NCBI RefSeq assembly: GCF_002221505.1
Contig: NZ_CP011037.1
Coordinates: forward strand, 310,001-374,000
Length of the DNA: 64,000 nucleotides
Reading direction: 5' to 3'
Origin: Pseudoalteromonas nigrifaciens
GTDB taxonomy: Bacteria; Pseudomonadota; Gammaproteobacteria; Enterobacterales; Alteromonadaceae
Shown in pieces: positions 1-64,000 of the stretch (position 1 is the first letter of the stretch; every line of letters begins with the position of its first letter). The notes beneath the pieces were generated by a model. That model had not been told where the DNA came from, did not search any database, and saw only the letters and a list, made by a program, of their open reading frames with translations. Both the position numbers and the translations under genes were made by a program.

Positions 1-1661
1 GGTAAATAATAAAACCCGCCACTCAACTTTATCAGGGTTATCAGTGATATAAATTAACCAGATCGTTTTTTTTACTTGAACGATCTTTCCCATGTGTCAT
101 GCTATTAAAATGCCAGACACTATTCTCATCACCGAACTACAAAATCAGCTTGCACTTATGCAGGCTAAGCTTGATGGCTTAGAAAAAGATAAAATTTCAC
201 TGCAAGAAGATAAGGTTGAAATGCAATCGCGGATTGACCACTTGCTTGCTGAGCTTAAGTTAAGTAAATCCCAAAAATACGGTAAAAAAAGTGAAAAAGC
301 CCCACGGGGCACCTTCAATGAAGCGGAGCAGCATAAAACGACTGAGCCGCCTAAACACCATAAGAAAGGTAAACAAATACTGGCTGAGCACTTTGAACGA
401 GAAGAAGTTGAGCACACCTTAACCGAGTTAACGTGTCAGTGTTGCGGTGAACAACTACATCAATGTGGTAGTGAAGACAGCGAGCAAGTGAAGATTATTC
501 CGGCGAAAGTCAGTGTCATTAAGCACAAACAATTTAAATATGCTTGCAGACATTGCGAGCATGAACAATTGGCCAGTAAAATAATCACCGCGCCTAAACC
601 CAAGCAGCCTATTCCTGGCAGCATTGCGAGTCCAGAAGCGTTATCGGCGGTTGTTACGGGCAAATACTGCGATGCCTTACCGCTTTATCGTTTCGTTGAC
701 ATACTGGGCCGTGGCGGCCTTGAACTATCGCGCGGAACATTAGCTAATTGGTGTATTAAAGCGGGCCTGCTAATCAGCCCCTTAGTGGCAGCCATGCAAC
801 GTCACTTGCTTAGTGAGCATAGTTTATGTGCCGATGAAACCCGTACACAAGTGTTAGATGAAGGTGACAACCCTAGCAGCAATTCCTACATGTGGGTTTA
901 TCGCAGCAATGAGGTCAGCCGTGAGCCTGTCGTGATTTACGATTACCAAGCAGGTCGAAGTCGCGCTTGCGCAAAAGAATTTCTTGCCGGTTATCAAGGC
1001 TATTTACAGTGCGACGGTTACCGTGTTTATGACGGTATTGAAGGCATTACCCCTGTTGGTTGCTGGGCACACGCTAGACGCAAATATAACGATGCCTTAA
1101 AAGCAGAGTCGAAAAACAAAGGTCGAGCGCATAAAGCCATCAGCTTTATCAGCCAATTATATAAACTGGAAACCCACGCTAAAAACAAACAGTTATCTCC
1201 TCAAGCGCGGTATCAGTTACGACAAGAAAAAGCCTTACCCATATTAATGCACTTTAAAGCGTGGCTTGATGAAGCCGAAGGTAAAGTAACGGCGGGGAGT
1301 TATATTGGCAAAGCGATAAAATACACGCTTAATCAATGGCCGAAATTAATGCGGTATAGTGAAGATGGCGAACTAGGGATTGATAATAATATTACTGAGC
1401 GAGATATTCGGCCGTTTACCACTGGTAGAAAAAACTGGCTATTCTCAAAATCGGTTAATGGTGCTCAGGCCAGCGCGATACTTTATAGTATTGTGATGAC
1501 CTGCCGTGCCAATGACATCAATCCTTATTACTACTTTGTGCATTTATTTAAAACGTTGCCGAATCGAGATGAGGGTGATGATGATTTTACCGACCTAATG
1601 CCGTGGAATGTGCAGCTAGACTTCGATTATAGCTAAGCGCACTGCTTAAATGCGCGCTTAC
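1..1661 (+). mobile_element. IS66-family insertion sequence, left end outside window
   Basis: The element carries a transposase of the IS66 TnpC type and ends on the right at about 1661. Read inward, the right terminus begins GTAAGCGCGCATTT, which matches the usual GTAAGCG start of IS66-family ends. The last bases also form a short hairpin (TAAGCGC at 1634-1640 with GCGCTTA at 1654-1660). The left end is not visible, so target duplication cannot be tested. A hairpin (AGATCGTT at 60-67 with AACGATCT at 79-86) lies just before the transposase gene. No tnpA or tnpB accessory gene is visible in the short upstream stretch. Confidence 0.8.
92..1636 (+). CDS. IS66-family transposase (TnpC)
   Basis: This is a DDE transposase for the surrounding IS66-family element. 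The N-terminus is a coiled coil (about residues 10-60), followed by a basic linker and a cysteine-rich zinc-binding region with CQCC and CRHC pairs at about 115-155. The catalytic acidic residues are visible in CADETRTQV (Asp), LQCDGYRVYDG (Asp) and DNNITERDIRPF (Glu). Length 514 is normal for TnpC. The first ATG is at 92, and a second in-frame ATG at 110 (MPDTIL) is an equally plausible start because neither has a clear ribosome binding site. The gene appears intact. Confidence 0.93.
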   Translation: MCHAIKMPDTILITELQNQLALMQAKLDGLEKDKISLQEDKVEMQSRIDHLLAELKLSKSQKYGKKSEKAPRGTFNEAEQHKTTEPPKHHKKGKQILAEHFEREEVEHTLTELTCQCCGEQLHQCGSEDSEQVKIIPAKVSVIKHKQFKYACRHCEHEQLASKIITAPKPKQPIPGSIASPEALSAVVTGKYCDALPLYRFVDILGRGGLELSRGTLANWCIKAGLLISPLVAAMQRHLLSEHSLCADETRTQVLDEGDNPSSNSYMWVYRSNEVSREPVVIYDYQAGRSRACAKEFLAGYQGYLQCDGYRVYDGIEGITPVGCWAHARRKYNDALKAESKNKGRAHKAISFISQLYKLETHAKNKQLSPQARYQLRQEKALPILMHFKAWLDEAEGKVTAGSYIGKAIKYTLNQWPKLMRYSEDGELGIDNNITERDIRPFTTGRKNWLFSKSVNGAQASAILYSIVMTCRANDINPYYYFVHLFKTLPNRDEGDDDFTDLMPWNVQLDFDYS

Positions 1662-1710
1662 TCATATTCTATCTTGACAACCCTTTCATATACAGTAGTC
1701 TATACAGTGT

Positions 1711-2952
1711 ATGAAAAAGACGCTTAGATACAATTACAGACTGAATCCTACACCAGAACAAGAAGCTAAACTCATAGAGTTTGGCGCGACTGCGCGTGGT
1801 ATTTGGAACTTATTACTGTCTGAAAATATGCGTCGATATGAGTTCGATAAAACATTCTTGTTCTACAATGATATGGCCTCGCTTCTTAAGGAAATAAAGC
1901 CTTTTGAAGAGTTTACGTGGATTAAGTCTTTTGACTCGGCAGCAGCTCAGCAAGTTGCTCGCGACTTAGAAACAGCGTTAAAGAACGCAATCTCGAAAGG
2001 CCGTTTGCAGCGCTTTCCAAAGCATAAAATCTCATACAAAAAGAAAAAACTTCATAACGATTCATTTCGAGCGGTAAACAATTCTAATTGCATCCGTATT
2101 GAAGATGGCACTATCAGTATTCCAAAAGTTGGTAAAGTGCCTATCATTTTACATCGCGAACTGGCTAGCAAAATCAAAACGGTAACTGTTCAGTTTCGCC
2201 ACGGTAAATGGGAATGCAGTATTACTCAAGAAGTGGAGTGCAAAACAGCGCTTCGCGTTTTAAAAACAATCACAGGTTTTGACATTAACTCAAAGCAAAC
2301 GGTAGTTGGCTCGAACGGCTACGTGGCCGACAATCCAAAGTTTTTAACGCAATCAAAAGCCAAATTAAATCAATTGCAACGTCAGCTTGCCCGCCGAAAT
2401 AAAGGCTCAAATCGCTGGCACAAAACAAGACAACGCATCAATAAATTACACGGTAAGATCTCAAGGCAAAGGCTCGACTTTGCACACCAAATCTCACGAC
2501 AGATAACCAATGAAAATGACATTTTAGTGTTTGAAGATTTAAACGTAAAAGCGATGCAAAAATTCAATGGCAGTATGGTAGCTGACAATGTGATGGCTCT
2601 GATAACTCAGCTTTCAAAATACAAGGCTGAGCTTGCAGGCAAGCTCTATCATGAAATTGGTCGATTTGAAAAATCGACTGGGATTTGTTCTGAATGCGGC
2701 CAGCACCATGTTTTAACATTGAACGATAGACATTTCATTTGTGTGGCTTGCGGAGTGCATCAAAATCGGGACCTTTCAGCGGCTAAAAGCATAGCGAACA
2801 CAGGTGAGTTAGACTTAATAGCGGCTGGAATCGTCGCAAGGGTTAATCCCACTTCTCAGCGGAAAGCAGCTAATAAAATGAAAGTCTTCGAGCTATCGAA
2901 GTTTGCTGTTGGATCTGAGAAAAAAAGAAGCAGCCTAGCATTCATAAGCTAG
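1711..2952 (+). CDS. tnpB: TnpB RNA-guided endonuclease (IS200/IS605 OrfB)
   Basis: TnpB proteins are RNA-guided DNA nucleases, ancestors of Cas12, that help the element persist at its site. The RuvC triad is complete here: Asp in GFDINSKQ, Glu in VFEDLNVKAM and Asp in NRDLSAAKSI. The zinc ribbon between the second and third blocks has CSEC and CVAC pairs. The N-terminus (LRYNYRLNPTPEQ) is the usual helix-turn-helix/wedge start. At 413 residues it is full length, so it is probably active. The start codon lies within the left-end hairpin. A TTGACA at 1674-1679 could be a -35 box, but the matching -10 is unclear. Confidence 0.92.
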   Translation: MKKTLRYNYRLNPTPEQEAKLIEFGATARGIWNLLLSENMRRYEFDKTFLFYNDMASLLKEIKPFEEFTWIKSFDSAAAQQVARDLETALKNAISKGRLQRFPKHKISYKKKKLHNDSFRAVNNSNCIRIEDGTISIPKVGKVPIILHRELASKIKTVTVQFRHGKWECSITQEVECKTALRVLKTITGFDINSKQTVVGSNGYVADNPKFLTQSKAKLNQLQRQLARRNKGSNRWHKTRQRINKLHGKISRQRLDFAHQISRQITNENDILVFEDLNVKAMQKFNGSMVADNVMALITQLSKYKAELAGKLYHEIGRFEKSTGICSECGQHHVLTLNDRHFICVACGVHQNRDLSAAKSIANTGELDLIAAGIVARVNPTSQRKAANKMKVFELSKFAVGSEKKRSSLAFIS

Positions 2953-2962
2953 ACTGTAGAAG

Positions 2963-3003
2963 CCCATTGATCGACACGTAGTGGCGTCGGTGGGTAGTTC
3001 ACT
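2963..3003 (+). ncRNA. TnpB element right-end hairpin, likely 3' part of guide RNA
   Basis: A 41-bp block folds into a stem with several G-U pairs: CCCATTGAT pairs with the GTCGGTGGG side and CAC pairs with GTG next to the loop. It ends with TAGTTCACT. The near-identical copy at 21915-21955 differs at three positions, and the hairpin is kept. By analogy with characterised TnpB systems, the RNA would read through this block and use the bases from 3004 onward as guide, i.e. the start of the following membrane-protein gene. The guide role is inference. Confidence 0.55.
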
Positions 3004-3006
3004 GTA

Positions 3007-3339
3007 ATGATAATGTGGACGCTGGATAAATTTGTGAATCCGGCACATAGCGCCGGTATTTTTGAAAAGTTTTATGGCATTAGTGGGTCAACAGATATAG
3101 TGGCGTATGTGTTAGGTGCGCTGCAATTAGTTTTAGTCTTAGCATTTTTGGCGGGTATTAAAAAGCGACTTACTTACGGAATCATTTTTGTAATGCATGG
3201 CTTGTCTACACTTTCATCGTACAACCAGTACATAGATGGCTTTAACAACTTATTATTCTTTACTGCATGGCCAATGTGGGCTGCGTGTTTTGCGTTGTAT
3301 TTACTGCGCGACCAAGACGTAAAATTTACTATAAAGTAA
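3007..3339 (+). pseudogene. Small DoxX-like membrane protein, probably 5'-truncated
   Basis: The readable frame gives 110 residues with about three hydrophobic segments (around residues 32-50, 56-72 and 80-98) and a conserved-looking start MIMWTLDKFVNPAHSAG. Proteins with this WTLDKFVNP motif normally have an extra N-terminal membrane segment, as I recall, and resemble small DoxX-like membrane proteins. Here the ATG lies only four bases after the right end of the TnpB element and has no ribosome binding site. The simplest reading is that the TnpB element (and IS66 beyond it) cut off the first 15-30 codons. The 5' part should lie left of the window. Function unknown. Confidence 0.55.
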
Positions 3340-3350
3340 TACATAAAAAA

Positions 3351-3380
3351 TTGGTTATAAGCCGCTTGGCTTATAACCAA
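3351..3380. terminator. Strong stem-loop after the truncated membrane-protein gene
   Basis: TTGGTTATAAGC pairs with GCTTATAACCAA around a short loop, with A-rich sequence on the left and AATAGT on the right. It lies between convergent genes and could end transcription in both directions. Confidence 0.6.
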
Positions 3381-3443
3381 ATAGTACACAAGGGAGTGTA
3401 TCAAAGTTAAAGTTATAGCGTATAAAGTAGTTACTGCATGCAG

Positions 3444-3869
3444 TTAGTGCATTGCATCGTTGTAGTGCTCAGCTAAGCTTTCTTTTTGCCCTTCGGTTAG
3501 TGCTTTGCCGGCTAGTTGAAATACTTCGTGCTCTTCTTCATCTAAGTGATGATGCACTAAATGATGGAGTTTTTTAGCAGCAACCAACCACGCTGGTGAA
3601 CTCCTATCGGTTTCTTCAAGTTGTTCAATTAATTCATCAATATCATGATGTTCTGCCACACTATGGCGGGCTTTTTCATGGGTTAGATCTTCAAACATCA
3701 GTGGGTTATAAAAATAACGCTCTTCAAACTTTGCATGTTGTTTTAGCTGTGTTTTTAGTTCAAGCATTAACTTTTGACGCTCATCTGTATCACCATGAGT
3801 TTGAATAAGCGCATCTACTAACTTACGCTGTATGTCATGATCGGCGCTTAGTGCTTCAAAAATATTCAT
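3444..3869 (-). CDS. Hemerythrin-like (HHE domain) protein
   Basis: HHE proteins are four-helix bundles that bind a di-iron centre and serve in oxygen, NO or iron stress responses. The helices carry the expected ligands: the ADHD near the start, KQHAKFEERYFYN in the second helix, HSVAEHHDIDELI in the third and LVHHHLDEEEHEVF in the fourth. The chosen start is the ATG at 3869 (MNIFEAL), seven codons inside the longest frame, because AGGAAA sits just in front of it. The length of about 141 residues is normal. It stands alone, downstream of nothing obvious. Confidence 0.85.
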   Translation of the reverse strand: MNIFEALSADHDIQRKLVDALIQTHGDTDERQKLMLELKTQLKQHAKFEERYFYNPLMFEDLTHEKARHSVAEHHDIDELIEQLEETDRSSPAWLVAAKKLHHLVHHHLDEEEHEVFQLAGKALTEGQKESLAEHYNDAMH

Positions 3870-4020
3870 TTTATTTCCTACTTTACTCATTGTTTAAATA
3901 ATATGAAGCAAATATAAGGCCATTTTTAATACACTGTAATACAAGGGGTTTTGTTTTTATTACAAAGAGATTATTTGAGAGGTGTGTAAAAATTACTATG
4001 CACTGTATAAAGCTAACAAC

Positions 4021-4050
4021 AAAAAGGGCTAATATTGCTACTAGCCCTGT
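4021..4050 (-). terminator. Rho-independent terminator of the S9 peptidase gene
   Basis: On the minus strand AGGGCTA pairs with TAGCCCT and is followed by TTTTTG. It lies about 40 bases beyond the stop codon of the peptidase gene. Confidence 0.75.
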
Positions 4051-4089
4051 AATAAAATAACTTACTTATTCATAACCGTATTTAGCTAG

Positions 4090-6138
4090 CTATTTATTTG
4101 CGTCTTTTATTGCTTTAAGTTTAGCTGCGTGGTCAATTTCAAACGCGGGCATGTCTTTATTGCCATCGATCAGGTAGTTATCCATCCAACGCATTAAACG
4201 TAAGCTGTAGTCGTACTGAGCTGCTACTTTACGGTTACCGTGGCCTTCGCCAGGGTAGTAAACTAAACGCACGTCTTTACCTTGCACTTTCATGTAACGG
4301 TATAGCTCCATTGATTGCGCTGGGTGTACACGAGGATCGTCTTTACCGTGCATAATTAATAATGGTGTTTTAGATTGTCCAGCCCAATAAATAGGGCTGC
4401 GCTCTAAGTACCATTGCCATTTATCCCAAGGGTATGAACGAGCATGTACTAGGTTCATTTCGTTAGATATATCGGTAGTACCAAACTTAGATAATTGATT
4501 AGATACGCCAACAAACATTACGCTGGCAGCAAAGTGCTCAGTTAATTTTGTTGCGCCCCACGCAGAAGCATAACCGCCGTATGAGCCACCAGTAATACCA
4601 ACACGTTTAGTGTCTACTAAACCCATATCAACAAGGTGGTTTTTAAAATCTACTAAGTCATCAAACTCTTTGCCTGCGTAGTCATTTTGGCCAAGCTTAG
4701 AGTAATCAACCCCTTTACCCGTTGAGCCACGATAATTTGGATAAAATACAGCGTAACCACGAGCTGCTCCCATTTGACCAGGACGTGAGTAGTTAGTTAA
4801 CCAACCGTCTTTGTCATGGCTTTCAGGGCCGCCATGTACCGACATGATTAATGGGTAACGTGTCCCTTTTTTATAATCAAGCGGATACACAAGTACACCA
4901 TCAATTTCTACGCCGTCACGGGCTTTTAAATTAATTGTTTGTTGCTTGGCAAAGCGCTTGTCGTTTAGCCACGTGTTTGAATCGGTTAAACGCTCTGCTT
5001 TTTTGCTACGAACAATAAACACTTCGTTAGGATGTTTTGCGGTATTGGCGCGCAGCGCTAAGGTTTTATCTGAAGCAGAGATACTTAGGCTTGAGGCAAT
5101 AAATTGACCTTCTTTAACTATTTTTTTGTATTTATTGCTGCCGGTTTTAATGCTGCCGACAAAGCTTTGGGTGCCTACATTGGCAATAAAGTTTAAGGTA
5201 TTGCGTTTATTCTGCCATTCAATATCGGCTACGTGGCCGCTAAAGTTGGGTAACCACTCATCTACTTTACCGCTTTTTGTATCGGCTAAAAATAAGCGAC
5301 CAGTAGCAGGATCGTGTTTATCTTGTGCGCCTAAAATTGCGATATAACGACCATCATGAGAAAGCTCTGCTGTACCAAGTTTACCCTCTGTGGCAAACGA
5401 CATAGTTACTTGATTACTTGCTATATCAAACAAGTGCCATTGTGATTTTGTGTACTTATCATCAATTAACGCAGTAGGCTGAGTTTTAACCAGTAGCTTT
5501 TTGCCATCGGCAGCCCAGTTAACATCACTAACATAGTTAGCTACATTGAGCGCGGCAGGTGAAAGTGGCTTATCGGTTTGTTTTAAATCAGCAATAAACA
5601 GCTGTTTGTTTTTTAAACCTTGTTCGTATACCTCTGCCATAAAGCCTAATTTTTTAAGCTCTTTATCAGATTTATCAGCTGCTGGCATTGCCAAAATAGC
5701 GAGGTGTTTATTGTCAGGGCTTAGTGCGTAGCTTGAAATAGAGGTATCTTTTAATGACAGTACTTTATGTGCTTGGCCGCCATCAACCGGAATTTGATAA
5801 AGCGCGGTAAATTTGTCATCTTTTAATTTTGCTAAAAAGTAGATGGTTTTACTGTTGTTAGACCATTGAATGCTGCTAATACTAACCGAACCGGTAATAA
5901 AAGGGCGCTCTACACCTTTGTCGTTAACCACATACAGCTCACGGTAGTTAGTGCCATTTTCATCAACATACAGCTCACGCGGCACCGAACGAGTAAAAGC
6001 GACGTTATCGCCATCTGGACTAATACTGGTTTGAATAACTGATTGAATTTTTGGGATATCTTCAACCGTTAATACTGTTGAAGCACTTACCAATGAGCTA
6101 GATAATCCCATTGCAAGCACTAAGCTAAGTTTTAACAT
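4090..6138 (-). CDS. Secreted S9-family prolyl oligopeptidase-like peptidase
   Basis: This enzyme should cleave short peptides, as dipeptidyl aminopeptidases and acylaminoacyl peptidases do. An N-terminal signal peptide (MLKLSLVLAMGLSSSLVSAS) predicts export. The middle is a beta-propeller with TolB-like blades (about residues 25-400). The C-terminal alpha/beta hydrolase domain has the catalytic Ser in GGSYGGYAS, Asp in KDDPRVHP and His in GEGHGNRK. The start at 6138 is preferred over an upstream ATG at 6180 because AAAGGAAAG precedes it and the signal peptide then begins correctly. No operon partner is seen; a terminator follows. Confidence 0.93.
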   Translation of the reverse strand: MLKLSLVLAMGLSSSLVSASTVLTVEDIPKIQSVIQTSISPDGDNVAFTRSVPRELYVDENGTNYRELYVVNDKGVERPFITGSVSISSIQWSNNSKTIYFLAKLKDDKFTALYQIPVDGGQAHKVLSLKDTSISSYALSPDNKHLAILAMPAADKSDKELKKLGFMAEVYEQGLKNKQLFIADLKQTDKPLSPAALNVANYVSDVNWAADGKKLLVKTQPTALIDDKYTKSQWHLFDIASNQVTMSFATEGKLGTAELSHDGRYIAILGAQDKHDPATGRLFLADTKSGKVDEWLPNFSGHVADIEWQNKRNTLNFIANVGTQSFVGSIKTGSNKYKKIVKEGQFIASSLSISASDKTLALRANTAKHPNEVFIVRSKKAERLTDSNTWLNDKRFAKQQTINLKARDGVEIDGVLVYPLDYKKGTRYPLIMSVHGGPESHDKDGWLTNYSRPGQMGAARGYAVFYPNYRGSTGKGVDYSKLGQNDYAGKEFDDLVDFKNHLVDMGLVDTKRVGITGGSYGGYASAWGATKLTEHFAASVMFVGVSNQLSKFGTTDISNEMNLVHARSYPWDKWQWYLERSPIYWAGQSKTPLLIMHGKDDPRVHPAQSMELYRYMKVQGKDVRLVYYPGEGHGNRKVAAQYDYSLRLMRWMDNYLIDGNKDMPAFEIDHAAKLKAIKDANK

Positions 6139-6258
6139 TAAACTTTCCTTTATATACACGTTAACTTGGCAGTATATCAAGGCTGATGTAATAGGCTAAA
6201 AAATGCGATTAACACACTGTTTATAAAGGTTAATGGATAAAGCGGTGATAAAAGTAAT

Positions 6259-6288
6259 GACGCCAACTTTTATCACAAATGTTGGCGT
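6259..6288. terminator. Stem-loop after the ThrE-like exporter gene
   Basis: ACGCCAAC pairs with GTTGGCGT across a 13-base loop. It lies about 35 bases beyond the stop codon of the minus-strand exporter gene. The T-run is weak, so its efficiency is uncertain. Confidence 0.45.
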
Positions 6289-6322
6289 ATATTTTAATTA
6301 ATGGATAGGTGAGAAAAGCGCG

Positions 6323-7549
6323 TTACAAACTCTTTTTAGGTGGTAGTGCTACGTTGGCAAAAATTAACCCAGCTACTAGCGACATAAAAATTAAAAACGT
6401 TTGCTGGCCTATATGTTCTGCATAAACAAAGTCTTGACCTTCAATAAGCGAATTTAAGCCAATATAGGTTTTGCTACCCGGTACTAATACAATTAAGCCT
6501 TGCATAGCAACAATAGAAGCGGGGGCGTTGGCCACGCGATTAAATAAGTTGCTAAATATGCCAACGGCTAATGCGCCAACAAAGGTCCCTAAGGTGTAAT
6601 CGAGATACATAGCCGAGCCAATACTGGTGCCATAAGCAATAAAGCCAGATGCGATAGACCACACGGCATGTTTAAGCTTGGTTCTAAATATGACTATTAG
6701 GCTGCTACACAGCAAAAATATAGCAAGCCAAGGCGTCCACGCTGGCAGTGGCGCAGGTTGCACAAAGTCGGCCTGTCCAAATAATGCAAAACCAATACCT
6801 ATGCCAATAAAACCACCAAAGTAGAGTTTAAACAGCAACATGAATGAGTCCATCACCCGTGCTGTACCCGACACTAAGTGCCTTGCTGCAAGTTCTGCTA
6901 ATCCTAGGGCTAATGCTAAACCCGGAATAAATACAATGATGGACGACAGTACCACTAAACGTATATTGATCTCTGGGGCAAAATAAACACTAATAGCACA
7001 GGCAACGATTGACGATACAATTGCTACCAAAGGCTCAAGCATGTGGGCGACACGTTTTGAGCGCCCCGACCAAAGCACAAACAAGTATACAAGAGATGAG
7101 AGTAACGCAGACCAAGCTACATCAAACCAGCTGGTGCCCATTAACATAGCAAACGCACCACCAGATGTGGCAAACGCAATGCCTGTAGTGAGTTTATTGT
7201 AAGAGTTAGGAGCAACAAAAATAATGTCTAGCTGTTCGTCCACTTCGTGCAAGGTTAACTTGCCATCAAGCATTTGATTAACTAAGTCGTCGGTGTCGGC
7301 AAGTGAGCCTAGGTCGTGATCGCCAGGATCTACCCGTGCAACATGGGTATACTCGTCTTCGTGGCCGTCGGTCCAAATAACAAAGGTAACAGAGGTAGGC
7401 GACATAACAAACGACGATTTAAGGTCTAAGTAGGTCGCAACTTCCATTAAATGCGCTTCTAAGCGGTATGCGGGCGTACCATATTTGTGCAGCATTTTAC
7501 CTAATTTAACGATAAATTTGCGTTTTTCTGTAAAGGTTGCGTTTTTCAA
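6323..7549 (-). CDS. Threonine/serine exporter family (ThrE-like) membrane protein
   Basis: ThrE-type proteins export threonine and serine across the inner membrane. The 408-residue chain has a soluble N-terminal half (about 1-125, KFIVKLGKMLHKYGTPAYRL, the family's hallmark start) and then about ten hydrophobic segments. This is the single-chain form with both DUF1212-like and ThrE_2-like parts. The start is a TTG at 7549 with no obvious ribosome binding site; an internal ATG at codon 18 would cut the conserved motif, so TTG is preferred. It is monocistronic, with a structured intergenic element upstream. Confidence 0.85.
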   Translation of the reverse strand: MKNATFTEKRKFIVKLGKMLHKYGTPAYRLEAHLMEVATYLDLKSSFVMSPTSVTFVIWTDGHEDEYTHVARVDPGDHDLGSLADTDDLVNQMLDGKLTLHEVDEQLDIIFVAPNSYNKLTTGIAFATSGGAFAMLMGTSWFDVAWSALLSSLVYLFVLWSGRSKRVAHMLEPLVAIVSSIVACAISVYFAPEINIRLVVLSSIIVFIPGLALALGLAELAARHLVSGTARVMDSFMLLFKLYFGGFIGIGIGFALFGQADFVQPAPLPAWTPWLAIFLLCSSLIVIFRTKLKHAVWSIASGFIAYGTSIGSAMYLDYTLGTFVGALAVGIFSNLFNRVANAPASIVAMQGLIVLVPGSKTYIGLNSLIEGQDFVYAEHIGQQTFLIFMSLVAGLIFANVALPPKKSL

Positions 7550-7635
7550 ATGCTTTTAAGCCAACGGTTAAATAACTAAGCTAAAAATATAGACAAAAAA
7601 TACTAATCTGCCATAAAAAGTGCTAATTCAGAGTT

Positions 7636-7912
7636 CATCCAGTGGCTTTTGATTCAAGTGGGCAACATGTAGGAAGGGTGGTTCCCTTTCAAAAGTTGCC
7701 AACGAAGAAGAAATGTCACTGGTGAGCTCCCTTGGGCGAGTTTTAAATGAGCTTATACTGCGTTCCTCGAACTCAAAATAGAACCACTATTTTATCATTC
7801 AAGCGCCTTGTCTAGGCTCATTTTAATTCTCGCTGAATTGTACCGTTTAAGGTAGATTGGTATTAAAAATTTGCCCACGTTTAATGGGCGCGATTTTAAA
7901 CACTAATTGGTG
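7636..7912. repeat. Highly folded intergenic element (repeat or structured RNA)
   Basis: This 280-base non-coding stretch has at least three nested or serial stems. CCAGTG (7639-7644) pairs with CACTGG (7717-7722), enclosing GGGCAAC (7660-7666) with GTTGCC (7695-7700). GCGAGTTTTAAATGAGC (7736-7752) pairs with the GCTCATTTTAATTCTCGC block at 7816-7833, enclosing AATAG/CTATT. GCCCA/TGGGC follows at 7873-7889. No open frame fits. It looks like an interspersed palindromic repeat or a structured RNA; copy number cannot be judged from this window, where it occurs once. Confidence 0.55.
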
Positions 7913-7927
7913 TGTGTCTAGTCATTT

Positions 7928-9157
7928 TTAATCTAATTTTTTATTTTTTTCAGCTATCCATTGCGACATGTATTGTGTGCTGCGCATTGTATGATATTTG
8001 AGCATTTGGCCTGTAAAGTTTTTTTCGCGATGGGCATTTAAATCGCTACTTATTGAATCGACTTTTTGAATTAACGCAGCGCTTAATTGGGCTTTGTCAT
8101 ACAGCGTATTAAGTAGTGTATTGCCATCTTGTTGTGCTTGTTCAAATTCACTTTGATTGTTGTACATTTCAACGGCTGCATTTGCAAAATCTTCGGCGGT
8201 GTTTGCTATTTTTCCAGGCCAAGATAACTCATTATGCATACCTTCACTGCCAATATTAGTGGTAACACTTGGGGTTTGCATAATCATGGCTTCAAGTAAT
8301 TTACCTTTAATACCTGCGCCAAAACGCAGTGGTGCTAAACATACTCGTGCGCTTTGCATTACCTCAAACGCATTATCGGCCCAGCCTTTAATTAAAAACC
8401 CCGATTTAGGGTTGTTAAGTGCAGTTGCTTTTGGCGGCGGGTACGATCCATAAATATGCAGCTCAGCTTTAGGCAGTTGCTTGCGAATAAGTGGCCAAAT
8501 TTGTTGTAAATAAAGCACAGCATCCCAGTTTGGCGCGTGCCTAAAATTACCTATGGTCATAAAGTGTTGGCGCTGCTCAAAGGTTTTAGTGCTGGTGGGC
8601 AATGTGTTTAAATCGACCATAAAAGGTAAATGGTGTAATAAGCTAGGCTCTATTTTAAATACATCATTAAGTAAGCTCATTTCATAGCTAGAAATAATAA
8701 GGCTTAAATCGCAACGTAAGATGGCTGCAATTTCGCGTTTTGCTATGTCTGAGTGCAAGTCGTTAGTGGTAAATTCTCGCTCGCCTTTGTGGGCTTCGTG
8801 GCGCGCATTACGCAAACATTGTAGATCTTCGGTATCTAAAATTTTCAGCGCATTCGGGCAATGCTTATCAACGCGCCAACCAAACTGCTCTTCCATCATA
8901 AAACGATCAAACATAACGATATCGGGAGCATATGCTTTAACGTAATCGTCAAAACTTTCGCAGTTAAGCGCAATGCTCTGGCTACTAATACCAAAGTCGT
9001 CAAGGTTGACCATGTGCTCGGTGCGCAGTGCCGGCGTTGCAAACTCTACTTGCCAGTTTTGGGCTCTAAAGGCATTTAATAACGACATCATGTGCGTGCC
9101 TGCAGCAGATGAGTTGGGCTCTGGCCATACGTAGCCAATTACCAGCACTTTTTTCAT
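7928..9157 (-). CDS. GT-B glycosyltransferase (GT4-like)
   Basis: The protein has 409 residues with two Rossmann-like halves. The N-terminal motif VLVIGYVWPEPNSSAAGTHM is typical of the acceptor domain. The C-terminal nucleotide-sugar domain holds FGAGIKGKLLEAMIM, the usual position of the conserved acidic residue, and the pattern TNIGSEGM. It should transfer a sugar to an unknown acceptor at the cytoplasmic membrane. No polysaccharide cluster surrounds it, so it is an orphan transferase. The start ATG at 9157 is followed directly by the first beta strand, as expected. Substrate unknown. Confidence 0.85.
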   Translation of the reverse strand: MKKVLVIGYVWPEPNSSAAGTHMMSLLNAFRAQNWQVEFATPALRTEHMVNLDDFGISSQSIALNCESFDDYVKAYAPDIVMFDRFMMEEQFGWRVDKHCPNALKILDTEDLQCLRNARHEAHKGEREFTTNDLHSDIAKREIAAILRCDLSLIISSYEMSLLNDVFKIEPSLLHHLPFMVDLNTLPTSTKTFEQRQHFMTIGNFRHAPNWDAVLYLQQIWPLIRKQLPKAELHIYGSYPPPKATALNNPKSGFLIKGWADNAFEVMQSARVCLAPLRFGAGIKGKLLEAMIMQTPSVTTNIGSEGMHNELSWPGKIANTAEDFANAAVEMYNNQSEFEQAQQDGNTLLNTLYDKAQLSAALIQKVDSISSDLNAHREKNFTGQMLKYHTMRSTQYMSQWIAEKNKKLD

Positions 9158-9525
9158 TGGCTAGGATCTCTTATTAGTAAGTTTAAATTTACCCATATAG
9201 AAACAGGTAAGCTTATTTTTGTGATGGTTATTACAATATTAACGGTAGTAGCACAGTAAATTTAGCGCACTAGTTCTACACAAGTTCAATGCTTATAAAG
9301 TCATTTTTTATTAATGGGTAATATTAAAAAATATGACAGCATTTACTTTATTCATCAGCATTGTTTTTTAGGTGTACAGCACTTTATAAATAGCGCTGTA
9401 GTGTAGCTTAAGTTAGGGTGGCGATAAATCATTTACGCTATTTTGTATAACCTTAATGCTTTATGAATGCGGCAAAACATGTTTAGATAGCTTTATTAAA
9501 CTAAATAATTACTAAAGGACAAAAC
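9158..9525. other. Intergenic region upstream of the S9 peptidase, no gene seen
   Basis: This 368-base AT-rich stretch separates divergent genes and must hold both promoters. I see no clear hairpin, repeat or operator. A TAAAGGACAAAAC block just before 9526 supplies the ribosome binding site for the peptidase. Confidence 0.6.
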
Positions 9526-11994
9526 ATGAACGCTTTTAGGCTGTTAGTTGCCTTTATTGGCTGTATTGCATTACTGCCAATGAGCTATGCAGAGCAAGGA
9601 TATCAAACGCCATCGGCTGAACTTGCTGCATTAGTAGATGCTAAGTTATCGCCCACCAGTAGTTTGTCAGACGATGGCCAATGGCTGGCATTGTTTGAGC
9701 GCAAACGTGTTGTGTCGCTAGATGAGTTGGCAAAAGAGGAGCTTAAACTGGCGGGCATTAAACTCAACCCGGCAAACTTTTCACGCTCACGCGTAAGTGC
9801 AAAATACAGTGCGGTGCAAATTAAACACGTACAAAGTGGTACGGTTATTAATATTAATAACTTGCCACAAGGTATTATTCGCGCGCCAAAGTGGTCATCA
9901 AATAGTGAGTACTTAGCCTTCGTGGTTGAGCAAAAAAATGATGCGCGTTTATGGTTATACAATGTAAAAACAAAACAAGCTAATGAGCTAAACTCAATTG
10001 CGCTAAACTCTGTCCTTACTGCATCCCCTTATGAATGGCTACCCGATAGCAGTGCCTTGGTTGCAAATTTAGCTGTTAATTTAGGAAAAGCCAGATTACA
10101 AAATGATAGCCAAAGTACGATGCCTGTTATTCAGCAAAGTAGCGGCGAAAAAGCCCCTGCACGTACTTATCAAAACTTATTAACCGGTCCGTTTGATGAG
10201 GCGCAGTTTAAGTTTTATGGCCAAGGGCAACTCGCCTATATAACGCTTGATGGTCATGCGCAACCGATTGGCCGCCCTGCGTTGCTTAAGTCATTTTCAG
10301 TATCACCCGACTCAACCAATATATTAGTGGCAAGCATAAACGAGCCATTTTCGTATCAAGTTCCATACAACCGCTTTGCTACAACATGGCAAATATGGGG
10401 AATGCGTGGTTTTTCACTAGTTGAGCTGGCAAAACAACCATTAGCCGATAATATTCCACAAGGCTACGACAGTGTACGTACTGGCAGACGTGACTTTGAG
10501 TGGCGAGGCGATCAAGGTGCAGAGGTTATTTGGGCTGAAGCGCAAGATGCCGGTGATATGAAAACCGATGTTGAATATCACGACTTTATTTACAGCTTAC
10601 GTGCACCGTTTAAGCGCGAGCCTAAACTGTTTGCTAAAGTAGAGCGTCGTTATTCGGGTATAGAATGGGGTAACGATAATATTGCTATGCTCAGCGATTG
10701 GCGCTTTAGTGACCGCCAAGTGCGTACTTATATTATTGCCCCACGTGATGCTGATAAAAACCGCATATTATTTTCAGAGCGTAGTTACAACGATGCCTAC
10801 AAAGACCCTGGTAGAGCACTATATGAGCGCAATGATTTAGGCAGCAAGGTAATAAAAGTGGTTGGCGGACGCTATCTGTTTTTACGCGGTAATGGCGCAT
10901 CAGAGCAAGGTAATGTGCCGTTTTTAGACCAATACGATGTAAAAACTCATAGCAGCAAACGTTTGTGGCAATCAGCGGCACCTTATTATGAGCGTGTTCG
11001 TGCGTTACTTGATGACGAAGGTAAGCGTTTTATTACTATTAGAGAGTCTAAAACAGAGCAACCTAACTTTTTTATTCGTGATTTAAATAAACAAAATTTA
11101 ACTCAAATTACTAATTTTGAGCACCCTTACCCTGCATTTAAAGGCGTAACAAAAGAGCAATTACGTTATACCCGAGATGACGGTGTTGAGCTTTCAGGCA
11201 CACTTTATTTACCACCAGGTTATGATAAATCTCAAGGCCCATTACCTGTATTAATGTGGGCATACCCGCTTGAATATAAAGATAAAGCAGTCGCTTCTCA
11301 AGTGCGTGAATCGCCTTATGAGTTTACCTCTATTGGTTACTGGGGCCCGATGCCTTACTTAGCTAAAGGTATTGCGGTGTTTGACGATCCTAAAATGCCT
11401 ATTGTAGGTATTGAGGGCAGTGAACCAAATGATAACTTTAGAAAGCAACTAGTGGCCAGCGCACAAGCTGCCGTAGATGTATTGGTTAAAAAAGGCATTG
11501 CTGATAAAAACAATATTGCCATAGCAGGGCATTCATATGGCGCATTTATGGTGGCTAATTTATTAGCGCATAGTGACTTGTTTAAAACCGGTATTGCCCG
11601 CAGTGGCGCGTATAATCGCACCTTAACGCCGTTTGGCTTTCAAGGCGAAGAGCGCGACTTTTGGCAAGCCCAAGATGTGTACGCAAACATGTCGCCATTT
11701 TTTCATGCCGAAAAAATTAACGAGCCAATGTTGATGATTCACGGGCAAGAAGATCCGAATTCTGGCACCTTTCCCATGCAAAGTGAGCGTATGTACGCCG
11801 CATTAAAAGGCTTAGGTAAAGAAGTGCGCTTAGTTATGCTACCCCATGAAGCACATGGCTATCGTGCTCGTAAAAGTTTACTGCATGTATTGTGGGAGCA
11901 AGAACAGTGGTTAGATAAGTACTTACTTAATGACTCTGCCGGGCCGGTAAAGGTAATAACTGAGCAAGTGGCAGAGCCAGCACCGAGCCAGTAG
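9526..11994 (+). CDS. Secreted S9-family peptidase (prolyl oligopeptidase type), 3' end duplicated downstream
   Basis: This 822-residue exported peptidase starts with a signal peptide (MNAFRLLVAFIGCIALLPMSYA). A beta-propeller of about 550 residues is followed by an alpha/beta hydrolase domain. The catalytic Ser is at about 670 (AGHSYGAFM), Asp at 743 (HGQEDPNSG) and His at 777 (PHEAHGY). It resembles the glutamyl-/dipeptidyl-peptidase branch of S9. AAGGAC lies ahead of the ATG. The last 250 bases, including the His codon, recur in tandem after the stop codon (see the repeat entry). The gene itself is intact. The tail after KYLL (SAGPVKVITEQVAEPAPSQ) looks like a low-complexity extension. Confidence 0.93.
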   Translation: MNAFRLLVAFIGCIALLPMSYAEQGYQTPSAELAALVDAKLSPTSSLSDDGQWLALFERKRVVSLDELAKEELKLAGIKLNPANFSRSRVSAKYSAVQIKHVQSGTVININNLPQGIIRAPKWSSNSEYLAFVVEQKNDARLWLYNVKTKQANELNSIALNSVLTASPYEWLPDSSALVANLAVNLGKARLQNDSQSTMPVIQQSSGEKAPARTYQNLLTGPFDEAQFKFYGQGQLAYITLDGHAQPIGRPALLKSFSVSPDSTNILVASINEPFSYQVPYNRFATTWQIWGMRGFSLVELAKQPLADNIPQGYDSVRTGRRDFEWRGDQGAEVIWAEAQDAGDMKTDVEYHDFIYSLRAPFKREPKLFAKVERRYSGIEWGNDNIAMLSDWRFSDRQVRTYIIAPRDADKNRILFSERSYNDAYKDPGRALYERNDLGSKVIKVVGGRYLFLRGNGASEQGNVPFLDQYDVKTHSSKRLWQSAAPYYERVRALLDDEGKRFITIRESKTEQPNFFIRDLNKQNLTQITNFEHPYPAFKGVTKEQLRYTRDDGVELSGTLYLPPGYDKSQGPLPVLMWAYPLEYKDKAVASQVRESPYEFTSIGYWGPMPYLAKGIAVFDDPKMPIVGIEGSEPNDNFRKQLVASAQAAVDVLVKKGIADKNNIAIAGHSYGAFMVANLLAHSDLFKTGIARSGAYNRTLTPFGFQGEERDFWQAQDVYANMSPFFHAEKINEPMLMIHGQEDPNSGTFPMQSERMYAALKGLGKEVRLVMLPHEAHGYRARKSLLHVLWEQEQWLDKYLLNDSAGPVKVITEQVAEPAPSQ

Positions 11995-12057
11995 TAAAGT
12001 ACGTGTTTATGCTGTGAGAGCAAGAAGATCCACTCTAAATCTCACGGAACCTTCCCA

Positions 12058-12279
12058 ATGCAAAGTGAGCGTATGTACGCCGCGTTAAAAGGCTTAGGTG
12101 AAGAAGCGCGTTTAGTCATGCTGCCCCATGAAGCACATGGCTATCGAGCCCGTAAAAGTTTACTGCATGTATTGTGGGAGCAAGAACAGTGGTTAAACAA
12201 ATACCTGTTAATGGATGAAGAGGCTGAGCCGGTAAAGGTAATAACTGAGCAAGTGGCAGAGCCAGCACCGAGCCAGTAG
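12058..12279 (+). pseudogene. Peptidase 3' cassette, copy 1 (most diverged)
   Basis: It encodes 73 residues like the last 72 of the peptidase, including the catalytic-His segment PHEAHGY but neither the Ser nor the Asp segment. It differs from the parent in GEEARL for GKEVRL, LNKYL for LDKYL and LMDEEAEP for LNDSAGP. No ribosome binding site stands before the ATG. It is probably not an independent gene; it may be a silent copy able to recombine with the parent. Confidence 0.8.
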
Positions 12280-12342
12280 TAAAGTACGTGTTTATGCTGT
12301 GAGAGCAAGAAGATCCACTCTAAATCTCACGGCACCTTTCCC

Positions 12343-12561
12343 ATGCAAAGTGATCGTATGTACGCCGCATTAAAAGGCTTAGGTAAAGAAGTGCGCTTAG
12401 TTATGCTACCCCATGAAGCACATGGCTATCGTGCTCGTAAAAGTTTACTGCATGTATTGTGGGAGCAAGAACAGTGGTTAGATAAGTACTTACTTAATGA
12501 CTCTGCCGAGCCGGTAAAGGTAACGACTGAGCTAGTGGCTGAGCCAACACCGAGCCAATAG
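12343..12561 (+). pseudogene. Peptidase 3' cassette, copy 2
   Basis: A 72-residue frame nearly identical to the peptidase C-terminus, with QSDRM for QSERM and a tail VTTELVAEPTPSQ. The bases just before its ATG (GGCACCTTTCCC) match the parent gene rather than copies 1 and 3 (GGAACCTTCCCA), which suggests gene conversion between parent and copy. Confidence 0.8.
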
Positions 12562-12624
12562 TAAAGTACGAGTTTATGCCGTGAGAGCAAGAAGATCCCC
12601 CCTTAATTTCACGGAACCTTCCCA

Positions 12625-12843
12625 ATGCAAAGTGAGCGTATGTACGCCGCATTAAAAGGCTTAGGTAAAGAAGTGCGCTTAGTTATGCTACCCCATGAAG
12701 CACATGGCTATCGTGCTCGTAAAAGTTTACTGCATGTGTTGTGGGAACAAGAGCAGTGGTTAGATAAGTACTTACTTAATGACTCTGCCGAGCCGGTAAA
12801 GGTAATAACTGAGCAAGTGGCAGAGCCAACACCGAGCCAGTAG
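12625..12843 (+). pseudogene. Peptidase 3' cassette, copy 3
   Basis: A 72-residue frame almost identical to the peptidase C-terminus (tail DSAEPVKVITEQVAEPTPSQ). It is followed by a truncated fourth copy whose similarity stops at about 12933, after TACGCCGCA. There is no promoter or ribosome binding site of its own. Confidence 0.8.
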
Positions 12844-12933
12844 TAAAGTACGAGTTTATGCTGTGAGAGCAAGAAGATCCACTCTAAATCTCACAGCATC
12901 TTCCCAATGCAAAGTGAGCGTATGTACGCCGCA

Positions 12934-13286
12934 CTTTAGAGCAACAAAATGTATTTTTGCACTTTATCATCTCAGACTTTTGCCATATATGAGTGTATAA
13001 AATTTCCAAATTCAGACGCTTTTTGTTTTTCATAATAAAGGATAAATAACGCGAAAGCCTTGCTGTTCAGAGCTTTCAAGTGGGAAGATGTTTTACTAAT
13101 AGGTAAAATTTATTTTGGGCTGATACTTTGTTTAAGGGGGAGGTAACCTTACCAAAAATTGGCTCAAGGTGAGCGAGTACAAATGGTCATATTACATATC
13201 ATTTATCTTTCACCTTAGCTCTTTTTCCTTTACCCTTTCGCCTAGAACCTATTACAACTTTGTCTTTAACCCATTACGAGTTTTAA
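12934..13286. other. Intergenic region between the cassette array and the lysE fragment
   Basis: 353 bases without a convincing gene. It must contain the promoter of the lysE-family gene, but no clear box stands out. The stretch just before 13287 is pyrimidine-rich. Confidence 0.6.
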
Positions 13287-13469
13287 ATGATTGATATAAC
13301 AGTACTCGCGGTATTTATTCCCACCTTCTTTTTTGTTTCGATCACTCCAGGTATGTGTATGACATTAGCCATGACGCTAGGCATGAGTATTGGCGTGCGG
13401 CGCACTTTATGGATGATGCTTGGCGAGCTACTCGGCGTTGCTAGTGTTGCCGTTGCTGCAGTTGCGTAT
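13287..13469 (+). pseudogene. LysE/RhtB-family amino-acid exporter, 5' part split by IS21-type element
   Basis: The first 61 codons (MIDITVLAVFIPTFFFVSITPGP-like start, here ITPGMCMTLAMTLG) are the typical N-terminus of LysE/RhtB exporters with the membrane segment and the TPGP-type motif. The frame then runs into the insertion sequence. The remaining exporter frame resumes at 16061. Joining codon TAT at 13467-13469 to TAT at 16061-16063 with one TAT lost restores an uninterrupted reading frame (AVAYAAVLGVAS). The gene is inactivated in this genome. Confidence 0.88.
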
Positions 13470-13542
13470 TCCGGTGATGGTGAACACCGATTCCGGTTTT
13501 ATCGTGAACACTTAAATTCCACGCATTGGGTTCATGACATTT

Positions 13543-14298
13543 TTAACCTAAGTGTTCACGATGGTCAATTTTAGATTGAATTTTTCTCATAGACTCCCCC
13601 TTTAATTTTATCCGATGAGCATTGTGCATTAGTCGATCTAAAATGGCATCGGCTAAGGTATTATCGCCGATGGATTGATGCCATTCTTCGGTGGGTAATT
13701 GACTGATGATGGCGGTTGATGAACTGCCGTGCCTATCATCCATGATCTCCATTAAGTCATTTCGTTGTGCCGCTTTAAGTGGCTCAAGCCCCCAATCATC
13801 TAAAACGAGTAAGTCGATCTTAGCGAGTGACTGTAACATTCGACTGTAAGTGCCATCTGCTTTGGCTTGTGTCAGCGCAAGCATCAACCTTGAGAGTCGG
13901 TAATATTTAACGCTGTAGCCTTTCATGCATCCTGTATGCGCAAGCGCACAAGTGATATAGGTTTTACCGCTACCGCAAGGGCCTGTGATGAGTAAGTTTT
14001 GTGATTTATTCAGCCAATCACATTGCAGTAGCGATGCCATCATCGATTGATTGAGACCTCGCGGGTGATGATAATCTATGTCTCTGGCGTTAGCGGCTAA
14101 TTTAAGTTTTGCCGCTTTAAGTAAGCGTTGTTGTTTTCGGCTCTCTCGGTCTTGGGCTTCACTGTCTGCTAGCAGTTGTAGTCGCTCATCGAAGGACAAC
14201 CCTTCATAAGTACTTGGTTGTTCTATTTGGCTCACTAAGGCGTTGGCCATACCACTGAGTTTGAGTTGACGAAGCTGAGTTATCGTTTGTTCTAACAT
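13543..14298 (-). CDS. istB: IS21-family transposition helper ATPase IstB
   Basis: IstB is an AAA+ ATPase that selects the target and activates the IstA transposase. Walker A is GPCGSGKT and Walker B is IDLLVLDDWG; the N-terminal helical region QLRQLKLSGMANAL is typical. Length 251 is normal. It starts 14 bases after the istA stop, so the two are co-transcribed. It appears intact, which with intact istA suggests the element may still be able to move. Confidence 0.95.
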   Translation of the reverse strand: MLEQTITQLRQLKLSGMANALVSQIEQPSTYEGLSFDERLQLLADSEAQDRESRKQQRLLKAAKLKLAANARDIDYHHPRGLNQSMMASLLQCDWLNKSQNLLITGPCGSGKTYITCALAHTGCMKGYSVKYYRLSRLMLALTQAKADGTYSRMLQSLAKIDLLVLDDWGLEPLKAAQRNDLMEIMDDRHGSSSTAIISQLPTEEWHQSIGDNTLADAILDRLMHNAHRIKLKGESMRKIQSKIDHREHLG

Positions 14299-14312
14299 AG
14301 AATTTCCTTACC

Positions 14313-15857
14313 TTAATGGAAGCTTTTAGGACCACGGATATTTTCATGGGATTGTGGCAATAACGTCGACGGCTCTTCTTGCGTTCGCGGCAATTTATCT
14401 TGGTTGCTACTGAGTATGTCTTTGATATGTTTTAACCGATATAAACTGTATTGATTGGCTATCGCACAGGCGTTATTGAGCCGATCGGCGGGATAGCTTC
14501 TTGATAGGTTGAGTAAGCCTAAGCACACACGATACGCTTGTTCTTCATGTTGTTTCTGTGCCAATTGTGCTTTCACCCAGAGCAAAACGTCATCTCCAAT
14601 ATCTTTCGCCCAATTCATTAAACGCCCTGGTGACCATTTATGATGCTTCTCATGCTTTACAGGCATGTGCTCGGATGTGGTGGTCATGCCCGGATGATAT
14701 TTTCTCGGGTGACTGGTGATGCGTTTATGCTTGAAATAAGCCTCAATCAAGTTGTCTTTGGCATGAAGTTCAAGCTTTTCACCCACCAAGTGATGGGGTA
14801 CCGAGTAAAGATGGTTATCATACTGAACGTGATAATCAATATTCACTTTGACGTGTTTAATATCCGTGAATTGATAAGCTAGTTTGGGCATGGGCGCGAG
14901 GGCGGGTTTGTCGATTGACTCGAACCATGATTGTCGTGTCCCACTCAGTTGCTTAAAGGGCTTATTATTGACCTCAAGCAGTAAGGCTTTGATGCAATGG
15001 TTTAGCTCAGCTAATGAGAAAAAGGTTTGGTGTCGTAACTTGGCGAGTATCCAGCGTTCAATGATTTGCACGCCCACTTCGGCCTTGGCTTTATCTTGTG
15101 GTTTTCTGGGACGAGCAGGCACAATCACGGTGCCATAATGCGCGGCCAATTGCTGATAACTCGGGTTAACATCAGGGTCGTAGCGACACGCTTTACTGAC
15201 ACCACTGCGTAAATTATCGGGGATAACCATGTCAGGTATACCGCCGATAAATTCAAATGCTCGCACGTGACTGCCGATCCAGTCGGGTAGACTTTGGCTC
15301 CAGGTTGCTTCACAAAATGTATAATTTGATGCGCCCATCACCGCCACGAATATCTGGGCGAACTTCACTTCACCCGTCGCATTACAAACAATGGGCATCG
15401 TTTGACCCGCATAATCGACAAAGAGTTTTTCTCCTGCTTTATGCACTTGTCGCATCGAACGTTTTTGCTTTTTAAGCCAGGTCATATAGCGATCGCAGAA
15501 CTGAGAATAGCTGTAACAACGATTCGGATATTGCTGAGTATATTCTTCCCAGAGTAAGTTCTTGGTGACGCCTTTGCCCGTTAATTCTTTTCGAATGGCT
15601 GGCCAATCTGGCACTTCAAATCGCTGGGATGGCCGAGTGTCGGCGCGAGGATAGAACTGACTAGCAAGCACAGAATCATCAAGCTCGTCGGGCAGTGGCC
15701 AACTTAACGATAAAGCTCTGGCTTTAGTGAGTAGTTTTTGAATACCACCGACACTGATCTTAGTGCTGGCACTTATTTTTCTGACACTGAGTTGGGCAGC
15801 AAAATGTAGCCTCAACACTTCTCGAATTTTACGCATTGTGATCCTCTTAGTCGCCAT
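14313..15857 (-). CDS. istA: IS21-family DDE transposase IstA
   Basis: A 514-residue transposase with N-terminal helix-turn-helix regions (about 1-60, LRLHFAAQLSVRKISASTKI) and an RNase H-fold integrase core. Catalytic acids are visible as Asp in KLFVDYAGQTMP, Asp in MVIPDNLRSGV and Glu in DKAKAEVGVQIIER. A C-terminal beta-barrel-like domain follows. It is upstream of istB in one transcript. No frameshift is seen. Confidence 0.95.
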   Translation of the reverse strand: MATKRITMRKIREVLRLHFAAQLSVRKISASTKISVGGIQKLLTKARALSLSWPLPDELDDSVLASQFYPRADTRPSQRFEVPDWPAIRKELTGKGVTKNLLWEEYTQQYPNRCYSYSQFCDRYMTWLKKQKRSMRQVHKAGEKLFVDYAGQTMPIVCNATGEVKFAQIFVAVMGASNYTFCEATWSQSLPDWIGSHVRAFEFIGGIPDMVIPDNLRSGVSKACRYDPDVNPSYQQLAAHYGTVIVPARPRKPQDKAKAEVGVQIIERWILAKLRHQTFFSLAELNHCIKALLLEVNNKPFKQLSGTRQSWFESIDKPALAPMPKLAYQFTDIKHVKVNIDYHVQYDNHLYSVPHHLVGEKLELHAKDNLIEAYFKHKRITSHPRKYHPGMTTTSEHMPVKHEKHHKWSPGRLMNWAKDIGDDVLLWVKAQLAQKQHEEQAYRVCLGLLNLSRSYPADRLNNACAIANQYSLYRLKHIKDILSSNQDKLPRTQEEPSTLLPQSHENIRGPKSFH

Positions 15858-16060
15858 ATCCCTTCCTCAGTAATACAAAAAGGAAATAGCTTAACAAAGT
15901 AATTAATAATCAATGCGTTGAAATTGTACTGGTTTGGTGTGAACACCGATTCCGGAAAATCAGTCAAAAGTGTTCACGATAAAACCGGAATGAGCGTTCA
16001 CGCTAAAACCAGAACGGGTGTTCACGATGGGCCGGAATCACTGTTCACGATGCTCCGGAA

Positions 16061-16513
16061 TATGCAGCAGTGCTAGGCGTGGCGAGTATTATGCTTTATT
16101 ATCCAGAGGCGTTTGCTATTTTAAAGTGGGTAGGCGGTGCATACTTAATTTACATTGGTATAAATATGTGGCGATCTAAAGGAAAAATGTCGGTAAATAC
16201 CAGCAATGCCACAGCTGTAAGTCGCCAGTCACTGTTTACGCAAGGCTTTGTAACTGCAATTGCCAATCCAAAAGGCTGGGCGTTTATGATCTCATTACTA
16301 CCACCATTTATCAGCATTGAACATGACGTAGCCCCGCAACTATTAGTGTTGTTAAGTGTAATAATGGTTACCGAATTTTTAAGTATGTTGGCTTATGCAA
16401 CAGGTGGAAAAAGCTTACGATTATTTTTAACACGCGGTAATAACATCCAGTGGATGAATCGCATTGCGGGCAGTTTAATGGTCGCCGTTGGTGTATGGCT
16501 GGCTTTAGGGTAG
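16061..16513 (+). pseudogene. LysE/RhtB-family exporter, 3' part
   Basis: This is the continuation of the exporter gene interrupted at 13469. The frame begins YAAVLGVASIML at the insertion edge and contains the family's LKWVGGAYLIYIGINMWR segment, then three or four more membrane segments and the NPKGWAFMISLLPPF motif. The GTG at 16070 could be read as a start, but no ribosome binding site precedes it and the protein would lack its first two helices. Confidence 0.88.
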
Positions 16514-16520
16514 TGCTGAC

Positions 16521-16550
16521 ATACTGTAGAGTAACTTTACTCTACAGTAT
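16521..16550. terminator. Bidirectional terminator between lysE fragment and LPP20-like gene
   Basis: ATACTGTAGAGTAA pairs perfectly with TTACTCTACAGTAT with a two-base loop, followed by TCATTTT. It lies between two convergent genes. Confidence 0.8.
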
Positions 16551-16566
16551 TCATTTTAATATGGAG

Positions 16567-17130
16567 TTAGTTTGCTAAGTTATTTAACTCTTCAGTGGTT
16601 TGTTGCAATCTAAATTCACGGTAAAGCATATCTTCATCATTAGGGCTCAGATTTTTGCCTGACTTTTCAATCAACTTATCGAAAATAGGCTTAGTATTTT
16701 CCATAATAACTAATGCACATAGTTGCTTTTGGTTATTTATTTGAGCAAAGCTGACTTCTTTTGCAATACTACCAACAAGGCTTTCTTCGGCTGTTTGGCG
16801 GCTTACTTGTGTAAAAGAACTTTGTGTTTGTACAGAATCTTGCTGCTGCATTTGCTTATTTATTAAGGTATCAAGAACTTGAGCTTTGCTATTAATTTGT
16901 GTTGCTAAATCAGCGCGTGCGCTAGCTACGGCCTGTGCTCTACTTGCTGCCATATTACCACTCCAAGGTACACAGCTAGATGAGGCTAACCCTCCTTCAG
17001 GTGCGCTTGGCATTAAAACCCAGCTTGGTACAGTATCAGCATTACTAAAGGGGGTTGATTGTGGCTGTTGAGTTGATCCACATGCGCTTAAAAAGAAAAT
17101 AGTGGCTATTGGTAAAAGTTTATTTTTCAT
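16567..17130 (-). CDS. LPP20-like lipoprotein, last gene of the envelope operon
   Basis: The preferred start at 17130 gives a lipoprotein signal (MKNKLLPIATIFFLSACGS, lipobox LSAC) and has AAGGAAATC as ribosome binding site. The mature part has a PSWVLMPSAPEGG segment and an AQAVASARADLATQI helix, the pattern of the LPP20/FlgP-type fold, which forms ring or tube structures at the outer membrane in known cases. The C-terminal tail (DKLIEKSGKNLSPNDEDMLYREF) has a partial paralogue at 21274-21429. The gene overlaps the upstream transglycosylase gene by 11 bases. The exact role is unknown. Confidence 0.75.
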   Translation of the reverse strand: MKNKLLPIATIFFLSACGSTQQPQSTPFSNADTVPSWVLMPSAPEGGLASSSCVPWSGNMAASRAQAVASARADLATQINSKAQVLDTLINKQMQQQDSVQTQSSFTQVSRQTAEESLVGSIAKEVSFAQINNQKQLCALVIMENTKPIFDKLIEKSGKNLSPNDEDMLYREFRLQQTTEELNNLAN

Positions 17131-18394
17131 GTTTGATTTCCTTATTATTAAGGTTCCATTGATTAATATTTGCTTGGTACTGCTGTTCAAGCTTGTTTAC
17201 TTTCTTAAGGTATTTTTTTGTTTCATCATAGGGTAAGTTTGCAATTAAGTGACTGTAAACACTTTCACTATCTAGGTCGTTTATAATAGAAATAGCACGA
17301 TTAATATTTCGGCTTTTATCAGTATTAAACGCTTTAGCTACATTTCCTGCACCAGTATTGTAAGCTGCAATTGCGCAATATTTACGACTTATTGGATCTT
17401 TTATTTTCCGTAAATAACTTTTGTCTAAAATAGAAATGTAAGCAGATCCATAAGTGATATTGGTATCAGGATCAAAAAGCTCCTCTGGTGTTGGCGCTAT
17501 ATCTTTTTTAAAGTGTTTTCTTGCTACATCTAAACCTGCTGAATTAGGTACAATTTGCATTAGCCCAAATGCGGGAATATGCGACTTAGCATTTGGATTA
17601 AAAGATGACTCAGCATGCGAAATTGCTAATAACAGAGGTAGTTGTTGTTGCTCGTATTGTAAGTAAAAGTTTAAGTAAGGACTCACTTTTTTATGTAAAT
17701 ATTCGTCAGGGAGTGAAAAAGTACGAGAAGTAATATTTTTATAAGTCACATCATTATCTTTGGTGCTGAGTGATGTGTTTAATTTTTCAATACGCTGCTG
17801 TTTTTCTATGGCTAATTGCTGTTTACTTTGTATTGCTTGTTGAGGCTTTAATTGAGTGTTTTTATCAACACTGCTTAGCGACTGTTCATACTGTGTAGTT
17901 ATTTCTTGTGCTAGCGTTTCTTGGTTCTGTTTTAACTCTTTTTGACTTTTAATTTCACTTTTTGAAATTGCTAAGCTATTTTCTAATTCTTGTTTAGTTG
18001 GGCTTATTAATTCTAAAGACGAGGCTAGATTTTTATCAGTTATTAATGTCTCAGCTGCTTGTCCAAGCGTACTGTGAGAATCTAATGTTTCTACAGTAAC
18101 CGTCATGCTTTGTTCGTCAATAATTATGCGACTTTTTAGGTCTGCACTGTAAACGACCTGCTTTAATGTGCTGCTTTGGATGGGCACAGACCAATGCTTA
18201 AGTAATGAATCTCTAAAAGAGTCGTAATCAGCTAAATAAGCTTCTCTAAAATTTGCGTAATCTTGTTTATATTGCTTGCTGAAACTGGTTGCTTCTAAAA
18301 GTTGCTGCTTTTTAAACTCAGTAAAAGTGTTCGCACTTATATTTGTTACTGTAAAAGTACAAAGTAGTGGTAAAAACAATGAAAAATGTCGCAT
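17120..18394 (-). CDS. MltC-like lytic murein transglycosylase
   Basis: Lytic transglycosylases cut the glycan strands of peptidoglycan, often to make room for envelope machines. A signal peptide (MRHFSLFLPLLCTFTVTNISA) is followed by an N-terminal domain like that of MltC (ANFREAYLADYDSFRDSLLKHW), a Gln/Lys-rich coiled middle (about 145-215), and an SLT domain at about 235-385. The catalytic Glu is in ISHAESSFNP; GLMQIVP and AIAAYNTGAGNVAKAF are the other family motifs. Unlike MltC it has no lipobox. It begins 8 bases after the upstream gene and overlaps the next one, so it belongs to the operon. Confidence 0.88.
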   Translation of the reverse strand: MRHFSLFLPLLCTFTVTNISANTFTEFKKQQLLEATSFSKQYKQDYANFREAYLADYDSFRDSLLKHWSVPIQSSTLKQVVYSADLKSRIIIDEQSMTVTVETLDSHSTLGQAAETLITDKNLASSLELISPTKQELENSLAISKSEIKSQKELKQNQETLAQEITTQYEQSLSSVDKNTQLKPQQAIQSKQQLAIEKQQRIEKLNTSLSTKDNDVTYKNITSRTFSLPDEYLHKKVSPYLNFYLQYEQQQLPLLLAISHAESSFNPNAKSHIPAFGLMQIVPNSAGLDVARKHFKKDIAPTPEELFDPDTNITYGSAYISILDKSYLRKIKDPISRKYCAIAAYNTGAGNVAKAFNTDKSRNINRAISIINDLDSESVYSHLIANLPYDETKKYLKKVNKLEQQYQANINQWNLNNKEIKHEK

Positions 18395-18402
18395 TTTGTT
18401 CC

Positions 18403-19191
18403 TTAAAAATAAACGTTAAATTCATATTTAGTAAGTAGTGAATCAGCAATATATTCGCTTGGTAATTCTGAGATTGCGTAAAAAGTTGCTTTATTGGTTG
18501 CTAATTTTTTGGTGATAGGTGAAGTAAGCGTTTGCTCGTCACTCATCAAAGTTACTTCATCTAATTTGAATAGATCCTCAGCAACATTTCCCTTTAGCTC
18601 AGTATAATCACTAAAGCCACTCGTTAAGTTAAGAAACATACCTTGGGCATTGAGTTGTTTTACTTGCATGTAGTATTTAATGTTATTACTGTCATAAAAA
18701 AATTCATTACTATCAGGCACTATTTGTTCAAGACTGTGCTCTTTTAATTTAAAGTTACTAAACGGTACCTTAGGTGAGAAATCGTCAACTAAGCTTTTGT
18801 CATAGGACAGGCTATGGACAACAATAGCTACTATGCGAGTTTCTTTATTGATTAAAGTTAGGAGGTATTTATCTTCTTTATAATAACGATATTCGTAACG
18901 TTCATCAATTTTTGAAGTTTTAATGACTTGCGGTATACCTATTTGTTTTTGCGCATATGGAAGGTAGTTACCTATGTCTAACATTGAAATCTTTTTTTCT
19001 TCAATTTTATTTGTAAAGTTAGTAATAAATCCATTATATGCTTCTATTGATAGAGCTTTAGTATCTGCCCAGTTACCTAAGCCCATAAGCGCCACCATTA
19101 ACAAAATAAAATATTCTTTAAGTTTTTTTATAGTTGTTTTTTTTTCTTCAGTAACTTGTTCTGTAGGTGTGCTGTTATTTTCCACGGGCAT
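18403..19191 (-). CDS. Unknown one-TM protein of the envelope operon
   Basis: A 262-residue protein with a charged N-terminus, one hydrophobic segment at about 27-42 (YFILLMVALMGLGNW), and a long soluble part predicted to lie in the periplasm. It resembles the poorly described ETEC_3214-type proteins, but I hold that only loosely. No catalytic motif is visible. It lies between the LPP20-like gene (20-base gap) and the transglycosylase gene (8-base gap), so it is probably the inner-membrane component of the same assembly. Confidence 0.7.
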   Translation of the reverse strand: MPVENNSTPTEQVTEEKKTTIKKLKEYFILLMVALMGLGNWADTKALSIEAYNGFITNFTNKIEEKKISMLDIGNYLPYAQKQIGIPQVIKTSKIDERYEYRYYKEDKYLLTLINKETRIVAIVVHSLSYDKSLVDDFSPKVPFSNFKLKEHSLEQIVPDSNEFFYDSNNIKYYMQVKQLNAQGMFLNLTSGFSDYTELKGNVAEDLFKLDEVTLMSDEQTLTSPITKKLATNKATFYAISELPSEYIADSLLTKYEFNVYF

Positions 19192-19211
19192 TTCATTCCT
19201 TAAAATATGCG

Positions 19212-20045
19212 TTAATTAACGGGAGTATCTTTTAGTTTAATAATATCTTCAATTAATAGTGATATGCTGTCTTCATTTGCGATTTGTAGTAATTGCTGCG
19301 TTGATCTTTTAGAAAAGCTAATACCTTTACCTTGATAATGATCCTGCCAAAGACGCTTGTTAGTGTGAGTAATTATTTCTAACTGTAACCTAGTAAAAAC
19401 TTTATTTTGACTACTCTTAACAATTGAGTTTTTTACATGGTAATAAACGTCGCAGGCTGAGTCTGTGATATTAAAGCCATTTTGAATAAACTTAGCGGTT
19501 AATAAGCTTTTAACTTCACCTGCTTGCGAGCCAGTACTTTTTATGCAGTTATTCTTAGCGGACAGTTTTGACTGTGCCTCTTGCTTTTTTTGTGCTTGCG
19601 CTTTTTGTATATCTGTATGGTTTATTGTTACTCCTGCATAAACCACGCAGTTATTTTTATCTACCCAACGTTCGAATATTTTAGCGTTTTTTAGCAGCTG
19701 GTCGCTTGTTATTTTAGCTGTAGAATTAAACTGTAAGTTACTTATGGAATTAGAAGAGAAGAGTTTATTTTCCTCTTTAATTTCTATTTCAGTTTTAAGA
19801 AGCTTTGTGAGTGCTTTTCGAGCTTCAAGTGCAGAACGGCGTTCGTCAATTGACTTTAGTCCAGAGCATTGAGAAGAGCCTGAGCTAACATAGAGGGTGT
19901 CGGTTACTTTATCAACGCCTATCCAATCAGGGGTTTGAGCTTGTGTTGGGTAGTAATGGGCACAGCTGCAATTAGAGTGTGTTTGTGCCTCTACTGTGAA
20001 AGAAAATAAAAGCATAGATATAAAAAGAAGTAATTTCTTATTCAT
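19212..20045 (-). CDS. Exported LPP20-like protein of the envelope operon
   Basis: 277 residues with a signal peptide (MNKKLLLFISMLLFSFTVEAQ). Mature residues include TQAQTPDWIGVDK and RRSALEARKALTKLLKTEI, the arrangement seen in LPP20-type proteins, then a Lys/Gln/Ala-rich helix at about 140-165 and a second globular half. No lipobox is present, so it is probably soluble in the periplasm. It may pair with the CsgG-like lipoprotein encoded just before it. Function not established. Confidence 0.7.
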   Translation of the reverse strand: MNKKLLLFISMLLFSFTVEAQTHSNCSCAHYYPTQAQTPDWIGVDKVTDTLYVSSGSSQCSGLKSIDERRSALEARKALTKLLKTEIEIKEENKLFSSNSISNLQFNSTAKITSDQLLKNAKIFERWVDKNNCVVYAGVTINHTDIQKAQAQKKQEAQSKLSAKNNCIKSTGSQAGEVKSLLTAKFIQNGFNITDSACDVYYHVKNSIVKSSQNKVFTRLQLEIITHTNKRLWQDHYQGKGISFSKRSTQQLLQIANEDSISLLIEDIIKLKDTPVN

Positions 20046-20059
20046 GTTTCAACCAAATA

Positions 20060-20077
20060 GCCCAGCATTTGCTGGGC
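20060..20077 (-). terminator. Small hairpin between the first two operon genes
   Basis: GCCCAGCA and TGCTGGGC form an 8-bp stem in the 42-base gap between the CsgG-like and LPP20-like genes. On the minus strand it is followed by TATTTGG, not a long T-run, so it may stabilise or reduce, rather than end, the transcript. Confidence 0.45.
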
Positions 20078-20087
20078 AAAGTTTGTT

Positions 20088-21158
20088 TTATAAACGATTG
20101 TGGTTATTATTTTGAGCTAGTTTAGCATTATGTTTGTTACGATCTAACAAACGCTGCTCACCTTCAATAATATACTTTAGCTCATCAACATCCATAGTTA
20201 GATTATGAGACTTTTGATAATATGCAAGGGCTAGCTCTAGGTCCGCTGCTCTTTCTGCACAAACAGCATTATTATAATTAATTGCTAGTGATTCAGAATA
20301 AATACTTTGAGCTCTACTAAACATCTTACAGGCGTTATCTGGCATATCTTTTTCAGCAAACTCTATTCCCATATCCAGCATTTTTTCAGCATCGTCGGAC
20401 ATATCAGAATCATCCGATTCCATTAATTCAACTAATTTTGTAACGCTATGCGGGGCAACATCTTGAATTAGTTCTTCTGATATCTGAGAAACTGCTTGCC
20501 CTAATAGCGCACTATCAGAATTGTGAGGATCATCACCTTCGCAAACTTTACTGCTTACCTGTTGGCTGTATCGTTTTGTGAAAATGATTTCACCAGATTC
20601 AACAGATATTGCTTTTGGCTCTAGTATTACTTTAGCTAGTTTTTCAGAGCATCGAACTTTAACATCACGAGAGCGTTTGCATTTATACCATTTGTCACCT
20701 TTTTCAACACATTCACTACGCTCTTCGTAATAGGTTGATGTTTCAACATCAGAACCATACAGAGCGGTTACCAAAGTGTCTGCGCCAGTAAGTTTACCTA
20801 ATCGAGTACGATTATTTGAGTTTGTTAGGTCACCTTCATTAAAGCGCTGTTGAGCAATTACTTTATCAAGCGCTGCTTGATCAACAAAAGTAAAGTATGG
20901 CTTGTCATTAACGCGAATAGCTGAAAGGTTACTTTCAATTAAGTTCACTGCATTTGAAGAGCTTCTATCGGTAATAACAGCAATACGTTTTATTTTATCG
21001 GTGTTATCTTGATTAGCTGGGCGCATGTAGGTTACAGGTAGTTTTGCTGTTGTTAGTAGATTATTTAAGCCACCAATCATGCCGTTAATTTTACTATCTA
21101 AAGCACAACCAGATAACAAAATGCTAGAAATTACAGCAAACTGAATTCCTTTTTTCAT
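20088..21158 (-). CDS. CsgG-like lipoprotein with C-terminal TPR, first gene of envelope operon
   Basis: The lipoprotein signal is MKKGIQFAVISSILLSGCALD (lipobox LSGC). Residues 55-245 have the CsgG/LpoB-type fold: IKRIAVITDRSSSNAV, then FVDQAALDKVIAQQRF and LGKLTGADTLVTALYG, which are the usual landmarks. A Cys-rich insertion (SECVEKGDKWYKCKRSRDVK) interrupts the fold. The C-terminus (about 262-345) has TPR-like helices (ACKMFSRAQSIYSESLAINYNNAV). CsgG forms a nine-subunit outer-membrane channel and LpoB activates cell-wall synthases, so the role could be channel or regulator. It heads a five-gene operon. Confidence 0.78.
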   Translation of the reverse strand: MKKGIQFAVISSILLSGCALDSKINGMIGGLNNLLTTAKLPVTYMRPANQDNTDKIKRIAVITDRSSSNAVNLIESNLSAIRVNDKPYFTFVDQAALDKVIAQQRFNEGDLTNSNNRTRLGKLTGADTLVTALYGSDVETSTYYEERSECVEKGDKWYKCKRSRDVKVRCSEKLAKVILEPKAISVESGEIIFTKRYSQQVSSKVCEGDDPHNSDSALLGQAVSQISEELIQDVAPHSVTKLVELMESDDSDMSDDAEKMLDMGIEFAEKDMPDNACKMFSRAQSIYSESLAINYNNAVCAERAADLELALAYYQKSHNLTMDVDELKYIIEGEQRLLDRNKHNAKLAQNNNHNRL

Positions 21159-21273
21159 TAAATATCCCTATTAAGTTTATATTCATATTTGTTGCTTATT
21201 TTTAACAGCTGTTATTAAATGAGTCAATTAAATATAAGTAAAACCTATGGAATTTCATGCTTTTTACTTATTC

Positions 21274-21429
21274 TTTAGCACTAATAACACACAAGATACC
21301 TTTAATAACCTAGTGGCTAAATCGGGAAAACGTTTAGATCCCGGTTCACGCGAAGCGCTTTACGAAGAGTTCAAAGCGCAAAAAGCAATGAAAGACTTAG
21401 AAAAAGAACTCGATAATTTAAATAAGTAA
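21274..21429 (+). pseudogene. Fragment of a second LPP20-like lipoprotein gene
   Basis: The translated stretch NTQDTFNNLVAKSGKRL and the following DPGSREALYEEFKAQ match the C-terminal tail of the lipoprotein encoded at 16567-17130 (TKPIFDKLIEKSGKNL, then MLYREFRLQ). The frame opens at 21247, but the residues before 21274 show no match, there is no signal peptide, and no ribosome binding site is present. It is read on the opposite strand from the operon and lies 89 bases from the operon's first start codon. It is a relic of duplication or rearrangement. Confidence 0.7.
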
Positions 21430-21589
21430 CTGCGACACCTAATTTTTAATTTAATAGCGTAATTAGCTTTAATTAAATATACAGCCAGTTAGCTTTATTA
21501 AGGCTAGCTAGATAATAACTATGAGGGCTAGTAAGCGCTCATTTTTTGTGAAATAAAAATTTACTGACTATTTTAAAAAGGACTAAAAA

Positions 21590-21838
21590 ATGAAAGATAT
21601 TTTTTTCTTTGAATCTATGCTGACACCTAAAATCATTACTTTTGTATATTGGTTAATGTTACTAGGTGCTGTAATTTCTGGTGTAACCACTATGTTTGTG
21701 CAGTACGGTGGTGGTTTTTGGGCTGGGCTTGGTATTATTGTTGGTGGTGTAATTGGCGCTAGAATTTGGTGTGAACTACTTATCGTTTTATTCAAAATTC
21801 ACGAGAATTTACAAAAAATAGCTAATAAATCAGAATAA
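21590..21838 (+). CDS. DUF4282-family small membrane protein
   Basis: 82 residues with two hydrophobic segments (about 14-36 and 44-66). The motif FVYWLMLLGAVISG followed by GLGIIVGGVIGARIWCELLIVLFKIHENL is the DUF4282 signature, including the R-x-x-C/Y-E-x-L-I-V-x-F-x-I-x-E/N-L end. AAAGGACTAAAAA provides the ribosome binding site. Function unknown. It is probably transcribed alone, with a stem-loop after it. Confidence 0.88.
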   Translation: MKDIFFFESMLTPKIITFVYWLMLLGAVISGVTTMFVQYGGGFWAGLGIIVGGVIGARIWCELLIVLFKIHENLQKIANKSE

Positions 21839-21844
21839 AATTTT

Positions 21845-21892
21845 AACGTGTCACAGTAAGTTTCAGTTAGAAATAAAACCAGACACGTTATT
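21845..21892 (+). terminator. Stem-loop after the DUF4282 gene
   Basis: AACGTGTC pairs with GACACGTT across a loop of about 29 bases, followed by ATTTTAT. It lies directly after the stop codon. Confidence 0.5.
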
Positions 21893-21914
21893 TTATCCAA
21901 AAAACTCCGAGAAA

Positions 21915-21955
21915 ACCCATTGATCGACACTAAGTGGCGTCGATGGGTAGTTCAC
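21915..21955 (+). repeat. Isolated copy of the TnpB element right-end hairpin
   Basis: This 41-bp block matches 2963-3003 at 38 positions. It begins CCCATTGATCGACAC and ends GGTAGTTCACT. Two of the differences fall in the loop and one changes a G-U pair in the stem to A-U or similar, so the fold survives. No tnpB gene and no left-end hairpin lie upstream; similarity stops at the block's first base. It is a solo end left by a lost element, or a stand-alone guide-RNA-like unit. Confidence 0.8.
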
Positions 21956-22067
21956 TTTAACCACTTTGAGGTTCAAAAAGCCTAAAATGCATTTGCAAAC
22001 ATAGTTTTAGGTAAATTATTTATAAAGAGGTTAGGGGGGGCGCTGCGCTTCTTATTCTTTGCTGTTA

Positions 22068-24308
22068 CTAACTGTTACGTTGTTGTTTTAACCAAGAAAT
22101 AAACTCAGCTGCGGGCATAGGATAAGCCATATAATAGCCTTGCATACCGGTAATATTAAGTTGTGTGAGTGTTTTAGCTTGCTCTGCGGTTTCAACGCCT
22201 TCGGCAATAACATTAAAGCCAAGGTTGTGCGCAAGTGAGATTATAGTACTCACAATGGCAGACCCTCTATTACCTTCATGTATTTTATCAATAAAGCTTT
22301 TATCTATTTTTAGCTCATCAACGGGGTAAGTGTGTATATAGGCTAACGATGAATAACCAGTGCCAAAATCATCAATCGAAAACCTAAACCCTTTAGCTTT
22401 GAGCTGCTGCATTTGTGCAATATTTTCAGCCATGTCATCTAGTAAAATGCTTTCGGTTATCTCCAGTTTAAATCTTGTAGGAGATATACCAAACGCATCT
22501 ACAATACTAACAATATTGTTGTATAAGGAATGTGTTATAAATTGGCAGGCGCTAATATTAATAGCAACACAAAATGAATCATGAAGTTGCTGTGTTTGCT
22601 CTAGCGTTTTAATTAACATGCAGGCGTCAAACAGTACACTGCTTTGCAATTGATCAATCAGACCAGATTGTTCCGCAACAGGAATAAAGTAGTAGGGTGA
22701 TATAATGCCTTTTATAGGGTGTATCCAGCGAATTAATGCCTCAGCGGCTATAATATTACCTTGGCAATCAAGTTGCGGCTGAAAGTAAGCCACAAACTGC
22801 TTTTCTTTAATTGCAGTTATAATGTCGCTTTCTAATTGTAAACGTAAGTCTAATTCGTGTTGCAGTGCCGGATCGTAAAACGCAAAACGATGGCCGCCAA
22901 ATTTTTTGGCGCTATACATAGCTGTATCGGCCCGCTTTAGTACATCGTTGCTTGTTGTGTCTGGGCCTTCAATAAAACTAATGCCAATACTGACGGTAAT
23001 TTTATAACTACAGTTGTTTATTTTAAATGGGTTTTTGAAGCAGTCGAGTATTTGCTTGGCACACACTATTGCCTGGCTTTGTGCATTGTTTTTATTACTA
23101 CTTAGGTGCTTAGGTAAAATTACAAATTCATCGCCACCAATTCGCGCAATAATACCTGCATTTTTAATAACGGTTTTTAACCGCATAGCAACTTCTAGTA
23201 AAACCTCGTCACCGATAACATGGCCTAATGAATCATTAATGCGCTTAAAGTCATTTAAATCTAAAAATAATAGAGTGCCAAATAAAAGCTGCTTTTTAGA
23301 TTCGCTGATCATCAATTCAAGCGTGTCAGTTAGCATGCGGCGATTAGGCAATGTGGTTAATGGGTCGTAAAACACCAACTTTTTAACTTGCTCTTCAGCA
23401 AGTTTACGCTCGGTAATGTCGCGTATCATCCATAAAACATGTTTTTTATTTGGCTCATCAAGTAGGTAGTTATTAATAATTGACGTTCTAGCTTCAAAAA
23501 TATGTCGGTTACCCATACAATTAAGTTCGTACTCGTACAGTTGTACTTGCTCTGTTTTCAGTGTTTTAGTAATGATAGAGATTACTTTATTAGGATCACC
23601 TAATGGTAGCGAGCTTATGCGCTGCTCATTATTTAAGCTATTACATTGCAACTCGTTGCTAGCACCATAACTTTCAATATACCGCGCTTGTTCATCAAAA
23701 ATGATTCCTAAATCGGGGATCACCTCAATAAATGCTTTTAATTTATCGTTAGAACGTTGTAGCTCTAAACTAAGTGCTTTTTCTCTTGCGACAGAGCGCG
23801 CTTTTTCTATTGCTAGGCCCGATAAATGAGTAAAGCGTTCAATAAGCTTTAAATCTAATGCGGTTGGTGCGTTTGGATGCGTGTAATAAACGGCAAAACT
23901 ACCGAGCACTTTGTTGTCTGAGGAAAAAATAGGAGTAGACCAACACGCTTGCAAACCATGTGCTAATGCAATAGTTTTATAATTAGCCCAAAGTGGGCTA
24001 GTAGCTATGTTACTAACAATAACTTGTTGCTCTGTGTACACTGCAGTGCCACATGAGCCTACATTATCTCCAATTGTAACACCGTCTATTGCTTGGCAAT
24101 ATTCAGGGGGAAGTTTAGGCGCAGCACCGTGGCGAAGTTGGTTGCCCTCTAGAGTTAAAATCGAGCTTTTAGCATTTTTAGAGTCAATTATTGCTTCAAT
24201 TTGCTCGCAGATATTATGCAGGCACAGGTGTATATCTACACCCAATGCGATCTGCTCTATAATCTGTTGTTGGGCTGCAAATAATGCTGAATGTTGTGCT
24301 GGAGTCAC
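22068..24308 (-). CDS. GAF-PAS-GGDEF-EAL cyclic-di-GMP enzyme
   Basis: Domains in order: GAF (about 15-170), PAS (about 185-300, ending in the PAC motif MIRDITERKLAEEQ), GGDEF (about 308-480) and EAL (about 492-740). The GGDEF motif is intact (391-395), with no RxxD inhibition site just before it. The EAL motif is intact (EALIRW, 523-528) and the later DDFGTGYSSL motif with its metal ligands is present, so phosphodiesterase activity is likely and cyclase activity possible. No membrane segment, so it is cytoplasmic. The GAF ligand is unknown. It is monocistronic. Confidence 0.93.
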   Translation of the reverse strand: MTPAQHSALFAAQQQIIEQIALGVDIHLCLHNICEQIEAIIDSKNAKSSILTLEGNQLRHGAAPKLPPEYCQAIDGVTIGDNVGSCGTAVYTEQQVIVSNIATSPLWANYKTIALAHGLQACWSTPIFSSDNKVLGSFAVYYTHPNAPTALDLKLIERFTHLSGLAIEKARSVAREKALSLELQRSNDKLKAFIEVIPDLGIIFDEQARYIESYGASNELQCNSLNNEQRISSLPLGDPNKVISIITKTLKTEQVQLYEYELNCMGNRHIFEARTSIINNYLLDEPNKKHVLWMIRDITERKLAEEQVKKLVFYDPLTTLPNRRMLTDTLELMISESKKQLLFGTLLFLDLNDFKRINDSLGHVIGDEVLLEVAMRLKTVIKNAGIIARIGGDEFVILPKHLSSNKNNAQSQAIVCAKQILDCFKNPFKINNCSYKITVSIGISFIEGPDTTSNDVLKRADTAMYSAKKFGGHRFAFYDPALQHELDLRLQLESDIITAIKEKQFVAYFQPQLDCQGNIIAAEALIRWIHPIKGIISPYYFIPVAEQSGLIDQLQSSVLFDACMLIKTLEQTQQLHDSFCVAINISACQFITHSLYNNIVSIVDAFGISPTRFKLEITESILLDDMAENIAQMQQLKAKGFRFSIDDFGTGYSSLAYIHTYPVDELKIDKSFIDKIHEGNRGSAIVSTIISLAHNLGFNVIAEGVETAEQAKTLTQLNITGMQGYYMAYPMPAAEFISWLKQQRNS

Positions 24309-24522
24309 TCAGAAAAGTTCCTAAATAATAGTTAATGTGTCTGAGCGCATAGCGTTAATAAAAACGAGAAATTTATTTTATATTAATTAAGCAGCACCTT
24401 ATTGATATTGTAAACATTATCTAATTTAACTCAATACTAGAGTCGAATAAAATTTAAACTCTTTTCGTTTTTATTTTTAACTGGTTGTTATCATTTGTTA
24501 TATATAACAATAATGCTAATTG

Positions 24523-25425
24523 TTATAAGTGGTGCTTAGTGCCTAAGGTGACTTCAGCGAAGTGCTTTTTTAAAATATCGAGTAACGCATAAGTCTTTGC
24601 AGCTATAAAATCTCGTTTTGGCGTTACTGCATACACAGTGTAGTTTGAACGTTGCCAGTCTTTATTAAGTTGCTTTAACTCTTTGTTTTTAATGCGTTCG
24701 CGCACTTCTGGCTCTGGTAGCATTGCATAACCTAATCCATCGCATACTAATTGAATAACTGATTGCATATTATTTACTTTTATACGCGGAGCATTAAGTG
24801 TGTATGGTGCGCTGTTTGGCTTAAATAATTGATAGTTTAAATGGCTGTGAGCTATATGAGCGTGCTGGTTTAATTGTTCAATACATTGATCATTTTTTGC
24901 TAAAGGGTGCGTCGCATTAACACAAAGAGCATAAGGCCATTGGGCTAATTTTCGGGCTATTAAATTTGAGTCGTTAAGTGGGCCAATACACAATGCTAAG
25001 TCGGCTCCTTCTTTAAGCATATCAACAGGTTCATCTGTCAAAATTAGTTCTATGTTTAATTTTGGGTGTAGCTCTATTAAGCGTTTTAATGGTTCAGAAA
25101 GTAACCCAGCGCCAAAGCCAACAGGGGCAACTAATTTAAGTTTGCCACTTGGTATACCAGTTAAATACTGTAGTTTTTGTTTAGTCTGCTCTGCTGTTTG
25201 CAGCAGCTTTTTACAGCTTTGATAATAAATATCACCCGCTTCAGTTAAGCTTAATGATCGTGGACTACGATTGAATAAGTTTAACCCAACCTCTTGTTCT
25301 AATGTTTTAATTTGCTGACTTACAGCAGAAGTAGTCATGCCTAATTGTTTAGCAGCTAAGCTCATACTGTTTGTTTCTACTATGCGCACAAACATAGTTA
25401 ACGAGCGTGTTAACTTGATATTCAT
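24523..25425 (-). CDS. LysR-family regulator, irgB-like by position
   Basis: A 300-residue LysR-type regulator: winged helix-turn-helix at 1-62 (AAKQLGMTTSAVSQQIKTLE) and a periplasmic-binding-type effector domain from about 90. It is divergent from a TonB-dependent catecholate-type receptor with only 121 bases between starts and a Fur box in that gap. This is the layout of irgB and irgA in Vibrio cholerae, where IrgB activates the receptor gene under iron limitation. The functional equivalence is inferred from layout. The ligand is unknown. Confidence 0.88.
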   Translation of the reverse strand: MNIKLTRSLTMFVRIVETNSMSLAAKQLGMTTSAVSQQIKTLEQEVGLNLFNRSPRSLSLTEAGDIYYQSCKKLLQTAEQTKQKLQYLTGIPSGKLKLVAPVGFGAGLLSEPLKRLIELHPKLNIELILTDEPVDMLKEGADLALCIGPLNDSNLIARKLAQWPYALCVNATHPLAKNDQCIEQLNQHAHIAHSHLNYQLFKPNSAPYTLNAPRIKVNNMQSVIQLVCDGLGYAMLPEPEVRERIKNKELKQLNKDWQRSNYTVYAVTPKRDFIAAKTYALLDILKKHFAEVTLGTKHHL

Positions 25426-25502
25426 AGTAATTAAGTTTTCCTTAATTTAATTATTAGCATACTTATATTGCTCGGCAATGCACTTACCCTTAATATCGCA
25501 AA

Positions 25503-25517
25503 TGCTAATCATTATCA
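25503..25517. promoter_or_regulatory. Fur box between LysR gene and TonB receptor gene
   Basis: TGCTAATCATTATCA matches the TGATAATCATTATCA Fur core at 14 of 15 positions. It lies 30 bases before the receptor start and 78 before the LysR start, so it could control both. Confidence 0.85.
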
Positions 25518-25546
25518 ATTAAGCAATTCTAACACGGGAAACAAAT

Positions 25547-27526
25547 ATGAACACCGCAAGTCGACAATTATTGCCTTTAAGTGCCGCAATTTTATTTACC
25601 TTTACAAATTATGCGCAAGCAAATAAAACAAACGATGACATGGAAGTGATGGTAGTCACTGCGTCAGGGTATGAGCAGCTAATTAAAAATGCACCAGCAT
25701 CTATTAGTGTGATTGATAGAGAAGAGTTAGCGAGTCGTTTTTACCGTGATTTAACCGACGCTATGACAGACGTGCCCGGCGTTATAGTGACTGGCGGTGG
25801 CGACAGAAAAGATATTAGTTTGCGCGGCATGGCTAATGGCTATACATTAATATTAATAGATGGCCAACGACAAACATCGCGCGAAACACGGCCAAATAGT
25901 GACGGTCCAGGTGTTGAGGGGGCATGGACACCGCCTATTGGGGCCATTGAACGTATAGAAGTTATTCGCGGTCCAATGTCATCTTTATATGGCTCTGATG
26001 CGATAGGCGGGGTAATCAATATAATTACTCGTAAAACACCTGAGCAGTGGTACGGCGAGGTGCGTTTAGATAGTACGATTCAACAAAGTAATGAGTCTGG
26101 GAACATTAACCAAGCTAACTTTTTTACAGCGGGCTCATTAGTTGATGAACTACTTGGAGTACAGCTATACGGGCAATTTACAAAACGCGATGAAGATGAC
26201 CTAGTCGCCGGTTTTAGAGGCAAAGAGCAAAATAATCTTAAAGCTAAGTTTATAGTAACACCTAATAAAAATCACGAGGTTACATTAGAGCTTGGCCGTG
26301 CTGAACAAACGTTAGATGCGACTGTGGGTAAAACAATTGCGCCACTTGCCCCAGGGGATGAGTGTGGTCGCAGTGGTTGTCCTGAATCAACAACTACACA
26401 ATACGAGCAAAAAACCATCTCGGTAAGCCATAATGGTTATTATGACTTTGGTAGTTCTAATAGCTATATAAAGTACGATGAATATAATAATAAATCACGC
26501 GAAATGCTTATTAAAAATACTGATGCACAAACGATGTGGAGTATTCCGCTTGCGAGTGAGCATAATGCGACATTGGGCGCTTCCTATAAAAAAGAAGATT
26601 TAACCGATCATACCAGCAACAAATTAAGTGATGTATCGCAAATAGATAACGAGCAATGGTCTATATTTAGCGAAGATGAATGGCGAACCAGCGAGTTATT
26701 TGCATTAACCGGCGGTATTCGATACGACCATGATGGTAACTTTGGCGGCCATATTAGCCCACGTTTATATGGTGTGCTTAATGCGAGCGATAATTTAACC
26801 GTCAAAGGAGGTATATCTACCGGTTTTAAAGCACCTAGTTTACGAGCAACTACGCCAGAATGGGGGCAGGTTAGTCGCGGCGGTAATATATATGGTAATG
26901 CGAATTTGGCGCCTGAAAAATCAATAAATTATGAAGTAGGTGTTTATTACGATAAAGGTGAAAAGTTCAGTACCTCGGCCACTGTTTTCTATAATCAGTT
27001 TGACGATAAAATATCACGTATAGCTTGCCCATTAACTCAATGCACCGACGGTCCAAATGAATTTGGTTCAGACCCAACAACCTACGTAAATGTTGATGAA
27101 GCAGTAACACAAGGGTTTGAGCTATCAGCATCGCTTAAACTAAGCAGTAAAGTAAGTGCAAGCGCTAATTATACTTACACCGAATCGGAGCAAAAAACGG
27201 GCACTTATGCAGGAAGCCCATTAAATCAGTTACCAACACACTTACTGCAAACCTCTGTTAATTGGGTTTTAAGCGATGCATTTAGTGCATGGGCACGTAT
27301 GCACTATCGCGGGGAAGAAAGCCAACCTACAACTGGGCCATCGCAAAGTAGCTTAATTGCTCCAAGCTATACCACAGCAGATTTAGGTGCAAACTATCAA
27401 TTAAGTAACAACATTAAATTAGGCGTGGGGGTTTATAACTTATTTGATAAAGAAATTAGCGAAGTAGAGTATGGTTATGTAGAAGACGGACGTCGTTATT
27501 GGGCTTCTTTAGCATGGCAGTTTTAA
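25547..27526 (+). CDS. TonB-dependent siderophore receptor, FepA/IrgA-like
   Basis: An outer-membrane receptor of 659 residues. A signal peptide (ends NYAQA at about 26) is followed by the TonB-box region (EVMVVTAS), a plug domain at about 45-160 (ISLRGMANGYTLILIDGQRQ, VIRGPMSSLYGSDAIGGVIN) and a 22-strand barrel ending in the C-terminal aromatic motif ASLAWQF. The plug sequence and the Cys pair in ACPLTQC resemble catecholate receptors such as IrgA and FepA. The Fur box and the divergent LysR gene fit iron regulation. The substrate is inferred. Confidence 0.9.
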   Translation: MNTASRQLLPLSAAILFTFTNYAQANKTNDDMEVMVVTASGYEQLIKNAPASISVIDREELASRFYRDLTDAMTDVPGVIVTGGGDRKDISLRGMANGYTLILIDGQRQTSRETRPNSDGPGVEGAWTPPIGAIERIEVIRGPMSSLYGSDAIGGVINIITRKTPEQWYGEVRLDSTIQQSNESGNINQANFFTAGSLVDELLGVQLYGQFTKRDEDDLVAGFRGKEQNNLKAKFIVTPNKNHEVTLELGRAEQTLDATVGKTIAPLAPGDECGRSGCPESTTTQYEQKTISVSHNGYYDFGSSNSYIKYDEYNNKSREMLIKNTDAQTMWSIPLASEHNATLGASYKKEDLTDHTSNKLSDVSQIDNEQWSIFSEDEWRTSELFALTGGIRYDHDGNFGGHISPRLYGVLNASDNLTVKGGISTGFKAPSLRATTPEWGQVSRGGNIYGNANLAPEKSINYEVGVYYDKGEKFSTSATVFYNQFDDKISRIACPLTQCTDGPNEFGSDPTTYVNVDEAVTQGFELSASLKLSSKVSASANYTYTESEQKTGTYAGSPLNQLPTHLLQTSVNWVLSDAFSAWARMHYRGEESQPTTGPSQSSLIAPSYTTADLGANYQLSNNIKLGVGVYNLFDKEISEVEYGYVEDGRRYWASLAWQF

Positions 27527-27566
27527 GTGCTTTAATTAGCTATTTAATGACTTCTTTTTAAAAAAT

Positions 27567-27600
27567 AAATAATGGCTATATACTAAATAGCCATTATTTA
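27567..27600. terminator. Terminator of the IrgA-like receptor gene
   Basis: AATAATGGCTAT pairs with ATAGCCATTATT around a short loop, with A-rich bases before and TTATTG after. It stands about 40 bases beyond the stop. The rest of the gap up to 27883 shows no gene. Confidence 0.75.
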
Positions 27601-27883
27601 TTGTAGTTAGGCATCAATTTTATTGCAGTAAATGCAGCCAGTATTAAAGTTTGTTTAAAAAAGCTGAAAAATTATAAAATGCGGTTGGCTTTTACGCTTG
27701 AGTCGCTTATTCTAGCCACATATATGTAGCTGCTTAGTTTACACTTAAATGTTATTACTGCTTGCTACTACTCTATAATCGCACTTAATCCGCAAAGGTA
27801 ACACCTCGTTTGAACCACCTAGACAACCATAACCAAGTTAATAAAATAAACGTTATTAGCGCCTTTTATTTAGCAGAAAATCT

Positions 27884-28741
27884 GTGAAAATTCCTAAACG
27901 CCTACAACCGCTAGTTGATGATGGTTTAATTGATGACGTACTCAGCAGGCTTATGAGCGGTAAAGAAGCCGATGTTTTTGTAGTGCAGTGTGGCGATCAT
28001 ATTCGCTGCGCTAAAGTTTATAAAGAAGCCAGTAAACGTAGTTTTAAAAAAGCCGCACAATATCAAGAAGGCCGTAAAGTTCGTGGTGGGCGCCAAGCGC
28101 GTGCTATGGGTAAACGCTCAAGTTATGGTCGCCAATTAGAAGAAGAGATTTGGCAAAATGCCGAAGTTGATGCGTTATCACGTTTAGCGAGTGCCGGTGT
28201 ACGTGTACCCGACACCTACGGCTGTATTGATGGTGTGTTGCTAATGGAGCTTGTGTGCGATGACAGCGGCGATGTTGCCCCGCAGTTAGGTAATGTAGCC
28301 CTTAGTGAAGAAGAAGCGATTAGGCAGCATAGCTTAATGATGCATTACATTAAATTAATGTTGTGTGCGGGTATTATCCACGGCGACTTATCAGAATTTA
28401 ATGTGTTGGTTGACAGCAAAGGCCCGGTAATTATTGACTTACCGCAAGCAGTTAATGCTGCAGCGAATAATAGCGCCGAAGCAATGTTTGCTCGCGATGT
28501 TAATAATATGCGCCGTTATTACGGCGAATATGCCCCAGCTTTATTGCAAACTCAATACGCCAAAGAAATGTGGGCATTGTTTTCTGAGGCTAACTTAACG
28601 GCTAACTCCACTTTAACAGGTGAATTTGAAGATAACAGTGAAGCCGCAGATGTTGATGCAATACTTGAAGAAATTGAAGCCGCTCGTGAAGAAGAGCTGG
28701 AGCGCTTAGACCGTATTCGAGACGTTGACGAAGATGCTTAA
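27884..28741 (+). CDS. RIO-type serine protein kinase
   Basis: Bacterial RIO kinases are atypical protein kinases; one in Pseudomonas (PA4780) is linked to antibiotic tolerance. The flexible ATP-binding stretch is SGKEADVFVV, the ATP-anchoring Lys is in RCAKVYK, the catalytic loop is IIHGDLSEFNVLV and the metal-binding Asp is in VIIDLPQAV. A C-terminal acidic tail (from about 245, EEIEAAREEELERLDR) is charged and probably helical. The start is GTG at 27884 with a weak ribosome binding site. It is monocistronic. Confidence 0.92.
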   Translation: MKIPKRLQPLVDDGLIDDVLSRLMSGKEADVFVVQCGDHIRCAKVYKEASKRSFKKAAQYQEGRKVRGGRQARAMGKRSSYGRQLEEEIWQNAEVDALSRLASAGVRVPDTYGCIDGVLLMELVCDDSGDVAPQLGNVALSEEEAIRQHSLMMHYIKLMLCAGIIHGDLSEFNVLVDSKGPVIIDLPQAVNAAANNSAEAMFARDVNNMRRYYGEYAPALLQTQYAKEMWALFSEANLTANSTLTGEFEDNSEAADVDAILEEIEAAREEELERLDRIRDVDEDA

Positions 28742-28759
28742 ACTTAATTAAATTAAGCT

Positions 28760-28787
28760 GATGTCTAGCGTTTAGTAGCTAGACATC
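28760..28787. terminator. Hairpin after the RIO kinase gene
   Basis: GATGTCTAGC pairs with GCTAGACATC over an 8-base loop, 19 bases after the stop. No T-run follows, so termination would need another factor or it may protect the 3' end. Confidence 0.5.
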
Positions 28788-28904
28788 AAACCGTTGCAGT
28801 TAAATTCAATAAAACAAAGGTTAACTTAATCGCGGCCTGAGCCCGTATAAAGCAAAATGTTTTTTGTTTTAACGCTTTCCCTTTCACCTTGAGTAATTTA
28901 GCAG

Positions 28905-30491
28905 TTATTTCACTCCTATTCCCTGCGCTTTAAAGTACTGCTGTATTTCATTTGTATGTGGTTTAAATGCACGCCAGCGGCCAATAGCTTTGTTGTTGAG
29001 CGGTTGACGAACCTGCACTTTACTGGCGGTAGAAACCGGCGCTGTATTTAAATGAAAATCAATACACTGCGGTTGCCACGCTAAATCACAAAACTTAACT
29101 AAATCTTTAATTTGCACTTCGGGCTGCGCTACTAACTCCTCATACTGAACTAATTTTATTGTATTTTTATGCAAACTTTGAAAATGCTGCATGAGTTTAT
29201 AAAAACGGCTATAAAATTTAGCGGTATCAAGTAAATCTAACGAATAAGCGTAATAAGGGTTATTAATACTAAATAGTTGGCGATAGTTACCAATACAGGT
29301 GTCCATTGGGTCGCGCAGCAGGCAAATTATTTTTGCATTAGGTAATGCTTTGGTTATTAAATCAATATAAAAAAAGTTAAAGGGGAGTTTATCAATAAAG
29401 TGTTTACTATTGCCTGTAACTACACGGGTAGCATTTAAGTAATGAGTGCCAAGTTGCTCAAAGTTAATTTGATAGGCGCTACTCAAGGTTTGGTTATCAA
29501 GCACGTGCGGCGAGGTGGTTTTGCTTATTTTTTTAACACACAAGCCAAAGTCTTGCAGCTCCCCTGCTGATTGCACGTCGCTGTGGCTTGATAAAATACG
29601 CTCTACTAAGGTGGTGCCAGAGCGCGGCATACCTAAAACAAAAATAGGCTCGTTGCTTGGGTTACCTGAGGCGTTTGGCTCGTTATGCTCAAGGCTTAAT
29701 TTTTTAATATGTGCAAATAAAGCCGCTGATCCCTCGTTATCAAATGGGCTGTTTTTAAGTTTATCGGCTTTACCTTGTTGCAGTGCTAAAAAGGCATCCG
29801 AAAATGCGCCAATATCTTGATATTCTTTTGCTAGAGCATGGCCAATATGTAGTTTTGCATCGGGGTGAGTAACCTGTTCAGCAACCGTTTTTAAGCGTTC
29901 AATATGGTTAGTTTGCGTACTTGCCTTAGTTAAATCGCTCAATGCAAAGTGGCTTTGGTGGTGTAATGGTTTTAGAGTAATAGCATTTTCAAACGCATTT
30001 TGAGCTTGCTCAAAAAGGCCTAAAAACTTAGCGCAAACACCAAAGTTATAAAAGAACTGTGCTTGCGGAGTTTGTTTGTTATTTGCCAGTGTTAACGCGT
30101 ATTCAAAGTAATTTATCGCTTGTTCGTGTAAACCCGCTTGTGTGAGTGCAACGCCTAAAGTGTCTGCATCCAGCGCTTTGGTTATTTTGCTAAGTGCAAC
30201 ACTTAATGCGGTTGCTTTGGCTTTTTGTAGTTGTCCTGTAAGTGCGTAACATTTTGCCAGTTGCGCTGTGTATTCAACATTTTCTTGCAAACCTTGCGCT
30301 TTTTCAATCAGCTGAATGGCTTTGTAAATTTGCCCCACTTGTAGGTTTACCATAGCTAGTAAAAAATAGCCGTCTGCAAAGTCTGGTTTTTGGGTAACAA
30401 GTTCAACTAAAGTTTTATGTGCTTGTTGCACATCACCTTGATTTAAGTAATTTATGGCGCTTTGATGTAACTGTTTTAGGCTAGGGGGCAT
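28905..30491 (-). CDS. TPR-sulfotransferase
   Basis: The N-terminal half (about 1-245) holds about six TPR helix pairs (DVQQAHKTLVELVTQKPDFA and similar). The C-terminal half is a sulfotransferase domain: the 5'-phosphosulfate-binding loop is FVLGMPRSGTTLVERIL (284-300) and the 3'-phosphate motif is ICLLRDPMDTCIGNYRQL. It should transfer sulfate from PAPS to a protein or other acceptor bound by the TPR part. It follows a TonB-dependent receptor gene on the same strand with 82 bases and a terminator between. The acceptor is unknown. Confidence 0.9.
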   Translation of the reverse strand: MPPSLKQLHQSAINYLNQGDVQQAHKTLVELVTQKPDFADGYFLLAMVNLQVGQIYKAIQLIEKAQGLQENVEYTAQLAKCYALTGQLQKAKATALSVALSKITKALDADTLGVALTQAGLHEQAINYFEYALTLANNKQTPQAQFFYNFGVCAKFLGLFEQAQNAFENAITLKPLHHQSHFALSDLTKASTQTNHIERLKTVAEQVTHPDAKLHIGHALAKEYQDIGAFSDAFLALQQGKADKLKNSPFDNEGSAALFAHIKKLSLEHNEPNASGNPSNEPIFVLGMPRSGTTLVERILSSHSDVQSAGELQDFGLCVKKISKTTSPHVLDNQTLSSAYQINFEQLGTHYLNATRVVTGNSKHFIDKLPFNFFYIDLITKALPNAKIICLLRDPMDTCIGNYRQLFSINNPYYAYSLDLLDTAKFYSRFYKLMQHFQSLHKNTIKLVQYEELVAQPEVQIKDLVKFCDLAWQPQCIDFHLNTAPVSTASKVQVRQPLNNKAIGRWRAFKPHTNEIQQYFKAQGIGVK

Positions 30492-30510
30492 AGTTAGCTC
30501 GTATAAATAA

Positions 30511-30536
30511 AAAGGCTCAAATAAATTTGAGCCTTT
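30511..30536 (-). terminator. Terminator of the large TonB receptor gene
   Basis: On the minus strand AAAGGCTCAAAT pairs with ATTTGAGCCTTT, followed by TTATTTATA. It lies 38 bases after the receptor stop and ends about 20 bases before the TPR-sulfotransferase start, so read-through would be needed for co-transcription. Confidence 0.75.
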
Positions 30537-30573
30537 ATGACATAGATTAAGTACAGTTTAAATGTAATTTAAA

Positions 30574-32991
30574 TTATATTTCAAACTTGTAGTTAAATTT
30601 AATGCCTACCGTAAGAGGGCGGTTAATGTAATGGCCATAGTTACGTTGTATTTCTGCGCCATTAGCACTTGTAATATCGGCATCTGAGCGACGCACCGAT
30701 GTAACAGCATATTTATTAAACATATTATCAACATATAATGTAGTTGACCACGCATCTGCTGTTAACTTAGCAGAAATATTACTTAAGCTGTAACCTGGTA
30801 GTACTTCACCGTTATCACGTAAACCAACTTTGGAAATAACGTCGCTTTGCGCAGTTAAGCCGTAGTTTATATCTAATGTTTTGTCGTTAAACACGTCAGT
30901 TTGGTAATTAATACCTAATGAAAACTGATGCTCTGGTGAACCAGGTAAACGATCGCCATCTGCAGCGCCATCACTCCCGTCAGCGTTAAACAAAAATGGT
31001 GCATCTGATGTTAGCTCAGCTTTAGTGTAAGCGTATGTTGCGTAGGCGCTAAATGAGTCTGATAAAATAGCACGAGTAGCAATTTCAATGCCTTTTGCGT
31101 TAGCGCTGCCAGCGTTTGAAAGGTAAGGCAGCTGCCCCACTGCGGTTGCTCCAGTAATTTGTGCATTGTCCCAATCTACGTTAAAGAGTGCAGCGTTAAA
31201 GTGTAACTGACTTCTAAACCATGTACTTTTAAAGCCAAGCTCGTAATTGGTCGTTATATCGGCATCAAATAGCATTTCATCTGGTTTACCACAGCCTGTT
31301 TGTTGATCATCAGGAAGTGGAACAGGGCACGGAACCAAGCCATTTGAACCACCAATTCTAAAGCCTTCACTTACCGTTACATAGCCCATTACGGTGTCAT
31401 TAAATTGATACTTTGCGTTAAACTTTAACAGATTACCGTTATCACTTGCTGCATTCTCTTCAAAGTTAATAGCGATATCGTTAGGGCCAGCACCATCATA
31501 TAATGTATTTGCTAACGGAAAGTCAAAAGCGGCTTTAGACTTTACATCGTATTCGTAAAAGCGCACACCAAGCGTTATATCTAGTTTGTCGGTTACTTGA
31601 TAACCCACTTCACCAAAAAGAGCCGACTCTGTTACTTTGCTGCTCGTTATTTCTAGGTACTCTAGTGCATCAGGTCTAAGTTGAGTTGCGCCAAAGTTAT
31701 CAACCGCAAACTGATCAAAACCTGGTGTAAATTCTCTACTTGATGCATCTGTGTCTTTTTTATTATAAAAACCACCTACTATCCAACTAAAATCGCTATC
31801 ACTTTGTGATACTAAACGCAGCTCTTGGGTAAAAGTATCTACTTCATCAATTTCGCGGGTAAATGTTGAAAATGCTGGAAATTCTTCGTAGCCATAATCA
31901 AGACGGATCAGTAAATCTGTTTGGTCGCGTTGACCTTCAGCTTCAAAGCTTGATATACCGGTAGCCGATACTAACTCTGCAAAGCCTAAGTCTGCTTTGA
32001 GTTCTAGGCTAAGTAATTGATCTTCTTTCACGCGTGGCTCTTCGTAACGATACGCTGATTCGTACTTACCAATTATATCGCTTAAGCCATTGTTTGCATT
32101 TAAGCTGTTGCTATGAACAATTGAACGACCTTCGCTGTCTTGTTTTTGATAAAAATAGTTAAGCGTACCTTCAAAAGACTCACTCGCTTTATAACGAACT
32201 GATATACGCCCTGTAGTGGTTGTTTCGCCATTGGCATCTTTTACTTGTTTAAGGTTGTTGTTAACGGCATCAGTATTGCTCCAATCAGGATCGCTAAGCG
32301 ATACTCCCGGCTCACGAACAACATAATTGTAATCTACAAAACCCGGATCTTTATATAGGTTTAAGCTAGTACGTATGGCAAGCGTATCTTCAATAATTGG
32401 TAAGTTGAAAATAAAGCCGCCTTCACCGCCTACTGAGTCACTTTCTTGGGTTTGAAAAACATCACCGTAAACTTCGCCTGAGGTATAATCAAGCTCTGGC
32501 GCTTTTAGCATGTAACGAATGGCGCCGCCTAATGTACCTGCGCCATATAATGTACCTTGTGGCCCAATAAGTACTTCTACGCGCTCAATATCAACGAGGC
32601 GCATATCAACACTTACCGGAATTTCGTTGATATAAGTTGCTACAGTGCCGCCATCTGACGCTGGACCCGATGAGTTAGTATTTAAACCACGTACAATAAT
32701 AGGTGAACCTTCGCGGCCACCTTGATCAGTAATTGTTAAACCAGGAACCCAGCGTGCTACATCGGCAAGTTCACTAATGTTTTGATCTTTCATTACATCA
32801 GCGTCAAGCGCGGTTATATTAAGTGGTGCTGCTTGTACAGAGCCGCTGCGTCGTGTTGCCGTAACCTCTATAACTTCAAGTGATTTGTTTTTTGTAACCA
32901 CTTGTTCTTGAGCTGAAGCGGTATTAGAGAATAAAACCACACTTGAAAGTGTGCTTGAAATAGCCAAGGTTAACAGGCTTGGTTTAAACAT
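30574..32991 (-). CDS. TonB-dependent receptor, substrate unknown
   Basis: An 805-residue outer-membrane receptor with signal peptide (ends TASA at about 27), TonB-box region (LEVIEVTATRR), plug (about 50-165, with WVPGLTITDQGGREG and VEVLIGPQGTLYGAGTLGGA) and a barrel ending in VGIKFNYKFEI. The plug motifs are those of the large Alteromonadales receptor group that take up sugars, peptides or other nutrients rather than siderophores. No Fur box is seen upstream, which supports a non-iron role. AGGATCA precedes the start. Confidence 0.9.
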   Translation of the reverse strand: MFKPSLLTLAISSTLSSVVLFSNTASAQEQVVTKNKSLEVIEVTATRRSGSVQAAPLNITALDADVMKDQNISELADVARWVPGLTITDQGGREGSPIIVRGLNTNSSGPASDGGTVATYINEIPVSVDMRLVDIERVEVLIGPQGTLYGAGTLGGAIRYMLKAPELDYTSGEVYGDVFQTQESDSVGGEGGFIFNLPIIEDTLAIRTSLNLYKDPGFVDYNYVVREPGVSLSDPDWSNTDAVNNNLKQVKDANGETTTTGRISVRYKASESFEGTLNYFYQKQDSEGRSIVHSNSLNANNGLSDIIGKYESAYRYEEPRVKEDQLLSLELKADLGFAELVSATGISSFEAEGQRDQTDLLIRLDYGYEEFPAFSTFTREIDEVDTFTQELRLVSQSDSDFSWIVGGFYNKKDTDASSREFTPGFDQFAVDNFGATQLRPDALEYLEITSSKVTESALFGEVGYQVTDKLDITLGVRFYEYDVKSKAAFDFPLANTLYDGAGPNDIAINFEENAASDNGNLLKFNAKYQFNDTVMGYVTVSEGFRIGGSNGLVPCPVPLPDDQQTGCGKPDEMLFDADITTNYELGFKSTWFRSQLHFNAALFNVDWDNAQITGATAVGQLPYLSNAGSANAKGIEIATRAILSDSFSAYATYAYTKAELTSDAPFLFNADGSDGAADGDRLPGSPEHQFSLGINYQTDVFNDKTLDINYGLTAQSDVISKVGLRDNGEVLPGYSLSNISAKLTADAWSTTLYVDNMFNKYAVTSVRRSDADITSANGAEIQRNYGHYINRPLTVGIKFNYKFEI

Positions 32992-33367
32992 AAAAAGTGA
33001 TCCTAGTGCAATTAGTTATAATGAGTAAGTAAGGGTTTTAGTTTATCAGGGTGGAATACATCTGGGAATAAAAATATGAATTATAATTCACTTTTATAGA
33101 ATAAATATTACACCCAAGTTTATTTAGATTAATAAATAACCACTAGCAACAATTACTTGCTTAAAAAGCATTCAGTAAGCTCTTGCTGCTTAGTTGTTAA
33201 AAGCTAAACAGTAGTAAAATTTTATAACAAGATGTGAGTAGCGAGTGACATTACACGGATGAGCAAAACCGTTATGCATTTAAATGCAAGCTGAGGGTTA
33301 AAGTAACAAGCAGAAATGAGACAAAAAATATGGCCGTTTTCATTAAAAAATTAAAGTCACTAGGGGG
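32992..33367. other. Intergenic region upstream of the TonB receptor, no gene seen
   Basis: 376 AT-rich bases. It must contain the receptor's promoter, but I find no convincing operator or hairpin. The adjacent dispersed repeat begins at 33368. Confidence 0.55.
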
Positions 33368-33660
33368 TAGGGCGTATTTATCTTTTGAGGTTGAATTTAC
33401 AGCAGTGCGTTTGTTTTTTAGGCTAGGCAGAGCCTATGTAATGTGGTTATTCCCCAGAAGCAGGCGATAACGACGCATAAATGCCAAATATGTGCTGCCC
33501 GAAGGCTTCTATCTAGGGGGAAGTAACTTTTCCTGCATGGATGTAAGCCAGTAAAATAAAGCCGGGGCAGTTATTGAGCCCATTAGATAACAAACTTCGC
33601 GCCGGGATTAAATTGCCTCTAAATTGAACAAATTTTAATCCCTAAGGTTAATACGCCCTA
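33368..33660. repeat. Dispersed repeat copy 1 (MITE-like, 293 bp)
   Basis: The ends are perfect 11-base inverted repeats: TAGGGCGTATT (33368-33378) and AATACGCCCTA (33650-33660). The interior is clearly related to 48241-48506, for example ATTTACAGCAGTG, GGCAGAGCCTATG, GGTTATTCCCCA, GCTGCCCGAAGG and GAACAAATTTTAATCC. It has no open frame. The terminal sequences differ from those of the other copy, yet each copy's ends match each other. Confidence 0.85.
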
Positions 33661-33679
33661 ATCGCTTAATGAGGATAGT

Positions 33680-34540
33680 TTAACTGCTGCTTTGTGGTTT
33701 TGAAGTTGAACTGCCAACAGAGGCAATAATTACCAGTAATATTGCCAGCCACTGCCAAATAGACAATAGTTCGCCTAATATGAGTAATCCGGCTAATGCT
33801 GCAATTGCGGGCTCTAAACTCATCATAATACTAAAGCCTTGCGACGACATATTACGCAAAGTGATCATTTCTAGGGTATACGGCAGGGCGCTTGAGAGTA
33901 CTGCAATAGCAATACCTAACGGAATAATATCCCAACTGAATGAAGAGGCTTGCAAAATTCCGCCATAGGGCACAAGTACAATGGCCGAAATAGTCATACC
34001 CATAGCCACAGTTGCACCACCAGAGCCTTGATTACCGGTTTTTTTACCAAAAAGAATATAACCTGCCCAACATGCACCAGCGGCAAGCGCCAATATAACG
34101 CCAACCGGATCTAGGCTTTCTTGGCCTTTCATATCAGGCAGTAGTAATAAAATACCCGCAATAGCACAGCCTACCCAAAATAGATCACGCTTACGGCGCG
34201 ATGAAAATAATGCAACTGCTAATGGGCCGGTAAATTCAAGTGCAACGCCAATACCCAGTGGAATACGCTCTATGGCGTAATAAAACAAAATGTTCATACC
34301 GCCGAGGCTCAGGCCGTAAATTAAAATAGGAAATCGTTGGCCTGCGGCAGGTAAGTGTTTCCACGGTTTAAAAATCAGGCATAAAATAGTGGCAGAAAAA
34401 CCTAAACGCAGTGCAGTAGTCCCTTCAGGGCCTACAATAGGGAAGAGTTGCTTGGCAAGCGACGCACCAGATTGAATAGTTACCATAGCGAGCAATATAC
34501 AAAAAACAGCGAGTAAGAGTTCTTTCGTAGATGAATGCAT
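33680..34540 (-). CDS. EamA/RhtA-family exporter
   Basis: A 286-residue inner-membrane protein with about ten hydrophobic segments formed by two EamA repeats. The opening IQSGASLAKQLFPIVGPEGTTALRL and the segment RIPLGIGVALEFTGPLAVAL are typical of RhtA, the threonine and homoserine exporter. Length agrees with RhtA (295). It is transcribed alone, and its stop lies only 20 bases from the dispersed repeat. Substrate inferred from similarity. Confidence 0.88.
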   Translation of the reverse strand: MHSSTKELLLAVFCILLAMVTIQSGASLAKQLFPIVGPEGTTALRLGFSATILCLIFKPWKHLPAAGQRFPILIYGLSLGGMNILFYYAIERIPLGIGVALEFTGPLAVALFSSRRKRDLFWVGCAIAGILLLLPDMKGQESLDPVGVILALAAGACWAGYILFGKKTGNQGSGGATVAMGMTISAIVLVPYGGILQASSFSWDIIPLGIAIAVLSSALPYTLEMITLRNMSSQGFSIMMSLEPAIAALAGLLILGELLSIWQWLAILLVIIASVGSSTSKPQSSS

Positions 34541-34784
34541 TATTTTCCTTGTATATCACTATTAAATTTGGCGCATTCTACCTGTTTTTGATACTCGAGG
34601 TAAACTTATTCGATAAACAACATATTAAGCAACTTACGCTTTGTTATTGTTAAAGAAAACATATGTTGTTGCGACTGTTAAGCTCGTTGCTTCACAAGCT
34701 AAAAAGTAGTTAAAAACGTATGAGCGTTAGCTATTAAACTAACACTCATATTATAAAGCGGCTAATAGGCACTATAGCAAAGGT

Positions 34785-35789
34785 TTAATTTGTCTCAAAC
34801 GCTTTATCGTTTGGGTATACAACACCTAATTGCGCGCGAGCGGTATCAAGTACATGCATTACTTCAACACTAAGCTGGTGTGTATTAATATCCGATTGCG
34901 GCGCTTTTTGTGTCACCATTTGCATAAAATGATCAACTTCATATTTCATAAAATGCTCGTCAAAAGGCTGCGAAAGTAGTTCACGTTCACCGTTGTTAGC
35001 AATAAACTCTACTTTTTTGAGTTGCGACACTGCTTCAATCCGAATGCGGCCAAGTTCGCCTTGTATTTCGGTAATATTATCGCCTTGCGATATTTTTGAG
35101 TAGCTGATCACCGCTTGTTTATCGTGATAATTTAAGAGTACATCGCCTGCGCCATCTACACCTGTATCAAGGAGTACACCACTTGCGTGTACACTATTTG
35201 GTGCGCCCCACAGTGCTATTAATAAATACAGTGGATAAATGCCTAAATCAACCAAAGCACCATTAGCAAATTGAGGTAAAAAGGTATTTGGGCGCTCGCC
35301 ATTTTTATATTTATCGTAGCGCGACGAATATTGACTATATTGTCCAATAAACTTACGCGGCGTACCAATTTTTAGCATGGCCTGTTGCAACAGTGCAAAG
35401 TTGGGTAAATGCGTGGTCATCATGGCTTCCATATATAAGCATTGATGCTTTTTAGCGGTTGCTATAATAGCGGCTAGTTCGGCACTATTGGCCGCTGCTG
35501 GTTTTTCTCCCAGTACATGTTTACCTGCTGCTAAGCATTGCACTGCATATAACTGATGTAAGCTATTTGGTGCGGCAATATAAACGGCATCTACGTGCTC
35601 GTCTTGGCAAACTTGCTCTATTGAGGTAAATATTTTTGCTTGAGTATTTTTTGGGTGTTTAGCTAAAAAGGCTTCGCCGCTCGTTGTTGCGCGCGAGCAC
35701 ACACCATATAAATTAAAATCGATTAAGGTGTTGGCTGCTTTTAATAAGGTATCGCTAATAAAATTAGTACCGACAATAACAAAATTCAT
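34785..35789 (-). CDS. Gfo/Idh/MocA-family oxidoreductase
   Basis: An NAD(P)-dependent dehydrogenase of the glucose-fructose oxidoreductase type. The Rossmann start is FVIVGTNFISDTLL, and the catalytic-region motif GEKPAAANSAELAAI contains the conserved EKP lysine. The start at 35789 (ATG, preceded by AGGAATATCC) is chosen over the longer frame because the nucleotide-binding strand then begins at residue 2. The length is then 334 residues, normal for the family. The substrate, probably a sugar or polyol derivative, is unknown. Confidence 0.88.
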   Translation of the reverse strand: MNFVIVGTNFISDTLLKAANTLIDFNLYGVCSRATTSGEAFLAKHPKNTQAKIFTSIEQVCQDEHVDAVYIAAPNSLHQLYAVQCLAAGKHVLGEKPAAANSAELAAIIATAKKHQCLYMEAMMTTHLPNFALLQQAMLKIGTPRKFIGQYSQYSSRYDKYKNGERPNTFLPQFANGALVDLGIYPLYLLIALWGAPNSVHASGVLLDTGVDGAGDVLLNYHDKQAVISYSKISQGDNITEIQGELGRIRIEAVSQLKKVEFIANNGERELLSQPFDEHFMKYEVDHFMQMVTQKAPQSDINTHQLSVEVMHVLDTARAQLGVVYPNDKAFETN

Positions 35790-35957
35790 GGATATTCCTA
35801 AAAAACAATAAAAAGTAGAGGAAAAGTAAAGCTTATCATTTTTTAGTGTGCATATCGCGAGGAGAGAAAGTAAGTATAAAACCACAGAGGGAAAAAGTAA
35901 TAAAAAGGTTAAACCATCATATTAAAGTAGGTAGGTAAAACCTTTTAACTAATCAAA

Positions 35958-36254
35958 CTATTTAGGACAGTATGTTGATTCAACAGCGTAAGTAACACTA
36001 TGAGTAACTAGATACTTATTAGAAAGGTAGTTATTCACTGTCTTTTCGCACCATTGTAGTGCATCACCTTGGCTTTCATAACCGTTACCAGAGGCGTTCC
36101 AGCATTGCTTTAAGTCATTATCTCTATTTGAGGCAAGTATTGCGTTGGATTGAGTTATCTTACAAGAAGAGTAAGTTGACTTACTTGACCCATCTGAATT
36201 TGAGCCACAACCAACAAGAGTTAATGTAAGTGCTAATAATATATACTTTTTCAC
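35958..36254 (-). CDS. Small lipoprotein of unknown function
   Basis: 98 residues with a lipoprotein signal (MKKYILLALTLTLVGCGSN, lipobox VGC). The mature part has four Cys residues (SSCKI, KQCWN, LQWCE, STYCPK) that may form disulfides. I recognise no family. It is the second gene of a pair with the next exported protein (12-base gap). The region is AT-rich relative to neighbouring housekeeping genes. Confidence 0.65.
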   Translation of the reverse strand: MKKYILLALTLTLVGCGSNSDGSSKSTYSSCKITQSNAILASNRDNDLKQCWNASGNGYESQGDALQWCEKTVNNYLSNKYLVTHSVTYAVESTYCPK

Positions 36255-36266
36255 TTTGATACTCCG

Positions 36267-36590
36267 TTAGTATTTGTTTTGGTAACGTTCGTTAATTACG
36301 ACACGGCTTTGACAAGGAACTTCAAAAAAATCATGAACATTATTTTTAAATAATAATTCCAAGCTGTAATAAGAGTTACACTCAAACGAAACACCAGAAG
36401 CTGGAAGCACTGTAAATATTTCACCATAAATATCAACTTTAACAGTATCAATAGATAGATTTTGAATTGAGAGATAGTTAGAGTCAGTATGATAAACATC
36501 TACATTTTTAATTGGAGATGGTAGATCTCCAGCATTTGCAAGTGCTGAAAACAAAAGCCCTGCAGCTAAGGGGAACTTATAAAGTTTCAT
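36267..36590 (-). CDS. Small exported protein of unknown function
   Basis: 107 residues with a signal peptide (MKLYKFPLAAGLLFSALANA). The mature part is mostly beta-like with one Cys pair (FECNS and VPCQS). AGGACGACT precedes the ATG. It is followed after 12 bases by the lipoprotein gene, so both are probably co-transcribed. No family recognised. Confidence 0.6.
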   Translation of the reverse strand: MKLYKFPLAAGLLFSALANAGDLPSPIKNVDVYHTDSNYLSIQNLSIDTVKVDIYGEIFTVLPASGVSFECNSYYSLELLFKNNVHDFFEVPCQSRVVINERYQNKY

Positions 36591-36913
36591 AGTCGTCCTT
36601 TATGACATTATGGATAATATACTACTAAATCGACATTAGGATGAATGTTGATATTAGAGGCTGTATTGATGTATGGACAGCATATGATAGGAGTATTGAT
36701 AAGTTACTGCTTTAGCCATCCATAGCATAACAATATCTGTATTATAAATGCAATATAATAAATATCAATAACTAATTGTTTTTATAGATAAAAACTGAAC
36801 TTAGAAGAAGTTAATTCAGAGTGCTTTTAAACAAATAAAATCATCTGTAATTAGTGCTAATAAATTAGATTAGGGATAGAGAAAATAAAGGGAAACTAAA
36901 ATGAATTAGCAGA
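36591..36913. other. AT-rich intergenic region, no gene seen
   Basis: 323 bases without a credible frame, hairpin or repeat. It probably includes the promoter of the two small exported genes. Confidence 0.55.
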
Positions 36914-37912
36914 TCATTTTTTACTGCGCATTACGCGAGGAGAACAGCCAAACCAGCGTTTAACACTGGTGCTTAATGTGGCTTGCTCTTGATAACCCAA
37001 TAATTCTGATATGGTTGATATAGTAAGTTGCCCTTGTGTTAGGTAGTGCTGTGCAAGTGCACGGCGCGTGGTATCTTTGAGTTTTACAAAGCTGGTATTA
37101 TGCTTAGCTAGTTTGCGATGCAAAGTACGTGGATGCATATTAAGCGCCGCAGCAATCGTGTGATTAGAGCACTGATAAATAGGCAGCATGGGGCGCATTA
37201 ACGCGCTTACTTGAATGGGTAATGGGCTGTTGTATTGACTATTTTTAGCTAAAAAGTTTCGTGCAGCCTCTACGTTTGTCAGCTCCCCTTGTTCAAGTGC
37301 TATGCTTAAGTCTTGTTTCGCAATCACAATACCCGCGCTGTTACGGTGCTCTATTACTTTACAGTCAAAATAGCTGTTATAAGCATACTTACTGGTGGTG
37401 AGCTTTTGTGGTAAAAAAACCGTGATAGGTTTGCATTGGTTATTACTAAGCTTTTTAATCGCTCCCATTGCTAAGCCAATCGTTAGTTCGGTAGCTTGGT
37501 TAATGTTAGGTAGCGGGTTGAGGTTAATTTCGAACGATAAAAATAAGCTTTTATCGTCCTCTAATGGATGAGCCGTAAGCCGAAGAGCAGGGCTGTGCAA
37601 ATGTAAGTATTTAACCACCCAATCGAGTGCATCACTTAAATAGGTACCGCTTTTAGCGGCAATAGAAATATAACCCAAAATATCAAAACTTTGTCGGCTG
37701 GCGAGCTTTAAGCCAAAGCTGGGGCAATTAAATTGTTGTGCGCAGTATTCTAATAATGCTGCATAGCAACGATAGCTTACATATTGGTTTTCGAGCTGAG
37801 TAAAATCAACGTTAATATTACACGCTTGCATAATGGCAGTTACATTTGCGCCAAATTCTAAAATTAGCGTATCAATACCTTGTAAAGACGTGGCTCTTAT
37901 TAAGCTGCTCAT
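36914..37912 (-). CDS. AraC-family regulator (Arabinose_bd type)
   Basis: The start at 37912 (MSSLIRATSL, AAAGG in front) is chosen over a longer frame. The N-terminal effector domain (about 20-200) has the FGLKLASRQSFDILGYISIAA motif of the Arabinose_bd/OruR-like group. The C-terminal HTH_18 domain has HTIAAALNMHPRTLHRKL and the second helix-turn-helix TISTISELLGYQEQATLS. It is divergent from the GMC oxidoreductase gene (104-base gap), so it likely controls that gene. The effector may be the enzyme's alcohol substrate; that is inference. Confidence 0.88.
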   Translation of the reverse strand: MSSLIRATSLQGIDTLILEFGANVTAIMQACNINVDFTQLENQYVSYRCYAALLEYCAQQFNCPSFGLKLASRQSFDILGYISIAAKSGTYLSDALDWVVKYLHLHSPALRLTAHPLEDDKSLFLSFEINLNPLPNINQATELTIGLAMGAIKKLSNNQCKPITVFLPQKLTTSKYAYNSYFDCKVIEHRNSAGIVIAKQDLSIALEQGELTNVEAARNFLAKNSQYNSPLPIQVSALMRPMLPIYQCSNHTIAAALNMHPRTLHRKLAKHNTSFVKLKDTTRRALAQHYLTQGQLTISTISELLGYQEQATLSTSVKRWFGCSPRVMRSKK

Positions 37913-38016
37913 AGTTAACCTTTGCTGTTGAGTGTCTAAAAATATCAAGTTTTTATGTTTTTATCTATGCAATATTATGGTTATGGGCAATTTGTGAAAA
38001 TTATAAAAGGCATGCT

Positions 38017-39618
38017 ATGAATACAACATTTGACTACATTGTAGTAGGCGCGGGCAGTGCAGGGTGTGTTATTGCCTCGCGGCTATCAGAAAATGCCAAT
38101 GTAAGTGTGTGCTTAATTGAAGCAGGCTCTAGCGATAATACTGCTTTTGTACAAATGCCTGCAGGGGTTGCTGCAAGTGTGCCTTATGGTATTAATAGCT
38201 GGCATTACAATACAGTAGCGCAAAAAGAGCTGAATAATCGCTGTGGTTTTATGCCACGAGGTAAGGTATTGGGTGGCTCAAGCTCTATTAATGCCATGGT
38301 GTATATTAGAGGCAATAAATACGATTACGATCAGTGGGCGGCCAATGGCAATAGTGGCTGGGATTATGACAGTTTATTACCCTACTTTATAAAAGCCGAA
38401 AACAATAAAACATTTACCAATAGTGAGTTACATGGCACACAAGGGCCACTTCACGTACAAGAATTGAATGAGCCAAGCCCAGTAAATCAATGTTTTTTAA
38501 ATGCCTGCGTTGAGCAAGGGGTGAGTTTAAATAACGATATAAATGCAACCGAGCAGCAAGGTGCTAGGCTTTCACAGGTTACGCAACATAATGGAGAGCG
38601 TTGCAGCGCAGCTAAAGCGTACTTAACTCCTCATTTAAAACGTGCAAACTTAACCGTATTAACCAATAGCCATGTAAATAAAGTAATAATAAACAATAAT
38701 ATGGCGCAAGGTGTACAAATTGAACGTAATAAACAGGTGGTTAATTTATACGCCAATAACGAAGTGATCCTCAGTGCCGGGGCAATTAATTCGCCGCAAC
38801 TATTAATGCTTTCAGGAGTTGGCCCCAGCAACCATTTACACGCACATAATATTAAGGTGATAGTACCATTAGAAGGGGTGGGGGCTAACTTACACGACCA
38901 CCTTACAGTGGTGCCTTTGTATAGAGCAAAAACCAGTAAAGGCACGTTTGGCTTGAGTATCCTAGGGGCTGCTAGGGTGTTAAAAGGCTGTATAGATTGG
39001 TTTAGTAAGCGCCAAGGGTGCTTAACTACTAACTTTGCAGAGTCGCATGCATTTATTAAGTTATTTGATGACTCCCCTGCGCCAGACGTACAGCTAGAGT
39101 TTGTGCTGGGTTTAGTGGATGATCACAGCCGAAAATTACACACCGGCCATGGTTACAGTATTCATAGTAGTATTATGCGCCCTAAAAGCCGCGGTGCTGT
39201 TAAGTTAGCCGATAGTGATCCGCGCAGCGCGCCGCTAATCGATCCTAATTATTTAAGCCATCCCGACGATATAAAAGTGATGTTACAGGGCCTTAAAAAA
39301 ACACTACAAATAATGCAAAGCAGTGCATTTGATGCCATTCGTGGTGACATGGTTTACCCGCTTGATATAAATAACGATGAGCAATTGATTGAATTTATTC
39401 GTCAAACGGCCGATACCGAATACCATCCAGTAGGCACCTGTAAAATGGGTAATGATCCACTTGCAGTGGTTGACAATGAGCTGCGAGTTTACGCTATACA
39501 AGGGCTACGTGTAGTAGACGCCTCAATTATGCCCAGCATAATAACCGGTAACACCAATGCTGCGGTTATTGCTATTGCTGAAAAAGCGGCCGATTTAATT
39601 AAGCAGGCTAATCCTTAA
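38017..39618 (+). CDS. GMC-family FAD-dependent alcohol/choline dehydrogenase
   Basis: A flavoprotein oxidising primary alcohols or similar substrates. The FAD-binding motif is YIVVGAGSAGCVIASRL and the first GMC signature is RGKVLGGSSSINAMVY. The second signature is LSAGAINSPQLLMLSGVGP. The catalytic His is in TEYHPVGTCKMG, and the second conserved pair is in ITGNTNAAVIAIAEKAA. Length 533 matches BetA- and AlkJ-like enzymes. No aldehyde dehydrogenase is adjacent, which argues against a betaine operon. A divergent AraC regulator lies upstream. Confidence 0.92.
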   Translation: MNTTFDYIVVGAGSAGCVIASRLSENANVSVCLIEAGSSDNTAFVQMPAGVAASVPYGINSWHYNTVAQKELNNRCGFMPRGKVLGGSSSINAMVYIRGNKYDYDQWAANGNSGWDYDSLLPYFIKAENNKTFTNSELHGTQGPLHVQELNEPSPVNQCFLNACVEQGVSLNNDINATEQQGARLSQVTQHNGERCSAAKAYLTPHLKRANLTVLTNSHVNKVIINNNMAQGVQIERNKQVVNLYANNEVILSAGAINSPQLLMLSGVGPSNHLHAHNIKVIVPLEGVGANLHDHLTVVPLYRAKTSKGTFGLSILGAARVLKGCIDWFSKRQGCLTTNFAESHAFIKLFDDSPAPDVQLEFVLGLVDDHSRKLHTGHGYSIHSSIMRPKSRGAVKLADSDPRSAPLIDPNYLSHPDDIKVMLQGLKKTLQIMQSSAFDAIRGDMVYPLDINNDEQLIEFIRQTADTEYHPVGTCKMGNDPLAVVDNELRVYAIQGLRVVDASIMPSIITGNTNAAVIAIAEKAADLIKQANP

Positions 39619-39626
39619 ATTAAGCG

Positions 39627-40430
39627 TTAAGCATAAAAGGCATTAAGCCATTGTTGCCAGTCGTGTTCTAGGCGCAGCATTTGCTGATGCTTTTTGGCAT
39701 TTAAGTGTTTGTTTTCGTCCTCGGTTGCCATATAAGGGCCAACACGACAAAGTGGGCAGTGATTTGGGGTTAAATAATGCGGCAAAGTAAGATGACAGCT
39801 TAACTCGCTATGCTGTTTTGGGCTAAATACATAGGTAATACCGCTGGTGTCTTTTACGTGTTTATCACGGTCAACATTGCGAATTTTATAACCAGCAAAG
39901 CGGCTAATATCAAACGGCATTTGCCCTAAATACTCAGCGTTTAAATGTGCATTTAAACTGCCTTCTATATTCCACTCCCGATAAGGCTTTACGTCTTTTG
40001 AAGTGATATAGCACAGCATTGGGCCATTGGGGTTAAGTGCATACTCGTTAGCGTATTTTATAAATTGGTGCAGTAAAGCACGATTAAATACGTTCATACT
40101 GGTTTGTTGAGTATTGTTTTCAAACGCTTCGCGGCCCACAAAGGCAGGAACAAGCGGAAATTGAAAAATAACCACATCAAAGCTATGTAAGTTAACGTTT
40201 AGGTTTTGCCAGCAATGGGGTTTTGTAACATCAAAGCTATTAAGTACGGTTACTTTATTGGCTTTTAAAGTGCTTAGTGCATTGTCTTGGTATTTATACT
40301 CAATAGTTGCTGCGTCATCAAACGTAGAGGCAACCAACAAACTCGGCTTTAGGTGTTGATGCAGCGCGTTAGAAAACGATAAATCGCCATCGCCCACAGT
40401 GAGTATTTTCCATTTGGGATTTAGGTACAT
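39627..40430 (-). CDS. BMT5-like (DUF2431) methyltransferase with C2H2 zinc finger
   Basis: The N-terminus WKILTVGDGDLSFSNAL is the SAM-binding signature of the family whose eukaryotic members (yeast Bmt5) methylate uridine in large-subunit rRNA. Later motifs include VASTFDD, NSFDVTK and DVVIFQFPLV, which follow the Bmt5 Rossmann order. The C-terminus has a C-x2-C-x13-H-x5-H unit (C225, C228, H242, H248) like U1- or matrin-type zinc fingers, which bind RNA in eukaryotes. It stands alone, convergent with the GMC gene (8-base gap). The rRNA target is an inference. Confidence 0.75.
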   Translation of the reverse strand: MYLNPKWKILTVGDGDLSFSNALHQHLKPSLLVASTFDDAATIEYKYQDNALSTLKANKVTVLNSFDVTKPHCWQNLNVNLHSFDVVIFQFPLVPAFVGREAFENNTQQTSMNVFNRALLHQFIKYANEYALNPNGPMLCYITSKDVKPYREWNIEGSLNAHLNAEYLGQMPFDISRFAGYKIRNVDRDKHVKDTSGITYVFSPKQHSELSCHLTLPHYLTPNHCPLCRVGPYMATEDENKHLNAKKHQQMLRLEHDWQQWLNAFYA

Positions 40431-40516
40431 AAGTTATTTAATCTGGACTCTGGTTAAGAGATTTACTAACGTATTGAATCATATTTATATTTAATTTTAT
40501 TTTCTCTAGCCAGAGG

Positions 40517-40595
40517 TTTTCAGTGAAAACAAGGCGAATTTACGCGTCAATAGCTGGCCTATTGCAAGAAAATTCAACGCAGTTAGCGCTGAAAA
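40517..40595. repeat. Nested palindrome (interspersed-repeat candidate)
   Basis: Serial complementary blocks fold into one long hairpin: TTTTCAG (40517) with CTGAAAA (40589), GAATTT (40536) with AAATTC (40570), and CAATAG (40548) with CTATTG (40559) around a CTGGC loop. It lies between two minus-strand genes. It resembles palindromic repeats I associate with Pseudoalteromonas intergenic regions, but that memory is not checked. Confidence 0.55.
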
Positions 40596-40613
40596 TAGCT
40601 GCTTGAGATCAGG

Positions 40614-41018
40614 TTATTTAGTATTTTTATCGCTATTTGCAATGATAACGTCGGCGTTATTATTTAGCGCTTGTTGCTCATATAAACGCAGCATGGCTAA
40701 ACGTGTTTTTAACCCTTCAATGGCCACTTGCTTAAGTATAAGGTTAAAGGTAATTAAAATTGCGAACATAATATGAATAGGGCCATGGGTAAAGCCAGCG
40801 TCTATGTCGTAAATAGATAAGCCAAACAAAACAAATAATACCACCATAAGTATTTCAATGAGTTGATTAGAATAAAAGCTCAGACGGCCTTCACTTTTAT
40901 GATCTTTTTTTATACTAATGGCACAAAAAAATGGAATAACTTTAATTTTAAATACCGCTTTTTTTTCTACGTAGTTTTCGCCAAGCGTATTAAGTTGCTG
41001 GCGCAATTGGTCAATCAT
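40614..41018 (-). CDS. Unknown small membrane protein
   Basis: 134 residues with two hydrophobic segments (about 50-68 and 79-96) and charged ends. I recognise no family. It is followed on the same strand by no other gene and preceded by the DUF3429 gene (28-base gap), so both are likely in one transcript. Confidence 0.6.
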   Translation of the reverse strand: MIDQLRQQLNTLGENYVEKKAVFKIKVIPFFCAISIKKDHKSEGRLSFYSNQLIEILMVVLFVLFGLSIYDIDAGFTHGPIHIMFAILITFNLILKQVAIEGLKTRLAMLRLYEQQALNNNADVIIANSDKNTK

Positions 41019-41046
41019 GGTGTGCCCTTAAGCGCAATAGTTTAAA

Positions 41047-41466
41047 TTAGTTAGGGTAAATGCTCATACCAATAGTAAATATATGGCATACAAACACCAC
41101 AGAGGTAAGTACAAAACGCATTTTTTGATAATCTTTATGGTAGCTTTGCCATTGCGGTGAGGCTTTTTCAAAAATAAGCACCAACCAAAAGCTTACCGCT
41201 AACCATGCAAGCGCCCATTCAACTGGTAAAAATGATAAAAACGGTACAGGTATAACTACAATAACTGCTTTTATAGCATTACTGTAACTTTGCTCACCAG
41301 CGCGCCATAAGTTACCCGCCATAAAGGCTAAAATAGCAATGCTGTAAAAAGTAAAAAACTCTAAGTTTACACTGTTACTGCCAAACATTAGTGGCCAACC
41401 AACACAGCCTAAAAATGGGAGTAAGCCCAAGTAGCCTAGTTGTATGTGGTTAATAAATTTTTCCAT
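41047..41466 (-). CDS. DUF3429-family membrane protein
   Basis: 139 residues with four to five hydrophobic segments. The pattern LGYLGLLPFLGCVGWPL, IAILAFMAGNLWRAGEQ and WQSYHKDYQKMRFVLTSVV is that of DUF3429, a family of unknown function common in marine gammaproteobacteria. It is upstream of the small membrane-protein gene on the same strand. Confidence 0.82.
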   Translation of the reverse strand: MEKFINHIQLGYLGLLPFLGCVGWPLMFGSNSVNLEFFTFYSIAILAFMAGNLWRAGEQSYSNAIKAVIVVIPVPFLSFLPVEWALAWLAVSFWLVLIFEKASPQWQSYHKDYQKMRFVLTSVVFVCHIFTIGMSIYPN

Positions 41467-41584
41467 AACAGCACGCCTCGTTTATATGGTGAGTATTTAG
41501 CGCGGCTATTGTAACAGTATTACTAATAGCTACCTTAAAAAATTGCGTATAAAAGTAATTTGCCAAGCCACCATCTTAAAAACT

Positions 41585-41597
41585 GATTGAATCAATC
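41585..41597. promoter_or_regulatory. Palindrome upstream of ahpC
   Basis: GATTGAATCAATC is a near-perfect dyad, and a further AATC follows ten bases later. It lies 125 bases upstream of ahpC. OxyR usually controls ahpC and uses tandem short dyads, but this motif does not closely match the ATAG-type consensus, so the assignment is tentative. Confidence 0.3.
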
Positions 41598-41722
41598 TAA
41601 ACAATCAATTTTATTTAAATCTTCATTAGCCTTATAGTATTAATCAAGCCAACGCAGAAGGTCGTTTAAAACGATAGCGTTGATTACTTTTTAAATACAT
41701 TAAACATAAATGAGGAAATACC

Positions 41723-42292
41723 ATGAGCACTTCATTAATCAACACAAAATTACAACCATTCAATGCAACCGCTTACCACAACGGCGACTTTGTAGAATTA
41801 TCTGAAAAAGACGTACTTGGTAAATGGTCTATTTTCTTCTTTTACCCAGCTGATTTCACTTTTGTATGTCCAACTGAACTTGGCGACATGGCAGATTATT
41901 ACGCACAATTACAAGAAATGGGCGTAGAAGTTTATTCAGTATCTACCGATACTCATTTTACTCACAAAGCATGGCACGACACGTCAGACACAATAGGTAA
42001 AATTACTTACCCTATGATTGGCGACCCAACAGGGCGTATTACACGTAGCTTTGGCGTAATGATCGAAGAAGAAGGCTTAGCACTTCGCGGAACATTTGTA
42101 ATGAACCCAGAAGGCGAAATTAAAATTATCGAAACTCACGATTTAGGTATTGGCCGTAGCGCTAAAGAACTTGTTCGTAAAGTACAAGCTGCACAATACA
42201 TTGCAACGCACGACGGTGAAGTTTGCCCTGCATCTTGGCAGCCAGGTGAAGACACACTTGCACCTTCACTAGACCTAGTTGGTAAAATCTAA
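41723..42292 (+). CDS. ahpC: Alkyl hydroperoxide reductase peroxiredoxin subunit
   Basis: AhpC is a typical 2-Cys peroxiredoxin that reduces hydrogen peroxide and organic peroxides and is recharged by AhpF. The peroxidatic Cys is at 49 (DFTFVCPTE) and the resolving Cys at 168 (DGEVCPASW). Length 189 equals the enterobacterial enzyme. AGGAAATACC lies ahead of the ATG. It is followed by ahpF after 150 bases containing a strong hairpin, so the two subunits may be made in unequal amounts. Confidence 0.97.
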   Translation: MSTSLINTKLQPFNATAYHNGDFVELSEKDVLGKWSIFFFYPADFTFVCPTELGDMADYYAQLQEMGVEVYSVSTDTHFTHKAWHDTSDTIGKITYPMIGDPTGRITRSFGVMIEEEGLALRGTFVMNPEGEIKIIETHDLGIGRSAKELVRKVQAAQYIATHDGEVCPASWQPGEDTLAPSLDLVGKI

Positions 42293-42308
42293 GTACTCGA
42301 TTTACCAA

Positions 42309-42329
42309 GTAAGGGCAGGTAACTGCCCT
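42309..42329 (+). terminator. Hairpin between ahpC and ahpF
   Basis: AAGGGCAG pairs with CTGCCCTT around a GTAA loop. The bases after it (AAATCAACG) lack a T-run, so it more likely causes partial attenuation or protects the ahpC 3' end than full termination. Confidence 0.55.
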
Positions 42330-42442
42330 TAAATCAACGAACATCCGTTTGTTGGTGCCTCCTATATCAATATACTTGTTTAAGCACATGCATTATTTGG
42401 CATGGGAGGCTTGCTGTTTAAATTTTCTAAAAGGGTTAAGCC

Positions 42443-44014
42443 ATGTTAGATAACAACATAAAAAATCAATTAAAAAGCCATTTTGAATCGCTTACTCAAC
42501 CTGTTGAGCTGCTTATCGCCTTGGACGACAGCAAAAAATCAACAGAAGTAGCAAGCTTAGCAAATGATTTAGCCTCACTAAGCGATAAATTTACGGTAAT
42601 AAACAACCCAGACACAAGCGCGCGTCGTCCGTCAATGGTTGTACATTCACCTATTAAAAACACCCATATTACGTTTGCGGGTGTACCTATGGGCCACGAA
42701 TTCACTAGTTTAGTGTTAGCGCTATTGCACACTGGCGGACATGCCAGTAAAGCAAAAGCCGAGGACATTGAACAAATAAAGTCGCTCGACCAAGCGCTTA
42801 ATTTTGAAGTGTATATAAGCTTAAGTTGTCAAACCTGCCCACAAGTAGTGCAGGCTTTAAATACAATGGCAGCAACGAATAATAAAATTAAAGCCACCAT
42901 GATAGATGGCGCGTTATTTCAAGGCGAAGTAGAAGAGCGCAACATTTTAGCTGTACCGGCTGTTTATTTAAATGGCGAACCATTTAGCCAAGGTGCACTA
43001 AGCCTAACCGACATACTCAATAAAGTAGATAGCAAAGGTGCAATGCGCCAAGCTGAGTCGTTAAGTAAAAAAGAAAAGTTTGACGTGTTAGTTATTGGTG
43101 GTGGGCCTGCGGGTGCATCGGCTGCTATTTACTCAGCACGAAAAGGGTTAAACACCGGTATTGTTGCAGATAGGTTTGGCGGACAAGTAGCCGATACTTT
43201 AGCAATCGAAAACTTTATTTCGATTAAAGCCACCGAAGGGCCAAAACTGGTAGCGCAACTAGAAGAGCACGTAAAAGAATACGATGTAGATGTAATGCAT
43301 AATCAACGCGCAGCTAGGCTTAGTCGCAATAATAATGGTTACGAAATTACTCTAGAAAACGGCGCGGTACTGAGTGCTAAGTCGCTGGTACTGGCAACAG
43401 GTGCACGCTGGCGCGAAATGAACGTGACTGGCGAGCAACAATATCGTGGCCACGGTGTGGCATATTGCCCACATTGCGATGGGCCCTTATTTAAAGGCAA
43501 ACCAGTTGCGGTAATTGGTGGCGGTAATTCAGGTATAGAAGCCGCGATTGATTTAGCCAATATTGTAGAGCATGTAACGGTACTTGAATTTGCCGATACA
43601 TTACGTGCCGACGAAGTACTTATTCGCAAAGCTAGCAGTATGGCTAATATTACTATTATTAAAAGTGCACAAACAACCGAAGTACTCGGCGATGGCAAAA
43701 AAGTAACCGGTTTAACTTACACCGACCGCGTAAGTGGCGACAGTAAGCAACTCACTCTTGCGGGCATATTTGTACAAATTGGTTTAATACCAAATACAGA
43801 ATGGCTAAAAGACAGCGAGCTTGAACTGAGCAAATTTGGTGAGATTTTAATTGATGCCAAAGGCGCAACATCACTCCCAGGCGTTTATGGTGCGGGGGAT
43901 GCAACCAATACGCCATTTAAGCAAATAATAATTGCTATGGGCAGTGGTGCAACAGCCAGTTTAGGTGCGTTTGATTACTTAATTCGCCACAGCGATGAAA
44001 CAGAGCAAGCTTAA
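42443..44014 (+). CDS. ahpF: Alkyl hydroperoxide reductase flavoprotein subunit
   Basis: AhpF passes electrons from NADH through FAD and two disulfides to AhpC. The N-terminal double-thioredoxin domain has its active CxxC at 129-132 (SCQTCP). The FAD domain begins [27 protein letters not shown] at about 213, the second active CxxC is at 342-345 (YCPHCDG), and the NAD-binding [13 protein letters not shown] follows. The C-terminal [19 protein letters not shown] binds FAD. Length 523 is normal. It follows ahpC as in most proteobacteria. Confidence 0.96.
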
Positions 44015-44095
44015 TTTAGTTAATCTGCATCAGGTTAGTTAAAAAACGTCTCTTGATATAACAGCAAAAATACACCCATAGCTGTTTGTTCACCC

Positions 44096-44127
44096 AAGCC
44101 GCCCTTCTCCAAAGGCGGCTTTTTTTA
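44096..44127. terminator. Rho-independent terminator after ahpF
   Basis: AAGCCGCC pairs with GGCGGCTT and is followed by TTTTTT. It lies 80 bases after the ahpF stop. Confidence 0.88.
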
Positions 44128-44198
44128 TATTTAATTTAGGGGTTAAATAAACACTGATTATTTTTGTTTTTTAACATGCAGCGTTTATAAGCTGTATG

Positions 44199-44390
44199 TT
44201 ACTTAACCCTGGTAATGCCGACTATTATACACACAGCTCCACCGATCATACCGGCCCATGCTTCTATTGGCGTGTCGCCACTTAGCGCGCGGCTAACTTG
44301 TGAGCCAGCTGCTTCATAAACATCATACCCCCAAATAGCCAACGCAACGCCAATAATAATAAGCACAATACCAATCACTTTGTTATTCAT
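44199..44390 (-). CDS. DUF3185-family small membrane protein
   Basis: 63 residues with two hydrophobic segments (about 5-22 and 45-60). The motif VALAIWGYDVYEAAGSQVSR followed by GDTPIEAWAGMIGGAVCIIVG is the DUF3185 signature. The ribosome binding site is AAGGATC. Function unknown; it may act in the inner membrane under stress. Confidence 0.85.
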   Translation of the reverse strand: MNNKVIGIVLIIIGVALAIWGYDVYEAAGSQVSRALSGDTPIEAWAGMIGGAVCIIVGITRVK

Positions 44391-44483
44391 AATAGATCCT
44401 TACTTTTTAGAGTGTTAGTTAAAAATACTTAGTAAATATACTAGTTAAATAATAGTAAATAAGCTAACGCAATTTATGATTAT

Positions 44484-44705
44484 TTAATAGGTTGAATTTG
44501 GTGTGTACTCTGGATTTATATCGCCGCCTACTTCCTCAGGATCTACATCGTTTATGAGAAGTGTTTCGCGCACGGCTTCAATATGATCAAGTACGGTTTG
44601 ATAACGCTCGCCGTACTCGTATTTAGTCACCTCGATTGCTTTAGGCATGTAGGTAAATGCTATTTTAAGTGCGTGGAGTGCTTCTTGATTTATTTTTTCG
44701 TTCAT
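44484..44705 (-). CDS. Small unknown protein upstream of the DUF3185 gene
   Basis: 73 residues, acidic and helical-looking (HALKIAFTYMPKAIEVTKYE), with a C-terminal DVDPEEVGGDINPEYTP stretch. A good ribosome binding site (AGAGAGAA) precedes the ATG. No family recognised. It lies 22 bases after the uppP stop on the same strand, so it is probably expressed with uppP. Confidence 0.65.
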   Translation of the reverse strand: MNEKINQEALHALKIAFTYMPKAIEVTKYEYGERYQTVLDHIEAVRETLLINDVDPEEVGGDINPEYTPNSTY

Positions 44706-44727
44706 TATTTTCTCTCTTAAATATGTT

Positions 44728-45504
44728 TTAAACGTAAGCTATGGTTAATAAAATAACACCAAATACAATGCGGTAAATACCAAAACTTACAAAAGTAAAG
44801 TTTTCTAAAAAGCGGATAAATAATTTAATTGTAAAATAGGCCACTATAAAAGAGGTAACAAAGCCTACAGCAAGGGCGGTTAAATCGTCAAAAGTAAATA
44901 AGTCATAATGCTTTAGCAAATCATACCCAGACGCTGCAGCAAGTACAGGTAAACCAAGTAAAAATGAAAATTCAGCACTGGCTTTGCGGTTTAAGCCACA
45001 CAACATAGCACCTACAATAGAGCTACCCGCACGGCTTGTACCAGGAATAAGTGCAAATACTTGGGCTATACCAATCCATATTGCTTGCTTATAAGTCACT
45101 TGAGTAACATCGGTAGTGGTGCAGTTTTGTTCTTTATAATTGCGCTCTAGCAGTAAAAAAATCACCCCACCAACAATAAACATTACTCCCACAACAGGTA
45201 CGTTAAATAGTGCTTTTATTACGTCACTAAAAATGAAAGCAATAATGCCTAACGGAATAAATGCGATGGCTACTTTTATCCATAAGTTAAGATGTTTTGG
45301 AGTGAACTTATCTTTATAGTTGGCTAGTACCGCTAAAATGGCGGCTAATTGAATAATTACGCCGAATGCTTGATTAGTAGCCGTTGCTTCTATACCCAAC
45401 CATTGCGCTGCTACAATAATATGCCCGGTTGACGAAATAGGTAAAAACTCAGTAATACCTTCAATAATACCTAAAATAATTGCGTTAAAAATGTCCACGT
45501 TCAA
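44728..45504 (-). CDS. uppP: Undecaprenyl-diphosphatase UppP (BacA)
   Basis: This inner-membrane enzyme removes one phosphate from undecaprenyl pyrophosphate, recycling the lipid carrier of peptidoglycan; overexpression gives bacitracin resistance. The family motifs are [16 protein letters not shown] near the N-terminus and [15 protein letters not shown] at about 155. About eight membrane segments are visible. Length 258 is close to the usual 265. The start is TTG at 45504 with AGGAACACA as ribosome binding site. Confidence 0.94.
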
Positions 45505-45696
45505 TGTGTTCCTAAATACTTAATAAAAAATACAATGGGAGTTGCTAATGCTCATAATATTTCATGAGAAACAATACATAACTCACTTATCAAAATTCCG
45601 CCATAGGATAAGGGCTTATTAACAATATCTAAAGTGTTTTAATGTTTATTTAAAATAAAGGGCAGTAATTTTAAATAATACAAAGTTAGTTTTGAA

Positions 45697-46530
45697 TTAA
45701 GCTAAAAATGCTTTTGCGGCGTCTACACCCATTTGGTAGCCAGTGTTAAGGGTTGCAAGCTTTTTAGTGGTACGGCCCACTTTAAAATTAACTGGTGGCG
45801 CTATAATATTTACCCGGCAATCAGCGGGTGGGTTATTAATAAAATCAATACTGTGGTTATAAACATCGGCTCTGGTGAGGGTTGTGTTAATAAGTGCCGG
45901 GTAGTTTTTATATATTTGTTTAGTTAACCATGGTGCTTTACTTGGCCTTTTACGATAACCCAAAGGCTGAGATAAAATAACGGTTATTTCACGTGCACCC
46001 ATTTCATACGCTTTTATAACGGGAATAGAGTCGGCTACGCCGCCATCGGTCATGGCTATATTATTAATTATTGGATAGTCGCGATACGCAATAGGAATAG
46101 CACAAGACGCTTTTAATTGCTCGACCATATCGGTGCTGGTGGCTTTTAAGTAATGGGCTTTACCCGATTCGATAGCCGTAGTAACAATATAAAAGTCTGC
46201 CGGGTTTTGCGCAAACACTTCGGTGTTTAGCCGTATTTCACGAATGGTTTCTTGCCATAGCCAGTCTAAATCAAATAAATGGCCACCCTTTATAAAGCGC
46301 GCAAGATTAATAAACTCAGGACGACATGAATAGTCGGTGATCACTTTGTAATTGCGTATTGGTTGCTTGCATAAATAGGCGGCTACATTTGTAGCCCCTG
46401 CAGATACGCCAAAATAACGTGCAAATGGTTGATAGTTTTGTTTTAAAAACTCATCAAGTACACCGGCTGCAAAAATACCGCGCATTGCACCCCCTTCAAC
46501 AACCAAAGTGTGTTTATGTTGATTTGTCAT
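45697..46530 (-). CDS. Patatin-like phospholipase (YjjU-type)
   Basis: A serine hydrolase of 277 residues. The oxyanion loop is EGGAMRGIFAAGVLD, the nucleophile Ser is in YFGVSAGATNVA, and the catalytic Asp is in MTDGGVADSIPV. The DGG form and length agree with the YjjU group of cytoplasmic patatin-like proteins, which act on phospholipids or related esters. It has AGGAATATATCG as ribosome binding site and is transcribed alone. The substrate is not known. Confidence 0.9.
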   Translation of the reverse strand: MTNQHKHTLVVEGGAMRGIFAAGVLDEFLKQNYQPFARYFGVSAGATNVAAYLCKQPIRNYKVITDYSCRPEFINLARFIKGGHLFDLDWLWQETIREIRLNTEVFAQNPADFYIVTTAIESGKAHYLKATSTDMVEQLKASCAIPIAYRDYPIINNIAMTDGGVADSIPVIKAYEMGAREITVILSQPLGYRKRPSKAPWLTKQIYKNYPALINTTLTRADVYNHSIDFINNPPADCRVNIIAPPVNFKVGRTTKKLATLNTGYQMGVDAAKAFLA

Positions 46531-46627
46531 AACGATATATTCCTTACATCATTTTTTAATGCTATCAACTTAGTTAGCAAAGTGCGAGGGAGGAGGTAGG
46601 CGATTATTTATTATAAATACTCAACAA

Positions 46628-46660
46628 AATAAACGGGCAGTGTTTAATTGCCCGTTTATT
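46628..46660. terminator. Terminator of the nfeD-qmcA operon
   Basis: AATAAACGGGCA pairs with TGCCCGTTTATT over a 9-base loop. It stands about 40 bases beyond the nfeD stop on the minus strand and could also serve transcription from the opposite direction. Confidence 0.75.
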
Positions 46661-46701
46661 GTTATTTTAACTGTTTAGAAAAATATAATTGCTGTAGGTT
46701 T

Positions 46702-47154
46702 TTAAATGCTTTGAACCCACATTACACCAACTTCTTTTTTAGTTACTTTAACTTGCGTACCGGCGCTAATGGGCTGTTTGCTTTTAAGTTGCCAGCTAAT
46801 GCCAGAATACTGATGAGTACTTAACCCTTCAATAGTCACATCTTGGTTAAGTACAAAAGTCAGCTCTGCAAAGTCGCTATTAACTGGTTTACGCTCAACA
46901 TTATTTTGCATCCGCTTTAGGGGCTTCCAAAGCAATATAGAAATTGCAGCTGTTATTAGAGTATTACTCCAAAGCGCAGTGGTCATAGAGTCGGCTAATA
47001 TTCCCATACTCATGAGCAGCCCGGTTATAAATAACGATAAGCCAAAAAATAACAATATAAAGGTAGAGAGCCCCAATACGGCTACTTCTATGATCAGCGC
47101 AAGAACCCCAAGTACCATTAAGGTTTGTGGTAAATTTTGGGTAATAAATTCCAT
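46702..47154 (-). CDS. NfeD-family membrane protein
   Basis: 150 residues with three hydrophobic segments (about 10-30, 32-52 and 58-78) and a C-terminal OB-like domain (about 95-148, with GISWQLKSKQPISAGTQVKV). NfeD proteins pair with stomatin-like proteins such as QmcA in the inner membrane. The preceding gene codes for that partner with a 21-base gap, so an operon is certain in practice. No protease domain is present; this is the short NfeD form. Confidence 0.9.
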   Translation of the reverse strand: MEFITQNLPQTLMVLGVLALIIEVAVLGLSTFILLFFGLSLFITGLLMSMGILADSMTTALWSNTLITAAISILLWKPLKRMQNNVERKPVNSDFAELTFVLNQDVTIEGLSTHQYSGISWQLKSKQPISAGTQVKVTKKEVGVMWVQSI

Positions 47155-47175
47155 ACCGACTCCTTTATTTAGTTA

Positions 47176-48129
47176 TTAGCCTTGATGCTTTTTATTTAAG
47201 CTATTAATAATGGCCATACCTTGTGCAACCATTGAGCTTGCATCGGTGGCATTATCAGGAAGCAATACAATTGATGACTCTCTGGCAATGGCTTCTTTTG
47301 CAGCTATTGCTTTAGTTGCTAAATCAAGCTGAATTGCTTTTTGACCTTGCTCTGTATCGGCAGCTTCACCCACTTTACGCAGGGCTTCGGCTTGTGCTTC
47401 GGCAACTGCAATAATTGCTTTTGCTTCACCTTCTGCGCGTAAAATTTGTTCTGCCTTTTCACCTTCAGCACCTAATACCTGTGCTTGTTTACGCCCTTCG
47501 GCCACATTGATATTGGCTTGACGGTCACCTTCAGATTCAAGTATTTGTGCGCGTTTAACTCGCTCTGCTTTCATCTGTGCTTCCATCGCTTCCATTACAG
47601 ATTGTGGTGGCACAATATCTTTTATTTCGTAACGTAATACTTGAATGCCCCAAGGCTCTGCCGCTTGGTTGATAGAAGTTACAATATTAGTGTTCAGTAC
47701 GTCACGCTCTTCAAAAGTTTTATCTAATTCCATTTTACCAAGCTCAGAACGCATGGTTGTTTGCGAAAGCTGAGTTACAGCAAATATGTAATCATCAACG
47801 CCGTAGGTTGCTTTATATGGGTCAAGCACACGGAAATACAAAACACCATCTACAGTAAGCGAAATATTATCTTTAGTGATTGCCGACTGTGAAGGCACGT
47901 CTTGTGCTTGTTCTTTTAAACTGCGATCTGCAGCAATACGATCAATAAATGGGATGATAAAGTTTAGACCTGCTTCTTTAGTTGATTGATACTTACCAAA
48001 GCGTTCTATTAACCAAGCGCGGTTTTGTGGTACAAATTTGACACTACTTTTTAGCAGTACTAAAACAAAAATGAGTAAAAATGCTTCAACGGTAAATATT
48101 GTATTGAGCACTTGTGCAATCGGGTCCAT
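47176..48129 (-). CDS. qmcA: SPFH/band-7 stomatin-like protein QmcA
   Basis: QmcA forms ring-like assemblies in membrane microdomains and was linked to quality control of membrane proteins. One N-terminal membrane segment (about 10-28) is followed by the SPFH domain (VPQNRAWLIERFGKYQST, then KDNISLTVDGVLYFRV and GIQVLRYEIKDIVPP). A long helix rich in Ala, Glu and Lys (about 200-270) follows. Length 317 is close to the enterobacterial 305. It heads the qmcA-nfeD pair. Confidence 0.93.
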   Translation of the reverse strand: MDPIAQVLNTIFTVEAFLLIFVLVLLKSSVKFVPQNRAWLIERFGKYQSTKEAGLNFIIPFIDRIAADRSLKEQAQDVPSQSAITKDNISLTVDGVLYFRVLDPYKATYGVDDYIFAVTQLSQTTMRSELGKMELDKTFEERDVLNTNIVTSINQAAEPWGIQVLRYEIKDIVPPQSVMEAMEAQMKAERVKRAQILESEGDRQANINVAEGRKQAQVLGAEGEKAEQILRAEGEAKAIIAVAEAQAEALRKVGEAADTEQGQKAIQLDLATKAIAAKEAIARESSIVLLPDNATDASSMVAQGMAIINSLNKKHQG

Positions 48130-48240
48130 GTAAATATTCCTTCTAATAATAAAGAGTTAACAAGTTGAATTGTTAGTGTTGTTTATAATTTCAACGTTGC
48201 TAGAGTAACATTACTGATGTGGTTTCACTATAAAATAGTC

Positions 48241-48506
48241 AGGGTCTGTTGATCTTTCAAGGTTAAATTTACAGCAGTGTGTTTGGTATTTAGGCAAGGC
48301 AGAGCCTATGTGGTGTGGTTATTCCCCATAAATAGGCGATAACGTAGCATCAATGCCAAACATGCGCTGCCCGAAGGGTTCTGCCTAGGGGCGATTGACT
48401 CTTTGTTACTCGGTTTTCACTTAGCCCACTAGGTTACAAACCTCGCGCCGTGATTAAATCGCCCCTAGTTTGAACAAATTTTAATCCGCAAGGGTCAACA
48501 GACCCT
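48241..48506. repeat. Dispersed repeat copy 2 (MITE-like, 266 bp)
   Basis: The ends are inverted repeats: AGGGTCTGTTGATC (48241-48254) with GGGTCAACAGACCCT (48492-48506). An internal perfect inverted repeat, TAGGGGCGATT (48386-48396) with AATCGCCCCTA (48457-48467), encloses a loop. The interior matches the copy at 33368-33660 in several long blocks. No open frame is present. A target duplication is not obvious on either side. Confidence 0.87.
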
Positions 48507-48519
48507 AGTAAGGTGATAT

Positions 48520-49980
48520 TCAATTACTTTCAAAAAACTGACAAATTTTATTACGGCCCGTTTCTTTAGCTTCATATAAGGCTGCATCAGCATTATTAAT
48601 AATTGTTTCGGGGCGGGTGTTTTTAGTTGGATATGTACTATAAAAGCCCACGCTAAGTGTGAGTGTTTTTGCAACACTAGAGTCGCTATGTACTATGTTT
48701 AGCAGCGCTATTTTTTGTTGTAATAATAATGCAAATTGATGGCACTCTGCTGCGTTAAGCGAAGGCAAAATAATTGCAAATTCCTCCCCACCATAACGCG
48801 CAGCTAAATCACCTTCGCGCCTGCAAAGTTTATTTAGTGTTTTAGCAACTTGCTTAAGTGCGTCATCGCCTTTTTGGTGGCCATAATTGTCGTTATAGCG
48901 TTTAAAAAAGTCTATATCGCACATAATTAAGCTAAGTGAATGCTTATTACGAGCACAACGTTGTATTTCACTTTTAAGTGTTTCATCAAAACAGCGGCGA
49001 TTGGCAATATTAGTTAAACCATCGGTATTAACTAATAAACTTAATTTTTGATTAGCAGTAATAAGTTGTTGCTGGGCTAGTTGCAGCTTTTTTTTGTAAT
49101 CTATATTTTTTAATGCGTTGGCAATTATTTCGCCCACTAATTTTATTCTGATCAGATCAATGTGTGTCCATGCGCGCTTAAAATTAACACAGTCACAGCC
49201 TATAAAACCAATAAGCTCTTTATCAAAAAGGAGCCCTATGCATAAAACAGATTGTATTTTTTGTATCTGAAACTCAACTTTTTCAGCGTTTGCTGCTTGA
49301 GGTAATTTTAAAACATCGTTTACCTGAAACAAATGCGTAGCGTTCATTACTTCAAAAAAGTAGGGTAGCTCGGTTTTTGGCACATTTTGTAATCTTTGTT
49401 TGAAAGCTTCAATGCCTTCATTCACCCATTCGTGGGTGTTAGTAATGGTTTCGTTGTCGGTATTAAATTCAAATAAATAACTACGATCGGCAGCAAATGC
49501 AGTGCCAATGGCTTTTAACGCAAAATTAATATGCAAATCTATATCATCATTTTGTATGTCGATTAAGTCTGTTGATATTTCAGAAATAACTCGATCAAAA
49601 TTATAGAGCTCAATTACATCGCTTTTTAAAGGCTCTAAACACAACATAGAAACAGAATCAGATAATTGGGTAAGGGCGATATTTAACGGTATGCTTTGTT
49701 GTTGTTTTTTTAGCTGTATATTAGTGCTAGTTTTTGAATCGAATAATGACTCAATAGCAATATGTTTATTATTATGCACGCTCAGGAGGGTGACAGCATT
49801 AAATGCAGTGCTATCTAAATTGTCGCAATGCTTTAAATCAAATAAAATTTGCGCCGCAGTATTAACACAATAAGTATTATTTTTATTGTCGTATAATAAA
49901 ATAGCTAAACTGAGTTTATTTAAAACCTGCCACAATTTTAGTATTGAGTCATCACTCACTTGTTTCTCCAAGCTAAACAT
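48520..49980 (-). CDS. GAF-GGDEF diguanylate cyclase
   Basis: A cytoplasmic 486-residue protein. An N-terminal PAS-like region (about 12-120) is followed by a GAF domain (about 140-295) and a GGDEF domain (about 315-486). The active motif GGEEF (397-401) is intact, and the inhibitory site RxxD (388-391) lies five residues before it, so the cyclase is probably active and inhibited by its own product. Its stop codon lies 13 bases from the end of the dispersed repeat. The ligand of the GAF part is unknown. Confidence 0.93.
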   Translation of the reverse strand: MFSLEKQVSDDSILKLWQVLNKLSLAILLYDNKNNTYCVNTAAQILFDLKHCDNLDSTAFNAVTLLSVHNNKHIAIESLFDSKTSTNIQLKKQQQSIPLNIALTQLSDSVSMLCLEPLKSDVIELYNFDRVISEISTDLIDIQNDDIDLHINFALKAIGTAFAADRSYLFEFNTDNETITNTHEWVNEGIEAFKQRLQNVPKTELPYFFEVMNATHLFQVNDVLKLPQAANAEKVEFQIQKIQSVLCIGLLFDKELIGFIGCDCVNFKRAWTHIDLIRIKLVGEIIANALKNIDYKKKLQLAQQQLITANQKLSLLVNTDGLTNIANRRCFDETLKSEIQRCARNKHSLSLIMCDIDFFKRYNDNYGHQKGDDALKQVAKTLNKLCRREGDLAARYGGEEFAIILPSLNAAECHQFALLLQQKIALLNIVHSDSSVAKTLTLSVGFYSTYPTKNTRPETIINNADAALYEAKETGRNKICQFFESN

Positions 49981-50178
49981 TAAACGTTATTATTTTTATA
50001 ATATATTGTTATTTTTATACCTTTTTAAATACTTTTAGTACAGAAGTTTCTATTTTCCCAATTTTTTAGTGCGTTTATTAGGTTTACGTATTATAATTGA
50101 TACTGTATATCATTACGTATTCCCCGTTGAGCTTTTTCGAAGCTTACTTTGTTTTAAGTATAGGTACTTAAGTATTTC

Positions 50179-51069
50179 ATGACCGAAATAACGACACATA
50201 AAGCTTCCCGTCGCCGTTTATTAATTGCTTTGGCGATCACCTGCTCTTTTATGGTTATTCAATTAATAGGCGCATATTACGCCAACTCACTAGCAGTATT
50301 AGCCGATGCAGGGCACTTGTTTGTTCATAACAGCTCTTTATTTATTGCTTTAATTGCCTCGAGCTTGGCGATTCACTTTGCTAAAACCTATAACGATGGC
50401 TATCAGCGTGCTGAGTTAGTAGGAGGCCTTATAAATGGCTTTTTATATTTAGCAATTAGCTTGGTTATATTGTATGAAGGTGGCGAGCGTTTTATGCACC
50501 ATCATGAAGGCAACGAACTTGAAATAAATAGCTTTTTAATGTCGGCCATTGCCGCGCTTGGTTTTTTGTTTCATGGTGCCGCTGCTTGGGTGTTATATAA
50601 AGGCCGTAAAGCGAGTATTAATGTATATGCGGTGTTTTTACACTCGTTTTTTGACATTATATCTACTATTTCTACTTTTATAGCCGGAGTGTTAATTTAC
50701 CTGACTGGTTGGGATATTATCGATATTTTATCGAGCATGTTAATTGCTTCATTCGTTTTATTCACCGGTATTAAGGTTATTATAAGTTGCGTTAAAGGGC
50801 TGTACATAAATAAAGATAAACTCCCTAAAGTAGCTAAAGTTGAGCAAGCAATTACCACAATTCAGCATGTAAAAAATGTGCATAATGTAACTGTAGTACG
50901 AAAAGATAAAACGGTAATAGTGGGTGCGCATATAGTGCTAAAAAAACACTGCACCATTGAAAAACACGATAAAGCATGTCGCTTAAAGGTCGAAAACCTG
51001 TTGCGTTCAAAATTTAATGTAACAAATAGTGTGTTACAAATTGAAAGTAGTTGCAGTAGTGTTAATTAA
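50179..51069 (+). CDS. Cation diffusion facilitator (ZitB/CzcD-like)
   Basis: An inner-membrane metal exporter, usually for zinc, with six hydrophobic segments and a C-terminal cytoplasmic domain (about 215-296). The first metal motif, usually HxxxD in ADAGHxxxD, is here ADAGHLFVH (H46, H50), so Asp is replaced by His. The second motif HSFFD is normal. The C-terminal part has HxxxH-like residues in GAHIVLKKHCTIEKHDKACR. Zinc as substrate is inferred; the altered site could change selectivity. Transcribed alone. Confidence 0.87.
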   Translation: MTEITTHKASRRRLLIALAITCSFMVIQLIGAYYANSLAVLADAGHLFVHNSSLFIALIASSLAIHFAKTYNDGYQRAELVGGLINGFLYLAISLVILYEGGERFMHHHEGNELEINSFLMSAIAALGFLFHGAAAWVLYKGRKASINVYAVFLHSFFDIISTISTFIAGVLIYLTGWDIIDILSSMLIASFVLFTGIKVIISCVKGLYINKDKLPKVAKVEQAITTIQHVKNVHNVTVVRKDKTVIVGAHIVLKKHCTIEKHDKACRLKVENLLRSKFNVTNSVLQIESSCSSVN

Positions 51070-51168
51070 ACTTGGCAAATTGCAGCATATGGCTTAGTTT
51101 AAGCTATATGTAAATAATAGCTGTTGTAGGAACAAATTGAATCAACAGCAATTTATTGGAATCTAATT

Positions 51169-53952
51169 ATGCCTTTACTAGCAAGTAAGCATCACTACTT
51201 TAACTTTATTGTGTCGTGTTTATTTGGTATTACCGCTGCTTTTGTAAATACCCTACCAATCTTATTTATTAATAGTTCTGAGTTTTTATTAGGGCAATTT
51301 TTTGTTCTTTTAAGCTTATTATTATTTGGCTGGCGCTATTCGTTAGTTGTGTTTACTTTAAGCACCCTAGGCATATTTTATCGTTGGGGGCATGCTTGGC
51401 CTTCAATCGTTTTTGGTTTAGAAATACTATGGGTGTACTTTTTTTGTCTGCGCTATTCTAGGCCTTTATTTTTTAGAGGAATGTTGTTTTGGCTTGTAGT
51501 AGCAATGCCATTACTGTGGGGGTTTGGGCATTACTTTCTTAATATTAGCTTTTTACCTTTGGTTACTGCGCTTGCTAAATATTGTTTAAATGCCGCCATT
51601 TATTTATGCGTAATTGATTTATTTAGTTTCTTTTTTAATCGCCATTCTTGGTCTCGCCATTATGGTTCTTTGTATAAAATCCTTAATTATATTGTAACTT
51701 TGCTCGTTATTTTAGTGGTAGTGCTTACTTCAATTGTGCTTATTAATAACCATTACTCTAGGGTTGAATACGAAATAAACGCACAACTAAACGAAAAGTC
51801 CCAACAAATAGCGCAAAGCCTAGATTTATATTTAGAAAACCATCGCAAAGCAGTAATACTGACCGCACAAAATATTAGCGTAGGGCATAGCCCACAAAGT
51901 GCTATTGAGCTTTTAGGGAAGTTATATCCTGGGTTTATAACTGCTATAAGTACCGATGAACTTGCCAACGTAAATTACTTTTATCCCACAACGTCAAAAA
52001 CACAGCAGTTAAAAGGTAAGGCTGTTGCTAATGTTGCTGATCGCGATTATTTTTACCAAGCAATTGATTCTCAAAATGGATTTATTTCTGGTATTTTTAA
52101 AGGAAGAGGGTTTGGACAGCAATCAATAGTGGCAATATCGGCCCCTGTTTATAATAACCAGCAATTTAAGGGGATAGTAGAAGGCTCATTGTTATTTGAA
52201 AACTTTAGTGATTTACAACCTACCTTATTTAAGCGCCAAGCCGACTTAATTATATTAGATAAAAGCAATCAGGTTGTATTTTCAACCTTAAATGACTTTA
52301 AGCAGATGCAAACCCTTAGCAAACAAGATGTAGTTGCGCTGCAAAGTCTTAAACAAACAAGCGCATTTACAGCAACAAACGCGCAGCAATATTACTCAAA
52401 AGACACTACATCGGCATTAAATCATTGGCGTATTTTCACATTAATGAATAAAAAGTATGCCAATAATGTTGCAGCCCAAGCGTGGGGGCAATCTCTGGTG
52501 TTGATCTTATTTATAATTGTACTAACCAGTGTTTTTATTACGCAGCTAAGTAAGTGGTTAGTAACGCCGATAATAAAGTTAACCGAGCAAATAGATAACT
52601 TCGAAACCGATGAACAAACAGTAGGGTTAGTTTCGCATACTAATACCTGGTACGAGGTTGAAAAGTTACAACAACAGTTTGCAAGTTTAGCCCTTAAGAT
52701 GACTAATAACTTTAATAAGTTACGCACCGCAAACAGTAAAAATGAAGCGTTGAATAATCAGCTTAAAAACTTTAATTTAAAGCTTGAGCAACAAGTTAAA
52801 GATAAAACAGAAGAGCTAATTAAAGCTGTAGGGGTTGCTAATAAAGCAAATAAAACTAAGTCATTATTTTTGGCCAATATGAGCCACGAAATTCGCACTC
52901 CGCTTAATGGTATTTTGGGCATGACTCAGTTGCTAATAAAAAATTCTAAAATTGCTGCCGATGAACAAAATGAGCTGCAAATGATCCAACAAAGTGCCCA
53001 TAACTTACTGCTTATTTTAAATGAGATACTCGACTTTTCTAAAATAGAAGCTAATGCGTTAAAGTTAGATGTGCAACCAACTGAAATTAAAAAACTAATA
53101 CGCCAATTAGCCACTGTTTTTGATAACTCGGGATTAAGCGCTAACGTTACATTTAAGCTAACTATTGCTCCAGAATTACCGCCATTTATAGCGTTAGACT
53201 CACTACGCTTTTCTCAAGTTATCAACAATATACTCAGTAATGCGGGTAAATTTACTGACACTGGTTTAATTACTATGGATTGCTTTGTAGAGAATGATTG
53301 TTTGTTCATTAAAATTACCGATACTGGTATTGGTATTTCTGCGCTGCAACAACAAAATTTATTTATAGAATTTACACAAGCTGATGTTTCCACTACCCGA
53401 AAATATGGCGGCACTGGGCTTGGGCTAACAATTAGTAAACGATTAATTGAGCTGATGGGCGGCTCGCTTACCCTGCGCAGTGAAGAAGGGGTAGGAAGCT
53501 GTTTTAAAATAAAAATCCCACTCATTCTAAGCCAGGCTCCAGTTAAGGAGATAGCCGACAGTTCTGTTCCTGATTTAGCGGCAAAACGTATTTTAATCGT
53601 AGAGGATAATCCAATTAATCAAATAGTAATCACCAAAATGATGATTGCAACGGGATGCGAGATAAAAACGGCAAACGATGGACTTGAAGCGTTACATTGC
53701 TTAGAAAGCTACCCCGCAGATTTGATTTTAATGGATTGCCAAATGCCCAATATGGATGGCTACCAATGCACACAAAAAATACGCCAAATGCCAAATGATT
53801 GTAAAAACGTATTAATTTTAGCTATTACTGCCAATGCGTTTGCCGAAGATAAAGAAAAATGCTTAAACGCCGGTATGAATGACTTTATAGCCAAACCCAT
53901 CAATAAAAATGAGTTGTATCAGTGTATTAATAACTTATTTAAGCCTAGTTGA
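51169..53952 (+). CDS. Hybrid sensor histidine kinase with membrane and Cache-like sensor
   Basis: The 927-residue protein begins with about six membrane segments (residues 10-190, MASE1-like), then a periplasmic Cache-like domain (about 200-430), another membrane segment (around 440-460) and HAMP, a coiled coil, HisKA with phospho-acceptor His573 (MSHEIRTPLNGILGM), and the ATPase domain (NAGKFTDTG, ITDTGIGISAL, YGGTGLGLTISKRL). The C-terminal receiver has the phospho-acceptor Asp856 (LMDCQMPNMDGYQC). It is likely part of a phosphorelay, but no response regulator or Hpt gene is adjacent. Stimulus unknown. Confidence 0.92.
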   Translation: MPLLASKHHYFNFIVSCLFGITAAFVNTLPILFINSSEFLLGQFFVLLSLLLFGWRYSLVVFTLSTLGIFYRWGHAWPSIVFGLEILWVYFFCLRYSRPLFFRGMLFWLVVAMPLLWGFGHYFLNISFLPLVTALAKYCLNAAIYLCVIDLFSFFFNRHSWSRHYGSLYKILNYIVTLLVILVVVLTSIVLINNHYSRVEYEINAQLNEKSQQIAQSLDLYLENHRKAVILTAQNISVGHSPQSAIELLGKLYPGFITAISTDELANVNYFYPTTSKTQQLKGKAVANVADRDYFYQAIDSQNGFISGIFKGRGFGQQSIVAISAPVYNNQQFKGIVEGSLLFENFSDLQPTLFKRQADLIILDKSNQVVFSTLNDFKQMQTLSKQDVVALQSLKQTSAFTATNAQQYYSKDTTSALNHWRIFTLMNKKYANNVAAQAWGQSLVLILFIIVLTSVFITQLSKWLVTPIIKLTEQIDNFETDEQTVGLVSHTNTWYEVEKLQQQFASLALKMTNNFNKLRTANSKNEALNNQLKNFNLKLEQQVKDKTEELIKAVGVANKANKTKSLFLANMSHEIRTPLNGILGMTQLLIKNSKIAADEQNELQMIQQSAHNLLLILNEILDFSKIEANALKLDVQPTEIKKLIRQLATVFDNSGLSANVTFKLTIAPELPPFIALDSLRFSQVINNILSNAGKFTDTGLITMDCFVENDCLFIKITDTGIGISALQQQNLFIEFTQADVSTTRKYGGTGLGLTISKRLIELMGGSLTLRSEEGVGSCFKIKIPLILSQAPVKEIADSSVPDLAAKRILIVEDNPINQIVITKMMIATGCEIKTANDGLEALHCLESYPADLILMDCQMPNMDGYQCTQKIRQMPNDCKNVLILAITANAFAEDKEKCLNAGMNDFIAKPINKNELYQCINNLFKPS

Positions 53953-54049
53953 ACAATACTAACAGCGAGCAGAGTAGCTTTGTTTTGGTGTTCGTATTAG
54001 AGTGAGCTAGTTACAAGCAGTTAACACTAAACAGGACAGTGGAGGAAGT

Positions 54050-54604
54050 ATGAGCAAAATGAGTAATGTGGATGCTTTACGCAGTGTGTTATTAATTATT
54101 GATATACAAACGAAACTTGAGCCAGCCATAGCTGACTTTAGCGCTATTTTAAAGTGCTCATTACAGTTATCGCAAGCCAGCTTAGTGCACAAAATACCGA
54201 CCCTTATTACAGAGCAATATAAAAAAGGTTTGGGCGCAACCAATCAAACCTTACAGGATGCTTTGCCACAAGCAGATTATTTTCATAAAACCCACTTTAG
54301 TGCCTGTGCAGAGCCCGGGTTTTTAGCGCAACTCGCTAAGTATACTCGCCCGCAAGTCGTGGTTATTGGTACCGAAGCGCATGTTTGTGTGTTGCAAACA
54401 TGCTTAGATTTATTGCAGTACGGCTATGAGGTGATCATTGCAGTTGATGCGATAGGTTCACGTAACGACAACCACAAAATAATTGCTACTGAGCAACTAC
54501 GCCAAGCAGGTGCGATCATTTCCAGTACCGAGAGCATTATTTTTCAATGGACCAAGCAAGCAGCAACACCTAACTTTAAAAAAATATTACCTATTATTAA
54601 ATAG
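54050..54604 (+). CDS. Isochorismatase-family hydrolase (YcaC-like)
   Basis: A cysteine hydrolase of 184 residues. The catalytic Asp is in LLIIDIQTKLEP, the Lys is in the region FHKTHFSACAE, and the nucleophile Cys is in VVIGTEAHVCVLQTCLDL (with the cis-peptide GTEAH before it). The length and motif agree with YcaC-like and nicotinamidase-like members. A strong GGAGGAAGT precedes the ATG. Substrate unknown; no siderophore cluster is close, so a role in isochorismate breakdown is not implied. Confidence 0.88.
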   Translation: MSKMSNVDALRSVLLIIDIQTKLEPAIADFSAILKCSLQLSQASLVHKIPTLITEQYKKGLGATNQTLQDALPQADYFHKTHFSACAEPGFLAQLAKYTRPQVVVIGTEAHVCVLQTCLDLLQYGYEVIIAVDAIGSRNDNHKIIATEQLRQAGAIISSTESIIFQWTKQAATPNFKKILPIIK

Positions 54605-54821
54605 CCGGCTTTGCTTGTACATAAACTTATTAGCTTGTTGGGTAAATAACAATTCAATTAGGTCAATATATTTAAATAATGTAATTAACTCGTCTACTTT
54701 GTTAAGTTAAGTGTAATATTTCAGCATTTTTTTGCTTGTTAGGGGTAACCGATGAACTTTTTTAAACTTTAATACGTATTACCTCGCTTAATTTTATTAA
54801 AAAACTTAATTTAAGGCTACT

Positions 54822-56288
54822 ATGTCTAGTGTTGCGCGTTTATTTACGGTTATTTTTAGCCTTTTATTTATAGAATCAATAGGAGTTGGTTTATATTTTG
54901 GCACATTGAGCGAGGCCTTTATTGTTGGCTTACCGCTTTGCTTATTACCAATTTGGTTATTAAAAACCCAACCTAATAATGCTTTAACGCCCCACGTTGT
55001 CGCTGCAGCCATTATGATGTTTTCTTTTTTACATATTCAACAAACCTATGGTTTGATTGAAGTGCATTTTGAAATATTTATTTTAATGGCGGTGTTAATT
55101 ATGTTTGTGCAATGGCGTGTTTTTATAACTGCTATTGTGTTTGTTGCTGTACATCACTTATCGTTTTATTACCTACAAACTCAAAACACAGGTTTTTACG
55201 TGTTTGATCCAGATAGGCTTGCCTTTACAACAGTGCTAATACACGCAGGTTATGCCATTGTTGAAGTGTTTGTTGCAGGCTATATTGCTAAAACATTGCA
55301 GCGCGAACGTAGTGCTGGGCTATCGTTAAGCTCAGCGACAGAGCAAATAATGCAAGACCCTAATCATATTAAACTTTCTTTACGTGCTGATGATCAAAAA
55401 AGCCAAGCGGTAGCCGGCTTTAATACCTTATTAGAGTATTTGTCAGATGTAATTAAACAAGTAAAAACTCAATCAGAGTCATTAAAGGTAAGCTCACAAG
55501 AGCTGATCCAAGTGCACGACGAGTTAACCGAAGGTGCAGATCAGCGCACCCAACAAACCGACGATATTGCAAGTTCTGGTGCGCAAGTTGCTCATGGCTT
55601 TAAACTTGTTGAGCAAGAAAGTGAAGTATTAAAACACCAAGTAGATAATATTACTCAAGCTGCGACCAATGCCTTGCAAGAAGTGTCACAAACAGACAGT
55701 AAAAGCAGAGAGCTATTAACACTACTTAATCATACGGAAGAGCAAATAAATCATCTTGTTGGCGCAGGCGACGTAATATCGGGTTTACTTAATGAAATAT
55801 CGGGAATAGCAGATCAAACTAACTTACTGGCTTTAAATGCCGCAATTGAAGCCGCTAGAGCCGGAGAGCATGGTCGTGGCTTTGCTGTTGTCGCATCAGA
55901 AGTGCGCTCACTTGCTACTAATAGCCAAGCAACTACGGCTAAAATAGCCGCTACCTTAAAAGACTTGGTTAGCAATAGCCGCACATCTACTCAGTCTATG
56001 AGCCAATGTGTTGATTTTGTAGTCGACTTAACAAAAATAAGCACCACGATGAAAGAAAACATTTCATCTATGAGTGAACAAATTAAAGCGGTATCAAGCA
56101 GTACTAGCTCAGTGGCTCAAGTAGTTGCCGAGCAAGCGGGTAATACGGCGCAAATAGCACTAAGCACAGACAAAATGCGCCAAAACCAATACCAAGACAC
56201 AAAAATAGTTAAGCAGTTAACAGCTAAAGTACAGTTAATTGACGTAAGTATTGATGTATTAGAGCAAAGTATTGCAAAATTTAAGTAA
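54822..56288 (+). CDS. Methyl-accepting chemotaxis protein with integral-membrane sensor
   Basis: A 488-residue chemoreceptor without a large periplasmic domain. The first 165 residues hold about five hydrophobic segments with conserved-looking His and Glu (H71, E80, H82, H111, H112) in the membrane zone. A HAMP-like part and a coiled signalling domain follow, with the tip hairpin [34 protein letters not shown]. The integral-membrane module resembles one seen in other proteobacterial receptors and cyclases, and the paired His suggest metal or heme binding; that is inference. It overlaps the next gene by 17 bases. Confidence 0.9.
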
Positions 56289-56793
56289 GTCGAATTACTT
56301 TATTGTAGGGGTTGTTGCCGCGTGGTTTATACTGGTTGTGACTGGGCTGGTGTACTTTCAGCTTGGGCAACTAAAGCCGTTTGATGAATCGCAAATGCTA
56401 AAGCAACAAAATTGGTTTGAGCAATTTAAACAACAGTTAGTGGTTAGTAATACCGTGGCATCGCTTGTTATTATTACAGAGCAAAATTGCGGTTGTACTA
56501 AGCAAGCACAAGCGCACATTACGACGTTGCAAGCATTTGCAAAAAGTAAAGGACTTGCCGTGCAAGAGTTGCAACTTACACAACAACTTAAGCAAGCCAT
56601 TCCAGCAACCCCTGCTGCTGTAATTATTGATAAAAATGGGGACTTTGTTTATGCCGGGCCGCTATCCGAAGGACTAGCGTGCTCGCAAGGAAGCGGTTTT
56701 GTAGAAACTGTAATTAGTAACTTAACAGCTGGGTTTAATTCACAGTTATTAATTGCTGACACTAAAGGCTGCTATTGCGTTACGAGTACATAG
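56272..56793 (+). CDS. DUF6436-like thioredoxin-fold membrane protein
   Basis: 173 residues with an N-terminal membrane anchor (about 10-30) and a thioredoxin-like periplasmic domain. The usual CxxC position reads NCGCTK, a C-x-C form, and a cis-Pro-like site TPAAVIID follows. The C-terminus has another close Cys pair (GCYC) and a single ACSQG Cys. It starts with TTG inside the chemoreceptor gene, so translation is coupled. DUF6436 assignment is from memory. A link to the receptor's sensing is suggested by the overlap. Confidence 0.75.
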
Positions 56794-56830
56794 GCAAAGC
56801 TTTTATTTATATAGAATAATCAATTGCAAA

Positions 56831-56845
56831 TGAGAGTGGTTAGCA
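56831..56845. promoter_or_regulatory. Fur-like box upstream of TonB siderophore receptor
   Basis: TGAGAGTGGTTAGCA matches the 15-base Fur core at 10 positions and lies about 40 bases before the receptor start. A very similar TGAGAGTGGTTTGTA occurs before bfd at 60250. Confidence 0.55.
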
Positions 56846-56883
56846 TTAACATGCGTTCACTGTATTATTGTTAGTTATCTCTC

Positions 56884-59061
56884 ATGAAATTTACTCTTTT
56901 ATCTATCGCAATCTCATCAATTATATTTAATTCTGCCAGTGTATTTGCCGCCGAAGAAGCTGAACAATCAACAACAGCACCGCCCTCAACAATACCGCTC
57001 AATAGCGCAACGGCTCAGAATAATATTGAAAAAATAGAAGTAGTAGGCCGTGCTTTTTCGTTATATAGGCCAACCGAGTCAGCATTTGGTACCCGTACAG
57101 ATACCCCCTTAGAAAAAATACCTCAATCGATTCAAATATTACCGCAAGCGTTAATTAGTGACCAAGCAGCACGTCAAATTACTGATTTATATAGTAACAT
57201 TGCAGGCGTTAATGGCTTTAGCTATTCGGGCGTAACATTTAGAGGCTTTCGTCAAGACGAAATTTTATACGATGGTGTAAAAGGTGACCCTTTTAATGGT
57301 TTTGCCGTACCGCAGTTATTTAATATTGAGCAAGTAGCAGTGCTTAAAGGCCCAAGTGGCGCGGTTTATGGTAGTGGTAATCCAGGTGGCATTATTAACT
57401 ACATGACTAAAAAACCACAATATATTGCTAAAACTACAGTAGAACTAGAGCTTGGCAATGATGACTTTTTTAGTGGTGCTTTTGAATCTACAGGCAGTGT
57501 AAACAACGAGCAAACACAAGCCTACAGAGTGGGCGTGTATAAAGAAAGCCAAAATCCGTTTAGGTATAACACCGGCGAAGACAACACCATTATCGATTTA
57601 GGTTATCGCTTTGACTTTGATAATGCGTCAAATTTAGTGCTGCAATACACTAATATAGATCAAGACTTAGCAGGAGCCCGTTTACGTGGCGTACCTGTAG
57701 ATGATAACGGCGACTTTATTGCTAATCGTGAGTGGAACCATAACGAAGCAAGCGATTATCAAAAAGTGTCAGCTGATGTGTATCAGGCAACCTATAAAAA
57801 TGAGTTAAATGATATATTTAGTACAGATGTAACAGCGCGTTACTTTACTAATACCGAACAGCAAAACTATCACGAACCGCGGGGCTTGTTAGATACCGAT
57901 AATGACGGTGTAGTTGATTGGAGTGAACGTGAATTTAGAGATCAAGCGCGCGAAAACCAAGGTTTGAGTTTAACTGCTAGTTTAATAGCACAAACAACGA
58001 TTGCGAATATGGAGCATGTGTTTTTAGTAGGCGCAGATTATTATGCTGCTAAATTTGATGCTATATACCGCACCGCCAAACAAGCAAGTAAAGGCGGACC
58101 AGTACCTGGACTATCGTTAATCAATCCGCAATATGGTTTAACATCGGGCGCCGATTACGACTTACAAAGTATAACCCCACGATTTGTTAGTACTGAATCT
58201 AAAAGGCTCGGGGTTTATTTGCAAGATCAACTAGATATTACCGAAAAGTGGAATATAACAGCGGGGCTACGCTACGATCACTTTGAAGATACTGATCAGA
58301 TCAGCAATACAGAGTTTTCAGATAGTGATGTTACGGTGCGTATTGGCACCAGTTATAATATTAACGATACGTTTTTTCCATATGCGCTTTATGGTACAGG
58401 CTTTTTGCCGCAAGATGCGGCAAGCCAATCTGAGTTAGTAGGTGGGCCATTCTCCCCAGAAAATAGCTATATTACAGAGTTAGGCTTGCGCACTAAATTA
58501 TTTGATGACTCCTTGGCGATTAATATCGCGACCTATCAAATTGTGCGTAAAAATATTTTGCAAACAAGCTTACTACAAAATGATTCGGGTATTGACCAGC
58601 TAGAATCGCTAGGTGAAGTGCAAAGCGATGGCTTTGAGCTAGAGGTGGTTGGCGACATAACCGATAGCTGGGTAGTAACGGCCAGTTACGCGTATAACGA
58701 TACCCGTATAAACGAGCAAAGCGAAGGCTTTTCAGCGCAAGCTGCTGGTTCTGATAAGTTTGCCAATGCCCCCCAAAATACTGCCGGAGTATGGACTCGC
58801 TATGACCTACCCAGCATTAACTCATCTATTGCTGCTGGCCTTGATTATGTTGATCAGCAAGTAAGTTTAGATGGCACCCATGTAAAGCCCTATACTATTT
58901 ACAATATGGCCTGGAAAACTCAGTTAGAAAACTGGACGTGGCAAGTATCAATTAAAAATGTGTTTGATAAAGAGTACGCATCAAGCGGCTTTATAAATCG
59001 CACTGGGCATTTTCCGGGTGAGCCAAGACGTGTTTACTTATCGGCTAAATATCAGTTTTAA
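56884..59061 (+). CDS. TonB-dependent siderophore receptor, FhuA/FhuE-like
   Basis: An outer-membrane receptor of 725 residues: signal peptide (ends SVFAA), a short linker rich in Thr and Pro, then KIEVVGR (TonB-box region), plug at about 55-180 (with EKIPQSIQILPQALISDQ, VLKGPSGAVYGSGNPGGIIN) and a barrel ending AKYQF. The plug motif PQSIQ and VLKGPSAxLYG are those of the hydroxamate and mixed siderophore receptors (FhuA, FhuE, FpvA group). The nearby Fur-like box agrees. The exact siderophore is unknown. Confidence 0.9.
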   Translation: MKFTLLSIAISSIIFNSASVFAAEEAEQSTTAPPSTIPLNSATAQNNIEKIEVVGRAFSLYRPTESAFGTRTDTPLEKIPQSIQILPQALISDQAARQITDLYSNIAGVNGFSYSGVTFRGFRQDEILYDGVKGDPFNGFAVPQLFNIEQVAVLKGPSGAVYGSGNPGGIINYMTKKPQYIAKTTVELELGNDDFFSGAFESTGSVNNEQTQAYRVGVYKESQNPFRYNTGEDNTIIDLGYRFDFDNASNLVLQYTNIDQDLAGARLRGVPVDDNGDFIANREWNHNEASDYQKVSADVYQATYKNELNDIFSTDVTARYFTNTEQQNYHEPRGLLDTDNDGVVDWSEREFRDQARENQGLSLTASLIAQTTIANMEHVFLVGADYYAAKFDAIYRTAKQASKGGPVPGLSLINPQYGLTSGADYDLQSITPRFVSTESKRLGVYLQDQLDITEKWNITAGLRYDHFEDTDQISNTEFSDSDVTVRIGTSYNINDTFFPYALYGTGFLPQDAASQSELVGGPFSPENSYITELGLRTKLFDDSLAINIATYQIVRKNILQTSLLQNDSGIDQLESLGEVQSDGFELEVVGDITDSWVVTASYAYNDTRINEQSEGFSAQAAGSDKFANAPQNTAGVWTRYDLPSINSSIAAGLDYVDQQVSLDGTHVKPYTIYNMAWKTQLENWTWQVSIKNVFDKEYASSGFINRTGHFPGEPRRVYLSAKYQF

Positions 59062-59082
59062 TACTTAAGCTGATGTGAAATT

Positions 59083-59120
59083 AAAAGCCCTCGTTTATGG
59101 ATAATGAGCAGAGGGCTTTT
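59083..59120. terminator. Bidirectional terminator between TonB receptor and GDT1-type exporter genes
   Basis: AAAAGCCCTC pairs with GAGGGCTTTT across an 18-base loop. It sits between two convergent genes with A-tract and T-tract on either side. Confidence 0.85.
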
Positions 59121-59139
59121 AATAATAAAAGTATTGAGC

Positions 59140-59697
59140 CTAAATAGTTGCTATGCCATATAGCCCTAACAGCACAAAAACACTGGCTGCAATAATTCGT
59201 ACTTTATTTAAAGGAATGCGTTTTAGTAGCGCATTACCTGCATAAATAACCGGTACGTTGGCAATTAACATGCCCACAGTTGTACCAATAGTAACCCACA
59301 ATACTGATTGATATTGTGCGCCAAGTAGCACAGTGGCTATTTGTGTTTTATCGCCAATTTCAGCAATAAAAAACAATACAAAAGCGACTAAAAATGCGCC
59401 ATAGCGATCGTATTTATGGCTCACGGCTTCATCTTTATCAGGGATCAGCAGCCAAAGGCCAACCACAATAAAACTAATATTCACAACCCAAGGTAGGTAC
59501 TCAATAGCAAAATTACCACTAAGCCAATCTCCAAACCAAGCAGATAAGCCATGATTAATAATAGTTGCGACTAATACACCTAAAATGAGTGCAATTTTAT
59601 TATGAAAACGAGCAGCGAGCAGTAACGATAAAAGCTGAGTTTTATCGCCTATTTCCGCAAGGGCAACAGTGACGGTTGAGGTTAAAAATATTTCCAT
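59140..59697 (-). CDS. GDT1/UPF0016-family manganese exporter (MneA-like)
   Basis: A 185-residue inner-membrane protein with six hydrophobic segments in two repeats, each with the family motif ExGD(K/R)(T/S): AEIGDKTQLLSLLLA near the start and AEIGDKTQIATVLLG at about 115. Bacterial members such as Vibrio MneA export manganese. A yybP-ykoY-type manganese riboswitch lies directly upstream, which supports manganese rather than calcium as the substrate. The start ATG at 59697 has a weak ribosome binding site (GTAAGTAG). Confidence 0.92.
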   Translation of the reverse strand: MEIFLTSTVTVALAEIGDKTQLLSLLLAARFHNKIALILGVLVATIINHGLSAWFGDWLSGNFAIEYLPWVVNISFIVVGLWLLIPDKDEAVSHKYDRYGAFLVAFVLFFIAEIGDKTQIATVLLGAQYQSVLWVTIGTTVGMLIANVPVIYAGNALLKRIPLNKVRIIAASVFVLLGLYGIATI

Positions 59698-59709
59698 TAC
59701 AACTACTTA

Positions 59710-59755
59710 CAGGCGGGAGCACTAAACCAAGGCAAATAGCTATCTCCCGCCTTGA
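59710..59755 (-). terminator. Riboswitch expression-platform hairpin
   Basis: On the minus strand AGGCGGGAG pairs with CTCCCGCCT and ends 12 bases before the exporter's ATG. Its position suggests that it masks the ribosome binding region or stops transcription when the aptamer is empty. It is the final part of the manganese leader. Confidence 0.55.
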
Positions 59756-59764
59756 GGATAGTTA

Positions 59765-59958
59765 TCTACCTAGGTCTCGCCGATAATGCTTGCTACAACA
59801 TTACAAACTTACCACGCACGTGAGGTGCAATTATGTTGATAAGTTTACTTGTCACACCAATAATATTAAAGCGTGGTTATTGTAGCGATATACAAGGCTA
59901 TAATTACTCACTTTTCCAACACGATTGATATTACTAAGCGGGCTACTCCCCTAAGAGA
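59765..59958 (-). promoter_or_regulatory. yybP-ykoY manganese riboswitch aptamer
   Basis: Read on the minus strand, the leader starts with the GGGGAGTAGCC motif (RNA of 59942-59952) and, after a long central arm, has CGGCGAGACC (59773-59783), the two landmark blocks of yybP-ykoY riboswitches that bind Mn2+. They frame a 190-base region upstream of a GDT1/MneA-type exporter, a typical target. The central arm is longer than in the textbook Bacillus form. Recognition by eye; no covariance model was run. Confidence 0.75.
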
Positions 59959-60203
59959 CGCGCATTATCCCACAAACCTTTTAGATAGTAAATCTTGAAC
60001 CATAGATTAAGCGCTATAAGTAATTAAAACGAATAGCTTAAGCGTACAGGTGCTCAGTGGTTGTTTTAAAAATTGAATACAGGGCCTCAACGGACATACA
60101 ATTTTGGAACATATACTTTTTTAAACAGTCGCTGATTATTTTAACCTGTGTAGCACTGCTTAAAATAAGATCAAAAAAAAACATAATTAACTGCAAAAGT
60201 GTT

Positions 60204-60218
60204 TGATAACCATTACCA
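60204..60218. promoter_or_regulatory. Fur box upstream of bfd
   Basis: TGATAACCATTACCA matches the TGATAATCATTATCA Fur core at 13 of 15 positions. It lies 50 bases before the bfd start. Confidence 0.8.
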
Positions 60219-60249
60219 TTTAGATTAGTATGCACCTACTAAATGTAAT

Positions 60250-60264
60250 TGAGAGTGGTTTGTA
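60250..60264. promoter_or_regulatory. Second Fur-like motif next to the bfd start
   Basis: TGAGAGTGGTTTGTA is close to the motif at 56831-56845 (12 of 15 bases). It directly precedes the ATG, and its GAGAGTGG part may also serve as ribosome binding site, so its role as an operator is uncertain. Confidence 0.35.
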
Positions 60265-60267
60265 TTC

Positions 60268-60462
60268 ATGTATATTTGTCTATGTCACGGTGTGACCGAT
60301 AAAAAAATTGAACAAACAATTGACGATGGTGCAACAACCATGCGTGAGTTAACTAAAGAGCTTAAAGTGGGCAGCCAATGCGGTAAGTGTTGTGGTTGTA
60401 CTAAAAAGATCCTTAATCGTAAGCTTATTCAAATTGCCGATATAACGGATCAAGTGGCTTAA
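60268..60462 (+). CDS. bfd: Bacterioferritin-associated ferredoxin Bfd
   Basis: Bfd is a small [2Fe-2S] protein that reduces the heme of bacterioferritin so that stored iron is released. Four cluster cysteines are at 4, 6, 38 and 41 (MYICLC and SQCGKC), with two extra Cys at 42 and 44. Length 64 is typical. A Fur box upstream agrees with induction at low iron. It faces the two bacterioferritin genes head-to-tail across a bidirectional terminator. Confidence 0.94.
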   Translation: MYICLCHGVTDKKIEQTIDDGATTMRELTKELKVGSQCGKCCGCTKKILNRKLIQIADITDQVA

Positions 60463-60496
60463 TTTAGTTAAAAATTACATTACAAAATTTAGATAT

Positions 60497-60525
60497 AAAA
60501 AAAGCAGCTTTAAGCTGCTTTTTTT
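60497..60525. terminator. Bidirectional terminator between bfd and the bfr genes
   Basis: AAAAAAAGCAGC pairs with GCTGCTTTTTTT around a TTTAA loop. It can end transcription from both sides. Confidence 0.93.
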
Positions 60526-60542
60526 ATGCGTGTTAATTACTA

Positions 60543-61007
60543 TTACAGCTGCGACTGTAGGTAGTTTTCTAAGCCGGTATTTTCAATCAGTAATTGCTGA
60601 GTTTCTAACCAATCAATTTGCTCTTCTTGTTCATTTAAAATGTGATCAAGGGCTTCACGAGTAATATAATCTTTTTTACTTTCAGCCAGTTTAACTGCGC
60701 TACGTAACTCATCAATTGTATCAAGTTCAAAGCTCATATTGGCAGCAATCATTTCTTCGCTGTTTTCACCAATACGTAAACGGCCTAGGTCTTGAAGATT
60801 TGGTAAGCCTTCTAAAAACAAAATACGTTCAATTAAACGATCCGCGTTTTTCATTTTTTGAATTGATACTTTGTAGTCTGCTTTATCTAATTTACTAAAG
60901 CCAAAATCTTTAAACATACGTGCGTGTAAAAAGTATTGGTTAATACCAACAAGCTCGTTAGCGAGTACTTTATTTAGTGCTGCAATAACGTCTTTATCGC
61001 CTTTCAT
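60543..61007 (-). CDS. Bacterioferritin, heme-type subunit lacking the ferroxidase site
   Basis: A 154-residue bacterioferritin four-helix bundle (NELVGINQYFLHARMFKDFG, LIERILFLEGLPNLQDL). The Met that binds heme at position 52 in the usual numbering is kept (IQKMKNADRL). Three ferroxidase ligands are changed: Glu51 to Lys, His54 to Asn and His130 to Gln (EQEEQIDWLE). It should therefore bind heme at the subunit interface but not oxidise iron by itself. It is the second gene of a pair, 14 bases after the other subunit. Confidence 0.93.
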   Translation of the reverse strand: MKGDKDVIAALNKVLANELVGINQYFLHARMFKDFGFSKLDKADYKVSIQKMKNADRLIERILFLEGLPNLQDLGRLRIGENSEEMIAANMSFELDTIDELRSAVKLAESKKDYITREALDHILNEQEEQIDWLETQQLLIENTGLENYLQSQL

Positions 61008-61021
61008 ACTATATACTCCTA

Positions 61022-61492
61022 CTAAGCCATTTGTGCTTGATGATAATTTTGCGTTCCAATCTTATCAATTAAACCAAGTTGCTGTTCTAACCAGTAAACA
61101 TGATCTTCTTCGGTATCAAATAATAGTTTTTCTAAAATGGCACGAGATTGATAGTCTTGTTGTTCTTCGCATATTGCGATTACGTCTTTTACGCTAGCTA
61201 CTACTTCAAGCTCAAGTGTTAAGTCGTTTTGCATCATGCTTTTAACATCGGTGCCAATTAATAAATCACGACGTTTAGTCATGTTAGGCACACCTTCTAA
61301 AAATAGAATGCGTTTTATTAACCAGTCACAATGATCTTTCTCTTCTTCCATTTCGTGGTTAAGGCGCTCATAAAGTTTAGCTAATCCCCAGTCATCGTAC
61401 ATGCGCGAATGAATAAAATACTGGTCAATTGCTGCTAATTCGTTGGCTAGCAATGTATTAAATGCGTCGATTACTTTTTGATTACCTTTCAT
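61022..61492 (-). CDS. Bacterioferritin, ferroxidase-type subunit without the heme Met
   Basis: A 156-residue bacterioferritin subunit. Here Glu51 and His54 are present (EEEKDHCDWLI) and Glu127/His130 are kept (TEEDHVYWLE), so the di-iron ferroxidase centre is complete. Position 52, the heme ligand, is Lys instead of Met. This complements the downstream subunit. Together they predict a mixed 24-mer, as in Neisseria BfrA/BfrB. It begins the two-gene operon with AAGGTGATC as ribosome binding site. Confidence 0.93.
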   Translation of the reverse strand: MKGNQKVIDAFNTLLANELAAIDQYFIHSRMYDDWGLAKLYERLNHEMEEEKDHCDWLIKRILFLEGVPNMTKRRDLLIGTDVKSMMQNDLTLELEVVASVKDVIAICEEQQDYQSRAILEKLLFDTEEDHVYWLEQQLGLIDKIGTQNYHQAQMA

Positions 61493-61704
61493 GATAGATC
61501 ACCTTAACAAGTTCAATTGCGACCAGTGTAGTGCAAACTGCAGCTATTGCAAGTTTTTTCTATAAAAATCATAATGTTACTATTGGTTTTGATTCTTATT
61601 TAAGTTTGCGTTATTACTTGGTTTGTAAGCAGTTTTTAATTTTTATAATAGGTATTGTTAATTGAGCGAGATGAGAGTTAATACACATATTTTAATATAA
61701 TTTA

Positions 61705-61729
61705 AAAAGGCATGCTTAACATGCCTTTA
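61705..61729 (-). terminator. Terminator of the last TonB receptor gene
   Basis: AAAGGCATG pairs with CATGCCTTT around a short loop, then TTTAAATTA on the minus strand. It lies 17 bases after the stop codon. Confidence 0.75.
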
Positions 61730-61745
61730 AAGTTACTTAAATCAG

Positions 61746-63881
61746 TTAGAATTGATATTTAGCACCGAGAGTTGCCGTAGTGCCTAGCCCTTTAATATTG
61801 TAGCCACCATAAGTATATGATTGCGCACGAGCAGGGTAGTAGTCGCTGTTAAATAAATTTTCGACCCCAAAATAGCTGCTCCATTGTGGAGTAATTTGAT
61901 ATTGACCACTCAAATTAACTATATCGTAACTACTTACAGGACCTTGATCGCCAACGTATTGGCCTTGTTCGTTTTTATCAAAGCGCTTTCTATCGCCAAC
62001 GTATAAATAGCTAAATGTAAGAGCTATGTCGTCGCTGGCCTGCCACGCTAAATTGGCTGTCGCTTTTGGTGGGCTAATTTGTTTAGCACCTAAGTATTCA
62101 TCGGCTTGGGTATCTTTACCTTCAACGTAGCTATATGTGGCAACTAATTTAAGTTGTGGGGTAATGGCATAATTTACTAAGCCTTCAAAGCCCCATATTT
62201 TTTGCGGCGCGCGTATTGGCTCATAAACGCCTGTTACATCGTTAAATTTATTGCTGGTTCCTAGCTCAGACGTGCTTTTATATGCTGCTAGTTCAAAGCG
62301 CAGGTCATCAAATTGTGAGGTGAAACCTACTTCGTAGTTATCTATAATTGATGCTTGTGTTTGAATAAGCGCTATATCGTTTACAGTAGCTGCGCGCAAT
62401 AGTATGCCTATGTCTGATATATCAGAGCCCTGCGAGTAACTAAAAAATGGGCTAAAGGCAGGGCTTAAATTATATTTAATGCCAGCATTGTAAGTTGTTG
62501 CATCGTAATTTATGGTATCGCCGCGCACACTAAGTGGTACTGAACATTGCGTAGCGGTTCTGCATAGCTTTAATGTTTGATAGTCGGCTACCGTTAAATC
62601 TATGCTTTCTTTTCTTACACCGGCTTTTAAAATAATATCGTCGTTAATTACCCACTTTGTTTGTAAAAAACCAGCAACACTATCCATGTCCATTTCAGGA
62701 ACCCATATACGGCCATCAACTAAAGGTTGTGAGGTTTTATCGTTTAGGGCATCAATACCATATATTAAGGTGGTTGTTAGATTATCAAAGTCAAATTGGC
62801 TATTAAATGTGGCTCTTGCGCCTAGTTTATCTGACTTTATAACAGATTGACCACCGCTATAACCATCATCAAGATTGGCTAAATTAGTTGAAAAGAAAAA
62901 TACATTTTCTATATTTTGCTTGTACAGATCTAAGGTCATTTGGGTGTTATCGAATAAGGCGTAATCTAGGTATTTAAGAGTAATATTTACATTGCCTTCG
63001 GGGCCTTGCGGTTTACCTTGTTTTTGCAGCTCTTTGGGTACGTGAATCGCATAGGTTTTTTCACCTATGTTACCGTCGCCAGTAACATCCCCTAAATCAG
63101 TTTTTTGCTGTGAGCTATAAAAGTTATAACTAAACTCTAGTTGCTTATCATCATCAAAATCGTAGCTTAGTTTAGTAAAGTAGTTTTGTGTTTCTGAGTC
63201 TGACAAACCATATTGCAAGCCTAAAATATCACCCTCTGAATCACGTTGTACACCGTTTTGCTCGTAACTGGCGCTTATTAAATAGCTAAACTTATCTAAG
63301 CCACCATTTACAGCTGCCGATATTCTTGCACCGGCACTTTCATCAAGCTTAACAGCACTAAAGCGGCTAGAAATACTAATTTCGCCCTCAGGCTGGCCGT
63401 CACTTTTCGCTTGTTTTGTTATGTAGTTAATTATGCCGCCAGCAGCGCCATTACCATAAATAGAGGTTGCTCCTTTAATAACCTCTATGCGTGCAATGGC
63501 ACTGGCATCTAGCGTTTTTATGCCCAATGAACCGTTACGCAGTGGAGTTGACTGTGGTACGCCGTCAATCATAACTAAAGGTGCGCGACCACGCAGTGTT
63601 TGGCCTGAGTTACTGGAGCTGCCGGTGCTAGGAGCCAATCCTGGTACCATTTGTGCGAGTAAGCTGCTTAGTTCTGGGTTTACTTTTAAGTGTTGTTGAA
63701 TTTGCTGCTGATTTATAACAGTAATTGAAGCAGGAACTTCATCAATACTTTCAAATATACGACTACCCGACACAATAACGTGTTCTAACTGATCAGCAGA
63801 ATATTTGTTTTTACTATTTTCATCGGCAATTGCGCAAGCACTAACAGCGACGCTAAGTAAGCAAAGTGAGGTTTTTAACAT
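61746..63881 (-). CDS. TonB-dependent siderophore receptor (IutA/PvuA-like)
   Basis: A 711-residue outer-membrane receptor. Signal peptide MLKTSLCLLSVAVSACAIA, TonB-box region LEHVIVSGSRI, plug at about 45-160 (QTLRGRAPLVMIDGVPQ, VIKGATSIYGNGAAGGIIN) and barrel ending LGAKYQF. The plug motif and the disulfide loop KLCRTATQCSV resemble IutA-like receptors for citrate-type siderophores. Two Fur boxes precede it. Substrate inferred. The gene is complete within the window. Confidence 0.9.
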   Translation of the reverse strand: MLKTSLCLLSVAVSACAIADENSKNKYSADQLEHVIVSGSRIFESIDEVPASITVINQQQIQQHLKVNPELSSLLAQMVPGLAPSTGSSSNSGQTLRGRAPLVMIDGVPQSTPLRNGSLGIKTLDASAIARIEVIKGATSIYGNGAAGGIINYITKQAKSDGQPEGEISISSRFSAVKLDESAGARISAAVNGGLDKFSYLISASYEQNGVQRDSEGDILGLQYGLSDSETQNYFTKLSYDFDDDKQLEFSYNFYSSQQKTDLGDVTGDGNIGEKTYAIHVPKELQKQGKPQGPEGNVNITLKYLDYALFDNTQMTLDLYKQNIENVFFFSTNLANLDDGYSGGQSVIKSDKLGARATFNSQFDFDNLTTTLIYGIDALNDKTSQPLVDGRIWVPEMDMDSVAGFLQTKWVINDDIILKAGVRKESIDLTVADYQTLKLCRTATQCSVPLSVRGDTINYDATTYNAGIKYNLSPAFSPFFSYSQGSDISDIGILLRAATVNDIALIQTQASIIDNYEVGFTSQFDDLRFELAAYKSTSELGTSNKFNDVTGVYEPIRAPQKIWGFEGLVNYAITPQLKLVATYSYVEGKDTQADEYLGAKQISPPKATANLAWQASDDIALTFSYLYVGDRKRFDKNEQGQYVGDQGPVSSYDIVNLSGQYQITPQWSSYFGVENLFNSDYYPARAQSYTYGGYNIKGLGTTATLGAKYQF

Positions 63882-63912
63882 GGTAACTCAGATAAATAAT
63901 TAATTTTGGTAA

Positions 63913-63927
63913 TGATAACTATTAACA
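63913..63927. promoter_or_regulatory. Fur box 1 upstream of the IutA/PvuA-like receptor
   Basis: TGATAACTATTAACA matches the 15-base Fur core at 12 positions and lies about 32 bases upstream of the minus-strand start codon. Confidence 0.75.
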
Positions 63928-63947
63928 ATAGCAGTCACAAGTGTTAA

Positions 63948-63962
63948 TGATAATTATTTTCG
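63948..63962. promoter_or_regulatory. Fur box 2 upstream of the IutA/PvuA-like receptor
   Basis: TGATAATTATTTTCG matches the Fur core at 12 of 15 positions. With the box at 63913 it gives two sites about 35 bases apart, consistent with cooperative Fur binding across the promoter. Confidence 0.7.
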
Positions 63963-64000
63963 ATTGCGTCTTTTTAACCAAAAGTAAACACCCGTTACAA

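Follow-up and report, generated by a model that had tools for sequence, protein, structure and literature searches.

Gene organization of the locus

Five open reading frames, all on the minus strand, span positions 16,567 to 21,158 of the window, the 64,000-nt stretch of Pseudoalteromonas nigrifaciens DNA analysed here. Successive frames are spaced by 42, 20 and 8 bases and then overlap by 11 bases, and the initial annotation of this DNA had the coordinates, strand, gaps and overlap exactly right. We denote the genes P1 to P5.

P1, 20088..21158, minus strand: CsgG-like lipoprotein with lipobox LSGC and a TPR-like tail
Hairpin, 20060..20077, minus strand: 7-pair GC stem in the P1–P2 gap
P2, 19212..20045, minus strand: exported protein of the LPP20 type that has an additional C-terminal part and no lipobox
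P3, 18403..19191, minus strand: one-TM protein with an ETEC_3214 domain of predicted BLIP/BamE-like fold
P4, 17120..18394, minus strand: MltC-like lytic transglycosylase with a signal-like N-terminus, lacking a lipobox
P5, 16567..17130, minus strand: LPP20-type lipoprotein with lipobox LSAC
Inverted repeat, 16521..16550, no strand assigned: between the operon and a convergent LysE-type gene fragment, found by a consensus scan only

The start of P5 was taken as the ATG at 17130, the mechanically called frame beginning at a TTG at 17190. The inverted repeat was scored as terminator-like for the plus strand, but such sites (4 against a shuffle mean of 3.7) do not exceed the numbers seen in shuffled sequence, nor do promoter-like sites.

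A conserved and often reshuffled module

Genome samples were drawn from the class (369), the genus (108), the order (394) and the phylum (299). P3 is present in 37 sampled genomes, which comprise all P3-positive genomes of these samples, the window's own locus among them (L005). One search pattern sits in the P3 TM motif and favours window-like P3 proteins. Clusters were defined as genes on the same strand with gaps below 300 bases; there are 39, including L006, which is identical with L055, and L016 from E. coli, both left out of the 37. P4 lies in a same-strand cluster with P3 in 33 of the 37 genomes, and a short LPP20-type lipoprotein (P5) joins the pair in 31, P2 and P5 being one similarity cluster that we divided at 240 residues. 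The CsgG role is filled in only 23 of the 37, counting by hand the gene of L051 (P1 profile, E 2e-3), and two loci, L011 and L059, consist of a minimal P3–P4 pair. The initial annotation had proposed a gene-neighbourhood search, and the five roles do occur together elsewhere: all of them are filled in 20 of 37 genomes, in sixteen arrangements.

P4 was also found within the P3 cluster at all 14 named loci, of which at least 7 are among the 37. The genome carries 5 SLT places in 4.27 Mb, so an SLT gene would be expected within roughly 5 kb of an unrelated gene by chance in about 1% of cases; given this figure, set against 33 of 37, and the co-occurrence in many gene orders, we rejected chance neighbours. 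Of the 394 genomes sampled from the order, P1 itself was found at E ≤ 1e-10 in 4, and all four are P3-positive. The five genes thus form a conserved, often reshuffled module, and the best reading is that P3 and P4 are its constant part and the CsgG component is exchangeable. Among families that do not belong to the module, the most any reaches is 5 of the 39 clusters, and therefore no cargo gene is evident; by similarity clusters only, no synthase or Pel family recurs either.

Domain architecture of the five proteins

P3 belongs to the NCBIfam family ETEC_3214 (NF043066; 108.7 bits, cut-off 35), a domain missed by the initial annotation, which had correctly described a one-TM protein. Its AF2 models (mean pLDDT from 80.6 down to 69.2) match BLIP-type and BamE-like binding domains, and P3 would sit in the inner membrane with this domain in the periplasm. 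By the curated model, P3 is a member of the ETEC_3214 family of E. coli, which includes a gene that is switched on by the virulence regulator CfaD (PMC5554520); unlike P3, the copy in strain H10407 has no transglycosylase neighbour. The family now gains a conserved partner, and because that partner is a wall-cutting enzyme, also a testable function.

P4 carries an SLT domain (86.2 bits) whose catalytic-motif glutamate, Glu262, is conserved without exception in the 15 alignment rows. Against the MltC model NF008670 it scores 150.5 bits, below the cut-off of 375. The MltC-type N-terminus noted earlier is real: a profile of the N-terminal part of P4 scores 23.2 bits against the N-terminal part of E. 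coli MltC, where the best of 1000 shuffles reaches 6.5. As the hhalign match (84%) extends over 52 columns only, P4 shares part of the MltC N-domain in addition to the SLT domain; it differs from MltC in lacking a lipobox and in a long insertion between the domains. In a PHROGs search of the five proteins, matches (11 families) were confined to P4, and a phage lysis reading was dropped.

P2 and P5 score 20.6 (E 6e-4) and 16.3 bits against LPP20 (PF02169), both under the cut-off of 25.9, such that their earlier description as LPP20-like fails on their own scores and holds through relatives. Their Ferrimonas counterparts pass the cut-off, with 36.1 and 28.6 bits, respectively, and the P2-family profile retrieves PDB 4kzs, an 'LPP20 lipofamily protein', at E 2.6e-14. 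On these profile matches, we assign both families to LPP20.

The CsgG likeness of P1 proposed earlier is upheld at 26 bits against Pfam CsgG (PF03783; cut-off 20.8), and the proposed TPR is clear in the AF2 model, although its sequence score of 14.3 bits stays under the Pfam threshold. Besides the lipobox cysteine, P1 has six cysteines, and six non-lipobox cysteines occur in all eight relatives compared. A scan of the genome contigs with P1 alone yielded no relative, neither the P1 (A8) nor the C4 (A12) profile produced a sensible hit against PDB sequences, and P1 has no match to the LpoB family (PF13036) at E ≤ 1. Five AF2 models were obtained, with mean pLDDT from 80.7 down to 55.5. In Foldseek, CsgG chains are the best matches of the P1 model (E 4.8e-5), with LpoB ranked behind them and weaker matches to an LPHT-ring chain (E 1e-4) and FlgT (E 1.5e-3). 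VIA-align 2 places PelC, a ring former, among the best matches; its top 50 is taken up by TPR chains, which makes the missing CsgG uninformative. The modelled fold of P1 thus resembles those of CsgG, PelC and LpoB, and as the likeness extends to all three, a ring or pore is a candidate role only. The monomer model has one long hairpin; charged residues make up 18–42% of the P1 strands and 22–25% of CsgG's own hairpin regions. These charge statistics, and those on the faces of the hairpin, favour neither a pore nor its absence.

Relation to known envelope systems

P1 has the CsgG domain and predicted fold in common with the curli exporter CsgG, which acts with CsgE and CsgF. A curli-like operon elsewhere in the genome, however, encodes a CsgG of its own (294.6 bits), and no curli genes lie beside P1, which rejects membership in curli export. 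FlgP, like P2 and P5, is of the LPP20 type. Matches to FlgO and FlgT_M (E ≤ 1e-3) occur on contig 1 only, a contig other than that of the module, whose locus is not flagellar and lacks both domains; membership in the flagellar ring was rejected as well. The initial annotation had set the operon apart from both systems, and on both counts it stands. According to PMC7990780, the FlgO/FlgP/FlgT H-ring combines outer-membrane lipoproteins with a periplasmic partner, as is predicted for the module, whereas the module has its own transglycosylase and an ETEC_3214 anchor. Compared with LpoB/LpoP and PelC, the module combines both folds within a single chain and is accompanied by no synthase or Pel family. 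Literature searches turned up no account of this cassette, in agreement with the earlier remark that no description of a system with exactly this set is known.

Proposed function and alternatives

We give an even chance to a reading in which the module encodes one accessory envelope complex built around a wall cutter of its own, with CsgG/LpoB-fold and LPP20 proteins assembling at the outer membrane to position or control that enzyme. P3, held by one helix in the inner membrane, would bind P4, an exported MltC-like lytic transglycosylase, on a platform formed by its BLIP/BamE-like domain in the periplasm. P1 and P5, as outer-membrane lipoproteins, and periplasmic P2 would use their LPP20 and CsgG/LpoB-fold domains, fold classes that the FlgO/FlgP/FlgT ring contains too, to build an assembly beneath the outer membrane. 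This assembly may place P4 or turn it on and so confine opening or remodelling of the wall to a single controlled site, probably for passing or anchoring an envelope structure. Of the trans-envelope machine proposed initially, the conserved module with a predicted anchor, enzyme and lipoproteins stands; the ring former is a candidate only, as P1 is like CsgG, PelC and LpoB.

A secretion or assembly machine, with a CsgG-like multimeric pore made of P1 or its counterpart, the LPP20 proteins as gate or adaptor, P4 clearing the wall and P3 recruiting a substrate encoded elsewhere, seems unlikely. It would fit the P1 score above the CsgG cut-off and the Foldseek and PelC matches, but the single long hairpin, the incomplete occupancy of the CsgG role and the lack of a recurrent cargo gene argue against it. 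We consider similarly doubtful an outer-membrane-controlled autolysin lacking a ring, with P1, P2 and P5 as LpoB/LpoP-type activators of P4 or of a synthase and P3 tethering or restraining the enzyme: the clusters show no recurrent synthase family, Foldseek ranks CsgG above LpoB and the TPR matches are generic. It is very improbable that the cassette targets the wall in antagonism or in defence against phages. Its patchy distribution (P3 in 7 of the 108 genus-level genomes), a caspase-domain gene within the cluster at 3 of 37 loci and the genomic-island location of the E. coli H10407 copy (PMC5554520) would suit such a role, but none of the five proteins matched a PADLOC 2.0.0 model at E ≤ 1, phage records contain neither P1 nor P3, and a viral-contig scan with P3 patterns found none; we thus rejected a defence system.

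The module suggests that, apart from flagella and curli, a transglycosylase has several times acquired a surrounding set of lipoproteins whose folds are like those of the flagellar ring. In a bolder form, which we consider unlikely, it would be a horizontally moving trans-envelope machine of a new class: its ETEC_3214 inner-membrane anchor and MltC-like enzyme would perforate the wall beneath an outer-membrane ring of CsgG-fold and LPP20 lipoproteins, passing a surface structure or substrate, with ring subunits swapped between lineages and the drill kept. A cassette this compact could make testable how wall cutting stays confined to one spot under an outer-membrane complex.

At two Shewanella loci, only 3 bases separate P1 from P2, with no hairpin between them. 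The gap in the window folds with a z of −3.6, and those of two relatives also form hairpins, unlike in sequence (z −3.4 and −3.0); a possible role is dosage control.

Composition of the cassette

The five-gene set on the minus strand is a real, conserved cassette, and its ORFs, their order, the gaps of 42, 20 and 8 bases and the 11-base overlap all match the initial annotation. P1, a CsgG-like lipoprotein, carries a CsgG domain at 26 bits against a cut-off of 20.8, and the LPP20 likeness of the exported protein P2 and the short lipoprotein P5 lies under the family cut-off. P3, a one-TM protein that the initial annotation left unplaced, contains an ETEC_3214 domain (108.7 bits, cut-off 35), and the lytic transglycosylase P4 an SLT domain. 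The N-terminal part of P4 is homologous to that of MltC (23.2 bits; 1000 shuffles peak at 6.5), and P4 is the best MltC match in the genome, but at 150.9 bits, far under the family cut-off of 375. Its SLT motif Glu262, which we take to be the catalytic residue by analogy with MltC, is invariant in 15 of 15 aligned rows, E. coli MltC among them.

Conservation and exchange of parts

The P3 family occurs in 7 of 108 genomes sampled from the genus, 29 of 394 from the order, 3 of 369 from the class and 3 of 299 from the phylum; removing the overlap among these P3-positive genomes left 37, which were mapped. P4 lies within P3's same-strand cluster in 33 of the 37, P5 in 31, and all three together in 31. 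The CsgG role is occupied in 23 (by P1, family C4 or a single gene of locus L051), the two-part LPP20 role in 24 (P2 or family C3) and the complete set of five roles in 20; P3 is without module partners in four. Profile-profile comparison (C4 with P1, 89.8% over 243 columns; C3 with P2, 97.2% over 248) shows C4 and C3 to be distant counterparts. The P1 profile (E <= 1e-10) matches 4 of the order's 394 genomes, all with P3, and pairwise distances of P3, P4 and P5 correlate (r 0.79-0.91, uncorrected for phylogeny).

A scan of named genomes gave 14 loci (Shewanella 5, Ferrimonas 3, Pseudoalteromonas 2, Rheinheimera 2, Aestuariibacter 1, Oceanisphaera 1), at least 7 of them also among the 37, with P4 in 14 and P5 in 12 of the P3 clusters. 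The 37 loci show sixteen arrangements, differing in order or content. Pseudoalteromonas sp. HL-AS2 has the identical arrangement on a 680-kb replicon (P1 identity 100%); P. xiamenensis has all five genes in the order P5-P3-P4-P1-P2 (P1 identity 38%). The site near a LysE-type gene in Pseudoalteromonas may be an exchange hotspot. The RefSeq name 'TonB-dependent receptor' for the HL-AS2 counterpart of P2 (L005:16114-16947), a 277-aa LPP20-type protein, looks wrong.

An alternative set of families, C7, C8 (weak LpoB resemblance, E 0.075) and C9, occurs in 4 of the 37 loci (L064, L068, L081, L082), inside the module or adjoining it; it was also seen in L086-L088, on the opposite strand in L088. 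C11 and C12 lie upstream of C3, P4, P5 and P3 in three (L072, L074, L080), and PF00656 (caspase domain) matches the one C11 protein that was scanned at 48 bits. A 163-aa gene, TIR-like by eye, is convergent to a minimal P3-P4 pair (L011:9598-10089). Among 39 clusters, gene families foreign to the module each recur in 5 at most, and thus no cargo gene is evident.

In E. coli, megablast found ETEC_3214 in 231 of 5426 complete genomes, on chromosomes only. The H10407 gene, which lies in a genomic island, has no P4 neighbour; a GTPase-family gene adjoins it divergently (L016:3093-5048). PMC5554520 treats ETEC_3214 as a gene of unassigned function.

Proposed mechanism and alternatives

What stays constant across loci is P3, the anchor, together with P4, the cutter, and usually P5; the CsgG component can be exchanged and is absent from some loci. 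This pattern agrees with a role in controlled wall cutting: P4 would cut the wall, with outer-membrane proteins placing or triggering the cut. That the proteins form a complex, which side of the membrane each occupies and that P4 is controlled are inferences. The initial annotation, whose observation stands, had emphasized a pore, which is unproven; in a pore system the pore would be expected as the constant part.

That annotation also set the cassette apart from curli and from FlgO/FlgP/FlgT, and both distinctions hold. Curli identity was rejected, as a separate CsgG (294.6 bits) sits elsewhere on the contig in a curli-like neighbourhood that includes genes resembling CsgE/CsgF and one encoding a long repeat protein (neighbours named by eye). 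Flagellar identity was likewise rejected: on another contig (C1), FlgT_M and an above-cut-off LPP20 match are close neighbours at about 857-859 kb, and three of the four FlgO matches map to about 851-853 kb. In the H-ring (PMC7990780), FlgO and FlgP are outer-membrane lipoproteins and FlgT is periplasmic, and they act in penetrating the outer membrane and in anchoring; this ring is the nearest analogue of the cassette. Consistent with the initial annotation, the literature searched (most subscription papers and preprints being outside its scope) contained no description of the five-gene set or its CsgG/LPP20/MltC combination.

Intergenic hairpin and neighbouring LysE-type gene

A hairpin lies in the P1-P2 gap (z -3.6), and gaps of two Pseudoalteromonas relatives hold hairpins of similar strength (z -3.4 and -3.0) and unlike sequence; in two Shewanella loci P1 and P2 are only 3 bases apart. 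That the hairpin acts in dosage is a guess.

Window 20060-20077, hairpin in the P1-P2 gap
L084:6043-6096, P1-P2 gap hairpin in a relative
L085:1867-1920, P1-P2 gap hairpin in a relative
Window 13287-16513, LysE-type exporter gene split by an IS21-like element, its N- and C-parts flanking the element
Window 13543-15857, istA/istB-type ORFs of that element

At the same place in HL-AS2 the LysE-type gene is intact (L005:19646-20263). Differing module versions lie near this same gene in different Pseudoalteromonas (L005, L052, L053, L054), and L052 has two LysE-type copies, one flanking each side.
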